From: a virus
Strand: one strand, 5' to 3'
DNA: 43,356 nt
IMG/VR virus record: IMGVR_UViG_3300006790_000037
Location: 1-43,356 of that record
Within the stretch, counting starts at the first letter, position 1; each line of letters begins with the position of its first letter. This document shows positions 1 through 43,356 of the stretch, piece after piece. The notes under the pieces are model-generated. The model had not been told where the DNA came from. It ran no database searches and saw nothing but the letters and a program-made list of their open reading frames with translations. The position numbers and the translations under genes are program-made.

Positions 1-192
1 AATGAATATCAACTACTCGGTTATATTTTTGATAAATGTGCTGAAAATCACCACACCCGATTGTGTACATTTAAGGAAGATTTTATGAGCAAGGCGTTTG
101 ACGACTTCCATTTTTGTACTAATGGTGCTGAAAAGGTTTACAAAGCTTTGACGACGTTAGTTGGGTATGTACAAACAGGAGATGTGGAATGA
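1..192 (+). CDS. small hypothetical protein, C-terminal 63 codons (gene continues from window end)
   Basis: The frame is open from the first base and ends at TGA. The last nine bases of the window read ATG AAG AAA and join this frame exactly, giving a 66-residue protein that begins MKKNEYQLLGYIFDKC. The ATG at the window end has a GAGGAG ribosome-binding site upstream. The protein is soluble-looking, with several Cys and aromatic residues, and I recognise no family. It overlaps the next gene by four bases (ATGA), typical of a translationally coupled string of small phage genes after the DNA polymerase. The in-frame junction is also the best evidence that the contig is circularly closed. Confidence 0.75.
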   Translation, partial: NEYQLLGYIFDKCAENHHTRLCTFKEDFMSKAFDDFHFCTNGAEKVYKALTTLVGYVQTGDVE

Positions 193-335
193 TGGAGTAC
201 AAACTATTAATTAACTACATCATTATGGGCTTATACGTTGTTAACGTGGCATACAGCGCATTTTATTATTTTGGTAATGATTATATTTGCGACTTAAAAA
301 AAGAATTATCTAGATTAATGGAGGCCGTTGAGTGA
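189..335 (+). CDS. small single-span membrane protein
   Basis: This is a 48-residue product starting MMEYKLLINYIIMGLY. Residues about 7-28 form one hydrophobic segment (Ile, Leu, Val, Tyr and Phe rich), followed by a short charged tail containing DLKKELSR. The start overlaps the preceding stop as ATGA, and the stop overlaps the next start as TGATG, so it is translated within the same polycistron. No family is recognised. By topology it should be a small inner-membrane protein; a role in lysis or exclusion is possible but not shown. It is short but well framed by its neighbours. Confidence 0.6.
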   Translation: MMEYKLLINYIIMGLYVVNVAYSAFYYFGNDYICDLKKELSRLMEAVE

Positions 336-658
336 TGAATCAAATTGACCCTTTATTTAGAGAGGCATGTAATGAAATGGGTATTTCGTTGCCGCTTAAA
401 GGCCAATCATACGACAACGTTATTGACAATATGGTTCAGATGAATACACGCTTACTCAAAGCGGTGTCTGTGTTGCGGGAGGCACTAGATAAAAACAAAC
501 AGAGTATTCGGTACTTATTAAAGCATCAAAACTTTCCTATCTGGGATGATATGACTGAGTTTCAGAAGGGGTTCAGTGTAGCCTGTCAGTTAGCTGAGAA
601 GGGAATAAGTGAAGAAGCACTCGCCAAAGCGGATGCATTATTGAAGGGGGTGGAGTGA
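335..658 (+). CDS. hypothetical protein, 107 aa
   Basis: The ATG overlaps the upstream TGA; a GTG codon one position earlier is an alternative start. The product begins MNQIDPLFREACNEMG, is mostly helical in character and contains the segment LLKAVSVLREALDK, which could form a short coiled coil. No catalytic motif is visible and I do not recognise a family. It sits between DNA polymerase and exonuclease in a run of overlapping small genes, the place where T7 carries genes 5.3 to 5.9, so a minor middle-gene role is the best guess. Confidence 0.75.
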   Translation: MNQIDPLFREACNEMGISLPLKGQSYDNVIDNMVQMNTRLLKAVSVLREALDKNKQSIRYLLKHQNFPIWDDMTEFQKGFSVACQLAEKGISEEALAKADALLKGVE

Positions 659-834
659 TGAGCGGGATTAAATGTCTATTTCGCCCACGGTATCGGGTGA
701 TGCCGGATATTGTAAACGGCCAACAGGTGTATAAGGTTCAAAAGCATTTTGCTTCAGATTTGTGGGAAGACTATATTCAATTCACACAAGAAGAAAAAGC
801 TGAAGAATGGATTAAGAAATGGGGTGATGCGTGA
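658..834 (+). CDS. hypothetical protein, 58 aa
   Basis: This short frame begins MSGIKCLFRPRYRVMPD and ends EEWIKKWGDA. It overlaps both neighbours through ATGA and TGATGG junctions, and the upstream GGGGGTGGAG supplies a ribosome-binding site. The N-terminal half (YRVMPDIVNGQQVYKVQKHF) looks like a small beta hairpin and the C-terminal half like an acidic helix. That pattern resembles small phage proteins with a query-like substrate strand, but I cannot name the family. The overlap structure makes it a probable real gene. Confidence 0.65.
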   Translation: MSGIKCLFRPRYRVMPDIVNGQQVYKVQKHFASDLWEDYIQFTQEEKAEEWIKKWGDA

Positions 835-1067
835 TGGAGATGCTTTATGTTAAAGGGGTTCCTTTCTCTGTTAAATATTTACATAACAAAAACTTACTTT
901 TAATTAACGAAGATTGTCCACATCGAGGTGAGAATATAGGGATAATGATGCATTTATTGGAGCACCATATGGATGATATCGGTGATACATTAACCATCAA
1001 TCAGCGTGGTCAGTGTCCATATAATTTAGCTATTACGGACGAAATGACGGAACGGAGAAAACAATGA
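834..1067 (+). CDS. hypothetical protein, 77 aa
   Basis: The product begins MEMLYVKGVPFSVKYL and contains two Cys (EDCPHRGE and GQCPYN) and several His residues in its middle, which could bind a metal, although no known zinc-finger spacing is seen. A GTG immediately upstream is an alternative start. It is translationally coupled to the preceding gene (GTGATGG junction). No family is recognised. Its position in the small-gene train before the exonuclease suggests a middle-transcript product. Confidence 0.65.
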   Translation: MEMLYVKGVPFSVKYLHNKNLLLINEDCPHRGENIGIMMHLLEHHMDDIGDTLTINQRGQCPYNLAITDEMTERRKQ

Positions 1068-1108
1068 CCAATAAAATAAAAGTGCTTGTTGAGGTTGATT
1101 TATTATGA
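1064..1108 (+). CDS. possible 14-codon peptide MTNKIKVLVEVDLL
   Basis: A tiny frame fits between its neighbours with ATGA overlaps at both ends (start inside the previous stop, stop TGA overlapping the next ATG). Such end-to-end overlap suggests that ribosomes traverse it. It may be a leader that couples translation rather than a functional protein. Length alone makes the call weak. Confidence 0.25.
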   Translation: MTNKIKVLVEVDLL

Positions 1109-1287
1109 GACTAAACATTTATGGAGCTGAATACGAGTTCTTAGAATCATCCAGAGAATATCTATTAGGTTACTTAATATCAGATGAACATTTACCTGAT
1201 ATTTATCGGGGCATAGCTAACTGTTATTTAGCGGAATGTTTTAAGCTAACCAGTATTCGTAGAGAGATTGAATTACCAGGAGAATAG
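1105..1287 (+). CDS. hypothetical protein, 60 aa
   Basis: The product begins MRLNIYGAEYEFLESS and is acidic and probably helical, with no membrane segment and a single Cys pair of no obvious motif. It ends with an internal ribosome-binding site (CCAGGAGAATAG) placed for the exonuclease gene that follows immediately. I recognise no family. Its tight spacing to the exonuclease suggests co-translation. Confidence 0.6.
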   Translation: MRLNIYGAEYEFLESSREYLLGYLISDEHLPDIYRGIANCYLAECFKLTSIRREIELPGE

Positions 1288-2058
1288 ATGGCCACACTAC
1301 TGATTGATGGGGACATCTTTGCGTACAGAAGTTCAGTAGCAGTTGAGAGAGAGGTTGATTGGGGAGAAGGTCTTTGGACCTTACACGCCTACGAACACGA
1401 GGCTATCAACTCCTTCGAGGGGCTCCTTCGAGCTGTCCGAGAACAACTCGGAGTCACGAAGAGCACTCGAATCATCTTCGCTCTAACAGACTCTGAATCA
1501 AACTGGCGCAAAGAAATCATGCCTGACTACAAGGCACACCGTAAATCCCAACGGAAACCAATATTACTTAATTTTATGCAGGATTATGTGAGAGAGAATT
1601 ATGAAACTTACGAACGTCCAACCCTTGAAGCAGACGACATTCTCGGGATTTTGGGAACCTCCATGTCTATCATCCGAGGACCAAGAACGTTGGTATCAGT
1701 TGACAAAGATTTCTACGGAGTCCCCTGTAACTATTACAGATTTTCACAGGGCGATGGCAATGTTGAGTCTATTACAGAAACCCAAGCTGATAGATTCCAC
1801 CTCATCCAAACCTTATCAGGCGACACAGTCGACGGGTACTCTGGATGCCCTGGCGTAGGCCCTAAGACAGCAGAGAAACTTTTAGATGCTGTAGAGCCTT
1901 CTGAGTGGTGGAGAGTTGTTGTAGAGCAATTTGAGAAGAAGGGTCTATCCGAAGAAGTAGCCTTATTAAATGCGAGAGTCGCTCGAATTTGTAGGAACAC
2001 TGATTACGATTTTAGAAAAAAGAAAGTGAAGTTATGGTCTCCTTGTATCCATTCCTAA
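1288..2058 (+). CDS. 5'-3' exonuclease (T7 gp6-like, FEN/PIN nuclease)
   Basis: A 256-residue flap-type exonuclease acting on DNA ends and RNA primers during replication and probably host DNA breakdown. Visible motifs: the N-terminal acidic strand LLIDGDIFAYRSS (residues 4-16), the YKAHR loop (~83), EADDILG (~113) and VSVDKDFYG (~138), which supply metal-binding acidic residues. The helix-hairpin-helix GCPGVGPKTAEKLL lies near 185-198. Length is close to phage 5'-3' exonucleases (T7 gp6 is about 300). It starts directly after the upstream stop with AGGAG as ribosome-binding site. Position after DNA polymerase and before the structural genes matches T7 gene 6. Confidence 0.93.
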   Translation: MATLLIDGDIFAYRSSVAVEREVDWGEGLWTLHAYEHEAINSFEGLLRAVREQLGVTKSTRIIFALTDSESNWRKEIMPDYKAHRKSQRKPILLNFMQDYVRENYETYERPTLEADDILGILGTSMSIIRGPRTLVSVDKDFYGVPCNYYRFSQGDGNVESITETQADRFHLIQTLSGDTVDGYSGCPGVGPKTAEKLLDAVEPSEWWRVVVEQFEKKGLSEEVALLNARVARICRNTDYDFRKKKVKLWSPCIHS

Positions 2059-2084
2059 GTAATGTAATAGATTTGGAGATTTTT

Positions 2085-2444
2085 ATGAGGAAGTTTGAAG
2101 TTATGGAGTCCAAGTTAGAAGAAGAGGGTGGAACAAAGCACGACTCAGATAAACCCCCACTCGCTTTACTACCATTCGATGCCCTGGAAGAGATTGCTAA
2201 AGTTCTACAGTTCGGAGCGGAGAAGTACGATGCTCACAATTGGCGCAAAGGGTTCAAGTGGTCCAGGTTAATCTCAAGCACTTTAAGACACTTAAGCGCT
2301 TGGATTCAAGGGGAAGATAAAGACCTTGAGACTGGCTTGAGTCACTTGGTTCATGCAGGTTGTAACGTGTTATTCCTGATATCCCATGAGCTCCATGGGT
2401 ACGGGGAAGATGATAGGTATAAAGGAGATTTAAGTGAGTCATAG
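2085..2444 (+). CDS. dATP/dGTP diphosphohydrolase-like protein (DUF5664 type)
   Basis: The ATG at this position has GGAG seven bases upstream; a longer frame overlapping the exonuclease lacks such a site. The body KHDSDKPPLALLPFDAL, FGAEKYDAHNW, RHLSAWIQGEDKDLETGLSH and HAGCNVLFL is the pattern of the dATP/dGTP diphosphohydrolase N-terminal family. These helical proteins cut purine dNTPs to dNMP and pyrophosphate, and the family includes MazZ of phage S-2L. It probably adjusts the deoxynucleotide pool beside MazG and ribonucleotide reductase. PurZ is absent, so there is no support for a diaminopurine genome. Confidence 0.75.
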   Translation: MRKFEVMESKLEEEGGTKHDSDKPPLALLPFDALEEIAKVLQFGAEKYDAHNWRKGFKWSRLISSTLRHLSAWIQGEDKDLETGLSHLVHAGCNVLFLISHELHGYGEDDRYKGDLSES

Positions 2445-2871
2445 TTACCCAGAGTTCCCTACAACTGAATATGAAGATATGGTGTTCGATTTCTCGACAG
2501 CATTTAAACAGGAAGTCCTCACAGCAGATTTAGTCAAAGATGAGAAGTTAGTTGCTCTTCGACTTGCTCTAATCCAGGAGGAGTTCACAGAGTTAAAAGA
2601 GGCTATCGCCTTATTACAGGCAGAGCCTTCTAGTGAGAATGAAGCTCACGTTTACAAAGAATTAGGGGACTTACAGTATGTGCTGTCAGGGTTCGCGATT
2701 ACTTTTGGACTTCCTATATTCTCAATTGTCTCGCGTGTTCATGAGTCCAACATGTCAAAAATGGAAGGACTCAGTGAGCCGCTATATCGAGAGGATGGGA
2801 AAGTTCTTAAAGGACCAGAGTATCAAGAAGCATATTTAGAGGATTTAATAAGTAAGAAGTATGACTATTAA
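2434..2871 (+). CDS. MazG-like nucleotide pyrophosphohydrolase
   Basis: A 145-residue all-alpha NTP pyrophosphohydrolase of the MazG/PRA-PH superfamily. The metal-binding pattern is ALIQEEFTELKEAIA (E-x-x-E helix, ~47-60), followed by KELGDLQYVLSGFA (E-x-x-D helix, ~73-86). The end (DGKVLKGPEYQEAYLE) is typical of phage MazG-like proteins. The start is GTG with AGGAG seven bases upstream, and the gene overlaps both neighbours. With the adjacent diphosphohydrolase-like gene and RNR it forms a nucleotide-supply module; it may also lower ppGpp or non-canonical nucleotides, which is known for some relatives but not shown here. Confidence 0.85.
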   Translation: MSHSYPEFPTTEYEDMVFDFSTAFKQEVLTADLVKDEKLVALRLALIQEEFTELKEAIALLQAEPSSENEAHVYKELGDLQYVLSGFAITFGLPIFSIVSRVHESNMSKMEGLSEPLYREDGKVLKGPEYQEAYLEDLISKKYDY

Positions 2872-4609
2872 TATTACAGAGACGAGAGATGAGCTGCTCA
2901 CAGAGTTCGGTAAAGCAGTCCTGAAAGACAGGTATCTATTAGAGGGGGAGAGTATTCAACAAGGGTTCGCTAGAGCTGCTGAGGCTCATAGTGATGACAG
3001 TGCTCACGCTCAGAGAATCTATGACTACGCTTCGAAGTTATGGTTCATGTTCTCTTCTCCCATCCTATCTAACTCAGGTACTAAGAAGGGTCTTCCTATC
3101 TCCTGCTTCTTGAACTACGTCGAGGATTCGCGACTAGGCTTGAATGAGCACGTCGCTGAGAACTCGTGGCTTTCAAGTATGGGAGGAGGTATCGGAGGCT
3201 ACTGGGGCCATATTCGCTCTGATGGCTCTCAGACTTCTAGTGGCTCTAAATCCACTGGGAGTATCCCGTTTATGCACTGGGTCGATTCCCAGATGTTAGC
3301 CTTCTCTCAAGGGACCACACGGAGAGGCTCTTATGCTGCTTACCAGGATATGAGTCACCCTGAGATTGTTGAGTTCATTGAGATGCGAAAGCCTACTGGT
3401 GGGGACGTGAATCGTAAGTGTCTTAATCTCCACCATGGGGTTAATATTCCTGATGCTTTTATGGAGGCTGTTTGGAATGATGAGCCTTGGGATTTAATCG
3501 ACCCTAACAGCAAAGAGGTCACACAGACTCTCATGGCTCGTGAACTTTGGGAGAAACTCCTAGAGACTCGCATGGCCACTGGGGAGCCTTATATCCACTG
3601 GATTGATGAGACTAATCGTAAGCTCCCTCAGCACCTGAAGGATTTCGGGCTCAAGGTGCATCACTCTAATCTCTGCTCTGAGATTACCCTTCCAACCAAT
3701 GAAGGACATACAGCAGTCTGCTGTCTCTCTTCAGTGAACTTGGATAAGTACGATGAGTGGAAGGATGACCCTCTGTTTATCGAGGATTTGATTCGTTTCC
3801 TGGATAACGTACTCACTAACTTCTGTGAAGAAGCTCCGAATGAATTATGGCGAGCTGTCCAGAGTGTGAAGCGAGAACGCTCGTTAGGCTTAGGGGCTAT
3901 GGGATTCCATAGTTACCTACAGAAACAGATGATTCCCCTAGAGTCTCCTATGGCTGTAGGGATTAACAAGAGCATCTTTAAATCGATTAAGGAGAAGGCT
4001 GATGCAGCGACTAAAAAGTTGGCTGGCGAAAGGAGTGAGTGTGGTACTGGATTGGCCACTGGATTGCGCAATAGTCATCTTATCGCTATTGCTCCAAATG
4101 CTTCTTCCTCTATCATTTGTGGAGGTGTTAGCCCTAGTATCGAGCCTGTTCGGGCTAATGCTTATACTCATAAAACTGATTCAGGGTCTTTCTTAGTTAA
4201 GAACAAATACCTGGACAAGTTACTCTCCGAGCGCCTAGAGAACACAGAGAAAACCTGGAAGTCTATCGTACTTAATAATGGCTCAGTACAGCACTTGGAC
4301 TTCTTAGATGATTGGGAGAAGCAGGTATTCAAGACTGCTGAAGAGTTAGACCAAGCTCAGCTTGTTGAGTTAGCTTCTCATCGTCAACCTTACATCTGTC
4401 AAGCACAATCTCTCAACCTATTCTTCCCTGCTGATGTAGACCGTCGAACTCTACACAATGTCCACATGAGAGCTTGGAAAGGTAAATTGAAAACCTTGTA
4501 CTATTGCCGTTCAGGCAAACTCCAAGGAGCGGATAAGGTCTCTGAGAAGATTGAGAGACTGGTGAGACCTGATGGGGATGATGAAGGCTGTTTAAGTTGT
4601 GAAGGATAA
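2861..4609 (+). CDS. nrdA: ribonucleotide reductase class I, large subunit NrdA
   Basis: This subunit catalyses reduction of ribonucleotides to deoxyribonucleotides together with NrdB. It is a compact 582-residue version without the N-terminal ATP-cone of host NrdA, which suggests loss of dATP feedback inhibition. Active-site residues are visible: first redox Cys in ISCFLN (~81), the radical site NLCSEI (~269-274, Asn-Leu-Cys-Ser-Glu), the second redox Cys in CCLSSVNL (~287), the tyrosine pair in TLYYCR (~545) and the C-terminal shuttle CLSCEG. The start overlaps the MazG-like stop. Two small unknown genes separate it from nrdB. Confidence 0.95.
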   Translation: MTINITETRDELLTEFGKAVLKDRYLLEGESIQQGFARAAEAHSDDSAHAQRIYDYASKLWFMFSSPILSNSGTKKGLPISCFLNYVEDSRLGLNEHVAENSWLSSMGGGIGGYWGHIRSDGSQTSSGSKSTGSIPFMHWVDSQMLAFSQGTTRRGSYAAYQDMSHPEIVEFIEMRKPTGGDVNRKCLNLHHGVNIPDAFMEAVWNDEPWDLIDPNSKEVTQTLMARELWEKLLETRMATGEPYIHWIDETNRKLPQHLKDFGLKVHHSNLCSEITLPTNEGHTAVCCLSSVNLDKYDEWKDDPLFIEDLIRFLDNVLTNFCEEAPNELWRAVQSVKRERSLGLGAMGFHSYLQKQMIPLESPMAVGINKSIFKSIKEKADAATKKLAGERSECGTGLATGLRNSHLIAIAPNASSSIICGGVSPSIEPVRANAYTHKTDSGSFLVKNKYLDKLLSERLENTEKTWKSIVLNNGSVQHLDFLDDWEKQVFKTAEELDQAQLVELASHRQPYICQAQSLNLFFPADVDRRTLHNVHMRAWKGKLKTLYYCRSGKLQGADKVSEKIERLVRPDGDDEGCLSCEG

Positions 4610-4615
4610 TTAGTT

Positions 4616-4834
4616 ATGAATTTCATATTAAATATAAAACGACTATTTCATACTGTAAATAATACTAATGAAGACGTAGCTTTAATTAAGACTGAGAATA
4701 AGGATAGTGAAAGTTATAGAATAGTGTTACAGAACAGCTCGGTTGAATCTTTATATCACTTACTTAAAAAACACTATGAATCTATGGAAACGGAAGACCC
4801 TGATTTCTGGGAGATTGATTTTATATGCAAATAG
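4616..4834 (+). CDS. hypothetical protein, 72 aa
   Basis: This acidic, soluble-looking product starts MNFILNIKRLFHTVNN. I recognise no family and see no motif. It lies between nrdA and nrdB, overlapping the next small gene by 10 bases. It is more AT-rich than its neighbours, as is common for small accessory genes dropped between conserved phage genes. No thioredoxin or glutaredoxin CxxC motif is present, so it is not an obvious RNR electron donor. Confidence 0.65.
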   Translation: MNFILNIKRLFHTVNNTNEDVALIKTENKDSESYRIVLQNSSVESLYHLLKKHYESMETEDPDFWEIDFICK

Positions 4835-5070
4835 GTTACGCAATCGAATGGGAATCGATAGACCCTGAGGCTCCTTTAAGACGTTTAATCCTCACTGATA
4901 AACCTGCTCTTCTTAATTACTTAGACCAGGTAATCACTTCCGATGGGGATGCGTACATCACAGACCCTTACAGTGGAACTATATTCAACTCTTTCACAGT
5001 ATTCCCTATCGACATACTTACGTCAGAATTTACTTTAGAGGACATGAAAGATGCCCCTATTCAAGAGTAG
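4825..5070 (+). CDS. hypothetical protein, 81 aa
   Basis: The product starts MQIGYAIEWESIDPEAP and has alternating hydrophobic residues suggesting a small beta-alpha fold. No Cys pair or nucleotide-binding motif is seen. The 3' end overlaps the start of nrdB by 20 bases, so the two are translated together. Function is not recognised; the position between the two RNR subunits is suggestive only. Confidence 0.65.
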   Translation: MQIGYAIEWESIDPEAPLRRLILTDKPALLNYLDQVITSDGDAYITDPYSGTIFNSFTVFPIDILTSEFTLEDMKDAPIQE

Positions 5071-6031
5071 GACTACCTACAAACCTTTCGAGTATCCGTG
5101 GGCTTTTGAGCTTTGCGATATTCACGAACAAATCCATTGGCATCCTAAAGAAGTCTCGCTGGCCCGTGATGTCAAGGATTGGAACCATAAGCTCACGAGT
5201 GGCGAGAAGTCCCTTTTGACGAGCCTGTTCCGCTTCTTCACTCAAGGGGACATCGATATCGCTGGGGAATATTTGGATGATTACATCCCTATGTTTCAAC
5301 CTCATGAAGTCCGTATGATGTTGAGTTCTTTTGCAGCTCGTGAGGCTGTACATATTCAGGCTTACTCATTACTAATTGATACTGTAGGGATGCCTGAAAG
5401 TGAGTACAAAGCCTTCATGGAATACGAGGAGATGCGAGCTAAGCATGAGTATTTGAATGATGAGAAAGCTGCTTTACTAAGATATCCCATCGAACAAATC
5501 GCTGTATTCTCAGCGTTCGGCGAAGGCTTGCAGTTATTCAGTAGTTTCGCCATTCTGCTGAACTTCCAGCGTTTCAATAAGATGAAGGGGATGTGTGAGA
5601 TTGTCACTTGGTCTATCCGAGATGAGTCTCTTCATGTCGAAGGGATGATTAAACTCTTTCACACCCTACTAGATGAGAATCCCCAGTGGTGGACAGATGA
5701 AGTCAAAGGAAGAATCTATCAAGCCTGTCGAGATATGGTGGACTTAGAAGATAAGTTTATTGATTTATGTTTCAAGGATGCGGTGATTGAAGGCCTAAAC
5801 CCAGCAGAAGTTAAGGAGTATATCCGGTACATTGCTGACCGTCGATTACTCCAGCTTGGTCTTAAGCCTAACTACGGAGTCAGTAAGAATCCGCTGGAAT
5901 GGCTCGACTGGATTTTGAATGGAGTAGAGCACACAAACTTCTTTGAGGGCAGAGTAACTGAGTATGCCAAAGGAGCGCTCACAGGTTCCTGGGATGATGT
6001 ATGGAATGAGGTAGATAATAATGACAAATAG
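5051..6031 (+). CDS. nrdB: ribonucleotide reductase class I, small subunit NrdB
   Basis: A 326-residue ferritin-like small subunit that holds the dimetal-tyrosyl radical cofactor used by NrdA. Metal ligands are visible in TQGDIDIAGEY (~70), REAVHIQAY (Glu ~97, His ~100), EGLQLF (~158) and RDESLHVEG (Glu ~192, His ~195). The Tyr four residues after the first His (HIQAY) sits where E. coli Tyr122 lies, so a class Ia-type radical enzyme is expected. The C-terminal tail GSWDDVWNEVDNNDK would dock to NrdA. Length is slightly short compared with host proteins (~375). Confidence 0.95.
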   Translation: MPLFKSRTTYKPFEYPWAFELCDIHEQIHWHPKEVSLARDVKDWNHKLTSGEKSLLTSLFRFFTQGDIDIAGEYLDDYIPMFQPHEVRMMLSSFAAREAVHIQAYSLLIDTVGMPESEYKAFMEYEEMRAKHEYLNDEKAALLRYPIEQIAVFSAFGEGLQLFSSFAILLNFQRFNKMKGMCEIVTWSIRDESLHVEGMIKLFHTLLDENPQWWTDEVKGRIYQACRDMVDLEDKFIDLCFKDAVIEGLNPAEVKEYIRYIADRRLLQLGLKPNYGVSKNPLEWLDWILNGVEHTNFFEGRVTEYAKGALTGSWDDVWNEVDNNDK

Positions 6032-6221
6032 TGACACTAACCCCCCCTACATACCACAAGAATTACTGGAGTGGTTAGAGGGTATTTATCCCTTGAAACC
6101 TTCCACTCTTATCGACACTATCGATAAAATCCGTTACGAATCTGGCCAACAATCTGTCATAGAATTTATTCGGATGACCCTTGAAGAGCAAAATAATCCA
6201 GAGAATTTATTAGATTCGTAA
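6021..6221 (+). CDS. conserved hypothetical protein, 66 aa
   Basis: The product contains PQELLEWLEGIYPLKPS and SGQQSVIEFIRMTLEEQNN. This arrangement (a short YIPxELLEWLE helix, then GxxSVIxFxRxxxEEQN) is one I associate with small proteins just ahead of the structural genes in T7-like phages of aquatic bacteria; the role is unknown. It overlaps the nrdB stop by 11 bases. No membrane segment is present. Confidence 0.7.
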   Translation: MTNSDTNPPYIPQELLEWLEGIYPLKPSTLIDTIDKIRYESGQQSVIEFIRMTLEEQNNPENLLDS

Positions 6222-6260
6222 ACTTTCTCGATAATTATAGACAGAAAAGACTTATTTAAT

Positions 6261-6485
6261 ATGTGTTCACCACCAAAACCATCAGTGCCTAAAGCACCTC
6301 CAGCGGAAGATACAATACCACCGCCCACTCCCCCACCTGAACCAACAGCGCAAGCTCCTGAAGATTCTCCGAGTATTCAGAAGAAGCGCAAAGCCAGTTC
6401 AAACCGAAAGGGGACCAGTGCTTTACGTATTGATTTATCTATCCCTTCCGCAGCTAATGCGAATGGTGTCAACATACCACGGTAA
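6261..6485 (+). CDS. proline-rich small virion-associated protein (T7 gp7.3-like by position and shape)
   Basis: A 74-residue protein with a disordered Pro-rich N-terminus (PPAEDTIPPPTPPPEPTAQA) and a basic, Ser/Thr-rich C-terminus (KKRKASSNRKGTSALRIDL, ending VNIPR). T7 gp7.3, a tail-assembly protein encoded immediately before the portal, has the same shape with a basic KKS tail ending GGINI. The assignment rests on position and C-terminal similarity, not on strong identity. AT-rich DNA upstream (TCGATAATTATAGACAG) resembles the candidate promoter before the capsid gene. Confidence 0.55.
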   Translation: MCSPPKPSVPKAPPAEDTIPPPTPPPEPTAQAPEDSPSIQKKRKASSNRKGTSALRIDLSIPSAANANGVNIPR

Positions 6486-6494
6486 TGTAAATAA

Positions 6495-8123
6495 ATGACA
6501 ATGAATCCTATATACAACGGGACTCTAAAAGATTTTGGGAGCAATGATGACCAAGGTACAGCAGAGTCCCTTTATTCTAAATTGACTGTAGAGAGAGAAC
6601 CATTTTTACGTAGGGGTCGTAAGTGCGCTAAGTACACAATACCTTCCCTATTACCTCCAGAAGGTCATAACCAACACGAGAACTTCGATACACCTTATCA
6701 GGGAGTAGGGGCTCGTGGGGTCAATAACCTGACTTCAAAGCTTTCTCTGACTTTATTTCCTCCGAACACTCCCTTCTTGCGGTATATGTTCGACGAGAAA
6801 ACCTTAGTTGAATTAGAACAAGAGAATGAAGAAGTCAGAGCTAAATTAGATGAAGCCTTAGCTCGTAGAGAACGGGCAATCACTAAGTTCATTGAGATGT
6901 CTGGTGATAGAGTTCACCTGAACTTAACTCTTAAACATTTACTGGTCACTGGCAATGCGCTTCCTTATGTCCCTATGAAGGGTAAAATGAGTGTGTTCCC
7001 CTTAGACCGTTATGTTTGCAAGCGTGATGGTGAAGGGAACGTCCTTCATATTATCACCAAGGAAACTCTATCTCCTATAGCACTCCCTGATAAAATCAAA
7101 CCTATCGTGCTCGCTAAGACTGATATGGAGAGTCAGGATGGGAACCATAAGAACTGTGAAATCTACACTCATATTTATAAAGAAGAGAGTGGGAATCACA
7201 AATCCTATCAAGAAGTAAAAGGTGTCAGAGTTCCTGATTCAGAAGGGACCTACCCAGCAGATAAACTCCCTTGGTTAGCCCTAAGAAACATAGAGGTCCC
7301 TGGGGAAGATTACGGTCGCTCCTATGTCGAAGAGTACCTAGGGGACTTAATTAACTTAGAAGGTCTCGAAAAGTCTATTAATGAAGGCTCTTCTGCATCA
7401 GCGAAGATGTTATTCATGGTAGCTCCTGGGACTGCAACGAAGAAGAGTGATGTCGCTAAAGCTAAGAATTGTGATGTAATTACAGGTCGTGCTGATGATG
7501 TCACTGTCTTACAAGCTCAAAAACATCATGACCTTGCTGTAGGTGAGAGACGAGCTGCTTCGATTGAAGAACGGCTAGCTCATGCTTTCTTATTGAATAC
7601 CTCTATCCAACGAAATGCTGAACGAGTCACTGCTGAAGAGATTCGTTATATGGCAGGAGAGTTAGAGACCATCTTGGGCGGTCAGTACACCATGTACTCT
7701 AATGAGGTTCAGCTACCTTATGCGAACTTGAAGATAGCTAGGATGGAGAAGGAAGGTCGATTAGACTCACTCCCTAAAGACATCGTGAAGCCTGTTGTTG
7801 TTACAGGGATGGAAGCTCTAGGTCGAGGGAATGACCTCAATCAACTGAATGGGTTCCTAGCTCAACTGACTCAACTCGCTCAAGTGGTAGGTCCTGAACA
7901 AATCGCTATGCGTATCAACCTTGCTGACTTAATCACTCGGATGGGTACTGGTCATGGTATTGACTTAAAAGGTCTCATCAACTCTGAGCAAAAGATTCAG
8001 ATGATGCAACAAGAGCAACAACAACAAGCTCAACAACAGGCTATGCAAGAATCGATGATGAATCAAGCTGGCCCTGTTATTACTAAATCAATGGAGATGC
8101 AACAGCAACAAAATGTCGCCTAA
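6495..8123 (+). CDS. portal protein / head-tail connector (T7 gp8-like)
   Basis: A 542-residue portal that forms the dodecameric ring through which DNA is packaged and ejected. T7 family features include the N-terminal segment with RGRKCAKYTIPSLLPPEG, GVGARGVNNLTSKL, the central RNIEVPGEDYGRSYVEEYLGDL and TAEEIRYMAGELE. The C-terminus is Gln/Met-rich (MQQEQQQQAQQQAMQESM), as in many T7-like portals (T7 gp8 is 536 aa). It precedes scaffold and capsid as in T7. The 3' end overlaps the next small gene. Confidence 0.95.
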   Translation: MTMNPIYNGTLKDFGSNDDQGTAESLYSKLTVEREPFLRRGRKCAKYTIPSLLPPEGHNQHENFDTPYQGVGARGVNNLTSKLSLTLFPPNTPFLRYMFDEKTLVELEQENEEVRAKLDEALARRERAITKFIEMSGDRVHLNLTLKHLLVTGNALPYVPMKGKMSVFPLDRYVCKRDGEGNVLHIITKETLSPIALPDKIKPIVLAKTDMESQDGNHKNCEIYTHIYKEESGNHKSYQEVKGVRVPDSEGTYPADKLPWLALRNIEVPGEDYGRSYVEEYLGDLINLEGLEKSINEGSSASAKMLFMVAPGTATKKSDVAKAKNCDVITGRADDVTVLQAQKHHDLAVGERRAASIEERLAHAFLLNTSIQRNAERVTAEEIRYMAGELETILGGQYTMYSNEVQLPYANLKIARMEKEGRLDSLPKDIVKPVVVTGMEALGRGNDLNQLNGFLAQLTQLAQVVGPEQIAMRINLADLITRMGTGHGIDLKGLINSEQKIQMMQQEQQQQAQQQAMQESMMNQAGPVITKSMEMQQQQNVA

Positions 8124-8352
8124 GAAACCAGAATCAAAAGCTAAAGAACTCGCTGAACAATCTAAACCTCCCGTTCAGGAAGAATTACCCGAATTAACCC
8201 AAGAACCTCAACCTATCTTACCGGAGGGTAAGCCTGCTGGTATGGTCCCCAATCTGGAAGACCGTCGAGTAGAGGCTGAACAAGTCCGTAAAGGTCAAGT
8301 GGTTACTAAGGTCACATTCCCCCACATCGGTATTAAACGGTTCGATTATTAA
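8113..8352 (+). CDS. hypothetical protein between portal and scaffold, 79 aa
   Basis: The N-terminal two-thirds is Pro/Glu/Lys-rich and probably disordered (PPVQEELPELTQEPQPILPE), followed by a short ordered tail, TKVTFPHIGIKRFDY. It overlaps the portal stop and is followed by a purine-rich leader for the scaffold gene. No known family is recognised. Its position suggests a minor virion or assembly factor. Confidence 0.65.
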   Translation: MSPKKPESKAKELAEQSKPPVQEELPELTQEPQPILPEGKPAGMVPNLEDRRVEAEQVRKGQVVTKVTFPHIGIKRFDY

Positions 8353-8386
8353 GAATAAGAGATAAGTAGAGAGAGAAGATAATTTA

Positions 8387-9196
8387 ATGGCAGAACAAAT
8401 TAATATGCCCTATGAAGTGTCAGGCGCTACTCCTCCAAGTGAGGACACTAGTCAACACTCTGTAGATAACCAACAAACACAAAATCCCTCTGAAAATACT
8501 GAGGGTCGCCCTGAGTGGCTCCCAGAGAAATTTAAAAGCCCTGAGGATTTAGCTAAGGCTTATAGTGAGCTTGAAAAAAAACAAGGCTCTCAGGGACAAC
8601 AAGAGGCTCCTGCTAAAGAGGCTGATGACAACAATCTAGGTATCCCTGATGAATCTGTCGATGAAGCTAAGGAAGCTGTTGAAGGCACTGGGTATTCTTT
8701 AGAACAGATGGCAGAAGTGTACTACGAGACTGGTGATTTAGCTGAGGAACATTACGCTGCCTTAGAAGCTAAGGGTATCAGTAAGAGTTATGTGGATGCT
8801 TACTTCCAAGGGATTACAGCTCAATCTGAACTGATGGCCATGAAGACTTACGATATGGCTGGTGGTCAGGAGAACTACAAACAGATGGTTCAATGGGCTG
8901 CTAATACGTTTAGTGATGCTGAGAAGCAAGCTTATGATAACGCTATTAATAGCCTCGATATGGAGACTCGTAAGCTCGCTTTACAAGGTCTTCAAAGTCG
9001 GTTCCAGAAAGAGTACGGTAGTTCCCCAGAAGTCCTTCGAGGCTCTGGAGGTAACGGTGAGTCTGGCGGGTATCAATCAATGCAACAGGTTGTCGCAGCG
9101 ATGCAAGACCCTCGATATAAAACAGACCCTGCATATCGTTCTGAAGTAGAGCGTAAAGCCAAACAATCTCAACTAGGGAATAAGCGAACCCTTTAA
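8387..9196 (+). CDS. capsid assembly scaffolding protein (T7 gp9-like)
   Basis: A 269-residue acidic, helical, Gln/Glu-rich protein. The N-terminus is disordered (SEDTSQHSVDNQQTQNPSEN), followed by the family signature RPEWLPEKFKSPEDLAKAYSELEKK (~41-66) and a basic C-terminal helix (DPAYRSEVERKAKQSQLG) that would bind the capsid protein. It directs procapsid assembly and is then released. Length and place between portal and major capsid protein agree with T7 gp9 (~307). Confidence 0.93.
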   Translation: MAEQINMPYEVSGATPPSEDTSQHSVDNQQTQNPSENTEGRPEWLPEKFKSPEDLAKAYSELEKKQGSQGQQEAPAKEADDNNLGIPDESVDEAKEAVEGTGYSLEQMAEVYYETGDLAEEHYAALEAKGISKSYVDAYFQGITAQSELMAMKTYDMAGGQENYKQMVQWAANTFSDAEKQAYDNAINSLDMETRKLALQGLQSRFQKEYGSSPEVLRGSGGNGESGGYQSMQQVVAAMQDPRYKTDPAYRSEVERKAKQSQLGNKRTL

Positions 9197-9214
9197 TCCT
9201 ATTTAACTAATAAA

Positions 9215-9231
9215 TAAATCGAAGACTATAG
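9215..9231 (+). promoter_or_regulatory. candidate phage RNA-polymerase promoter before the capsid gene
   Basis: TAAATCGAAGACTATAG resembles the T7 promoter layout (AT start, CGA, then ACTATAG at the initiation site) and stands where T7 has phi10. A second, weaker look-alike (TCGATAATTATAGACAG) lies at about 6229-6245. Two partial matches do not establish a consensus. Confidence 0.3.
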
Positions 9232-9362
9232 CACTACTCCTCGTTTATCGGAGGGTACTAGCTGTTTCTTGTAATAACCACTCTGACATTGTTCAGACCC
9301 TTAACCTTTGCGCTGAGGCGTATTCTGGCTGAGGACAATCTAAGAGTGTACTAGATGGTGCT
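9230..9362 (+). ncRNA. structured 5' leader of the capsid gene
   Basis: The 225-bp gap before the capsid gene contains no good frame but folds strongly. A long interrupted hairpin pairs CACTCT (9279-9284) with AGAGTG (9343-9348), ATTGT (9288-9292) with ACAAT (9335-9339), and TCAG with CTGA. AGCAC (9230-9234) can pair with GTGCT (9358-9362), enclosing the whole element; a small hairpin (TCC...GGA) lies inside. It begins at the candidate promoter start. It could stabilise the capsid mRNA or be an RNase III-type processing site; both are inference. Confidence 0.5.
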
Positions 9363-9421
9363 GAAGTAAACAGTATTTATTTAGTTAGTTTAAAAACATT
9401 GGATTAAAAGATTAAAAGAAA

Positions 9422-10366
9422 ATGGCAAACGCAACTCCTTCACGGTCAGGTCTAGTAAACAATACTGGCTCTAACTATACCGAATTGTTTGAGATTATTT
9501 TTCCTGGTGAAATCTTAACGACTTTCAATCGGGCAATCAAAACATTCGACAAACACTTTATGCAAACTATCGACCACGGTAAGTCTGCTCGATTCCCTAT
9601 CGTAGGTAAAACGACCTCAGGGTATCACACTCCTGGTACCGAGATTACTGGTGATGCTATCAAGCATAACGAGAAAATCATCAACGTAGATGGTTTGGCG
9701 TTCTCTTCAGTATTTATCGCTAACATTGATGATGCAATGAATCACTTTGAAGTACGCTCTCGGTATGCCGAGCAACTCGGACAATCCCTTGCAGAAAACA
9801 TGGATGAACATATCTTGCAAACTGCTGTCCTGTCTGCTCGTGGCTCCGCTGCTATCTCTGGTGATGTAGGTGGTACTGTCCTCACTAATGCAAACTTCCG
9901 TACTAATGGTGCTGCATTAGCTCAAGGACACTTCCTGGCTGCTCAGACTTTCGAAGAGAAAGATATTACCAACGTTCAAAACTACAGCTTCATGCGCCCT
10001 GCTCAATACTACATCCTGGCTCAGGCTACGGATTTATTGAACCGTGACTGGGGTGGTGCAGGTTCTTACTCAGATGCCTACATCCCTCGTGTTGCTGGTA
10101 TTGAACTGGTTAAGACTAACTCTCTACCTATCACAGATAAATCCGGTGATGCTACAACTGGTGAGAACAACACTTACAATGCGGACTTCTCTGATACCGC
10201 TTGTGTTATCTTCTCTAAAGAAGCTGTAGGTACTGTGAAACTCCGTGATATGGCAGTGGAATCTGAGTATGATATGCGTCGTCAAGGTACTCTTGTGCTC
10301 GCTAAGTACTTATGTGGTCACGGTATCCTTCAACCTAAGTGTGCCATCGAATTGGCTGTAGCTTAG
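9422..10366 (+). CDS. major capsid protein (T7 gp10A-like)
   Basis: A 314-residue HK97-fold shell protein. The start MANATPSRSGLVNNTGSNY, the segment FEIIFPGEILTTFNRAI, DHGKSARFPIVGKTTSGYHTPGTEI and the C-terminal GTLVLAKYLCGHGILQPKCA are characteristic of T7-like capsid proteins (T7 gp10A is 345 aa). The gene follows the scaffold after a structured leader and is the expected peak of late expression. No slippery site for a gp10B-like frameshift extension is visible before the stop; the next gene starts independently with AAGGAGG upstream. Confidence 0.95.
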   Translation: MANATPSRSGLVNNTGSNYTELFEIIFPGEILTTFNRAIKTFDKHFMQTIDHGKSARFPIVGKTTSGYHTPGTEITGDAIKHNEKIINVDGLAFSSVFIANIDDAMNHFEVRSRYAEQLGQSLAENMDEHILQTAVLSARGSAAISGDVGGTVLTNANFRTNGAALAQGHFLAAQTFEEKDITNVQNYSFMRPAQYYILAQATDLLNRDWGGAGSYSDAYIPRVAGIELVKTNSLPITDKSGDATTGENNTYNADFSDTACVIFSKEAVGTVKLRDMAVESEYDMRRQGTLVLAKYLCGHGILQPKCAIELAVA

Positions 10367-10390
10367 ATTTAAGGAGGATTACTTAAGATT

Positions 10391-10729
10391 ATGGAATTAA
10401 CAAATATTGTCAGTGCAGTTGATGGTGATGATGGCGCTTCAGCTTCTATCCAAGTGGGTACAGGTGTCAGCTACTTCCTAGTATCTGGTACTGATTTCAC
10501 TGGGGTTACTGTAGCCCTCCAGTATAGCCACGATGATACGACCTACGTTACCGTAGCTTCTAAGAGTGCAGCAGGTGGAGAACCTATCGTACTCCCTGAA
10601 GGCTATGTACGTACTAATATCACAGGTGGTGGTTCTGGTGATGCAATCACTGTCAAACATGGACAAATTCCTTTGGTGAAGGGTAACTTCATCTCAGGAC
10701 AAATCCCTGTAACTGCGACAGCCTCCTAA
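10391..10729 (+). CDS. beta-rich virion protein after capsid (paralogue of the gene at 10838)
   Basis: A 112-residue Gly/Thr/Val-rich protein with alternating strands (SIQVGTGVSYFLVSGTDF, VTVALQYSHDDTTYVTVAS, EPIVLPEGYVRTNITGG). Length and composition suit an Ig-like or jelly-roll decoration protein. The layout strand-TYVTVASKSA-IVLPEGYVRTNITG-ITVK recurs in the next gene (DWFEIASYTADAAERISLFPQMRGVTTSISG), so the two are probably diverged duplicates. It has a strong ribosome-binding site (AAGGAGG) and lies upstream of the post-capsid terminator, so it should be made at capsid-like levels. Confidence 0.7.
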   Translation: MELTNIVSAVDGDDGASASIQVGTGVSYFLVSGTDFTGVTVALQYSHDDTTYVTVASKSAAGGEPIVLPEGYVRTNITGGGSGDAITVKHGQIPLVKGNFISGQIPVTATAS

Positions 10730-10779
10730 TTACAACTGAATACACACACTACTCCTTTCTACTATTTCACTACTATGAC

Positions 10780-10816
10780 AGCCCTGCCTATTTGTTTAGG
10801 TGGGGCTTTTTTTTTT
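10780..10816 (+). terminator. intrinsic terminator after the capsid pair
   Basis: AGCCC-TG-CCTA pairs with TAGG-TG-GGGCT around a 7-nt loop, followed by a run of ten T. It stands where T7 has T-phi, immediately after the capsid region, and would lower transcription of downstream tail genes relative to capsid. Confidence 0.85.
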
Positions 10817-10837
10817 CGACTAGGGAATTACCTAATA

Positions 10838-11125
10838 ATGAGTTTTCACATTCTATTGGATGATGTGACCACGAATGTCAGTGGCACAGCTATTTATCCA
10901 CAAAATTATTACAAGGTTGAACATGGCCTTGTCCAAGTTCAAATCGACTCAGGAACCTGTACCGTCTCTATTCAAGGACGAACCTCAGATGAGATGGATT
11001 GGTTTGAAATCGCTTCTTATACTGCTGATGCAGCAGAGAGAATCTCTCTATTCCCCCAAATGAGAGGGGTAACAACAAGTATATCTGGAGCCACGGTTCG
11101 AGCAGAGCTTGTTGAAACAGTTTAA
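10838..11125 (+). CDS. beta-rich virion protein (second copy)
   Basis: The start MSFHILLDDVTTNVSG lies just after the terminator T-run; a longer reading frame would begin inside the hairpin and is rejected. The 95-residue product has alternating strands (VQVQIDSGTCTVSIQGRT, DWFEIASYTADAAERISLF) and matches the preceding capsid-adjacent gene in its second half. A decoration or head-surface role is inferred from position. Ribosome-binding site: AGGGA about ten bases upstream. Confidence 0.7.
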   Translation: MSFHILLDDVTTNVSGTAIYPQNYYKVEHGLVQVQIDSGTCTVSIQGRTSDEMDWFEIASYTADAAERISLFPQMRGVTTSISGATVRAELVETV

Positions 11126-11140
11126 AAGGAGGGTCGATTC

Positions 11141-12091
11141 ATGACTTTACTAGGCTCTCTTCTATTACCTTTAAACGACTCTGAGCTCACTAAGCCTCTC
11201 ATCTACTCCTCTTCAGACTCTACATATCCCAGCGGTATGAGTACCCCTTCGAGCGACTGGGACTTCACAGGCTCTGGGGCTACTGTGACAGACCGCTTAG
11301 GTGTGATGAATTTAACGATTAACGAGACCGGCTCTCCTGACTGGGTACGAGATGCTAATGGACTCTACTTAAATGCTGGTGTAGCTGGAGAAGCTTCTTA
11401 TAATGCAGATAACTACTGGGAAGCAGTAAGTACGACATACAACGATATGACCTCGTTTACATTCTACATGGATATAACTACAGGCCCAACATTAAAAGAT
11501 ATTAGAGATTTCTTCTGTATCGGTTCTGGTTCATCAAACAATGGGAATAATAATAGTTTTAAATGGACCAATGGTCATTCTAATCAACCTGACCTTTATA
11601 TCTCTCAGGAACTAAACGAGTCGATTATGGGGACTATTTTTCCACCAAACTTTGGGCCTGCTCCATACCTAGCACACTATGACGGCCCATCAGGGGATGA
11701 GCATTATTATGTTGCAAAAACAATCATGAATGGTCGTAACAGTGATGAACGAACTTCATACAGTTTATCTGCTGATACTCGTTACATCATGAAAATTTCT
11801 CATGTTGTTGGAACTCGCTATCGTTCAGATGGATACCCAGCTCGACGAGGGACAACACAAATAAAAGCAGTTCCTTATTCTGAATCAACATTCAGTGCTG
11901 GAGCTGTTGCAAACAAAATACGAAGTACATCCATGTACAACACAGATTCAGCTTGGAAACTTCGTTCAAAGACAGCCTCAGATAGGCAACTAGACTATCG
12001 GATTAAAACACTTGTCCTGTACGCGAATAAAGGGATTATTCATACACCCACTCACGATGATGCAGTTTTAACATATTTAAAAGGATTATAA
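11141..12091 (+). CDS. LamG/concanavalin-like beta-sandwich virion protein, 316 aa
   Basis: After a short hydrophobic start (MTLLGSLLLPLND), the segment SDWDFTGSGATVTDRLG, NLTINETGSPDWVRD, GLYLNAG, FTFYMDITTG and a C-terminal YRIKTLVLYANKG...HDDAVLTYL follows the pattern of LamG-like domains, with aromatic and Asp-rich strands. The gene at 12574 has the same order of elements, so the two are probably paralogues. Such domains bind glycans; on a virion they could decorate the head or contact host polysaccharide. AAAAGGAGGG precedes the start. Function is inferred; the structure is not proven by sequence alone. Confidence 0.6.
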   Translation: MTLLGSLLLPLNDSELTKPLIYSSSDSTYPSGMSTPSSDWDFTGSGATVTDRLGVMNLTINETGSPDWVRDANGLYLNAGVAGEASYNADNYWEAVSTTYNDMTSFTFYMDITTGPTLKDIRDFFCIGSGSSNNGNNNSFKWTNGHSNQPDLYISQELNESIMGTIFPPNFGPAPYLAHYDGPSGDEHYYVAKTIMNGRNSDERTSYSLSADTRYIMKISHVVGTRYRSDGYPARRGTTQIKAVPYSESTFSAGAVANKIRSTSMYNTDSAWKLRSKTASDRQLDYRIKTLVLYANKGIIHTPTHDDAVLTYLKGL

Positions 12092-12094
12092 AAA

Positions 12095-12574
12095 ATGGCC
12101 TTAGATTTTGTACAAATCTCTGAAGGTGATGGAACAGAAATGTTGTATCTTCAGGAAGCTGAAGGGACTTTTGGTGTCAATACTACAAGTGACTCTGTTG
12201 GGCTTCCTGTTAGTCAAATCATTAATGGACTCTCCGACACACAAATAGCTTCATTTAGAAAAGCTGATTGGACAACTGATGCAGTCCAAGAAGTTAAATC
12301 TAGTGCAGGTAAGATTACCAAAGCTGTCCTATTTTCAACAGACGATGCAGTTGAAGGTTATGTACATTTATACAACGTAGCACACGGTTCAGTCACTGTC
12401 GGTACAACTACACCTGTTTGGACCTACAAAGTACCGGCAGGTGGGGAAGTAATTGATATTAGTCTTAACCCTGAATTAATTGATACTGCTATCTCCGTTG
12501 CTGTTACAACAACTTATACAGGGACTACCGCACCCGCTGACGATAAGATTGTTGTTCAATTTCAATACATCTAA
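12095..12574 (+). CDS. beta-rich structural protein, 159 aa
   Basis: The core AGKITKAVLFSTDDAVEGYVHLYN, followed by GTTTPVWTYKVPAGGEVIDI and TTYTGTTAPADDKIVVQF, is a beta-sandwich pattern seen in many phage structural proteins of unknown role that are encoded near capsid or tail genes. No catalytic residues are evident. It lies between the two LamG-like genes and its stop overlaps the next start (TAATG). Probably part of the same surface assembly. Confidence 0.6.
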   Translation: MALDFVQISEGDGTEMLYLQEAEGTFGVNTTSDSVGLPVSQIINGLSDTQIASFRKADWTTDAVQEVKSSAGKITKAVLFSTDDAVEGYVHLYNVAHGSVTVGTTTPVWTYKVPAGGEVIDISLNPELIDTAISVAVTTTYTGTTAPADDKIVVQFQYI

Positions 12575-13320
12575 TGGGTAGAGTTTATACTCCATTTGGG
12601 GTTTCACTTCCAGCTCCTAGCGGTGGAGGTGGGGGAGGACCCGACGCCCCAGCATCAGACTGGTTATTTAATGCTGATGGGAATGACTCTAAGGGGGCTT
12701 CTAACTTTACCATTAATGGGACCTACTCATTTGATGGGGGAGCTTATCTCAACATTGACGGCTCAGACCAGAACAATAACTTCCAAGATGGTGGCGATGT
12801 TTATCATGGTTTAGAAGACTTCACGTTTTACTTATGGTGGGCTCTTAATGGCTCCATCGTTATCAACCGTGGCCTCTTAGGACAAGGACAAGTTAGTGGC
12901 GGTACTTCTACCAATCGACCTATGTGGAGAGCCTACTGGACTTCTGCAACTAACTTAAGGGTACTTGTGTATGACGGTACAACTTCACCTGCGTCATTAC
13001 CTTATGTAGACCTAACTTGGACTCCAGCTACGGGAGCTACACCAGACCTGTATGTATTTAGATACGATAAATCAGCGACAACATTAACTGTAAGAGCCTC
13101 TTCAGGTGGAGCCTTCACAGAAGCTTCTAATAGCTCAGCAGCTACCATGCAAACTAAGAGTTCAGGAGATGGTGTATTAGGTATCTCAGAACGCCCTGGT
13201 AACTCTGGGGCTAAAGCTCAGAATGGTGACTACCATCGACTCCTACTATACACAGAAGTAAAAGACAGTGCCCACGATGACCTAGTGTTAGCTCACGGCG
13301 CTGAGGGAGCAGCTTTGTAA
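12574..13320 (+). CDS. LamG-like beta-sandwich virion protein, 248 aa
   Basis: Begins MGRVYTPFGVSLPAPSGGG with a glycine linker, then SDWLFNADGNDSKGASNFTING, GGAYLNIDGSDQ, EDFTFYLWWAL, DLTWTPATGATPDLYVFRYD and a final YHRLLLYTEVKDSAHDDLVLAHG. This is the LamG/concanavalin A-like arrangement (edge strand, DFTFYLW, terminal strand with LLLYTE). It shares the SDW-F, NLTIN/NFTING, G-YLN and HDD-VL elements with the gene at 11141. Carbohydrate recognition or head decoration is inferred. The Gly-rich linker suggests an attachment segment followed by one domain. Confidence 0.65.
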   Translation: MGRVYTPFGVSLPAPSGGGGGGPDAPASDWLFNADGNDSKGASNFTINGTYSFDGGAYLNIDGSDQNNNFQDGGDVYHGLEDFTFYLWWALNGSIVINRGLLGQGQVSGGTSTNRPMWRAYWTSATNLRVLVYDGTTSPASLPYVDLTWTPATGATPDLYVFRYDKSATTLTVRASSGGAFTEASNSSAATMQTKSSGDGVLGISERPGNSGAKAQNGDYHRLLLYTEVKDSAHDDLVLAHGAEGAAL

Positions 13321-13322
13321 CA

Positions 13323-13919
13323 ATGACAACTCCAACAAGACTTACGGAGTTGGAAGCAATCAATATCATCTTAGCAGTCATCGGGGAAACTCCTGTCAAC
13401 TCTCTGACAGGCACAGTAACCACGGATGTCTCTATCGCTCGGAATATTCTAAGTGAAGTCAATCGACAATTCCAGGCGAGAGGGTGGCATTTCAATACTG
13501 AAGAAGATTACGAATTAACTCCAAACTCCTCAACCAATCAAATCCCTTTATCAACCAATATCGTCCGAGTAGACACACCTCGCTACGAATACAACCTAAC
13601 GACTCGATGGTCCTCAGAGCACAACACACTTGCTCTATACGACATCACTAAACAGTCTTTTGAGTTCACAAACTCTGTAAAAGGGAATGTCGTGTTCATG
13701 TATCCCTTCAATGAACTCCCTGAACCAGCTAAATGGTACATCACTGTCCGAGCTGCTTGTAAGTTCCAGAAGAGAGTTGTAGGTGATGAGACACTCTACC
13801 AATTCACTAAAGATGACGAGATGGAAGCACTTGTCCTGTTTGAGCAATTCGACTCAGAGACAGCAGATTACAACATGCTTCATGACTCAGACTTATTACA
13901 ATATCAACTAAGAAGTTAG
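13323..13919 (+). CDS. tail tubular protein A (T7 gp11-like)
   Basis: A 198-residue adaptor between portal and tail nozzle. The T7-family start LTELEAINIILAVIGETPVNSL, then ARNILSEVNRQFQARGWHFNTE, LSTNIVRVD and the C-terminal YITVRAACKFQKRVVGDE are diagnostic. Length matches T7 gp11 (196). It directly precedes tail tubular protein B, as in T7. Confidence 0.95.
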   Translation: MTTPTRLTELEAINIILAVIGETPVNSLTGTVTTDVSIARNILSEVNRQFQARGWHFNTEEDYELTPNSSTNQIPLSTNIVRVDTPRYEYNLTTRWSSEHNTLALYDITKQSFEFTNSVKGNVVFMYPFNELPEPAKWYITVRAACKFQKRVVGDETLYQFTKDDEMEALVLFEQFDSETADYNMLHDSDLLQYQLRS

Positions 13920-13929
13920 AAAAACTATT

Positions 13930-16281
13930 ATGCCTGTTGTTAGTGATAACATCCCCAATTTAATTAATGGGGTGTCTCAACAAGCCCCTACAATCCGACT
14001 TCCTTCACAGGCTGAAGAACAGATTAACTGTATGTCCTCGATTGTTGATGGGCTCCAGAAAAGACATCCCCTTGAATGGATAGCCAAATTAACTGGTACT
14101 ACCTACGGAGACTCTTTAGTCCATACAATAAACCGAGACTCTGTAGAACGCTATACGGTCCTCTTTGTAAATGGGGACCTTTTTGTTTACTCAATCGCTG
14201 ATGGGACATCTAAGACAGTTAATTTCCCTGATGGTAAAACATATCTCTCTACCTCTACTCCATCGACATCCATTCAAGCGATGACGATTGCAGACTACAC
14301 CTTTATAGCAAACAATGAAATTGATGTAGAGATGGACTCTGTGAGCCTAACAGACTTGAATGACAATATAGGGTTTGTGTTTGTTCAGCAAGCTGTGAAT
14401 GGTGTTGAGTACAAAGTGACCATCGAGTCCACAAGTTATACTCATACCACTTCCACGACTGGAGCTGTGAGTACCTCAGCGATTGCCGCAGCTTTAGCGA
14501 CTGCTATAGGGACTGGTCCAGGAGCTAACTACACAGTTACTCAGATTAACCATGTCTTAGAGATTAAACGAAATAGTGCCACAGACTTTGAATTAGCAAC
14601 TGAAGACGCCCGCTCTGGTGAGGCTCTCAGTAGTTTTAAAGATAAAGTACAACGATTCTCAGACCTCCCTCTAACCTGTACAAACGATTACATCATGGAG
14701 ATTCAAGGGACTGACTCTACTCAGTTTGATAATTACTTCGTGAAATTTGAGACTCATGATGGTGGAGATAGAGGCGAAGGAACCTGGGTAGAAACTGTAG
14801 CTCCAGGTATCGAGTATCAATTAGATGCCTCTACAATGCCCCATGTGTTAGTCCGAGAAGCTTCAGGCGACTTTACCTTTAAAGAAGCTACCTGGTCTAA
14901 TAGAGAAGTAGGTGATGCAGAGAGTAACAAGAACCCCTCTTTTGTCGGGAGTCCTATCAATGAGATATTCCTCCATAAAAATCGATTAGGGTTCCTTTCT
15001 AAAGATAACAGTATTAAATCAGAATCAGGAGAGTTCTTTAACTTCTTCAGGACAACTGTGACTACCCTGTTAGATAGTGACCCCATTGATGTTAATGCCT
15101 CTCATACGAAAGTAGGTAACCTGTATCATGCAGTCCCTTATTCTGAGAAGCTCATCCTATTCTCTGACCAAACTCAATTCGTTTTAGAAGGTGGAGATAC
15201 TCTCACAGCAGAAACTGTCTCAATTCAACCTACTACTGAGTTCGGATGCTCTACAACGTGTAAACCTGTAGGTGCTGGACAAAATGTTTACTTTATAACT
15301 GACCGTGGGGATTACTCAGCAGTCAGGGAATACTTTGTTAATGACGATACCAATACAAAAGATGCTGCTGAAATCACAGCTCACATACCCAAATATATAC
15401 CCAAGAATGTCCATAAAATCGCTTCAAGCCCCAACGAAGACATTCTTTGCTTATTCTCCTCAGATGAACCAAGTAACGTCTATGTCTACAAATACTTCTG
15501 GGATAAAAATAACAAACTCCAGTCGTCCTGGTCTACCTGGTCATTCGGGACTGGATATAATATCCTGAGTGGTGATTTCATCAGTGATACTCTCTATCTC
15601 ACAGTTCAACGGTCAGATGGGGTTCACCTATGCCGTATCCGAGTCTCCCCAAAATTAATTGATACTGAAGGGGATTACCTCACTCACTTAGATTTAAAGA
15701 TTACTGAAGACGAATGCTCCTCAGTCTCTTATGACGCTGGCACACACCGGACCACTTTCTCGCTACCCTACAGCGTCACTGGGACATTTGAAGTGGTTGT
15801 CCGTTCGGACGGTGACTTCAAGAGGGGCACTCGTGCTTCAGTGGTCTCAGCAAGTAGCACCAGTGTTATCGTGTCTGGGGACTACTCTTCTGAGGATGTG
15901 TACATCGGGCAACAATATGAGATGTCCTACACATTCAGCCCCTTCTATATCCGTAGACCCTCACAGCAAGGTGGGATACAAACCATCACGAGAGGTCGAT
16001 TACAGCTCCGTACACTCCAGTTAAGTTATGCGGACACAGGGTACTTCACCCTCGAAGTAACTCCGCTCTACCGAGACACCTCTGTGTACAAGATGACTGG
16101 TCGTATCACAGGTGCAGGCTCTAACGTGATTGGGAGTGTCGCTATTGATACAGGGTCTTTCAGTTCCCTTATTCAAGCTAGGAACACAGCAGTGACTCTG
16201 GTTATCAAGAATGATTCCCCATTACCATCCAATATTACAGGGGCAACCTGGGAGGGTTATTACCATTCAAGAAGCGCCTAA
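13930..16281 (+). CDS. tail tubular protein B, nozzle (T7 gp12-like)
   Basis: A 783-residue nozzle protein. The opening SDNIPNLINGVSQQAPTIRLPSQAEEQINC is the family signature; further landmarks are NEIFLHKNRLGFLSKDNSI, SGEFFNFFRTT, LFSDQTQFVLEGGDTLT and the C-terminal ITGATWEGYYHSR. Length equals T7 gp12 (794) within a few residues. It forms the hexameric tail tip that is gated until adsorption. Its 3' end overlaps the internal virion protein A frame. Confidence 0.95.
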   Translation: MPVVSDNIPNLINGVSQQAPTIRLPSQAEEQINCMSSIVDGLQKRHPLEWIAKLTGTTYGDSLVHTINRDSVERYTVLFVNGDLFVYSIADGTSKTVNFPDGKTYLSTSTPSTSIQAMTIADYTFIANNEIDVEMDSVSLTDLNDNIGFVFVQQAVNGVEYKVTIESTSYTHTTSTTGAVSTSAIAAALATAIGTGPGANYTVTQINHVLEIKRNSATDFELATEDARSGEALSSFKDKVQRFSDLPLTCTNDYIMEIQGTDSTQFDNYFVKFETHDGGDRGEGTWVETVAPGIEYQLDASTMPHVLVREASGDFTFKEATWSNREVGDAESNKNPSFVGSPINEIFLHKNRLGFLSKDNSIKSESGEFFNFFRTTVTTLLDSDPIDVNASHTKVGNLYHAVPYSEKLILFSDQTQFVLEGGDTLTAETVSIQPTTEFGCSTTCKPVGAGQNVYFITDRGDYSAVREYFVNDDTNTKDAAEITAHIPKYIPKNVHKIASSPNEDILCLFSSDEPSNVYVYKYFWDKNNKLQSSWSTWSFGTGYNILSGDFISDTLYLTVQRSDGVHLCRIRVSPKLIDTEGDYLTHLDLKITEDECSSVSYDAGTHRTTFSLPYSVTGTFEVVVRSDGDFKRGTRASVVSASSTSVIVSGDYSSEDVYIGQQYEMSYTFSPFYIRRPSQQGGIQTITRGRLQLRTLQLSYADTGYFTLEVTPLYRDTSVYKMTGRITGAGSNVIGSVAIDTGSFSSLIQARNTAVTLVIKNDSPLPSNITGATWEGYYHSRSA

Positions 16282-16765
16282 GAATAATAATGAATACCCT
16301 TATGTCAGAGTAGCGACTCTACAGGATGTCGAGAAACTCTCTAGAGATTTACGAGAAGAGGATTTAGCTGAGATTAAAGCCCACACAGGCGATACTCCTT
16401 ATGAGTGTCTTTATCGTGGGCTTATGCTCTCTGATATCCCTTTTGTCGCTGTTGATGAGAATGAAGACCCTATCGCAATGTTCGGGACTCGATGTGTCAT
16501 GGAGTCTCCTGTGCGTGTAGGGGCAATATGGCTACTAGGGTCCCCTAAGATGTTTAATTACAAAATAAAATTCCTGAGAGAATCTAAGACTTGGGTCGAG
16601 AGTCTCCAGAAGCAGTATGACTTGTTGTACAACTTCGTGGATTGCAGGAATGAAGTACATATCAAGTGGCTTCAGTGGTCAGGATTTATCATCATTAATC
16701 GCCACGAGAAGTTCGGGTACGAGCAAGTACCCTTCTACGAATTTATAAGGATTCAACCAGAATAA
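16211..16765 (+). CDS. internal virion protein A-like (T7 gp13-like); start uncertain
   Basis: The body (YPYVRVATLQDVEKLSRDL, IPFVAVDENEDPIAMFG, VGAIWLLGSPKMFNYKIKF, DLLYNFVDCRNEVHIKWLQWSGF) follows the GNAT-like pattern of T7 gp13 and its marine relatives. The only AUG that keeps most of the domain overlaps tail tubular B by 71 bases and lacks a ribosome-binding site. GGGAGG at 16250-16255 instead points to a non-AUG start such as AUU at 16265. The gene overlaps the next by one base. gp13 is needed for virion assembly in T7; enzymatic activity is unlikely. Confidence 0.75.
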   Translation: MIPHYHPILQGQPGRVITIQEAPKNNNEYPYVRVATLQDVEKLSRDLREEDLAEIKAHTGDTPYECLYRGLMLSDIPFVAVDENEDPIAMFGTRCVMESPVRVGAIWLLGSPKMFNYKIKFLRESKTWVESLQKQYDLLYNFVDCRNEVHIKWLQWSGFIIINRHEKFGYEQVPFYEFIRIQPE

Positions 16766-17382
16766 TGTGTGAGTTAGGTACAATCATTGCTGCAACATCA
16801 TTAGCAATCACAGCAGCCACAGCAATCACGACTCCTATCGCTGCTGCTGGGCAAGCTAACCGACAAGCAGCCTACCAACAACAACTCGCTAACAGACAGT
16901 ATGAACAACAGATGGAAGCGAGACGAAGCGCTCAGAGGAGTGCTCAATTACAGAATTATCAACTAAACCTTCGACAATCCCAGGAACAAGAAGCGACCTC
17001 CCAGAAGCTACAGAAGAATCGAATAGCGGCTTTAGAAGCTCAATCGAAAGCGAGAGTCTCAGCAGGGGAAGCAGGTGTATCAGGTTTATCTGTGGATAAC
17101 CTTTACAATGATTTCTTCAGACAACAAGCTCTCTCGGATGATGCAGCTCTCCAGAATCTCTCGTATACCACTCAGCAAATCGGTGTCGAGAAAGAACGAG
17201 TTAGAGCTGGAGCTTTAAATCAGATTAACTCTGTGCAGGGTTATACCCCTACTCCTATTAATGGCCCAAGTATCTTAGGGTCTACCTTGAGTGGTTTAGG
17301 TGCTGTTGCTGGGTCAGTTAATACAGCATACACCAGTAACCTACAAAATAAATTTTACTCTGATAGATTAAGTACGAGATAA
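16765..17382 (+). CDS. internal virion protein B (T7 gp14-like)
   Basis: A 205-residue protein with a hydrophobic Ala/Thr-rich N-terminal segment (AATSLAITAATAITTPIAAA, ~10-29), followed by a long Gln/Arg-rich helix (ANRQAAYQQQLANRQYEQQM) and a region with GEAGVSGLSVDNLYNDFFRQ. This is the T7 gp14 layout, the core protein ejected first to make the outer-membrane channel. Length is close to T7 gp14 (196). Confidence 0.9.
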   Translation: MCELGTIIAATSLAITAATAITTPIAAAGQANRQAAYQQQLANRQYEQQMEARRSAQRSAQLQNYQLNLRQSQEQEATSQKLQKNRIAALEAQSKARVSAGEAGVSGLSVDNLYNDFFRQQALSDDAALQNLSYTTQQIGVEKERVRAGALNQINSVQGYTPTPINGPSILGSTLSGLGAVAGSVNTAYTSNLQNKFYSDRLSTR

Positions 17383-17390
17383 CAAACACT

Positions 17391-19022
17391 ATGGCTAAAC
17401 GAGTTAAAGTTGAGGACCTGCGGACTCCTGAACAACTTCAACCTAAAGCAACCCCAGTAAATACTTTTGTCACTCCATATCGAGAGCATGTACAGGCCCC
17501 TGCTCAAGGACTGAGTGCAATGCAACAGCTCAGTAAATCATTAGCTGCATTTGCGCCTGAACTTCAAAAACTATCCTTCCGTTATGGAGACCAATATAAA
17601 GCTCGACAAATTGAAGAGGGAGAGATTCTCGCTTCGAGAGCAAAGAATATGGAAGAGTGGGAAGCTGCTGTTAAATCAGGGCAAGTCCCTTCTGAACTAA
17701 ACCCTTGGCAAACCATCGGTCGTAACAGGCAGTGGATGCGTCAAATTGCGAACCAGTATGATATGAAAATTCGGACTGGGTATTTAACCTCAGAAGTTGC
17801 AAACTCTGAAGACCCTACAAAACTCCAGGCTTGGATGGATGAGCAAAGAGCTGAAATTCTAAACAAAGACTTAATTGTAGGGTTCGACCCAAGAGATGTA
17901 GAACAAATCTTAATGACTCGCATGGAAGCCACTGAGAAGACTCTCATGGGCTCTCATGTCTCTAAGATTACCAAGCGTATCGAAGAAGGTTTGTTTAATG
18001 GTGTCGAAGATAATACAGCCAATTTGATGGCTCAATTGAACACGACACTTGCAAGTGTCCCTAGTGAATCTGAACTAAAATTAAGAAAGGTGGACCCTGA
18101 TGGAGCACCAGTCCCCCAACAACTCACCAAAGAAACCGTTCTGGCAAGATACAGCAATGAACTTAATACTCTGGTTGCTGAAGCATGGTCTCACGGTGCT
18201 TTTTCGAATCCTGAAAAGCTTAAAAAAAGTGTAGTCGATGCTGTCGATAACCTAGCACGAGAGACAGAGAATCACGACTTATACGACGTGCTCGATAAGA
18301 TTACCTGGGGTCCTGGTGGGACTCTAGGGGGTACTTCATATGCTAAGGGTAAAGCTGCTGCTGGTCGTAAGGCGATTAACCAAGGGATTATTCAGTATGA
18401 AGAAGTCCAACATCGTCGCGAGACTCGAAGGATTGATAGAGAGCAGAATGATGTTCTTATCCGAGCAAACATCGATTTAAAACTAGACCCTAATGCGGAT
18501 ACATCTGACTTTGAAGCTCAACTTATTCGGAACAATGATTACGAAGGCTTAGCTAAATTACGGTCAGATAAAGAACATGCTCAAAGACAATCCACTATCC
18601 GCTATGAAGACCCGAATCAGAAAGCTCAATTCTGGAACAACGTCATCAACGATAAAGACACTCAGGACGACTGGAGAGATGGAAGTAAAAATCTTTCCGC
18701 TGAGACCTTAGAGTCCGCTATGAAGTTTAAGAACTCTAAGAATAAAGGTGAGATTCGAGATTATAAATCAACGATTAACAAACTGATTAGAGATTTTGGC
18801 GGGCCTTTGAAATCAGGGCTGAAGCCTCAATTCTCATTCGATAAAGACTACCGAGCTGCTGCTGTCTCTGAATTTTCAAGACGTATGAGAGAGCATGAAG
18901 AGTGGCACAGGAATCAAGTTTTAGAAGGTAAAGGAACTCTCCCCTCATACACTGAAGAAGCTAAATGGGCTGAAGTCGAGGCTGAGCGCATTAAGAAGAA
19001 ATATCAAAGTTTGAGAGATTGA
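17391..19022 (+). CDS. internal virion protein C (T7 gp15-like)
   Basis: A 543-residue, mostly helical, charged protein following gp14. Landmarks are YREHVQAPAQGLSAMQQLSKSL, QWMRQIANQYDMKIRTGY and a Lys/Glu-rich C-terminus (EAERIKKKYQSLRD). Sequence is weakly conserved in this family; the call rests on position between gp14-like and gp16-like genes, helical content and size (T7 gp15 is 747, so this one is shorter). In T7 it forms the periplasmic part of the ejection channel. Confidence 0.8.
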   Translation: MAKRVKVEDLRTPEQLQPKATPVNTFVTPYREHVQAPAQGLSAMQQLSKSLAAFAPELQKLSFRYGDQYKARQIEEGEILASRAKNMEEWEAAVKSGQVPSELNPWQTIGRNRQWMRQIANQYDMKIRTGYLTSEVANSEDPTKLQAWMDEQRAEILNKDLIVGFDPRDVEQILMTRMEATEKTLMGSHVSKITKRIEEGLFNGVEDNTANLMAQLNTTLASVPSESELKLRKVDPDGAPVPQQLTKETVLARYSNELNTLVAEAWSHGAFSNPEKLKKSVVDAVDNLARETENHDLYDVLDKITWGPGGTLGGTSYAKGKAAAGRKAINQGIIQYEEVQHRRETRRIDREQNDVLIRANIDLKLDPNADTSDFEAQLIRNNDYEGLAKLRSDKEHAQRQSTIRYEDPNQKAQFWNNVINDKDTQDDWRDGSKNLSAETLESAMKFKNSKNKGEIRDYKSTINKLIRDFGGPLKSGLKPQFSFDKDYRAAAVSEFSRRMREHEEWHRNQVLEGKGTLPSYTEEAKWAEVEAERIKKKYQSLRD

Positions 19023-19029
19023 ACGACTA

Positions 19030-22000
19030 ATGATTGATGAAAATAATAAAAAACAAGAGCAAGAGCAACAACAGCCTAGTGAACCAGTTTTAGAAACTGA
19101 CTCATCTGTGGATGGTTACAGTGCTATGAAAGCTCAGGTAAGCTGGGTGGATAATGCAGTTGACGTAGCTGGTGATGTCGCTCAAGGTGTTGTCGCTGGT
19201 ACTCAGTCTGTCTTGAATGAGACCGCTGAACTTGGTGAGCAGATTACAGGGGCTCTCCCTGTACCTACATGGGCTGAGCAACCTGGTTATGAAGAGGCTT
19301 ATTTTAAAATTGGACCTCTCGCATTAGCTCCTATCAACAAAGTTGTCCTGGATAAAGGATTAAACACAGCGACTCCCTACGGACAAATGGAGATTCCTGA
19401 GACTCTCCCTGCTGAATTATCTAAAGGGATTACTCAGGTAGGTTTAGGACTCTTCGGCGCTAGTAAACTTTTAGCACCATTAAAGGCCACGAGTGCTGCT
19501 GGTGTTGTAGGTAAGACATTGCTGACTGATGTTGTTGCATCCACAGTATACATGGATGAACAAGAAGGTAATTTGTTTAATGTCCTCAATGAGTATGCTC
19601 CTCAACTCTCTACACCACTGAGTGAATATTTAGCGACAGATGAAGATGACTCTTGGGTAGAAGGCAAGTTTAAGAACGCTGTTGAAGCTGGGGCTACAGG
19701 TCTCATTGGAGAGATGGTGTTCAAAGCTGCTAAAGGAGTAAAAGGTTGGAAGAAGGCTGCTAAAAGTGGTGATGATGTCGCTAAGGCTGAAGCGATTCAA
19801 CAGATTTCAGAGGCTGCTGATGAAGCTTTAGATACGCTTTATCCTGGGATGCCTAAGAGTAATCCTAATGTTAAGCCTAAGAAATTCAGAGCGACCAAAG
19901 AATCCAAGAAGTTCGCTGAGGCTCTACAGAAACATATTGATGATGGGGCTCCTTTAGAACAGATTGATATCTCGAATAAAATTAATCCTGATACCTTCCT
20001 AGACCCTGAGCAAACAGCGAGAGTTCAGCAAGCCTTAGAAGAAGCTGCTGGGTCCGCTGTGTTCGGTAAAAGTAAAAAAGTAACCCACAAAGAGTTTGCT
20101 GAGAAAGCTGCGAAACAACTTGATGAAACAGTTGCTGGATTATCAGATTTAGTTGGTGAAGATAAAAATACACTACAACAATTGCTAGTGAGGAATGCAG
20201 GGTCAGTCGAAAAGGCAAGCATCAACGCTTGGATAGCTCGACAGTTTCTGCAAGCGACTGAGAATGAATTGGTCACAATTGCTAAGCAAGTCTCAGGGAA
20301 TCCTTTAGATACAAAATCTGCTGATAAATTCTTATCGTTATTCACAACTTACAAACAACTTGTTGCGCCTTATAAAGGTTTGGCATCTGAGTTTGGTCGA
20401 GGTCTAAATCAATATCAAAACAATAACTCGATTGCTGAAGAGTTACAGAAAGTATTTACCAGTAATCCTGAGAATCTCACTGACTTAGCACAAGCGGTTG
20501 AGATGGCTGATAAAGCTGCCCAACGGAAACTCTTGCAAAAAGGTTTGGTTGATGGACTCAACATGTACCGTGTATCTAACATGGTTTCAGGGTTCTCAAC
20601 GCAATTAATGAACATTGCAGGGAACACATCTGCAAGTGCCATCGCGCCTGTTGAGACGATGCTGACCGGTCTTTACTCTGGTGATACAGCTTTAGTCCGA
20701 GAAGGTGCTCACATTTTTGAAGGGTACTCTAGGTATCTCTATGATGCTGTCGTGGCTACAGGTAAAGCGTTCAGGCAAGGGAGAGCAATTACTCGTGGGG
20801 CTGGAACAACCATTGAGACAATGGGACCAACAGCTCGATTATTCTCCTATGATGATGTGACGAAAACTATTCCTAATGGTCTACGATTTATCGCTCCAGA
20901 GTCTACTAAGTGGATGTGGAATACTTTAGGTGACTTAGGGGGTGGTGGGTTAAGGATGCTCTCTACAGGAGATGAGTTCTTCTACAACCTGAACTACAGA
21001 GCCCATCGTTACGCTCAACTCTCTCGACAAGCTGCTGCAAATGGAATTGAAAAAGGACCTGCTTTTGAGAAGTTTATCAATGATGAGATGAGTAAATCAT
21101 TCGATAAATTAGGACAAGCTATCGATGTTGACTCTCGCAAGTACGCTTCTTATAACACATTCTCGAATGAGTGGGAAGCGGAAGAAGGCTTCTTTGGTGA
21201 AGCTGGTAAGTGGGTAGAGAAAGGTCGAAGTAGTAAACACCTAGGGATACAGTTCGTATCCTCTGCTATCTTCCCATTTATCAGGACTCCCCTCAGAGCT
21301 GCTGAGTACACATTAGATAGGCTCCCAGGCTTTAATACAGATATCTGGAAGTGGGGAAGTCTAACTCAGAGAGAGCGAGCTGAAGTTGCCGCTAAAGCGA
21401 CTACAGGGACTCTCGCAATGGGTCTTGGTGTGACTATGGCTGCTCAAGGTTTAATTACTGAGAATGAATCGACAGACTCTACGAGTGCTCAGTCTCAGCG
21501 TAAAACAAACTGGGAACCTAACTCTCTAAGAATCTCTTTACCAAATGGAGATGAAGCTTACTTCCCTATCAGTCGTTTAGGCCCTGTAGGGTACATGATA
21601 ATCGCTGGTAGAGACATTGTTAACTTAGCGCCATACGCAAGTAAAGGTGAGATTGATGAACTATCCAATCGAGTCCTTGCAGATATTGTAGGGCAATTCG
21701 AGACTGTCCCATTCTTACAAGGTATGGAGGACTTAGGGAAACTCCTAGGGGATGCAAAAGACGGTGAGATTAGTAACTTACTGAATAACTATGCAACCTC
21801 ATTGGTTCCTCTCGGTGGATTATCGAACGATATCCGTAAACAGGTAGACCCTTATTCCAGAGAGACGAAAACCTTGATGGATAAGATTCGAAACAGACTA
21901 CCAGGAACCTCTCATGACCTCCCAGTCAAACGAGACTTATTAGGGAATCCTGTTCCAGGAGAATTAATACCTCTCGTTAAAGTGAAGCATACCAGTCCAG

Positions 22001-22542
22001 CTTCTAAAGAGATTGAGCGTCTTGTGCAGAATGGTGCAACATTTGCTCCTATTACAAATAACAAAGAAGGTTTAGACCTCTATAAGTTTAAAAATGCTGA
22101 CGGTAGAACCGCTTACGATGCTTATGGTGAAGGGATTGCAGAGAATAAGTTCTCAGGTCGGAACCTTACTGAGCAGATTAATCGATTAATTTCAAAAGAT
22201 GGATACAGTAATCTAACTGACCCCTTCAAAGTAAAAGGGACAACGGATACCTCAAATCAAGGTGGTAAAGCTTACGAGATTAAAAAGCTTATGCAGGACT
22301 ACAAGAAAGCTGCTTTCCAGAAACTGCTAAAAGATAACAATTACGTCCACTCAGAAACGGGTGTATCCCTCCTCGATGCTTACAAAGAAGCAAAACGTAT
22401 CCGAGGAATCAAGACTGAACAGCAATATACACAAGCATTAATCGATAGAGAAGCTGAGACACAACAAGAACTTGATTCAATCTTGAATGCTGGTGGGGAT
22501 GGTATCGAATCCTACGCTGACCAAGATAACGCTCAACTTTAA
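19030..22542 (+). CDS. internal virion protein D (T7 gp16-like), without lytic transglycosylase domain
   Basis: The largest gene of the window, 1170 residues. The N-terminus is Gln/Glu-rich and disordered, then Ala/Gly-rich segments (DVAGDVAQGVVAGTQSVLNE, GAVEAG-type helices) and a central part with FIRTPLRAAEYTLDRLPGF, RAEVAAKATTGTLAMGLGVT and FPISRLGPVGYMIIAGRDI typical of phage ejection proteins. T7 gp16 (1318 aa) starts with a soluble lytic transglycosylase; no such catalytic Glu context (ESxFxxxAxSxxGAxG) is seen here. It should form the inner-membrane end of the DNA channel. Confidence 0.85.
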   Translation: MIDENNKKQEQEQQQPSEPVLETDSSVDGYSAMKAQVSWVDNAVDVAGDVAQGVVAGTQSVLNETAELGEQITGALPVPTWAEQPGYEEAYFKIGPLALAPINKVVLDKGLNTATPYGQMEIPETLPAELSKGITQVGLGLFGASKLLAPLKATSAAGVVGKTLLTDVVASTVYMDEQEGNLFNVLNEYAPQLSTPLSEYLATDEDDSWVEGKFKNAVEAGATGLIGEMVFKAAKGVKGWKKAAKSGDDVAKAEAIQQISEAADEALDTLYPGMPKSNPNVKPKKFRATKESKKFAEALQKHIDDGAPLEQIDISNKINPDTFLDPEQTARVQQALEEAAGSAVFGKSKKVTHKEFAEKAAKQLDETVAGLSDLVGEDKNTLQQLLVRNAGSVEKASINAWIARQFLQATENELVTIAKQVSGNPLDTKSADKFLSLFTTYKQLVAPYKGLASEFGRGLNQYQNNNSIAEELQKVFTSNPENLTDLAQAVEMADKAAQRKLLQKGLVDGLNMYRVSNMVSGFSTQLMNIAGNTSASAIAPVETMLTGLYSGDTALVREGAHIFEGYSRYLYDAVVATGKAFRQGRAITRGAGTTIETMGPTARLFSYDDVTKTIPNGLRFIAPESTKWMWNTLGDLGGGGLRMLSTGDEFFYNLNYRAHRYAQLSRQAAANGIEKGPAFEKFINDEMSKSFDKLGQAIDVDSRKYASYNTFSNEWEAEEGFFGEAGKWVEKGRSSKHLGIQFVSSAIFPFIRTPLRAAEYTLDRLPGFNTDIWKWGSLTQRERAEVAAKATTGTLAMGLGVTMAAQGLITENESTDSTSAQSQRKTNWEPNSLRISLPNGDEAYFPISRLGPVGYMIIAGRDIVNLAPYASKGEIDELSNRVLADIVGQFETVPFLQGMEDLGKLLGDAKDGEISNLLNNYATSLVPLGGLSNDIRKQVDPYSRETKTLMDKIRNRLPGTSHDLPVKRDLLGNPVPGELIPLVKVKHTSPASKEIERLVQNGATFAPITNNKEGLDLYKFKNADGRTAYDAYGEGIAENKFSGRNLTEQINRLISKDGYSNLTDPFKVKGTTDTSNQGGKAYEIKKLMQDYKKAAFQKLLKDNNYVHSETGVSLLDAYKEAKRIRGIKTEQQYTQALIDREAETQQELDSILNAGGDGIESYADQDNAQL

Positions 22543-22567
22543 TTCTAATTGGGAAAATTAAATAATT

Positions 22568-23908
22568 ATGCCTTTCTATGCTCACGACCAGTATACAGGG
22601 AATGGGGCTACAACGACGTATTCCATTACATTCCCTTATATTGCGACCACAGACATTGTAGTGACTTTGGATGATGTCGTTACAACTGCTTTTACATTTC
22701 TATCATCCACACAAATTCAATTCGATTCAGCACCAGGGTCAGGAGTCGCCATATCAATCAAGCGGCAAACTACTCGAAGCTCACGGAACGTGGATTTCGA
22801 GGATGGCTCCGCTCTTCCTGAGAGTGACCTGGATGGCAATGCGAATCAAATCTTCTACATCATGCAAGAGCTCCTCGATGATTTCTCGACAAACTTAAGC
22901 CTCGCTGCTGATGGTAAGTGGAACGCTGACTCGAAGGTTATTAAGAACCTAGTGAATGGTACGAATAACAACGATGCGATTAACTACGGCCAATTAACAG
23001 CAGCTTCTCTAGGTGCTTCTCCCCTGATTAGTATCGAGACTCCTGGAGCTGGGGATGCAGGGAAGCTTGCTGTTGTTAACGGGACTGAAGATGGTTATGA
23101 AGTTGGCTCAGTGACTTTAGGTGACTTAGCGGAACTAGATACTGTTGATACTGCTCAGATTGATGACGATGCAATCACAACAACAAAGATTCTCGATGCT
23201 AACGTAACCAATGGGAAACTCGCTTCTGGTGCTGTTACAGGCGCTAAGATTGCCAATGATACGATTGGTTTGGGTAAATTCTCCCATAACGCTACTGCTG
23301 ATGAACTGATTGGTTATAATGCTGGGACTCCTGCAAACATTACTGTAGGCTCAGGTTTAGATTTAACTGGTGGGGCTTTAACATGTACTGTAGACAACGG
23401 CGATTTAGAATACATCACAACGAAAACAGCAAGTGCAGTAGCTAATTTAGATATAACCAGTGAAGCTACTTGGTCTAACTATCGAAAAATTATTATTCAA
23501 TGGAATTACGTCGTTCCTGCAACAGATGGGGCACAATTCCAAGCGACAACATCTTCAAACAGTGGAAGCTCTTGGGATACTGGAGCTTCAGACTATGAGT
23601 GGTCCACACGATATAATGGGCTGTCTGGACTCGACACAGCAGATGATTCGATAATTCTAACAGGTATTGGTGTCGGTAATGACTCTAATGAGAGCACTTC
23701 AGGGTGTATAGAAATTCTGCAACCAAACAATACAGCCAATTTTAAAGTTATCATGTATTCAGGATTATTCATAGACAATGGTGGTCAACTATCACTCGTT
23801 CATGGAACAGGGCGTAGACGTTCTACAGGAAGTGTTAATGGTATTCAATTCTCCTTCACTTCTGGGAATATAACATCCGGTACTTTTGATATTTACGGAG
23901 TGAAATAA
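22568..23908 (+). CDS. tail fibre protein (T7 gp17-like N-terminus)
   Basis: The first ~115 residues (YTGNGATTTYSITFPYIATTDIVVTLDD, IKRQTTRSSRNVDFEDGSAL, DLDGNANQIFYIMQELLDD) form the T7 gp17-type virion-attachment domain. A repetitive stretch (TAQIDDDAITTTKILDANVT, NGKLASGAVTGAKIANDTIG, ~200-245) suggests a trimeric beta shaft. The C-terminal ~150 residues are Ser/Gly/Trp-rich and would carry receptor binding (WSNYRKIIIQWNYV, SGTFDIYGVK). At 446 residues it is shorter than T7 gp17 (553). Confidence 0.9.
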   Translation: MPFYAHDQYTGNGATTTYSITFPYIATTDIVVTLDDVVTTAFTFLSSTQIQFDSAPGSGVAISIKRQTTRSSRNVDFEDGSALPESDLDGNANQIFYIMQELLDDFSTNLSLAADGKWNADSKVIKNLVNGTNNNDAINYGQLTAASLGASPLISIETPGAGDAGKLAVVNGTEDGYEVGSVTLGDLAELDTVDTAQIDDDAITTTKILDANVTNGKLASGAVTGAKIANDTIGLGKFSHNATADELIGYNAGTPANITVGSGLDLTGGALTCTVDNGDLEYITTKTASAVANLDITSEATWSNYRKIIIQWNYVVPATDGAQFQATTSSNSGSSWDTGASDYEWSTRYNGLSGLDTADDSIILTGIGVGNDSNESTSGCIEILQPNNTANFKVIMYSGLFIDNGGQLSLVHGTGRRRSTGSVNGIQFSFTSGNITSGTFDIYGVK

Positions 23909-23910
23909 TT

Positions 23911-24150
23911 ATGCCATTCTCTGAACAAACAATCACAACAATCCTAAAAGAGATACCAGGTCTAACAATCATCGGTATCATCTTCCGTTCCATGTTCACT
24001 CAAACTGTAAAGACCTTTGAAAAGGCAATGAAGACGATACAAGACATGACAGCAAAAGAATTAGAAGAGTGTAACAAGCGTCATGACCAAATGGATGCCA
24101 AGTATAGCCTACTTGTTAGAGCTGTACTAGAGAAGGAAGGAATACTATGA
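23911..24150 (+). CDS. small membrane protein in the holin position
   Basis: A 79-residue protein with one short hydrophobic segment (IPGLTIIGIIFRSMF, ~14-28) followed by a charged helix (KTFEKAMKTIQDMTAKELEE) of coiled-coil character. T7 has holin gp17.5 at this place, between tail fibre and small terminase. A short N-terminal membrane segment plus charged coil also fits a spanin-like protein. Holin is favoured by position only. The start follows the tail-fibre stop by two bases; the stop overlaps the small terminase start. Confidence 0.55.
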   Translation: MPFSEQTITTILKEIPGLTIIGIIFRSMFTQTVKTFEKAMKTIQDMTAKELEECNKRHDQMDAKYSLLVRAVLEKEGIL

Positions 24151-24362
24151 GTCAATCAGATGCAATATCTAACCTGTTCGATGCCCTTACTGACGACTTG
24201 TTAGAAAAAATTAAAGCTGGAGAAGCTACTCCCAAGGAACTTGAGATAGCTCGACAGTTCATAAAAGACCAAGGATACCAGGCTAAAGTTAGTAACAATG
24301 CTGCTATGTCCGCAATTATCAAGGCTTTACCATTCTCTGAAGATGTGAATGATATCGCTTAA
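24147..24362 (+). CDS. terminase small subunit (T7 gp18-like)
   Basis: A 71-residue helical protein with DLLEKIKAGEATPKELEIARQFIKDQG (~18-45), the characteristic motif of T7-like small terminases. These bind concatemer DNA and recruit the large subunit. Slightly shorter than T7 gp18 (89). Separated from the large subunit by a 133-bp regulatory-looking gap. Confidence 0.88.
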   Translation: MSQSDAISNLFDALTDDLLEKIKAGEATPKELEIARQFIKDQGYQAKVSNNAAMSAIIKALPFSEDVNDIA

Positions 24363-24370
24363 ATTTAAAA

Positions 24371-24385
24371 TGTACATTATGTACA
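24371..24385. promoter_or_regulatory. perfect palindrome TGTACATTATGTACA (operator-like)
   Basis: A 15-bp palindrome of form TGTA-N7-TACA sits just after the small terminase stop. The same half-sites and spacing occur at 31599-31613 between the repressor and integrase 2 (TGTACATACATTACA), and a weaker relative (CGTACATACTATACA) occurs at 35255-35269 just after the RNA polymerase gene. All three are outside genes. A shared regulator is inferred. Confidence 0.4.
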
Positions 24386-24416
24386 GATAGACTTAAATCA
24401 AAACATTCAATTAGAG

Positions 24417-24458
24417 CCCTCTAGCATCGACGAGAATCGACGTTAGGGGGTCTTCTTG
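24417..24458 (+). terminator. terminator-like hairpin before large terminase
   Basis: CCCTCTA pairs with TAGGGGG (one wobble), topped by TCGA/TCGA around a short loop and followed by TCTTCTT. The 5' arm AGCCCTCTA (24415-24423) is also perfectly complementary to TAGAGGGCT (24483-24491), which carries the likely ribosome-binding site GAGGG of the terminase gene. Two alternative folds are therefore possible. Confidence 0.6.
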
Positions 24459-24495
24459 TATGTATACATATCTCAACTAAATTAGAGGGCTTCTC

Positions 24496-26184
24496 GTGTA
24501 TTCTGACGTGAGTTTACAAAATGAATTAAAAGACTTCAGGAATTTCCTGTATCTCCTGTGGGACCATTTACGGCTCCCTGAGCCTACTCCGGTACAATAT
24601 GACATGGCTGACTATCTACAGAATGGTCCTAAGCGTAGCATTATAGAAGCGTTTAGGGGTGTAGGTAAGTCCTGGATTACTGTGGGGTTCTGTGCTCACC
24701 AGTTAATGCTTAACCCTGAATTGAAGATAGAAGTAGTGTCAGCCTCTAAGGTACTAGCAGATAACTTCTCTACGTTCCTATTAGACCTGATTTATTCCTT
24801 TGAACCCCTACAACACCTTGCTCCTAGGCCAGACCAAAGGACCTCTAAGGTACAGTTTGACGTAGGGCCCGCTAGACCCTCTAAGGACCCTGCTGTGAAA
24901 TCGGTAGGTATCACTGGTCAGATTACAGGTACTCGTGCTGATATCATCATTGCGGATGACATTGAGGTTCCTGCAAACTCTCAGACTCAGGTGCAACGAG
25001 AGAAACTCAGGGAGCTAGTCAAGGAATTTGATAGTATCCTTAAACCTGATGGGAGGATTATCTACCTAGGGACACCACACACTGAGGATTCACTCTACAA
25101 TGAGTTGCCTAAGCGTGGGTATGAGAAGAGAATCTGGACTGCTAGGTATCCTACACAAGAGTCAATGGTTACATACGGGGATGATGTAGCCCCTAAGATT
25201 GCTAAGGAACTTGAAGAGAACCCTAAGCTTGTAGGGAAACCTACTGACCCTAAAAGATTCAATGAGGAAGACTTATTTGAACGGGAAGCCTCATACGGAA
25301 GGTCAGGGTTCCAGTTACAGTTTATGTTGAATACACAACTGTCTGATATGGAGAGGTATCCTCTTAAGTTGTCAGACTTGGTTGTTATGGACTTAGATGC
25401 CTCTATAGCCCCTGAGAAGGTAGTATGGGCCTCAGGACCTCAGCAGGAGATTAAGGGACTCAACAATGTAGGGTTTAATGGAGATAGATACTTCAGCCCT
25501 ATGAGTGTTGTAGGAGAGTTTATACCTTACACTGGGGTGATACTGGCTGTAGACCCTTCAGGTAGAGGTAAGGATGAATGTGCCTGGGGAGCTCTAGGGA
25601 TGCTGAACTCCCAGATATTCCTGTTGGATGTGGGATACAGTAGGGAAGGATACACGGATAAGACACTACAGAGTATTGTTGAGATGGCTAAGTTCTATAA
25701 AGCCCAAGAGATTACAGTAGAGAGTAACTTTGGGGATGGGATGTTCAACCAGCTCCTACAACCTTATGTGTCTCGTATCTACCCATGTGCTGTGGAAGAG
25801 GTTAAGCACAGTATACAGAAGGAGAAAAGGATTATAGACACACTAGAGCCTGTAATGAACCAACACAGACTCATAGTGAATAAGAAGTTAGTGGATGAGG
25901 ACTACTCCTCAACACAGGAACTACCTGCTGAAGAGAGGAATGACTATAGGCTATTCTACCAGATGTCAAGGATTACCAGAGAGAAGGGTGCTCTGAAGAG
26001 AGATGACAGACTGGATATGTTAGCTATAGGGGTTAATAGGTGGGTAGAGCTAATGAGCCTAGATGCTGATGTAGAGATACACTCCAGGAAACAGGAACTC
26101 TTAGACCTAGAGATAGAGAGATTCCTAGAGCACTCAATAGACCTTAAAGGCTCTTATAGTCCTAAGAATCAGAGTTGGATATAG
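24496..26184 (+). CDS. terminase large subunit, DNA packaging motor (T7 gp19-like)
   Basis: A 562-residue ATPase-nuclease. The ATPase Walker A is FRGVGKSW (~54-61) and the Walker B region DIIIADDIEVP (~150). The nuclease Asp cluster lies in ILAVDPSGRGKDE (~350), with ESNFGDGMF and DRLDMLAIGVNRW towards the C-terminus. Length matches T7 gp19 (586). The start is GTG with GAGGG six bases upstream. Its codon choice differs from the rest of the virion genes: arginine is mostly AGG/AGA rather than CGT/CGA, and CTAGG/GTAGGG words are frequent, as in the following gap and integrase 1. This suggests a separate recent origin for the block. Confidence 0.95.
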   Translation: MYSDVSLQNELKDFRNFLYLLWDHLRLPEPTPVQYDMADYLQNGPKRSIIEAFRGVGKSWITVGFCAHQLMLNPELKIEVVSASKVLADNFSTFLLDLIYSFEPLQHLAPRPDQRTSKVQFDVGPARPSKDPAVKSVGITGQITGTRADIIIADDIEVPANSQTQVQREKLRELVKEFDSILKPDGRIIYLGTPHTEDSLYNELPKRGYEKRIWTARYPTQESMVTYGDDVAPKIAKELEENPKLVGKPTDPKRFNEEDLFEREASYGRSGFQLQFMLNTQLSDMERYPLKLSDLVVMDLDASIAPEKVVWASGPQQEIKGLNNVGFNGDRYFSPMSVVGEFIPYTGVILAVDPSGRGKDECAWGALGMLNSQIFLLDVGYSREGYTDKTLQSIVEMAKFYKAQEITVESNFGDGMFNQLLQPYVSRIYPCAVEEVKHSIQKEKRIIDTLEPVMNQHRLIVNKKLVDEDYSSTQELPAEERNDYRLFYQMSRITREKGALKRDDRLDMLAIGVNRWVELMSLDADVEIHSRKQELLDLEIERFLEHSIDLKGSYSPKNQSWI

Positions 26185-26637
26185 GTGGATTCTGAAAGCC
26201 TCTCAGGGACTAGGTTTGAGTGGGGTCTACACTATCGGAAGATATTTGAAGGGATACTTAGTATTATATATAATACTTAAGATACTTTAAGAGATAAGAG
26301 ATGTATTACGAAGTAAAGACTCTTATCCTGGTAAAGAGATACTAAGATATGTTTATTAGTGTTCTTTATTGATTAACTAACTAACTGATTAGTAAGACTT
26401 AAGTATCTAGTATTGTGTATATCTTTAAAGAATTATATAGAGTAGTAGATAGAGTGTCTCTTAGAGATACTTGAGAGTATTAGAGAGTCTCTTGAGAGTA
26501 TTAAGAGAGTACTCTGAAAGAGAGAGTCTTAAAGAGTTCAAGTGGTACTCTAAGTAGTCAAGAGAGTCTAAGTGCGTAACTAAGTAAGGGGGGTAGGTTA
26601 GTCGTAAGACAACCCCCCTACCAGAGACTCCTTATCA
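26185..26637. repeat. 453-bp gene-free, AT-rich repeat region between terminase and integrase 1
   Basis: No convincing frame. It holds a perfect 18-bp palindrome AGTATTATATATAATACT (26260-26277), several scattered GATACTT-type words, and a tandem repeat: CTTGAGAGTATTAGAGAGT (26470-26488), then a near copy with one extra A (26491-26510). Purine-rich AGAGAGTCT words fill the rest. In T7 the concatemer junction and terminal repeat lie just after the large terminase, so this is a candidate packaging or terminal-repeat region. Confidence 0.5.
26588..26618. terminator. strong hairpin between convergent terminase and integrase 1
   Basis: GGGG-TA-GGTT-A-GTC, loop GTAA, GAC-AACC-CCCC forms an 11-bp interrupted stem in the gap between convergent genes. 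No T-run follows on either strand, so it may act as a weak or factor-assisted bidirectional terminator. Confidence 0.45.
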
Positions 26638-27516
26638 TTAATAAAGCTTACTGATATATTCTAGTCCTTTACTCTTCACATAACCCATAGTCACTTTGAT
26701 ATCACTATGCCCACTCCACTCTTGTGTAATTACTAAGGGAATCCTAGGGTCATTAGCCCACTCAGTGATTCTATAGTGCCTTAGAGAGTGTGGAGTTACT
26801 TTGAGACCACTAGAGTCCGAGAGCCTCTTGAGTCTCGATATGATTGAGTACCTGTTATCTAAGAGTTTAATATCCTTATTGAGTAGTTGTTCTTTAGCTT
26901 TCTGACTAAGTGGTACTATCCTATCTTTGTCACCCTTACCCCCTTTAACATTGATGTAAGAGTGTTCTTCATCTAGTACACAGTGGCCTAGTCTCAGGTT
27001 AGCTAACTCTGATACTCTTAAGCCTGTCTCACTCAGTAGGATAAGTATCTGTCTTTGTTCTTTAGTTGCTACAGTAAGTAGTTTATTCAGTTGTTCAGTG
27101 GTTATTAAATTCTGCTTAGGTCTATAACCCACAGGCTTCTTAGGATACAATGCTTTGATTTGTATTAGTTCTTCTTCATCCAACTTACCTATACTCACTA
27201 AATACCTTGCCATCGAAGAGACACTAGAGTGCTTCCATTTACGTAGGGAGTACTGGTGAGTCCCTGTGGCCCTTAGGTAGTCATTAAGGTTCTTGCTTGA
27301 TACTTTATTGTATCGACTGAAGTAGTCTAAGAGATACTCGTGTACCTTGTGTTTGTAGGTATCACTTAGGGGCGGTGTAAAAATCCCTTGGGAAACCCAA
27401 TCCCACCAGTGTTTCAGCCATTGTTTGTGGTGTTTTAGACGATAGTAAGTGGCCCGTGAGACTGGTAAACCAGTTGTTGAGACTGCTCCAGCAGTTGTTG
27501 ATATGCCTTGATACAT
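26638..27516 (-). CDS. int: tyrosine recombinase / phage integrase 1
   Basis: Catalytic residues: Arg in ETGLRVSELANL, Lys in GGKGDKDRIVPL, His-x-x-Arg in HSLRHYRI, His in EWSGHSD and the nucleophile Tyr in VTMGYVKSKG, 14 residues from the C-terminus. The N-terminus has a helix-turn-helix-like stretch (STTGLPVSRATYYRLKHH). I place the start at the ATG giving MYQGIST (about 292 aa). The frame stays open upstream to 27642, but there it only translates the antisense tRNA fragment (MATNHEVGRSNRSGR), so that extension is probably not protein-coding by design. The adjoining tRNA-derived attP makes this the likely lysogeny integrase. Confidence 0.88.
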   Translation of the reverse strand: MYQGISTTAGAVSTTGLPVSRATYYRLKHHKQWLKHWWDWVSQGIFTPPLSDTYKHKVHEYLLDYFSRYNKVSSKNLNDYLRATGTHQYSLRKWKHSSVSSMARYLVSIGKLDEEELIQIKALYPKKPVGYRPKQNLITTEQLNKLLTVATKEQRQILILLSETGLRVSELANLRLGHCVLDEEHSYINVKGGKGDKDRIVPLSQKAKEQLLNKDIKLLDNRYSIISRLKRLSDSSGLKVTPHSLRHYRITEWANDPRIPLVITQEWSGHSDIKVTMGYVKSKGLEYISKLY

Positions 27517-27540
27517 AATGAGACTATTTGCTCCAAAAGT

Positions 27541-27636
27541 CTCAAGAGTCTCCCCCTGTAAAATGGTGCGCCCTGAGCGATTCGAACGCCCGACCTCATG
27601 GTTCGTAGCCATGCAGAGACCAGCGTGACTCTTGAG
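27541..27636. repeat. attP region: 10-bp inverted repeat flanking the tRNA core
   Basis: CTCAAGAGTC (27541-27550) and its exact inverse GACTCTTGAG (27627-27636) sit almost symmetrically, 13 bp on each side of the tRNA-derived core. A further imperfect palindrome TCAACGATATTGTTGA lies at 27639-27654. Such repeats are good candidates for integrase or excisionase binding sites. Binding is inferred from symmetry and context. Confidence 0.6.
27564..27613 (-). other. 3' half of a tRNA-Arg(ACG) gene = probable attP core
   Basis: On the minus strand this is an anticodon arm (CATGG-CTACGAA-CCATG, anticodon ACG), variable loop AGGTC, T arm (GGGCG-TTCGAAT-CGCTC), acceptor strand AGGGCGC and ACCA. It aligns base by base with the 3' half of bacterial tRNA-Arg(ACG). 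No 5' acceptor strand or D arm is present upstream, so it is not a working tRNA. Phages that integrate into tRNA genes carry exactly such a 3' fragment, so the host site is inferred to be tRNA-Arg(ACG). Confidence 0.88.
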
Positions 27637-27642
27637 TTTCAA

Positions 27643-27982
27643 CGATATTGTTGAGATTTTACTAGAGACCTTAAAATTTTGCCAGAAATTTCTGAGAGGG
27701 TATATCGTGAGTGGCCCAGCTTCGCTGACCCCCCTTGCCCCCTCGTCGCTTTTCTGAGGTTTTGAGATTGTTTGATGGGCTGAAACGCTATTATACTCTT
27801 ATTTTCCTAGGGATATTACATCCCTTTGAATCAATTTAAGGGGGTAATGCCTAAAAAATTTCGACATTATAACAAAAATGAAATAAATCTTTATATCTTC
27901 TTTATATATCTTATATGCCGATATGGTTTTACTTAATCCTGAAAACCCTTGCCCCACAAGGCTCTACAGTCTCTATAGCTAC
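27643..27982. other. 340-bp gene-free segment upstream of integrase 1 and attP
   Basis: No convincing frame on either strand. It is AT-rich at the right (CTTTATATCTTCTTTATATATC) and C-rich near 27720-27740. It probably holds the integrase promoter and arm-type sites; I see the imperfect palindrome next to attP but no clear -35/-10 pair or other structure. Confidence 0.4.
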
Positions 27983-28453
27983 TTAATAACCCTGAAGAGT
28001 CCTGTTAATCCCTTGTAACTGTTGAGTCTGCCGAGCTTGTTGAGCGGCCATACTACTCATAATCATATAGTTACGCCTATCAGACTCTTTGCCTTCCTCA
28101 ATCTGTTTGACAGTCAAGTAACACTCTATCAATTTATTGTTATCACTCAACTGCTGACAGTTGTATACATTGTTTTCAAAGTCTTTTCTTCGGGACACCC
28201 AATAATTATTTTTATCAGTATCTATAATCTTGGCTTGAATATAAGCACCGAAGGGGATACCAATAATACTAACCATTAAAGCCCAACTAAGCCCCTCACT
28301 GTACTTAGGGGTAATGTATTCACTTGAACAATATTTTGCTTTATCAGCTCGGCAATAATCAGACCACTTAGGGGTGATTAAAGGCTCACAATACGCTTGA
28401 GAGGTCACAAGAGACACAAGGGCCACAGTGGTTATTAAGTATCGTTTAATCAT
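27983..28453 (-). CDS. secreted/membrane protein of the lysogeny block, 156 aa
   Basis: The N-terminus MIKRYLITTVALVSLVTSQAYC is a clear signal sequence with cleavage likely after SQA. The mature part has Cys pairs (YCRADKAKYC, NCQQLSDNNKLIEC), a second hydrophobic stretch (WALMVSIIGIPFGAYIQAKII, ~58-78) and a polar Gln-rich tail (QQARQTQQLQGINRTLQGY). It overlaps the upstream DNA-binding gene by eight bases and is transcribed toward attP and integrase 1, apart from the lytic genes. That fits a prophage-expressed envelope protein such as a superinfection-exclusion factor, which is inference; no family is recognised. Confidence 0.7.
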   Translation of the reverse strand: MIKRYLITTVALVSLVTSQAYCEPLITPKWSDYCRADKAKYCSSEYITPKYSEGLSWALMVSIIGIPFGAYIQAKIIDTDKNNYWVSRRKDFENNVYNCQQLSDNNKLIECYLTVKQIEEGKESDRRNYMIMSSMAAQQARQTQQLQGINRTLQGY

Positions 28454-28628
28454 CTTTAAGTGTCTTCATTCCCCTAGCCAATTGCTCTATTAAGTCAGCT
28501 CCACCATTGTCCTTAAGCCATTCTTTGGCCTTACTGGTCAATCTAAGGGTAATTTGAACATCCTTAGGTTGTTCATACTTAACCACACCTTTATTATTTT
28601 TTCGCTTATCGAGGGGATTTGTGGGCAT
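28446..28628 (-). CDS. small DNA-binding regulator sharing the repressor's N-terminal domain
   Basis: A 60-residue basic protein, MPTNPLDKRKNNKG followed by DVQITLRLTSKAKEWLKDNG and ADLIEQLARG. The strand-helix-helix order and the pattern DVxITLRLTxKAxEWLKD suggest a ribbon-helix-helix or related small DNA-binding fold. The same block (TVNARITPTAQGWLKD, VADIIEQLAR) forms the N-terminus of the S24 repressor at 30974-31576. It is divergent from the early promoter 50 bp away and could be a Cro-like or modulating factor. A TTG nine bases upstream is an alternative start. Confidence 0.7.
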   Translation of the reverse strand: MPTNPLDKRKNNKGVVKYEQPKDVQITLRLTSKAKEWLKDNGGADLIEQLARGMKTLKDD

Positions 28629-28680
28629 TTTTCTCAATCTTAGTTAATTGATTACACCAATCTTAATAATTCAGGGGGTT

Positions 28681-28735
28681 GCAATTGCATTGATTATGGA
28701 TTATAAATATAAACATCGAAGCAATTGCTTTGATT
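28681..28735 (+). promoter_or_regulatory. early host-type promoter with two operator-like direct repeats
   Basis: -35 TTGCAT (28685-28690), 17-bp spacer, -10 TATAAA (28708-28713). GCAATTGCATTGATT (28681-28695) covers the -35, and GCAATTGCTTTGATT (28721-28735) lies just after the start site, 40 bp centre to centre. A third copy of the core (TTGCATTAATT) overlaps the -35 of the integrase 2 promoter at 31587. The repeats are therefore the best candidate operators for the phage repressor, controlling the early genes. Confidence 0.7.
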
Positions 28736-28775
28736 CCCCTAAGAGATACCAACACAAACAAGGATACCAAAAACA

Positions 28776-28934
28776 ATGATTAATATGAATCAAATTGCCT
28801 ACCAATTCGGATTGACCGAGTACGCAATGCTATACACAACAAACATGAATACCTATGGTTCCTTTTTAGAATCACTAAATGACCATCAATTTCTAGTTTT
28901 CATCAGATGGCAACGTAGAGTTTGGAAAAAGTAG
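28776..28934 (+). CDS. early small protein, 52 aa
   Basis: The product is MINMNQIAYQFGLTEYAML... ending FIRWQRRVWKK; it is basic at the C-terminus with a hydrophobic middle. The start has the leader AAGGATACCAAAAACA directly before the ATG, shared with three other early genes. It is the first gene after the repressor-controlled early promoter, a position used in T7-like phages for host-takeover products. No family is recognised. Confidence 0.6.
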   Translation: MINMNQIAYQFGLTEYAMLYTTNMNTYGSFLESLNDHQFLVFIRWQRRVWKK

Positions 28935-28963
28935 TAGTAAGTAAGTAGAAGGATACCAACACA

Positions 28964-29170
28964 ATGCAATTTAAATGCACATATAACCCTGTAAACAGAT
29001 GTAGAAGGGTTACGTATACAGTAGACGGCAAACGGGTATCCCGTGAGACTTATCTCTATTTAGAGTGCCTTTGCCGCCAAAAGAAAATGAAGGGCAACAG
29101 TTTCTATACCGAGGTTACAGAACTTGCCGACGGTTTATTTAAAACTGTAAATGGTCATTGTTATAACTAG
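28964..29170 (+). CDS. early hypothetical protein, 68 aa
   Basis: A small basic, Cys-rich protein (MQFKCTYNPVNRCRRVTYTV, LECLCRQKKMKGNSFY). The two Cys pairs could bind zinc, but the spacing is not a known finger. It is preceded by the shared early leader GAAGGATACCAACACA. Early position plus basic charge suggests action on host nucleic acid or a host enzyme, which is inference. Confidence 0.6.
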   Translation: MQFKCTYNPVNRCRRVTYTVDGKRVSRETYLYLECLCRQKKMKGNSFYTEVTELADGLFKTVNGHCYN

Positions 29171-29189
29171 AAAGGGGAGATTTAAAATT

Positions 29190-29375
29190 ATGATTAAAAT
29201 GTACATACAACACACAATCATGTTAATATTGTTCATTGTCGGGTTATGTGTAGTAGGTAACCTAGACGCCCAGAGCCTCCCAAAGACCTGCGGGGATTAT
29301 GATTGTAGTGTAGTCGATAATATACAACGACAAGTGTACACACAGTACATTGAGACTGTAGGTAGTAATGGTTAA
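29190..29375 (+). CDS. early secreted or membrane-anchored small protein, 61 aa
   Basis: The ATG with AAAGGGGAG upstream gives MIKMYIQHTIMLILFIVGLCVVG, a signal peptide or membrane anchor, followed by LDAQSLPKTCGDYDCSVVDN. The two Cys (TCGDYDC) could form a periplasmic disulphide. A longer reading that overlaps the preceding gene has no ribosome-binding site. Envelope placement suggests early exclusion or membrane modification; no family is recognised. Confidence 0.6.
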   Translation: MIKMYIQHTIMLILFIVGLCVVGNLDAQSLPKTCGDYDCSVVDNIQRQVYTQYIETVGSNG

Positions 29376-29409
29376 AAGAAAACAGTAGTATAGGAAGGAT
29401 ACCCATATA

Positions 29410-30255
29410 GTGACAATCTTAACCAAAAACCAAAAAAGAGAATTAACCCGCGAATTTTATGAGAACGGGCAAAAATACATATATGACGCCGTTATACGAT
29501 TTGATGATGAGTGCAACAACGGGCACAATAGTTTTTCAATCACGGGCACATTATGGCGTGGCCGTCGAACCCCACGCACTGAATCAACCTTTGAGTGTGG
29601 TGGATGTACTCATGACATTTTTGCAAAAGTATTCCCAGAATACGCACACCTCCTAAAATGGCACCTACACTCAACCGATGGACCTATGCGTACTGTCTCT
29701 AACGCTCTGTATCATGCCAGTGAAAAAGATTGCTGGGGGCGGTTAAAGGGCGAACCCTACGCATACAAAAAAACACTGAGGTTTGTTGGATTCCCGTTCA
29801 CCTTCAAACTAAACCAAAAAATATTGGAATGGATTGAAGCCCTAACCCCTGAACAATTAAAAACCCTTGAAGTTTACGAGGTAGTAAAAACAAAAGACCC
29901 TGAAACATATAGCCCAAATTACCACATCAAAGCGGAAGGTGTAGGACAAGCCCCAAAAGAGTTTGAAAACCCTTGCCCGTGGTATGGGTGTTCTTTCAAT
30001 AACAAACAAGACGCCGTTGAGATGGTGGAGGCTTTAAAAACCTTACCTTTTGAGATTGTAGAAACACCTACCCGATGGGGTAAGGGGAAAAACCGTGATT
30101 ATAATGCGTTTAGAAACCATCTTAATTGGCCTGACGCTACAAATGAAATGATTGAGCTACCACCGGATGAATTGAAGCCGTTGATTGAAGCGCATATTGA
30201 GAAGACCGGCAACGTAATGCGTAAAGAGATTGAAGCCTTTGGTTTCACTTGGTAG
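29410..30255 (+). CDS. conserved hypothetical early protein, 281 aa
   Basis: GTG start with the shared leader GAAGGATACCCATATA. The first half contains FECGGCTHDIFAKVFPEYAH and LLKWHLHSTDGPMRTVSNAL, a CxxC-TH/HLxSTDGPM arrangement I associate with proteins of unknown function in phages and plasmids. The second half is Pro/Trp-rich with KTLRFVGFPFTFKLNQKIL and ENPCPWYGCSF. His and Cys residues could bind metal. It is the largest early gene here. Its codon use (ACC, CGT, AAA) and AT content differ from the virion genes, suggesting plasmid-like or accessory origin. No function is assigned. Confidence 0.75.
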   Translation: MTILTKNQKRELTREFYENGQKYIYDAVIRFDDECNNGHNSFSITGTLWRGRRTPRTESTFECGGCTHDIFAKVFPEYAHLLKWHLHSTDGPMRTVSNALYHASEKDCWGRLKGEPYAYKKTLRFVGFPFTFKLNQKILEWIEALTPEQLKTLEVYEVVKTKDPETYSPNYHIKAEGVGQAPKEFENPCPWYGCSFNNKQDAVEMVEALKTLPFEIVETPTRWGKGKNRDYNAFRNHLNWPDATNEMIELPPDELKPLIEAHIEKTGNVMRKEIEAFGFTW

Positions 30256-30256
30256 C

Positions 30257-30303
30257 TAACCGCGCCACGTGGGGGTTATCGAGACCCCTACGCGATACGG
30301 TTA
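30257..30303 (+). other. stable nested hairpin in early transcript
   Basis: TAACCG pairs with CGGTTA, CGCG with CGCG and GGGG with CCCC, giving a long interrupted stem just after the 281-aa gene. No T-run follows, so a simple intrinsic terminator is unlikely; mRNA stabilisation or processing is more plausible. Confidence 0.5.
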
Positions 30304-30329
30304 ATAGTCAGTAGAAGGATACAAAAACA

Positions 30330-30521
30330 ATGACGCCACCTGTACGTGATGATGTGGTAGAGTTAGAATATCACCGAAAACCTGCCCCCTATGAATTAAA
30401 GTTTGGATGGGGCGCTATCCATTATGCCACCTTTGTCATTGAGGAGTGCTGTCACCCTAGCACTCGAATCCCTAAAAAATGGTTTATCAGTAAACGCGAC
30501 GGCTTAAGGTATTACAGATGA
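30330..30521 (+). CDS. early hypothetical protein, 63 aa
   Basis: A basic, aromatic-rich product (APYELKFGWGAIHYATFVIE, WFISKRDGLRYYR). Preceded by the leader GAAGGATACAAAAACA and overlapping the next small membrane gene by ATGA. No family is recognised; its C-terminal FISKRDGLRYY resembles a small beta hairpin. Confidence 0.6.
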   Translation: MTPPVRDDVVELEYHRKPAPYELKFGWGAIHYATFVIEECCHPSTRIPKKWFISKRDGLRYYR

Positions 30522-30625
30522 CTAAACTCCTCAAATACTTAATATGGGCCACTGTTTGGGCCTACCACATAATACCTATAATCTTGATAATATATTGGGG
30601 CTGGCAAGACAGACAAGAATCATAA
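30518..30625 (+). CDS. 35-aa single-span membrane peptide
   Basis: MTKLLKYLIWATVWAYHIIP followed by IILIIYWGWQDRQES: a Trp-rich hydrophobic helix with charged ends, translationally coupled to the preceding gene through ATGA. Size and topology resemble small phage membrane peptides; a specific role cannot be given. Confidence 0.55.
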   Translation: MTKLLKYLIWATVWAYHIIPIILIIYWGWQDRQES

Positions 30626-30651
30626 TTTTGTTAATAGTTAGGAGAAACATA

Positions 30652-30906
30652 ATGGTTAATAGTTTACGTAAATTTTTAGAATCTAACGAAATTGATACAC
30701 ATAAACACTCTTTTGAGTTGTGGATTCGCGAAAACCAAGTTTTAGTCGTTCCATACGATATTAAATATACCGGATGGAGAGTGTTTCATTATTGCTCTAT
30801 TTTTGACTTACCAGAAAATCACGGACTCGAGTCGGGGGAGTATCATTTATATAAAGATGATTCCGGTGCATTACCTCATAATGATTTTTTGTTTCAGAAC
30901 GAATAA
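30652..30906 (+). CDS. early hypothetical protein, 84 aa
   Basis: Start chosen at the ATG with TAGGAG eight bases upstream. The protein MVNSLRKFLESNEIDTHKHS... is acidic at the end (GLESGEYHLYKDDSGALPHN). It is soluble-looking and unrecognised. It is the last gene before the early terminator. Confidence 0.6.
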   Translation: MVNSLRKFLESNEIDTHKHSFELWIRENQVLVVPYDIKYTGWRVFHYCSIFDLPENHGLESGEYHLYKDDSGALPHNDFLFQNE

Positions 30907-30938
30907 TGAGCGGTAGCCTTTAAATTTTGGTATCCCTT

Positions 30939-30972
30939 CACCTTCTCTTTAATGAGAGGGTGTTTTTTTTTT
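30939..30972 (+). terminator. intrinsic terminator ending the early operon
   Basis: CACCTTCTC pairs with GAGAGGGTG (one wobble) around TTTAAT, followed by ten T. It separates early genes from the convergent repressor gene and would confine the early host transcript. Confidence 0.88.
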
Positions 30973-30973
30973 A

Positions 30974-31576
30974 TCATAACTCTGTGATAATCAAAGTCAC
31001 TTTGTAAAGGTGCTGAATATTCTGCTTAGGTATTTTGTAAGGCTTATAACTCTCATTGTCGCTCAACAGCTCTACGGTATCCTTATGCCTCTTGAGTCTC
31101 TTAACCTTCAGAGTCTCATCATACTGTACCAAGCACACATCACCACTCTGAGCCTCTCTGTTAGAATCCACCAATACCAGCGAGCCACTGGGAACACTAG
31201 GGGCCATAGAATCCCCTCGGACCTCAAAGAGAAAACATTGCCTAGGGTCATCCGTCCCTTTAGGTATTAACTTGTTTGGTAGGTGCACCCACGTCTCAAT
31301 AGACTCCTCACCCTCCACAAAAGCCCCATCGTGACCCATAGAAGCGCTGTGAGCCGCTAGTGGGACCTCAGTAAAAAATCCCCGCCTCAAATTATTTTTA
31401 GAATCTTTGGGCAAACTACAGTACCTTGCCACATCAAATTCATCTCGTGCCAATTGTTCAATAATATCAGCGACACTCCCCTTGTAAACATCTTTAAGCC
31501 AACCCTGTGCAGTGGGAGTAATTCTCGCATTGACAGTGTGGTCTTTGGTTTCATTATATTTAGGATTATTTGCCAT
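30974..31576 (-). CDS. phage repressor: ribbon-type N-domain fused to S24 (LexA/CI) peptidase
   Basis: A 200-residue repressor. Residues ~14-45 (TVNARITPTAQGWLKD, GSVADIIEQLAR) form a small DNA-binding-like domain shared with the gene at 28446-28628, in place of the usual helix-turn-helix. The C-terminal half is an S24 autopeptidase: nucleophile Ser123 in FEVRGDSMAPS, VPSGSLVLVD, and general base Lys159 in LKVKRLKR. A likely self-cleavage stretch is VPLAAHSASMG (~71-81). This predicts RecA-stimulated cleavage and induction by DNA damage. It faces the integrase 2 promoter and probably binds the TTGCATTRATT operators. Confidence 0.9.
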   Translation of the reverse strand: MANNPKYNETKDHTVNARITPTAQGWLKDVYKGSVADIIEQLARDEFDVARYCSLPKDSKNNLRRGFFTEVPLAAHSASMGHDGAFVEGEESIETWVHLPNKLIPKGTDDPRQCFLFEVRGDSMAPSVPSGSLVLVDSNREAQSGDVCLVQYDETLKVKRLKRHKDTVELLSDNESYKPYKIPKQNIQHLYKVTLIITEL

Positions 31577-31586
31577 GATAAACCAC

Positions 31587-31615
31587 TTGCATTAATTCTG
31601 TACATACATTACAAT
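31587..31615 (+). promoter_or_regulatory. host-type promoter with operator for integrase 2 / RNA polymerase
   Basis: -35 TTGCAT (31587-31592), exactly 17 bp, -10 TACAAT (31610-31615). The -35 lies inside TTGCATTAATT, matching the operator core at the early promoter, and the -10 overlaps the palindrome TGTACATACATTACA (31599-31613). The repressor gene starts 11 bp away on the other strand, so repressor binding here could control both directions. Confidence 0.7.
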
Positions 31616-31670
31616 ATTAGATAATAAATGGTAGTGAGGTTCCTATTTAAAGTAGAATACGGTAGTAGTT

Positions 31671-32543
31671 ATGAGTATTAGTAGTAGTAGTAGTAAACTG
31701 CCAGTTGGCAGTCGCAGTAAAAGTATAACACTTGAGTCCGCTTTGGAGGAAGTGTACCACATTACCTGGCAATACCAGCGTGATGGTTACAAGTCATTCA
31801 AGAACACTCAAGACATCCTGGACCTCCTCGGACCCACGAAGAGACTCAACAAACTATCGACAACAGACATCGATAAGGCTGTTGAAGCCCTTCGAGAACG
31901 AGGTAATTCCCCAGGGACAATCAACAGGAAGCTCTCAGGGCTCTCAAAGGTCCTTCAGCACTCTTGTGTCCGTGGGTACATCCAGACAAAACCTCACATC
32001 CCATTCCAAAAAGATAAAGAGTCCAAGAAAATCCGATGGGTCACAAAAGAGGAAGAGGCTCAGATACTCTCTTATTTTCAAGACAATAACCTTCCTCACA
32101 TGTATGACATGACTGTCGTATTAATTGACACAGGACTCCGCTATTCAGAACTGATTAAATTAGAACCTGAAGATATTATTGTAGAACCAGAAGGGGTAAG
32201 CATTTATGTCCATCGCAATACCAAGAATAACACCAGTAGGGTCATACCACTCACAGAGAGAATCTCGAAGAGTCGAATCAAGTTACCCCTTACAGATATC
32301 ACCTCTCTTGGACGTAATCGAGTGTGGTATGAGTGGCGCAAGATGCAAAAAGCCCTCGGACTACCTGACGTGGTTATCCACACTCTCAGGCACACCTTCT
32401 GCTCAAGGCTTGTACAGGCTGGTGTAAACATGAAAACTGTACAAGATTTAGCAGGTCACGAAAGTATCCAAACAACACTCAGATACTCCCATCTTGATAA
32501 CAGCTCCAAGCGGAGAGCTATCGATGTATTGAATGGCTTGTAA
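31671..32543 (+). CDS. int: tyrosine recombinase / integrase 2 (RNA polymerase-linked)
   Basis: A 290-residue tyrosine recombinase with an N-terminal SAM-like domain (TTDIDKAVEALRERGNSPGT) and catalytic core: Arg in DTGLRYSELIKL (~155), Lys in HRNTKNNTSRVIPL, His-x-x-Arg in HTLRHTFCSR (~237-240), His in LAGHES (~262) and Tyr in TLRYSHLD (~270). It starts with a run of Ser codons (AGT repeats). Position directly before the RNA polymerase gene matches the integrase of T7-like cyanophages. No tRNA-like att sequence is seen next to it, unlike integrase 1, so its role may be integration elsewhere, resolution or a relic. Confidence 0.92.
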   Translation: MSISSSSSKLPVGSRSKSITLESALEEVYHITWQYQRDGYKSFKNTQDILDLLGPTKRLNKLSTTDIDKAVEALRERGNSPGTINRKLSGLSKVLQHSCVRGYIQTKPHIPFQKDKESKKIRWVTKEEEAQILSYFQDNNLPHMYDMTVVLIDTGLRYSELIKLEPEDIIVEPEGVSIYVHRNTKNNTSRVIPLTERISKSRIKLPLTDITSLGRNRVWYEWRKMQKALGLPDVVIHTLRHTFCSRLVQAGVNMKTVQDLAGHESIQTTLRYSHLDNSSKRRAIDVLNGL

Positions 32544-32619
32544 AGACTTAAGAATAAAAATAAACCCACCTGAAGGAAGTAGCAGGTCCTTAGATGGGTA
32601 TCTAAACGTAGTAGTAGAG

Positions 32620-32652
32620 ACTGCGTAGCAGTTGTAGAGACTGCAAAGCAGT
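32620..32652 (+). repeat. two tandem small hairpins in the RNA polymerase leader
   Basis: ACTGC-GTA-GCAGT is followed seven bases later by ACTGC-AAA-GCAGT, within a GTAGTAG-rich leader. An ACCTG/CAGGT hairpin precedes them (~32568-32587). They could be mRNA processing or stability signals before the polymerase gene. Confidence 0.45.
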
Positions 32653-32702
32653 AGTAGTAATTGTAGAAGTAATAAGCAGGTAATTTAGGAGACACCTAAC
32701 TT

Positions 32703-35252
32703 ATGACAACATCATCAATTGTAGCACAAAGTGTATGTACGTCAAACGAGTTGTTTGAAACTCAAATCGCCTTGGAGAAAGAATCTGTCGAAGTAGGCAT
32801 CAGCAGAATGACGAGACTCATTGAGCGAGGCAAGCAAGCCAAGATGGAATCCGTCTCAGCAGGGTCTCGTAAGATGATTAAAACACTCATCGACCCTTTA
32901 ACGGAAGGGATTAGGGAAACTTTAGATAAGATAGAGAATGGTAAAGCTCATCATCTACGAAAAGTAGGTACAAACTCAGGGACCTTCTACCATCACTTGA
33001 GATACTTCAAACCTGAAGTATTAGCTTACATGACCTTGAAAGTCTGTTTTAACGAGATGGCAGTATCCCCAAAACTCCACAGTATCTCTTCAAAACTAGG
33101 TAGTTACCTCGAAGATGAGTTGTATTGCGATGAAGTTAAGGCTCACAACAAATACGCTTACCACCATTTCATTGAGCTAGCTAAAACCTACACCAGACAC
33201 AGACATAAACATGAGTTCCTAGCTAATTACAACGAAAATACTCGTACCAGTGAGACTCCCCTACACACTCCTTGGGGCTCTGATGTCAAAATTCGTTTAG
33301 GTTTAATGCTGATTGATATTCTCATCTCTCACACAGGAGCTTTTCAAACTCGAACAATGAGGGTCAACAAAAACAAGACAGACACCTTCCTGGTCGTCAA
33401 TTCAGAAGTCCTTGAGTGGATTGAAAAAGAGAATGAGTTCGTTAAAACCTTAATGCCTCAATACTGGCCTACTGTCATCCCTCCTAAACCTTGGACAGGT
33501 ATGTTCGGGGGCGGATATCACTCAAACCACATCAAACCTCTTCAGCTCATTAGAACTGATAATAGACAGTACGTAGAAGACTTGAAAGGCTTCAAACTCA
33601 CTCAGGTACTGAAGGCCTTGAATATTGTTCAAGAGACTAAGTGGTCTATTAATACCGATGTACTCGATGTGATGAATGAAGTGTGGGAAAGAGATTTAAT
33701 GCTCGGTGACCTACCTCCTCGTGTCCGATTAAAACCTAATCCTTGTCCTATTGATTCCTCGATTAAAAAAGAGGACATGACTGAAGAACAGCGTATTAAA
33801 TTTGATGAATGGAGAGTGTATGCCCGTGATATATACAACAGTGAACTTGAGAATAAGACAAAGCGTATTCAAACAAATATTCTGCTTCAAGTGGCTAATC
33901 GATTCAAAGAGTACGATGCAATTTATTTTCCTCACACTCTTGATTTTAGGGGTCGTATGTACCCTACCCCAGTGTTTCTAAACCCTCAAGGGACGGATAG
34001 AGCTAAGAGTCTCCTCAGATTTAGCGAGGGTATCGCAATCACTGAGCCGGAACATGCCTCGTGGTTAGCGATTCATGGCGCTAACTGTTGGGGAGAGGAT
34101 AAAGTTGATTTTGATGCTCGAATTGATTGGGTAGCAGATAATATCGATTGGATTCTTAAAATAGCTGAAGACCCTCTTGAGAATCGGGAGTGGTCAGATG
34201 CTGACGAGCCTTTCCAATTTCTTGCATGGTGTTTCGAGTGGTTCAAGTTTGAATCGGAAGGTTACGGGTTCGTCTCGCATCTCCCTATCTCTGTTGATGG
34301 CTCGTGCAACGGGATTCAACATTTCTCTGCAATGTTGCGAGACGCTGAGGGTGGTCGAGCTGTCAACCTGATACCCCAGGATAAACCAAGCGATATCTAC
34401 GGTATTGTCGCTGATAATCTAAATGAGAGTCTCTCTAAAATCCCTGAAGACCACGAGGATTATGAGAAAGCTCAGACCTGGCTACGATACGGTATCGATA
34501 GAACACTCACTAAGCGCCCTGTAATGGTACAGCCTTACGGAGGGACGATGCAATCGTGTGTCTCTTATATTCGAGAGCATGTACAGGACCAAACCAAAGA
34601 CTACATCAAAGAGATATTCAAAAAGGATGCCTCTAAAATAGCAGATTATCATATATTCCTAGGTGGGTACTTGTGGAACAGTATCGTCAAAGCGATTCCA
34701 CAGGCCCGTATCGCTATGGATTGGCTCAAGAACATGGCGAGTGTTTGTAGTAAGAATGGACTCCCTATGATGTGGGTGACACCGAGTGGGTTCCCTGTCT
34801 GTCAGAAGTATAATAACTTCACTAAACGTCGAATAAAGACACACCTACAAGGGCGTGTTTACAGTCCAATCATTTACTCCAGAGAGGAGGATACGATTGC
34901 GAGTCGTCGTCAACGTCAAGGTATAGCTCCTAACTTCGTTCACTCAATGGATGCCTCGGCACTCTGTTTGTATGTGATTAAAGCTAAAGAGGAGTATGGC
35001 ATCAATAACTTTATGATGGTCCATGACTCGTATGGCACTCATGCAGCCCAAACAGTCGAGTCCTCGCAGGCGTTACGAGAAGCCTTTGTAGATATGTACA
35101 GTCAACAGGATGTCCTCAGAGAGATTTACGATGACGTAGTAGCCTTACTATCCACAAAGAACCCTAAGGCTGCTGAGACCCTCCCTGAGCCTCCTGAGAT
35201 GGGTTCTTTAAACATCTTTGATGTCTTGGACTCCCCCTTCTTTTTTGCCTAA
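32703..35252 (+). CDS. single-subunit DNA-directed RNA polymerase (T7 gp1-like)
   Basis: An 849-residue T7-type RNA polymerase that transcribes middle and late phage genes. Motif A SVDGSCNGIQHFSAM (~527-541), motif B LTKRPVMVQPYGGT (~604-617, catalytic Lys and Tyr) and motif C MMVHDSYGTHA (~772-782, catalytic Asp) are intact; TLDFRGRMYPTP (~413) and FVHSMDASAL are also conserved. The C-terminus ends FFFA, like the FAFA foot of T7 polymerase. Length equals the family norm (883 in T7). It lies downstream of a repressor-controlled promoter shared with integrase 2. Confidence 0.97.
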   Translation: MTTSSIVAQSVCTSNELFETQIALEKESVEVGISRMTRLIERGKQAKMESVSAGSRKMIKTLIDPLTEGIRETLDKIENGKAHHLRKVGTNSGTFYHHLRYFKPEVLAYMTLKVCFNEMAVSPKLHSISSKLGSYLEDELYCDEVKAHNKYAYHHFIELAKTYTRHRHKHEFLANYNENTRTSETPLHTPWGSDVKIRLGLMLIDILISHTGAFQTRTMRVNKNKTDTFLVVNSEVLEWIEKENEFVKTLMPQYWPTVIPPKPWTGMFGGGYHSNHIKPLQLIRTDNRQYVEDLKGFKLTQVLKALNIVQETKWSINTDVLDVMNEVWERDLMLGDLPPRVRLKPNPCPIDSSIKKEDMTEEQRIKFDEWRVYARDIYNSELENKTKRIQTNILLQVANRFKEYDAIYFPHTLDFRGRMYPTPVFLNPQGTDRAKSLLRFSEGIAITEPEHASWLAIHGANCWGEDKVDFDARIDWVADNIDWILKIAEDPLENREWSDADEPFQFLAWCFEWFKFESEGYGFVSHLPISVDGSCNGIQHFSAMLRDAEGGRAVNLIPQDKPSDIYGIVADNLNESLSKIPEDHEDYEKAQTWLRYGIDRTLTKRPVMVQPYGGTMQSCVSYIREHVQDQTKDYIKEIFKKDASKIADYHIFLGGYLWNSIVKAIPQARIAMDWLKNMASVCSKNGLPMMWVTPSGFPVCQKYNNFTKRRIKTHLQGRVYSPIIYSREEDTIASRRQRQGIAPNFVHSMDASALCLYVIKAKEEYGINNFMMVHDSYGTHAAQTVESSQALREAFVDMYSQQDVLREIYDDVVALLSTKNPKAAETLPEPPEMGSLNIFDVLDSPFFFA

Positions 35253-35272
35253 AACGTACATACTATACAAAT

Positions 35273-35322
35273 ATACCCTGACTACTCCTTTGTTGTAAAA
35301 ATCCCTTGGGAAGTCAGGGTAT
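35273..35322 (+). terminator. long-stem hairpin after the RNA polymerase gene
   Basis: ATACCCTGACT pairs perfectly with AGTCAGGGTAT (11 bp) around a 28-nt loop, followed by TTCATT. Probably a terminator for host-polymerase transcripts, although the T-run is short. The loop contains the 19-bp repeat also found inside integrase 1. Confidence 0.65.
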
Positions 35323-35380
35323 TTCATTAAGAAGCCTAGGTCTACACTAACGATAATAAAATTTCAAAGGTTCTTAAGAG

Positions 35381-35656
35381 ATGAAACATAGAAAGATAGA
35401 TAATTCATTTCTTTCATTCTGCAATCCAATTAAAGTAGGTGAATGTTGTTACAAAACTATCTCTACAATACAAAACTTTGATAGTAAGACACAAGTTTAT
35501 ACAATAGCCACTCTATTTTTAATGCTTTTAGAGATACATGGAGTGAATCAGAGTGAAATTCTACAGACAGTAGAAAACATGATGAAGAAAGAGTTCAGAG
35601 AGGTCCCAGAGTTCCGAGGGACCTATGACTATTTGTGGAATGAGATAAATGAGTAA
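35381..35656 (+). CDS. conserved hypothetical protein after RNA polymerase, 91 aa
   Basis: A helical protein, with TQVYTIATLFLMLLEIHGVN (~46-65) followed by EILQTVENMMKKEF. The pattern of a hydrophobic ALFLxLLE helix plus an NMM helix is one I associate with small proteins in T7-like and other phages, function unknown. The N-terminus has four Cys/His-rich residues (FLSFCNPIKVGECCYK). AAGG with TTAAGAG lies upstream as the ribosome-binding region. Confidence 0.65.
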   Translation: MKHRKIDNSFLSFCNPIKVGECCYKTISTIQNFDSKTQVYTIATLFLMLLEIHGVNQSEILQTVENMMKKEFREVPEFRGTYDYLWNEINE

Positions 35657-35795
35657 GGAGTTAGATGAAGAACAGATGGTGAACTACGCAATTCAATTAC
35701 TTAAGAAAGGTAAGGTACTCCCAGTGGATTTAGAGGGTGCTCTGATTCGTGGTGGGTTTGATGTGGCTTATATGAAGGAGATTTATAGTGCCTAA
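35649..35795 (+). CDS. small protein, 48 aa
   Basis: MSKELDEEQMVNYAIQLLKK followed by GKVLPVDLEGALIRGGFDVAYM: an acidic helical product with a UBA-like feel in LEGALIRGGFDV. It overlaps the preceding stop by eight bases and the following GTG start. No family is named. Overlap at both ends supports a real gene. Confidence 0.6.
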   Translation: MSKELDEEQMVNYAIQLLKKGKVLPVDLEGALIRGGFDVAYMKEIYSA

Positions 35796-36018
35796 ATGTA
35801 AACTGAGAGAAGTGAATAAAGATGAGGAATTAAAATTTTATCTAGTAGATAGAGACGACACCATTGTTTTAATGGTTGATGAGCCGGATGATGAGCCTGG
35901 TGATGGGTGGTGTGTATTAGAAATTGATAAAGCGACAGGAAGATTCAATTTATGCCATTCCGTTGGTGAATCAACAGGACTTGAATTAGATGAACATGGA
36001 AAGGTGGTTATTCACTAA
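35788..36018 (+). CDS. hypothetical acidic protein, 76 aa
   Basis: GTG start with AAGGAG nine bases upstream. The protein is acidic (DEPDDEPGDGWCVLEID) and probably beta-rich (KFYLVDRDDTIVLMV). It precedes the ssDNA-binding gene by two bases. No family is recognised. Confidence 0.65.
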   Translation: MPKCKLREVNKDEELKFYLVDRDDTIVLMVDEPDDEPGDGWCVLEIDKATGRFNLCHSVGESTGLELDEHGKVVIH

Positions 36019-36020
36019 AT

Positions 36021-36710
36021 ATGGCAAAAACTAAAACAAAGAAGAAGAAGAAATCAATTGAGATTAAACTAGGAAAAAAGGGGATTGTAATTAGTCCTAA
36101 AGGGGCTGCACGTTACCCTAAATTGTTTAAACCTGGTCAAGATTTCAAAACTAAAAAGGGGATGGCTAAAGGTAAGTACGATATGGGCCTTATCCTGGAA
36201 GGTGATGAAGCAGACGCTTTGATGGAGTTTATTAACAACCATCAGGATGAGTTGATTGCTGAACATAAGAAAGAAAAACGAGAGGTCTTGAGTAAAGGTA
36301 AGTTGCCTTATGTTCCTGAGCTTGATGAAGACGGTGAAGAGACTGGTCGTACCATCTTTAAATTCACCAAGAAGGCTTATACAAAAGACGAAAAACTCTT
36401 ACCTGGCCCTTATGTCATTGATGCCTCTCGTACTCCTATTGGGAAAGATGTAAGCATCTATGGCGGCTCTACTGTTAAGGTGGCTTTTAAATTAACACCG
36501 TATGGTATTGAGTTAGGTGTCGCATCATTATCAGCATCAATGGTTGGTGTTCAGGTACTTGAACTTGTATCTGGTGCTGAATCTTTAGACGATTGTGGTT
36601 TTGAAGAGGAGGATGGATTCAATTACACCGAAGAAGAAGAGAGTGAATCAACCTCGGAGGATAGTGACGAAGACGAAGAGGACGAGGATGACGAAGAAGA
36701 GGACTTCTAG
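36021..36710 (+). CDS. single-stranded DNA-binding protein (T7 gp2.5-like)
   Basis: A 229-residue protein with a basic N-terminus (KTKTKKKKKSIEIKLGKKG), a central OB-type region (KLPYVPELDEDGEETGRTIF, PYVIDASRTPIGKDVSIYGG, VKVAFKLTPYGIELGV) and an acidic tail that ends in Phe (EDEDDEEEDF). The acidic tail with terminal Phe is the hallmark of T7 gp2.5, which uses it to contact polymerase and helicase. Length matches (232). The gene is followed by an overlapping endonuclease I, as in T7 (2.5 then 3). Confidence 0.9.
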   Translation: MAKTKTKKKKKSIEIKLGKKGIVISPKGAARYPKLFKPGQDFKTKKGMAKGKYDMGLILEGDEADALMEFINNHQDELIAEHKKEKREVLSKGKLPYVPELDEDGEETGRTIFKFTKKAYTKDEKLLPGPYVIDASRTPIGKDVSIYGGSTVKVAFKLTPYGIELGVASLSASMVGVQVLELVSGAESLDDCGFEEEDGFNYTEEEESESTSEDSDEDEEDEDDEEEDF

Positions 36711-37140
36711 TAAAAGTAAGAGTCGCTCTTTAACTCAAGAACAAGTGGGGAAGAAATACGGGTTCCGTTCAGGCTTAGAGGAATTGATAGCAAATCAGCT
36801 TACTGATAGTGGTGTATCATTTAGTTTTGAGTCCTTCAAGATTGAGTATATGCAACCTGCTAAAAAAAGGTCTTACACACCTGATTTCCTTCTACCTAAC
36901 GGAATTATCATAGAAACTAAAGGTAGGTTCCTTACAGCGGATAGACAGAAACATCTATGGGTACAGAATCAGTATCCTGACCTGGATATCCGCTTTGTTT
37001 TTAGTAATTCAAAACAGAAAATACGTAAAGGCTCTAAGACAACGTATGCCATGTGGTGTGAGAAGAACGGATTCCTTTATGCGGACCGTGAGATACCTAA
37101 GGCATGGCTCAAAGAGCGGCCAAGTAAAAAGAAAAGATAA
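36688..37140 (+). CDS. endonuclease I, Holliday-junction resolvase (T7 gp3-like)
   Basis: I choose the ATG giving MTKKRTSSKSKSRS because the 150-residue product equals T7 gp3 (149) and overlaps the ssDNA-binding gene by only 23 bases. Catalytic residues: Glu in RSGLEELIAN, Asp in YTPDFLLP, and Glu and Lys in IIETKGRF. A zinc-free core with AMWCEKNGFLYAD follows and the C-terminus is basic (KERPSKKKR). It cuts branched DNA and degrades host DNA to feed the phage nucleotide pool. Confidence 0.93.
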   Translation: MTKKRTSSKSKSRSLTQEQVGKKYGFRSGLEELIANQLTDSGVSFSFESFKIEYMQPAKKRSYTPDFLLPNGIIIETKGRFLTADRQKHLWVQNQYPDLDIRFVFSNSKQKIRKGSKTTYAMWCEKNGFLYADREIPKAWLKERPSKKKR

Positions 37141-37149
37141 TCAATTAAA

Positions 37150-37662
37150 ATGACAATAGAGATACAACAAACAAATCTTGTATCGCCTAATATTCTTAAA
37201 CAACTTAAAAAACGCTCAAAGACAGACTATATTCTTGTGCACCACTCAGCTAATACTGAGAAGCAGGATATAGGTGCTGCTGAAATTAACATTACTCATA
37301 TACGACGTGGGTATACAATGGGAGGCTATCATTACGTCATCAGGCGCAATGGGGACATCGAAGCTCTAAGACCTCAATGGTCTCATGGGGCTCACTGTTA
37401 CGATAAATACTCCCCTAAGTCCTGGCCTATCAATGGGAGTTCCTTAGCTATCTGCATGATAGGTGGAGTCTCTTCAAAGACTGGTAAGGCTTCCAATAAT
37501 TTTACTAAGCGTCAATGGGCTTCTTTAGAGAAACTGGTTAAATACTTACAACAATTATTCCCAGGGGCTAAAGTAGCTGCCCATCGTAAGTTTATGGCGA
37601 CACAATGCCCTGCGTTCGACGTGACGTATTGGGCTCAAGAAAAAGGTTTAGAACATGCTTAA
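37150..37662 (+). CDS. N-acetylmuramoyl-L-alanine amidase (T7 lysozyme gp3.5-like)
   Basis: A 170-residue zinc amidase. Zn ligands and catalytic sites are visible as His in ILVHHSANTE (~30), MGGYHYVIRRNGDIEALRP, HGAHC (~80) and Cys in ATQCPAFDV (~155). It is about 20 residues longer than T7 lysozyme at the N-terminus (TIEIQQTNLVSPNILKQLKK), the side that contacts RNA polymerase in T7. It probably acts both in lysis and as a polymerase inhibitor; the latter is by homology only. No signal peptide, so a holin is needed. Confidence 0.92.
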   Translation: MTIEIQQTNLVSPNILKQLKKRSKTDYILVHHSANTEKQDIGAAEINITHIRRGYTMGGYHYVIRRNGDIEALRPQWSHGAHCYDKYSPKSWPINGSSLAICMIGGVSSKTGKASNNFTKRQWASLEKLVKYLQQLFPGAKVAAHRKFMATQCPAFDVTYWAQEKGLEHA

Positions 37663-37930
37663 ATTTTTAAAGGCGATTGGGCCAGCTTATAAGTTCCTTA
37701 ATTCGGAATGGTTTGAGCCAGCTTACGCCATTATTACTGAGGTGATGGATTTACTGGATGGTGATGCCACTCAAGCAGATGTTGAGGATGTCGTTGCTGC
37801 TGTACATGTAATCCTCCCAACACACATCACAGAGAAATATCCTTTACACAAAATCAATCCTGCTATCCGAGCGGGTTATAACTTCGTTGTTTCGATTATC
37901 AACATGATGTATCCAGCAACAGTAAAATAA
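37655..37930 (+). CDS. hypothetical protein, 91 aa
   Basis: Overlaps the amidase stop. The protein MLKFLKAIGPAYKFLNSEWF... contains ATQADVEDVVAAVHVILPTH and ends with a hydrophobic segment (AIRAGYNFVVSIINMMYPA), possibly membrane-associated. No family is recognised. Coupling to the amidase suggests a lysis-related role, but the evidence is position only. It is followed by the structured gene-free region. Confidence 0.6.
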   Translation: MLKFLKAIGPAYKFLNSEWFEPAYAIITEVMDLLDGDATQADVEDVVAAVHVILPTHITEKYPLHKINPAIRAGYNFVVSIINMMYPATVK

Positions 37931-37952
37931 CATATTTAGTATTCCCTAGGGC

Positions 37953-38250
37953 CCGATGAGCGCGGTAGTTCGTCGGTGATTATCCGGTCACACATTTAAT
38001 ATTAAGTTGGTGCCCCAGACCGGATGTTTTACCTCGGACTTGGTTCCACTTGTTTATAACAAATGTTAGCTGCCGAGGTTTGCCAGCGGCAAAATAATTC
38101 CGCTGATTACATGCTTCACGCCTTCCCTTTTAGAACAGGTTACTTTGTGAGGCTTGTTAGTAGAGGCACTGCTGGGATTACTCGGTGGTGAAGTCTGGAC
38201 CCTCTACGAAGTTCAAGGGGTTGTTTTTGGATTCCCTTAGATAGCCCCTT
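37953..38250 (+). ncRNA. candidate novel structured RNA, ~300 nt, seven consecutive hairpins
   Basis: No frame is convincing in this 359-bp gap, but helices follow one another closely. CCGATGA/TCGTCGG (37953-37976), TCCGGTC/GACCGGA (37983-38024) and ACCTCGG/CCGAGGT (38031-38079, enclosing TTGTT/AACAA) come first. CAGCGG/CCGCTG (38084-38105), GCTTCAC/GTGAGGC (38113-38153, one wobble), GTAGAGG/CCTCTAC (38160-38207, enclosing CACTG/CGGTG) and AAGGGG/CCCCTT (38215-38250) follow. Most are perfect 6-7 bp stems. It matches no RNA class I know: no group I P7, RNase P, tmRNA or tRNA signatures. An HTH gene follows. Confidence 0.6.
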
Positions 38251-38289
38251 TTACTTTTCTATCAACAATAACAAAGGAGTAGTAGTCGT

Positions 38290-38511
38290 ATGAAAAATCT
38301 AAAATTTCGTAAAGGCTCACAGATTGAGTCTATTTACAAACACATGCTCACAGGGCGTACCATCACCCCCTTAGAAGCCTTGGGACTCTACGGGACCTTC
38401 CGTCTCGGTGGTCATATCTACAGCCTAAAGAAGAAGGGCTGCAAGATTCACACAGAGATTCGTGAGGACTTGAATGGTCACATCTACGCCGAATATTCAT
38501 TGTGTGGTTAA
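38290..38511 (+). CDS. HTH_39-like small DNA-binding protein, 73 aa
   Basis: QIESIYKHMLTGRTITPLEALGLYGTFRLGGHIYSLKKKG is the pattern of the small winged helix-turn-helix family found widely in phages (GxTITPLEALxLYGxxRLxxxIxxLxxxG). A basic C-terminal wing (CKIHTEIREDLNGHIYAEYS) completes it. AAAGGAG lies upstream of the start. It probably binds DNA; the target is unknown. Its gene directly follows the structured RNA region. Confidence 0.8.
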   Translation: MKNLKFRKGSQIESIYKHMLTGRTITPLEALGLYGTFRLGGHIYSLKKKGCKIHTEIREDLNGHIYAEYSLCG

Positions 38512-38534
38512 TTAATTAATAGAAAGACATTAAA

Positions 38535-38816
38535 ATGAGTGGACAAAAACGAGAAGTAAAAATTAAAAGTGAATCACCAAAAGAGCCTTTAGAGCTTGAA
38601 TTAGTAGTGGGTGAAACTAACTCTTTGGAAGAAGAGTTCGTAACTTTATATGGTCATGTTGGTCCTCATCGTCAAAAGTTACTTTGTATCCGAGAGAGAG
38701 GTATTTGGGCATGGCGAGGCGATGAAGGTAGTGAAGATTTTAAAGCAGTTTTTGAAGCGTTAAAAGAGGTAGGTATTCCAACTACATGCGATGCTATTAA
38801 AATAGAATGTGGGTAA
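38535..38816 (+). CDS. hypothetical protein, 93 aa
   Basis: A Lys-rich disordered start (SGQKREVKIKSESPKEPLEL) is followed by a folded acidic half (HRQKLLCIRERGIWAWRGDE, FKAVFEALKEVGIPTTCDAI). No family is recognised. It lies just before primase-helicase, whose GTG start follows six bases after its stop. Confidence 0.65.
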   Translation: MSGQKREVKIKSESPKEPLELELVVGETNSLEEEFVTLYGHVGPHRQKLLCIRERGIWAWRGDEGSEDFKAVFEALKEVGIPTTCDAIKIECG

Positions 38817-38822
38817 GTTAAT

Positions 38823-40466
38823 GTGGGAGAATATATCTCGAAAGGGCCTTGCCCACACTGCATGAGCTCAGATGCTTATGTATTATATGTTGATGGAGGG
38901 GGGAAGTGTTTTTCATGTGGAGTTTCCGACAGCAGCAGTAGTAAAGGAAGTTATGACTCACCTAGAAGTGACACTCCGAGACCTCTCATCTCTGATATCG
39001 ACATAAAGCCTATTAAGAAGCGAGGAATCACCCAGGCTACCTGTGAGAAATGGGGGTACGGTTACAGCACCTACAACGGTAAGAAGGTACAGGTCGCTTC
39101 CTACAGAGACTCGAAAGGGGCTCTAATCGCTCAGAAGCTCCGATTCAAAGACAAGAGCTTCCTTACTACAGGGGATTTCAAGAATGTCTCTCTGTTCGGC
39201 TCTTGGCTCTGGAGAGAATCTGGGAAGATGATTGTCATCACTGAGGGAGAGATTGATGCTCTTTCAGTATCTCAATTACAGGATAATAAGTGGCCTGTCG
39301 TCTCGATACCAGCAGGGGCTCAAGGTGCTAAAAAGTCTGTTCAACAGAATCTGGAGTACTTGGAGCAATTCGATAAAGTCATCTTCATGTTCGACCAGGA
39401 TGAGCCTGGCCGTAAAGCTGTTGAAGAGTGTTGTGATGTCCTGAGCCCAGGTAAGGCTTACATTGCTACATTGCCTCTTAAAGATGCCAACGAGATGCTC
39501 ATGGCTGGTCGAGGGGATGAAGTCCGTAGTGCTATGTGGGATGCGAAACAGTACAGTCCTGCGGGTATTATCGATGCTGCTGAGTTGTGGGGTGAACTGA
39601 TTACCCCAAATACCGAAGAGTCCCTAGAGTACCCGTGGCCTTTCCTGAACACGATGACTCATGGAATGAGGACCTCAGAGATTGTCACGATAACCTCTGG
39701 GAGTGGTATGGGTAAGTCCCAGTTCTGTCGTGAAATTGGGCATCACATCCTCAAGTCAGGTGATAACTTAGGCTACATTGCTCTTGAAGAGTCGAAGAAG
39801 CGTACTGTCTTAGGGTTAATGTCAATTGATTTAAGTAAACCTCTCCATGTCATGCAGAATAACCCTGAGGAGTTGAAAGAGTCTGAAGAAGCTCAGCAGT
39901 CTTTCCAAAGCCTCTTTGTGAGTGGAGAGTCTCGTTGTTACATCTATGACCACTTTGGCTCTGTGACTCCTGAATCTCTGATTAGTAAGATTCGGTATCT
40001 CGCTAAAGGCTTGGAGTGTAAGTGGATTATCTTGGACCACATCTCTATTGTTGTCTCAGGTATAGCTGATGGGGATGAACGACGCTTGATTGATAACTTA
40101 ATGACTCGTCTCAGGACTGTTGTTGAGGAATTGAATATCGGTCTATTACTCATCTCTCATGTCAAACGCAACACAGGAGGTGCTAAAGGCTTCGAGAGAG
40201 GCTCTGAGATTAGCCTCAGTGACCTTCGAGGTTCCTCTGCGATTGAAGGGCTATCGGATATGGTGATTGGCTTAGAGCGTAACCAACAGGAAGAAGATGA
40301 AGAGCAGCGACATATCACTAAGGTACGTATTTTAAAGAACAGGTTCACCGGAGAGACTGGAGTTGCTGGGTGTCTAAAGTATTCCCCTGAGACGACGAGA
40401 CTTACGGATTATGAAGAGCCTGAGTTTGATGATGTAGAAGAACAGGAAGGAGTAGATGATTATTGA
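38823..40466 (+). CDS. primase-helicase (T7 gp4-like)
   Basis: A 547-residue bifunctional replication protein. Zinc-binding primase domain: Cys10, Cys13, Cys29, Cys32 (CPHC and CFSC). TOPRIM acid cluster: ITEGEIDALS (~140) and MFDQDEPGRKA (~190). RecA-like helicase: Walker A TSGSGMGKSQF (~290), Walker B KWIILDHISIV (~400), and SLSDLRGSSAIEGLSDMVI. The C-terminus is acidic (EEPEFDDVEEQEGVDDY), the tail that recruits DNA polymerase in T7. GTG start. Length matches T7 gp4 (566). The DNA polymerase start overlaps its stop. Confidence 0.95.
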   Translation: MGEYISKGPCPHCMSSDAYVLYVDGGGKCFSCGVSDSSSSKGSYDSPRSDTPRPLISDIDIKPIKKRGITQATCEKWGYGYSTYNGKKVQVASYRDSKGALIAQKLRFKDKSFLTTGDFKNVSLFGSWLWRESGKMIVITEGEIDALSVSQLQDNKWPVVSIPAGAQGAKKSVQQNLEYLEQFDKVIFMFDQDEPGRKAVEECCDVLSPGKAYIATLPLKDANEMLMAGRGDEVRSAMWDAKQYSPAGIIDAAELWGELITPNTEESLEYPWPFLNTMTHGMRTSEIVTITSGSGMGKSQFCREIGHHILKSGDNLGYIALEESKKRTVLGLMSIDLSKPLHVMQNNPEELKESEEAQQSFQSLFVSGESRCYIYDHFGSVTPESLISKIRYLAKGLECKWIILDHISIVVSGIADGDERRLIDNLMTRLRTVVEELNIGLLLISHVKRNTGGAKGFERGSEISLSDLRGSSAIEGLSDMVIGLERNQQEEDEEQRHITKVRILKNRFTGETGVAGCLKYSPETTRLTDYEEPEFDDVEEQEGVDDY

Positions 40467-41827
40467 ACCGTCTATTATTTGATATAGAAACAAATGGTTT
40501 CTTGGACCAATTGGATACTATCCATTGCTTAGTCATCCAGGACTTAGATACCAACGAAATTTACTCATGCTCCGATGCTCCTCCTATGAAAACTGATTAC
40601 ACCCCCTTGTCAATTGATGAGGGGGTTTTTTTGCTTCAAGAGGCTGAAGAGCTTTGGGGACATAATATTCAGGATTTTGACATCCCTGCTATTAAAAAAG
40701 TAAAACCTAACTTCCAGCCTAAAGGGCGAATCCGAGACACTTTAATTATCTCCAGGCTTATCTGGACCAATCTATCTGACTTGGATGCTTCATTCCAACG
40801 TAAGAAGCCAGGAAGATTAGAGAAGAAGAATGTAGGCAGACACTCCCTAGAAGCATGGGGGCAACGTCTAGGTTTATGGAAGGGAGATTTTAAAGGCCCT
40901 TGGGATGCTTGGACTCAGACGATGCACACGTATTGCGAGCAGGATGTTAAGGTCAATAGAAAGCTAGTGGATAAGATAGTCTCTAAAAAATACTCAGAGA
41001 CTGCTATTCAGTTAGAGCATGACTTCGCAAAGATTATTAGGATACAAGAGTCTCATGGAGTCTTGTTCGATGTGAAGAAGGCTCAGGGACTTACAAATAC
41101 AATGCTTAAAGAGAAGCAGGAATTAGAGAAGCAACTGATTAATAAGTATTTCCCTGATAGATTCGAGCAGGTAGGTACAAAACCTGTCGAAGTCAAATCG
41201 AGTCGCTTAATGAGGAAGGGTCTTCCCTGGCCTGTGAAGTACACTAAGGGGTGCTCGTACTCAAAAATTAAACTCGTACAGTTCAATCCTAATAGTGGGG
41301 ACCACATCGCTAAGCGCTTCAAAGAGAAGCACAACTGGAAACCTAAGAAATTTACTGAGTCAGGTAAAGCTGCTGTGGATGAACAAGTCCTTAGTAGTCT
41401 TGAGTATCCTGAAGCGAAGCATCTACTGAAGATAGCTCTCTTGAATAAACGGTTAGGTCTTATTTACTCAGGGACTAATGGTTGGCTCAAGAAGTATGTA
41501 GAGAAAACAGGTAGGCTTCATGGTTACTTAAATACCAATGGGGCTGTTACAGGTCGCTGTACTCACAGGGTTATTGCGAACATCCCTAGGGTCACGACTC
41601 CGTACGGTAGGGAGATTCGCGAACTGTTTAAAGTTCCTGAAGACTCTGTGCTTGTGGGGTTTGATGCTTCCGGTTTGGAGCTGAGATGTTTAAGTCACTA
41701 CATGACCCCTTATGATGGAGGGAAGTACAGAGATATCTTACTGACTGGGGATATCCACACAGAGAATCAGGTAGCTGCGGATCTACCAACACGAAATGAT
41801 GCGAAGACATTTATCTACGCCTTCCTT
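40463..41827 (+). CDS. DNA polymerase I family A (T7 gp5-like), exon 1
   Basis: The first 455 codons encode the 3'-5' exonuclease (LLFDIETNG at residues 4-12, HNIQDFDIPAI, and CEQDVKVNRKL) and most of the polymerase (LNTNGAVTGRCTHRVIANIP, motif A GFDASGLELRCLSHYM, and the start of motif B, NDAKTFIYAFL). The TTG start overlaps the primase-helicase stop, with AAGGAG upstream. The frame ends at TAA directly after the codon for Leu in IYAFL, where the group I intron begins. After splicing the next residues are YGAGDGKIG. A terminator-like hairpin lies within codons 47-57. Confidence 0.93.
40601..40632 (+). terminator. terminator-like hairpin inside the DNA polymerase gene
   Basis: CCCCCT pairs with AGGGGG around TCAA/TTGA, followed immediately by seven T. 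It looks like a textbook intrinsic terminator in the sense direction of the polymerase coding sequence. It may stop host RNA polymerase early or be a chance result of the codons; phage polymerase could read through. Confidence 0.55.
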
Positions 41828-42474
41828 TAAATTTAATAGGAGGAAGTAAAACGATGTGAACTCAGGGGACATCTCAAGTAGACAATCCTGAGCCAAGCCT
41901 TACTCATCACGCCTAGGAAGTTGAGGTGTGATTATAGAGAAAAAACAATGTACATCATGTAAACGATTTAAAAATATCCAACAAGAATTTCATAGAGCAG
42001 GTAAAGGCTACCGGAGTCGATGTAAGCTCTGTCGTCTTTACTACGAGAAAAAACGTATATCCGAGAAGCTAGGTCTACCCTTTAATTTAACTGTAGACTA
42101 CTTGCACAGTTTATGGACTGGGATATGCCCTATAACCAACAGTCCCATTTATTTATCGACTGAAGGGGGACCTAAAGCTCATCTTGATAGGTTCTATCCT
42201 GAGCTTGGTTATGTTCAAGGGAATGTCTCGTTCATAAACTCTCGGATGAATGTCCTTAAAAGTAATGGAACTACTCAAGAGTTCCTGATGATTTTAAAGT
42301 GGATGATGAGTAAGGAAGGTGCAACGACTATCCCCTTGTGGGAGTAGGGGTCTAGTGACCTCGAAGCGCATCGTGCCTCTTAGTATTGAGGTAATGATAT
42401 AGTCTGCTCTGCATGGCGACATGTAGCTGGTCTAGTACCGGCAAGGAATTAACGACTCCTTGTGAACACAAAGG
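41828..42474 (+). mobile_element. group I intron (IA2-like) interrupting DNA polymerase
   Basis: Exon CTTCCTT pairs with GGAGGAAG (41839-41846) to give P1 with the required U-G at the 5' splice site. GTAGACAATCC (41878-41888) and GATATAGTCTGCTCTGCATG (42396-42415), followed by GACATGTAGCTGG, closely match the core P3/P4 and P7 parts of the T4 td intron. The intron ends in G before TATGGT, so splicing joins Leu to Tyr in FL|YGAG. An HNH endonuclease gene occupies the peripheral loop. No alternative reading (truncation or frameshift of the polymerase) explains both exons so well. Confidence 0.95.
41928..42347 (+). CDS. HNH homing endonuclease of the group I intron
   Basis: A 139-residue nuclease. 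N-terminal zinc ribbon CTSCKRF...CKLC, then CPITNSPI and the HNH core HLDRFYPELGYVQGNVSFIN, SRMNVLKS, where His, Asn and Asn form the beta-beta-alpha metal site. It should cut intronless DNA polymerase genes of related phages near motif B, spreading the intron. GTG start; its 3' end overlaps the intron core (CCTTGTGGGAGTAGGGG), as in T4 td, so protein and RNA structure share bases. Expression from a phage transcript is expected. Confidence 0.92.
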   Translation: MIIEKKQCTSCKRFKNIQQEFHRAGKGYRSRCKLCRLYYEKKRISEKLGLPFNLTVDYLHSLWTGICPITNSPIYLSTEGGPKAHLDRFYPELGYVQGNVSFINSRMNVLKSNGTTQEFLMILKWMMSKEGATTIPLWE

Positions 42475-42954
42475 TATGGTGCAGGTGATGGAAAGATTGG
42501 CAGAATTATTGGTAAAGGTGTTGATGCGGGTAAGCGGTTAAAGCGTCGATTCTTCCAGAAGATTCCTGCAATTAAAAAAGTTTTAACAAAAGTTAAAGGC
42601 ACTGTTAGTGATAAAGGTTACATCCGAGGGATTGATGGGCGAATCGTACATATCCGGTCTCCTCATAGCGCTCTGAATTTCCTACTGCAATCGACAGGGG
42701 CTATCTTAATGAAGAAGGCTCTCTGTATTTTGTACGAGAAGTTTTGTGAGGCTGGGATGGTTCATGGAGTGGATTATGCCTTCGTGTTGAATATGCACGA
42801 CGAGGCTCAGATAGAGTTGAATGATTTATCGAGACTCGAATTTGTTAAAGAGGCTTGCCTGGAATCTCTCCGAGAGGCTGGCGAGTTCTTTAAGTTTCGA
42901 TGTCCGATAGATGGTGAGGTGAAAGTTGGAAAAAATTGGAGTGAGACCCATTGA
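42475..42954 (+). CDS. DNA polymerase family A, exon 2
   Basis: The second exon begins at TATGGTGCAGGTGATGG and encodes YGAGDGKIGRIIGKG, completing motif B. Then come DKGYIRGIDGRIVHIRSPHS, ALNFLLQSTGAILMKKA and motif C FVLNMHDEAQIEL (catalytic Asp). It ends at TGA after 159 codons, giving a 614-residue spliced polymerase, somewhat shorter than T7 gp5 (704). It cannot be translated alone from a good start until the internal ATG at 42709, so splicing is needed for function. Confidence 0.93.
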   Translation, partial: YGAGDGKIGRIIGKGVDAGKRLKRRFFQKIPAIKKVLTKVKGTVSDKGYIRGIDGRIVHIRSPHSALNFLLQSTGAILMKKALCILYEKFCEAGMVHGVDYAFVLNMHDEAQIELNDLSRLEFVKEACLESLREAGEFFKFRCPIDGEVKVGKNWSETH

Positions 42955-43093
42955 TAATCCTCTTTATTATCCTCCAACGAAGCAACAACTGACCTCTGGA
43001 ACTCGATATCGTCGGGCTCCCCAGAAGTTCGTTGTAGGCGGTTGGGTAGAGAATGATGAAGAGGTGAAAGATGTGTTTATTAAAAAGGAGTAA
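42941..43093 (+). CDS. small hypothetical protein, 50 aa
   Basis: A GTG start overlapping the end of DNA polymerase gives MRPIDNPLYYPPTKQQLTSG... ending DVFIKKE. A TTGGAA ribosome-binding site lies about ten bases upstream. The Pro/Tyr/Arg-rich N-terminus looks unstructured. No family is recognised. It is supported mainly by overlap with the polymerase and by clean spacing to the next gene. Confidence 0.5.
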   Translation: MRPIDNPLYYPPTKQQLTSGTRYRRAPQKFVVGGWVENDEEVKDVFIKKE

Positions 43094-43100
43094 AAGTTGA

Positions 43101-43351
43101 ATGAATAACACAACAGCCAACACAGTCGAATCATGCCGCGCTCTGTTCAACGAGCCGGAAGGGACGATTATTAAAGCTAAATATAATGACTTAGGATTTA
43201 GGTTAAACGCTGCTTCCCAATCACAATCACCGGATTGCCTGACACATGGAAACCTGTGTCACAAGCTTCGCTGTCAGAGGGCGTGGAGCCATCGAAACCG
43301 TTGAAAGAGGCATTAAAGATTTTATTAGATGAGGAGCCCGAACAGCAATGA
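43101..43351 (+). CDS. small gene with possible -1 frameshift (67-aa or 83-aa product)
   Basis: The initial frame, MNNTTANTVESCRALFNEP..., reaches a stop at 43304 with an unconvincing tail. A -1 frame opens just after a TAG at 43199-43201 and runs to a stop at 43351 that overlaps the next ATG. It encodes a coding-like C-terminus (FPITITGLPDTWKPVSQASL, KPLKEALKILLDEEPEQQ). GTTAAAC at 43202-43208 sits in the phase G-TTA-AAC at the junction, with AGGA upstream and a 7-bp hairpin TGACACA/TGTGTCA downstream. It may be programmed frameshifting or a simple indel. Confidence 0.5.
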
Positions 43352-43356
43352 AGAAA
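43348..43356 (+). CDS. start codons of the gene that continues at base 1
   Basis: ATG AAG AAA at the window end. Overlap with the preceding frame's stop (CAATGAAG) and GAGGAG upstream mark it as a start. It continues in frame into the gene at 1-192, for a 66-residue product. Confidence 0.7.

Follow-up and report, generated by a model that had tools for sequence, protein, structure and literature searches.

A structured, untranslated RNA candidate ending in a terminator-like hairpin between the amidase and HTH-primase genes of a probably temperate T7-like phage

The amidase-primase junction

The DNA analysed here (the window) is a 43,356-base viral contig, record IMGVR_UViG_3300006790_000037, in which terminal repeats are absent. 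Its gene set is that of a T7-like phage, plus two tyrosine integrases and an S24-type repressor. The integrase genes (26638-27642 on the minus strand and 31671-32543 on the plus strand) and the S24-peptidase repressor gene (30974-31576, minus strand) point to a temperate lifestyle, and the phage is probably a temperate T7-like phage. The closest isolates detected were Roseobacter CRP, Rhizobium, Pelagibacter and LUZ100-type phages, with protein identity below 60%. Little work has been done on temperate T7-like phages, and descriptions of non-coding RNAs from the T7 group are few.

The genes at the junction of interest all lie on the plus strand. An N-acetylmuramoyl-L-alanine amidase gene (Amidase_2, 37150-37662) is followed by a 91-aa ORF (37655-37930) with gene-like codon usage (log-odds +0.20), for which no relative was found in any of the protein searches. 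A 359-bp intergenic gap (37931-38289) then separates this ORF from a winged-helix HTH_39 gene (38290-38511; PF14090, E 6.9e-8) that precedes the primase gene. The Shine-Dalgarno-like sequence of the HTH_39 gene, AAAGGAG, lies at 38273-38279, beyond the hairpins described below. The G+C content of the gap is 45%, as against 23-38% in most other intergenic gaps, and resembles that of this genome's group I intron parts.

A chain of predicted hairpins

The first-pass annotation had described seven successive stems at 37953-38250. Thermodynamic prediction on the plus strand placed seven non-overlapping stems, P1 to P7, where they had been claimed, with a mean pairing probability of 0.91-0.99 for each main helix. 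P1 (37953-37976) is a 9-bp hairpin with the loop GCGGTA, beginning 22 nt past the stop codon of the 91-aa ORF. P2 (37981-38026) is a 9-bp stem, TATCCGGTC/GACCGGATG, with a mean pairing probability of 0.96; the AT-rich hairpin that it encloses is weak (0.3-0.5). P3 (38031-38079; mean pairing probability 0.98) is formed by 7 bp, ACCTCGG/CCGAGGT, around a small inner hairpin, TTGTT/AACAA. P4 (38084-38105) is a 6-bp hairpin, CAGCGG/CCGCTG, overlapped by a competing hairpin, TTTGCC/GGCAAA, and the two are mutually exclusive. P5 (38109-38157) consists of 3 + 8 bp, ACA/TGT and GCTTCACG/TGTGAGGC, at 0.91-0.94, and P6 (38160-38207; 0.99) of 7 bp, GTAGAGG/CCTCTAC, stacked on a 10-bp hairpin with the loop ATTA. 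P7, the last stem, is terminator-like.

The folding energy of this segment was compared with that of dinucleotide-shuffled sequences. The plus strand of 37953-38250 has a minimum free energy of -106 kcal/mol (z -4.46), a value reached by 0 of 200 shuffles, while the minus strand gave a z of only -0.93. When the segment was split, P7 alone scored z -5.3 and P1 alone z -4.0, whereas the part before P7 scored z -3.0 (1/400 shuffles) and P2-P6 z -2.2 (8/400). The energy signal is therefore concentrated at both ends of the chain.

A second comparison, against 400 shuffles, counted well-defined helices, meaning those of at least 6 bp with a mean pairing probability above 0.9. The whole segment has 8, compared with a shuffle mean of 1.9, and no shuffle reached 8; without P7 the count is 7 (mean 1.5), and without both P1 and P7 it is 6 (mean 1.4), again with 0/400 shuffles as good in each case. 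For this predicted fold, the helix count is a stronger measure of non-randomness than the folding energy, although such counts describe the predicted structure of one sequence and are no evidence of function. On a fixed genome-wide grid of 255-nt windows covering both strands, 11 of 1,438 reached 6 helices, including the grid window at the focal segment (37981) and two from the group I intron region. A non-coding, hairpin-rich region after the terminase gene (26185-26637) also reaches 6 helices and has the strongest fold in the whole contig. As modelled, the hairpins of 37953-38250 are non-random and their fold exceeds chance, which agrees with the initial claim that so dense a chain is not expected by chance.

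Coding potential and known RNA classes

The gap had been said to lack a credible gene and the segment to belong to no recognised RNA class, and the analysis supported both statements. No open frame with coding-like codon use was found in 37931-38289: codon log-odds in the six frames ranged from -0.16 to -0.01, with one short stretch at +0.15, as against a gene mean of +0.20. Rfam gave no gathering-level match in the window, and the best sub-threshold matches in the gap had E values of 1.4 and 4.8; this is a weak negative, since the gathering-level search also missed the group I intron of this genome. ARAGORN reported no tRNA or tmRNA, and 37900-38300 contains neither an Intron_gpI match nor a GATATAGTC core.

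The group I intron lies elsewhere in the contig, where the T7-type DNA polymerase gene is split (40463-42954). A polymerase-A match lies in 40463-41830 and a polymerase C-terminal match at 42709-42954, and between them are an HNH-type endonuclease ORF (41928-42347) and a group I intron signature (GATATAGTC) with its core within 41831-42426. The Intron_gpI match in 41700-42426 (26.8 bits, E 1.7e-4) is below the Rfam gathering score and appeared in the permissive search only. The annotation of ProddE likewise places an intron in the DNA polymerase gene.

The seventh stem as a putative intrinsic terminator

P7 (38215-38250, with its tail within 38208-38260, plus strand) pairs AAGGGGTTGTTT with AGATAGCCCCTT and has a T-rich tail that, read from where the CCCC run stops, is TTTTACTTTT. 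Compared with the GC-rich stem of at least 7 bp plus a loop that was looked for, P7 has 12 bp with a GGGG/CCCC core of 4 GC pairs and a pairing probability of 0.99, and the T tract directly follows with one interruption. The loop is long, at 12 nt, and a simple terminator scanner did not list P7 because the loop exceeds 8 nt. From this predicted fold, P7 looks like an intrinsic terminator. The initial description of the segment as a structured RNA candidate thus stands as regards its stems and non-coding status, while it overlooked the terminator nature of the seventh stem.

Additional evidence for a terminator at this junction came from related loci. Of 62 distinct related loci, 18 have a terminator-like hairpin no more than 160 nt past the amidase gene, among them Rhizobium phages, Roseobacter CRP phages, pelagiphage-like contigs and LUZ100, whereas the other 44 lack one by the same criterion. 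As a control, the criterion was applied inside the amidase gene of the 62 loci and gave no hits. ONT-cappable-seq has been used to map the regulatory elements of the T7-like phage LUZ100 (PMC10134795), and there the phage promoter phi4 and the terminator T6 are annotated in the interval from the amidase gene to a DNA-binding-protein gene. Synteny thus supports the view that a terminator belongs at the amidase/HTH junction. Given the terminators of the relatives and LUZ100 T6, a terminator would be expected here, and it is the six preceding hairpins that are unusual.

The position of P7 also bears on whether the segment could be a regulatory leader of the HTH-primase operon, an attenuator or a ligand- or protein-sensing element that would choose between termination and read-through. 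Such a leader could account for a terminator directly before the ribosome-binding site of the HTH gene and for the two exclusive hairpins at P4 (TTTGCC/GGCAAA versus CAGCGG/CCGCTG), and a phage that appears temperate would have reason to regulate its replication operon. However, the analysis identified no anti-terminator that pairs with the terminator arm, the main stems give one structure at 0.9-0.99 probability, which is not suggestive of a switch, and no Rfam riboswitch was matched. Since the segment ends in a terminator-like hairpin before the ribosome-binding site of the HTH gene, it is more naturally read as the 3' end of the upstream transcript, and we consider a leader decidedly improbable.

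Candidate promoters

The nearest candidate promoter for the phage RNA polymerase, GGTCTACACTAACGATAA, is at 35339-35356 on the plus strand, after the RNA polymerase gene and 2.6 kb upstream of the chain. The sequence GGTCTACACTAWCG occurs exactly twice in the genome, at this site and at 26224, where it follows the terminase gene. A weaker copy lies at 6110; all three are on the plus strand and have the consensus GGTCTACACTAWCGRWA. The core, CTACACTATCGGAAG, resembles the T7 promoter. The 35339 site is proposed as a promoter on the strength of its second copy after the terminase gene and this likeness to the T7 core, and all three sites are candidates for recognition by the phage-encoded RNA polymerase. 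The position of the 35339 site corresponds to that of LUZ100 promoter phi2.

No promoter of the type at 35339 and 26224 was found directly before the hairpin chain, and the simplest transcript would therefore be polycistronic, starting at 35339. This has consequences for a stand-alone phage ncRNA of about 300 nt and of an undescribed class, which would be made during infection from its own promoter near 37935, would have the terminator as its 3' end, and would either target a host RNA or protein in trans or serve as a scaffold. Such an RNA would fit the large excess of well-defined helices, a G+C content above that of most other gaps and resembling the group I intron parts, the closing of the 3' end by a terminator, and the lack of an Rfam family. 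It is nevertheless unlikely: in addition to the missing phage-type promoter, sigma-70-like matches in the region are not above chance level, no relative was found anywhere searched, and antisense matches of the segment within the phage genome do not exceed 12-14 nt. The suggestion that the segment is an abundant phage ncRNA or a large regulatory leader is thus unsupported so far, with a terminator before the next ribosome-binding site and no promoter directly before the chain.

Search for relatives of the segment

Homologous gaps in T7-like relatives, which the first-pass annotation had proposed to compare, were sought, and neither a similar gap nor any relative suited to a test for compensatory base changes was found. 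About 180 loci were gathered from two primase scans, from scans with the amidase, RNA polymerase, 91-aa and HTH proteins, and from annotated phage regions; the closest relative among them has about 55% primase identity, in collections that may leave out records very near this stretch. DNA similar to the hairpin segment was absent from all of these loci. A blastn search (word size 11) of phages and plasmids gave short matches only (E at least 0.09), and the regions inspected were judged to be chance. Single-sequence covariance models R1 (P2-P4) and R2 (P5-P6), run on 67 sources, found only this stretch itself and one weak opposite-strand R2 match inside the focal region, and nothing across the whole related records. 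One R1 match among 289 genomes (E 0.009) is expected by chance. Overall, P1-P6, about 255 nt, matched no Rfam family, and none of the searches produced a relative.

Several other leads were discarded. Low folding energies in three related loci (L001, L002 and L012) belong to GC-rich coding sequence of the adjacent gene. A direct repeat flanking the segment, TTTAGTATTCCCT/TTTTGGATTCCCT, is at chance level, and motif discovery by expectation maximization (EM) returned purine-rich ribosome-binding-site signals only. A related viral contig (L120) has a 187-nt non-coding gap between its amidase and HTH genes (2599-2785), with no excess structure overall (z +0.8).

A scan of 16-mers showed that two viral contigs share one from P6, within a UvrD-like gene, where anchored similarity around the 16-mer was matched by 0/400 and 12/400 shuffles, as the best of 12 tested; the resemblance has no protein-level support. 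This shared 16-mer, with some flanking similarity, is consistent with the segment being the relic of a lost gene, or with chance hairpins ahead of an ordinary terminator. The same may be said of the variability of the junction, which holds small ORFs in relatives and genes 3.7 and 3.8 in T7, of the P2-P6 energy z of only -2.2, and of the lack of conservation among the loci searched. A relic or chance origin is nonetheless quite unlikely, since the helix count exceeds that of 400/400 shuffles even without P1 and P7, the six-frame codon log-odds are far below those of genes, and protein-level support for the UvrD likeness is lacking.

A terminator-bounded intercistronic segment

The explanation we favour, at about an even chance, is that an intrinsic terminator closes a structured, untranslated intercistronic RNA segment, which forms the 3' end of the endonuclease-amidase transcript and separates it from the HTH-primase operon. 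We infer termination at P7, a promoter at 35339 and a protective or processing role for P1-P6. Transcripts of the phage RNA polymerase would start, probably, at 35339 and cross the genes for the ssDNA-binding protein, endonuclease, amidase and 91-aa product before reaching the chain of six hairpins. Part of them would stop at P7 and its T-rich tail. Fewer would then read through into the HTH-primase operon, which has its ribosome-binding site past the terminator. P1-P6 would most likely guard the upstream transcript against exonucleases at its 3' end, or be cut out as a stable fragment.

The data in support of a terminator-bounded segment are the fold signal on the plus strand only, the helix excess, the strong fold of P7, the terminators of relatives and the lack of a coding signal. 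Against it, P7 accounts for the last 50 nt only, its T tract is interrupted and its loop 12 nt long, and 44 of the 62 loci have no terminator by the criterion used. Moreover, one hairpin at 2-50 nt from the amidase is enough in relatives, and six extra hairpins are therefore not needed for termination. If the chain were a stable RNA, the place where lysis genes meet replication genes would hold a new element, regulatory or structural; if it is only a fortified terminator, it would be a variation on a common boundary element.

Comparison with known systems

The large ornate ncRNAs GOLLD, ROOL and OLE of phages and bacteria, the first two of which occur in phages, are likewise non-coding and dense in helices. 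In contrast to them, the segment described here is much shorter (about 300 nt), matches no Rfam family and yielded no conserved counterpart in the searches. Group I introns, one of which is in this phage's DNA polymerase gene, have a similar G+C content and density of stable helices, whereas the focal segment is outside any gene, without a GATATAGTC-type core or an intron match. The closest parallels are the terminators of LUZ100 (T6), CRP phages and Rhizobium Paadamvirus phages, which lie on the plus strand at the same amidase-HTH/primase junction and consist of a GC-cored hairpin with a T-rich tract. One important difference is that theirs is a single hairpin 2-50 nt past the amidase stop codon, whereas here the 91-aa ORF and about 255 nt of further hairpins precede the terminator.
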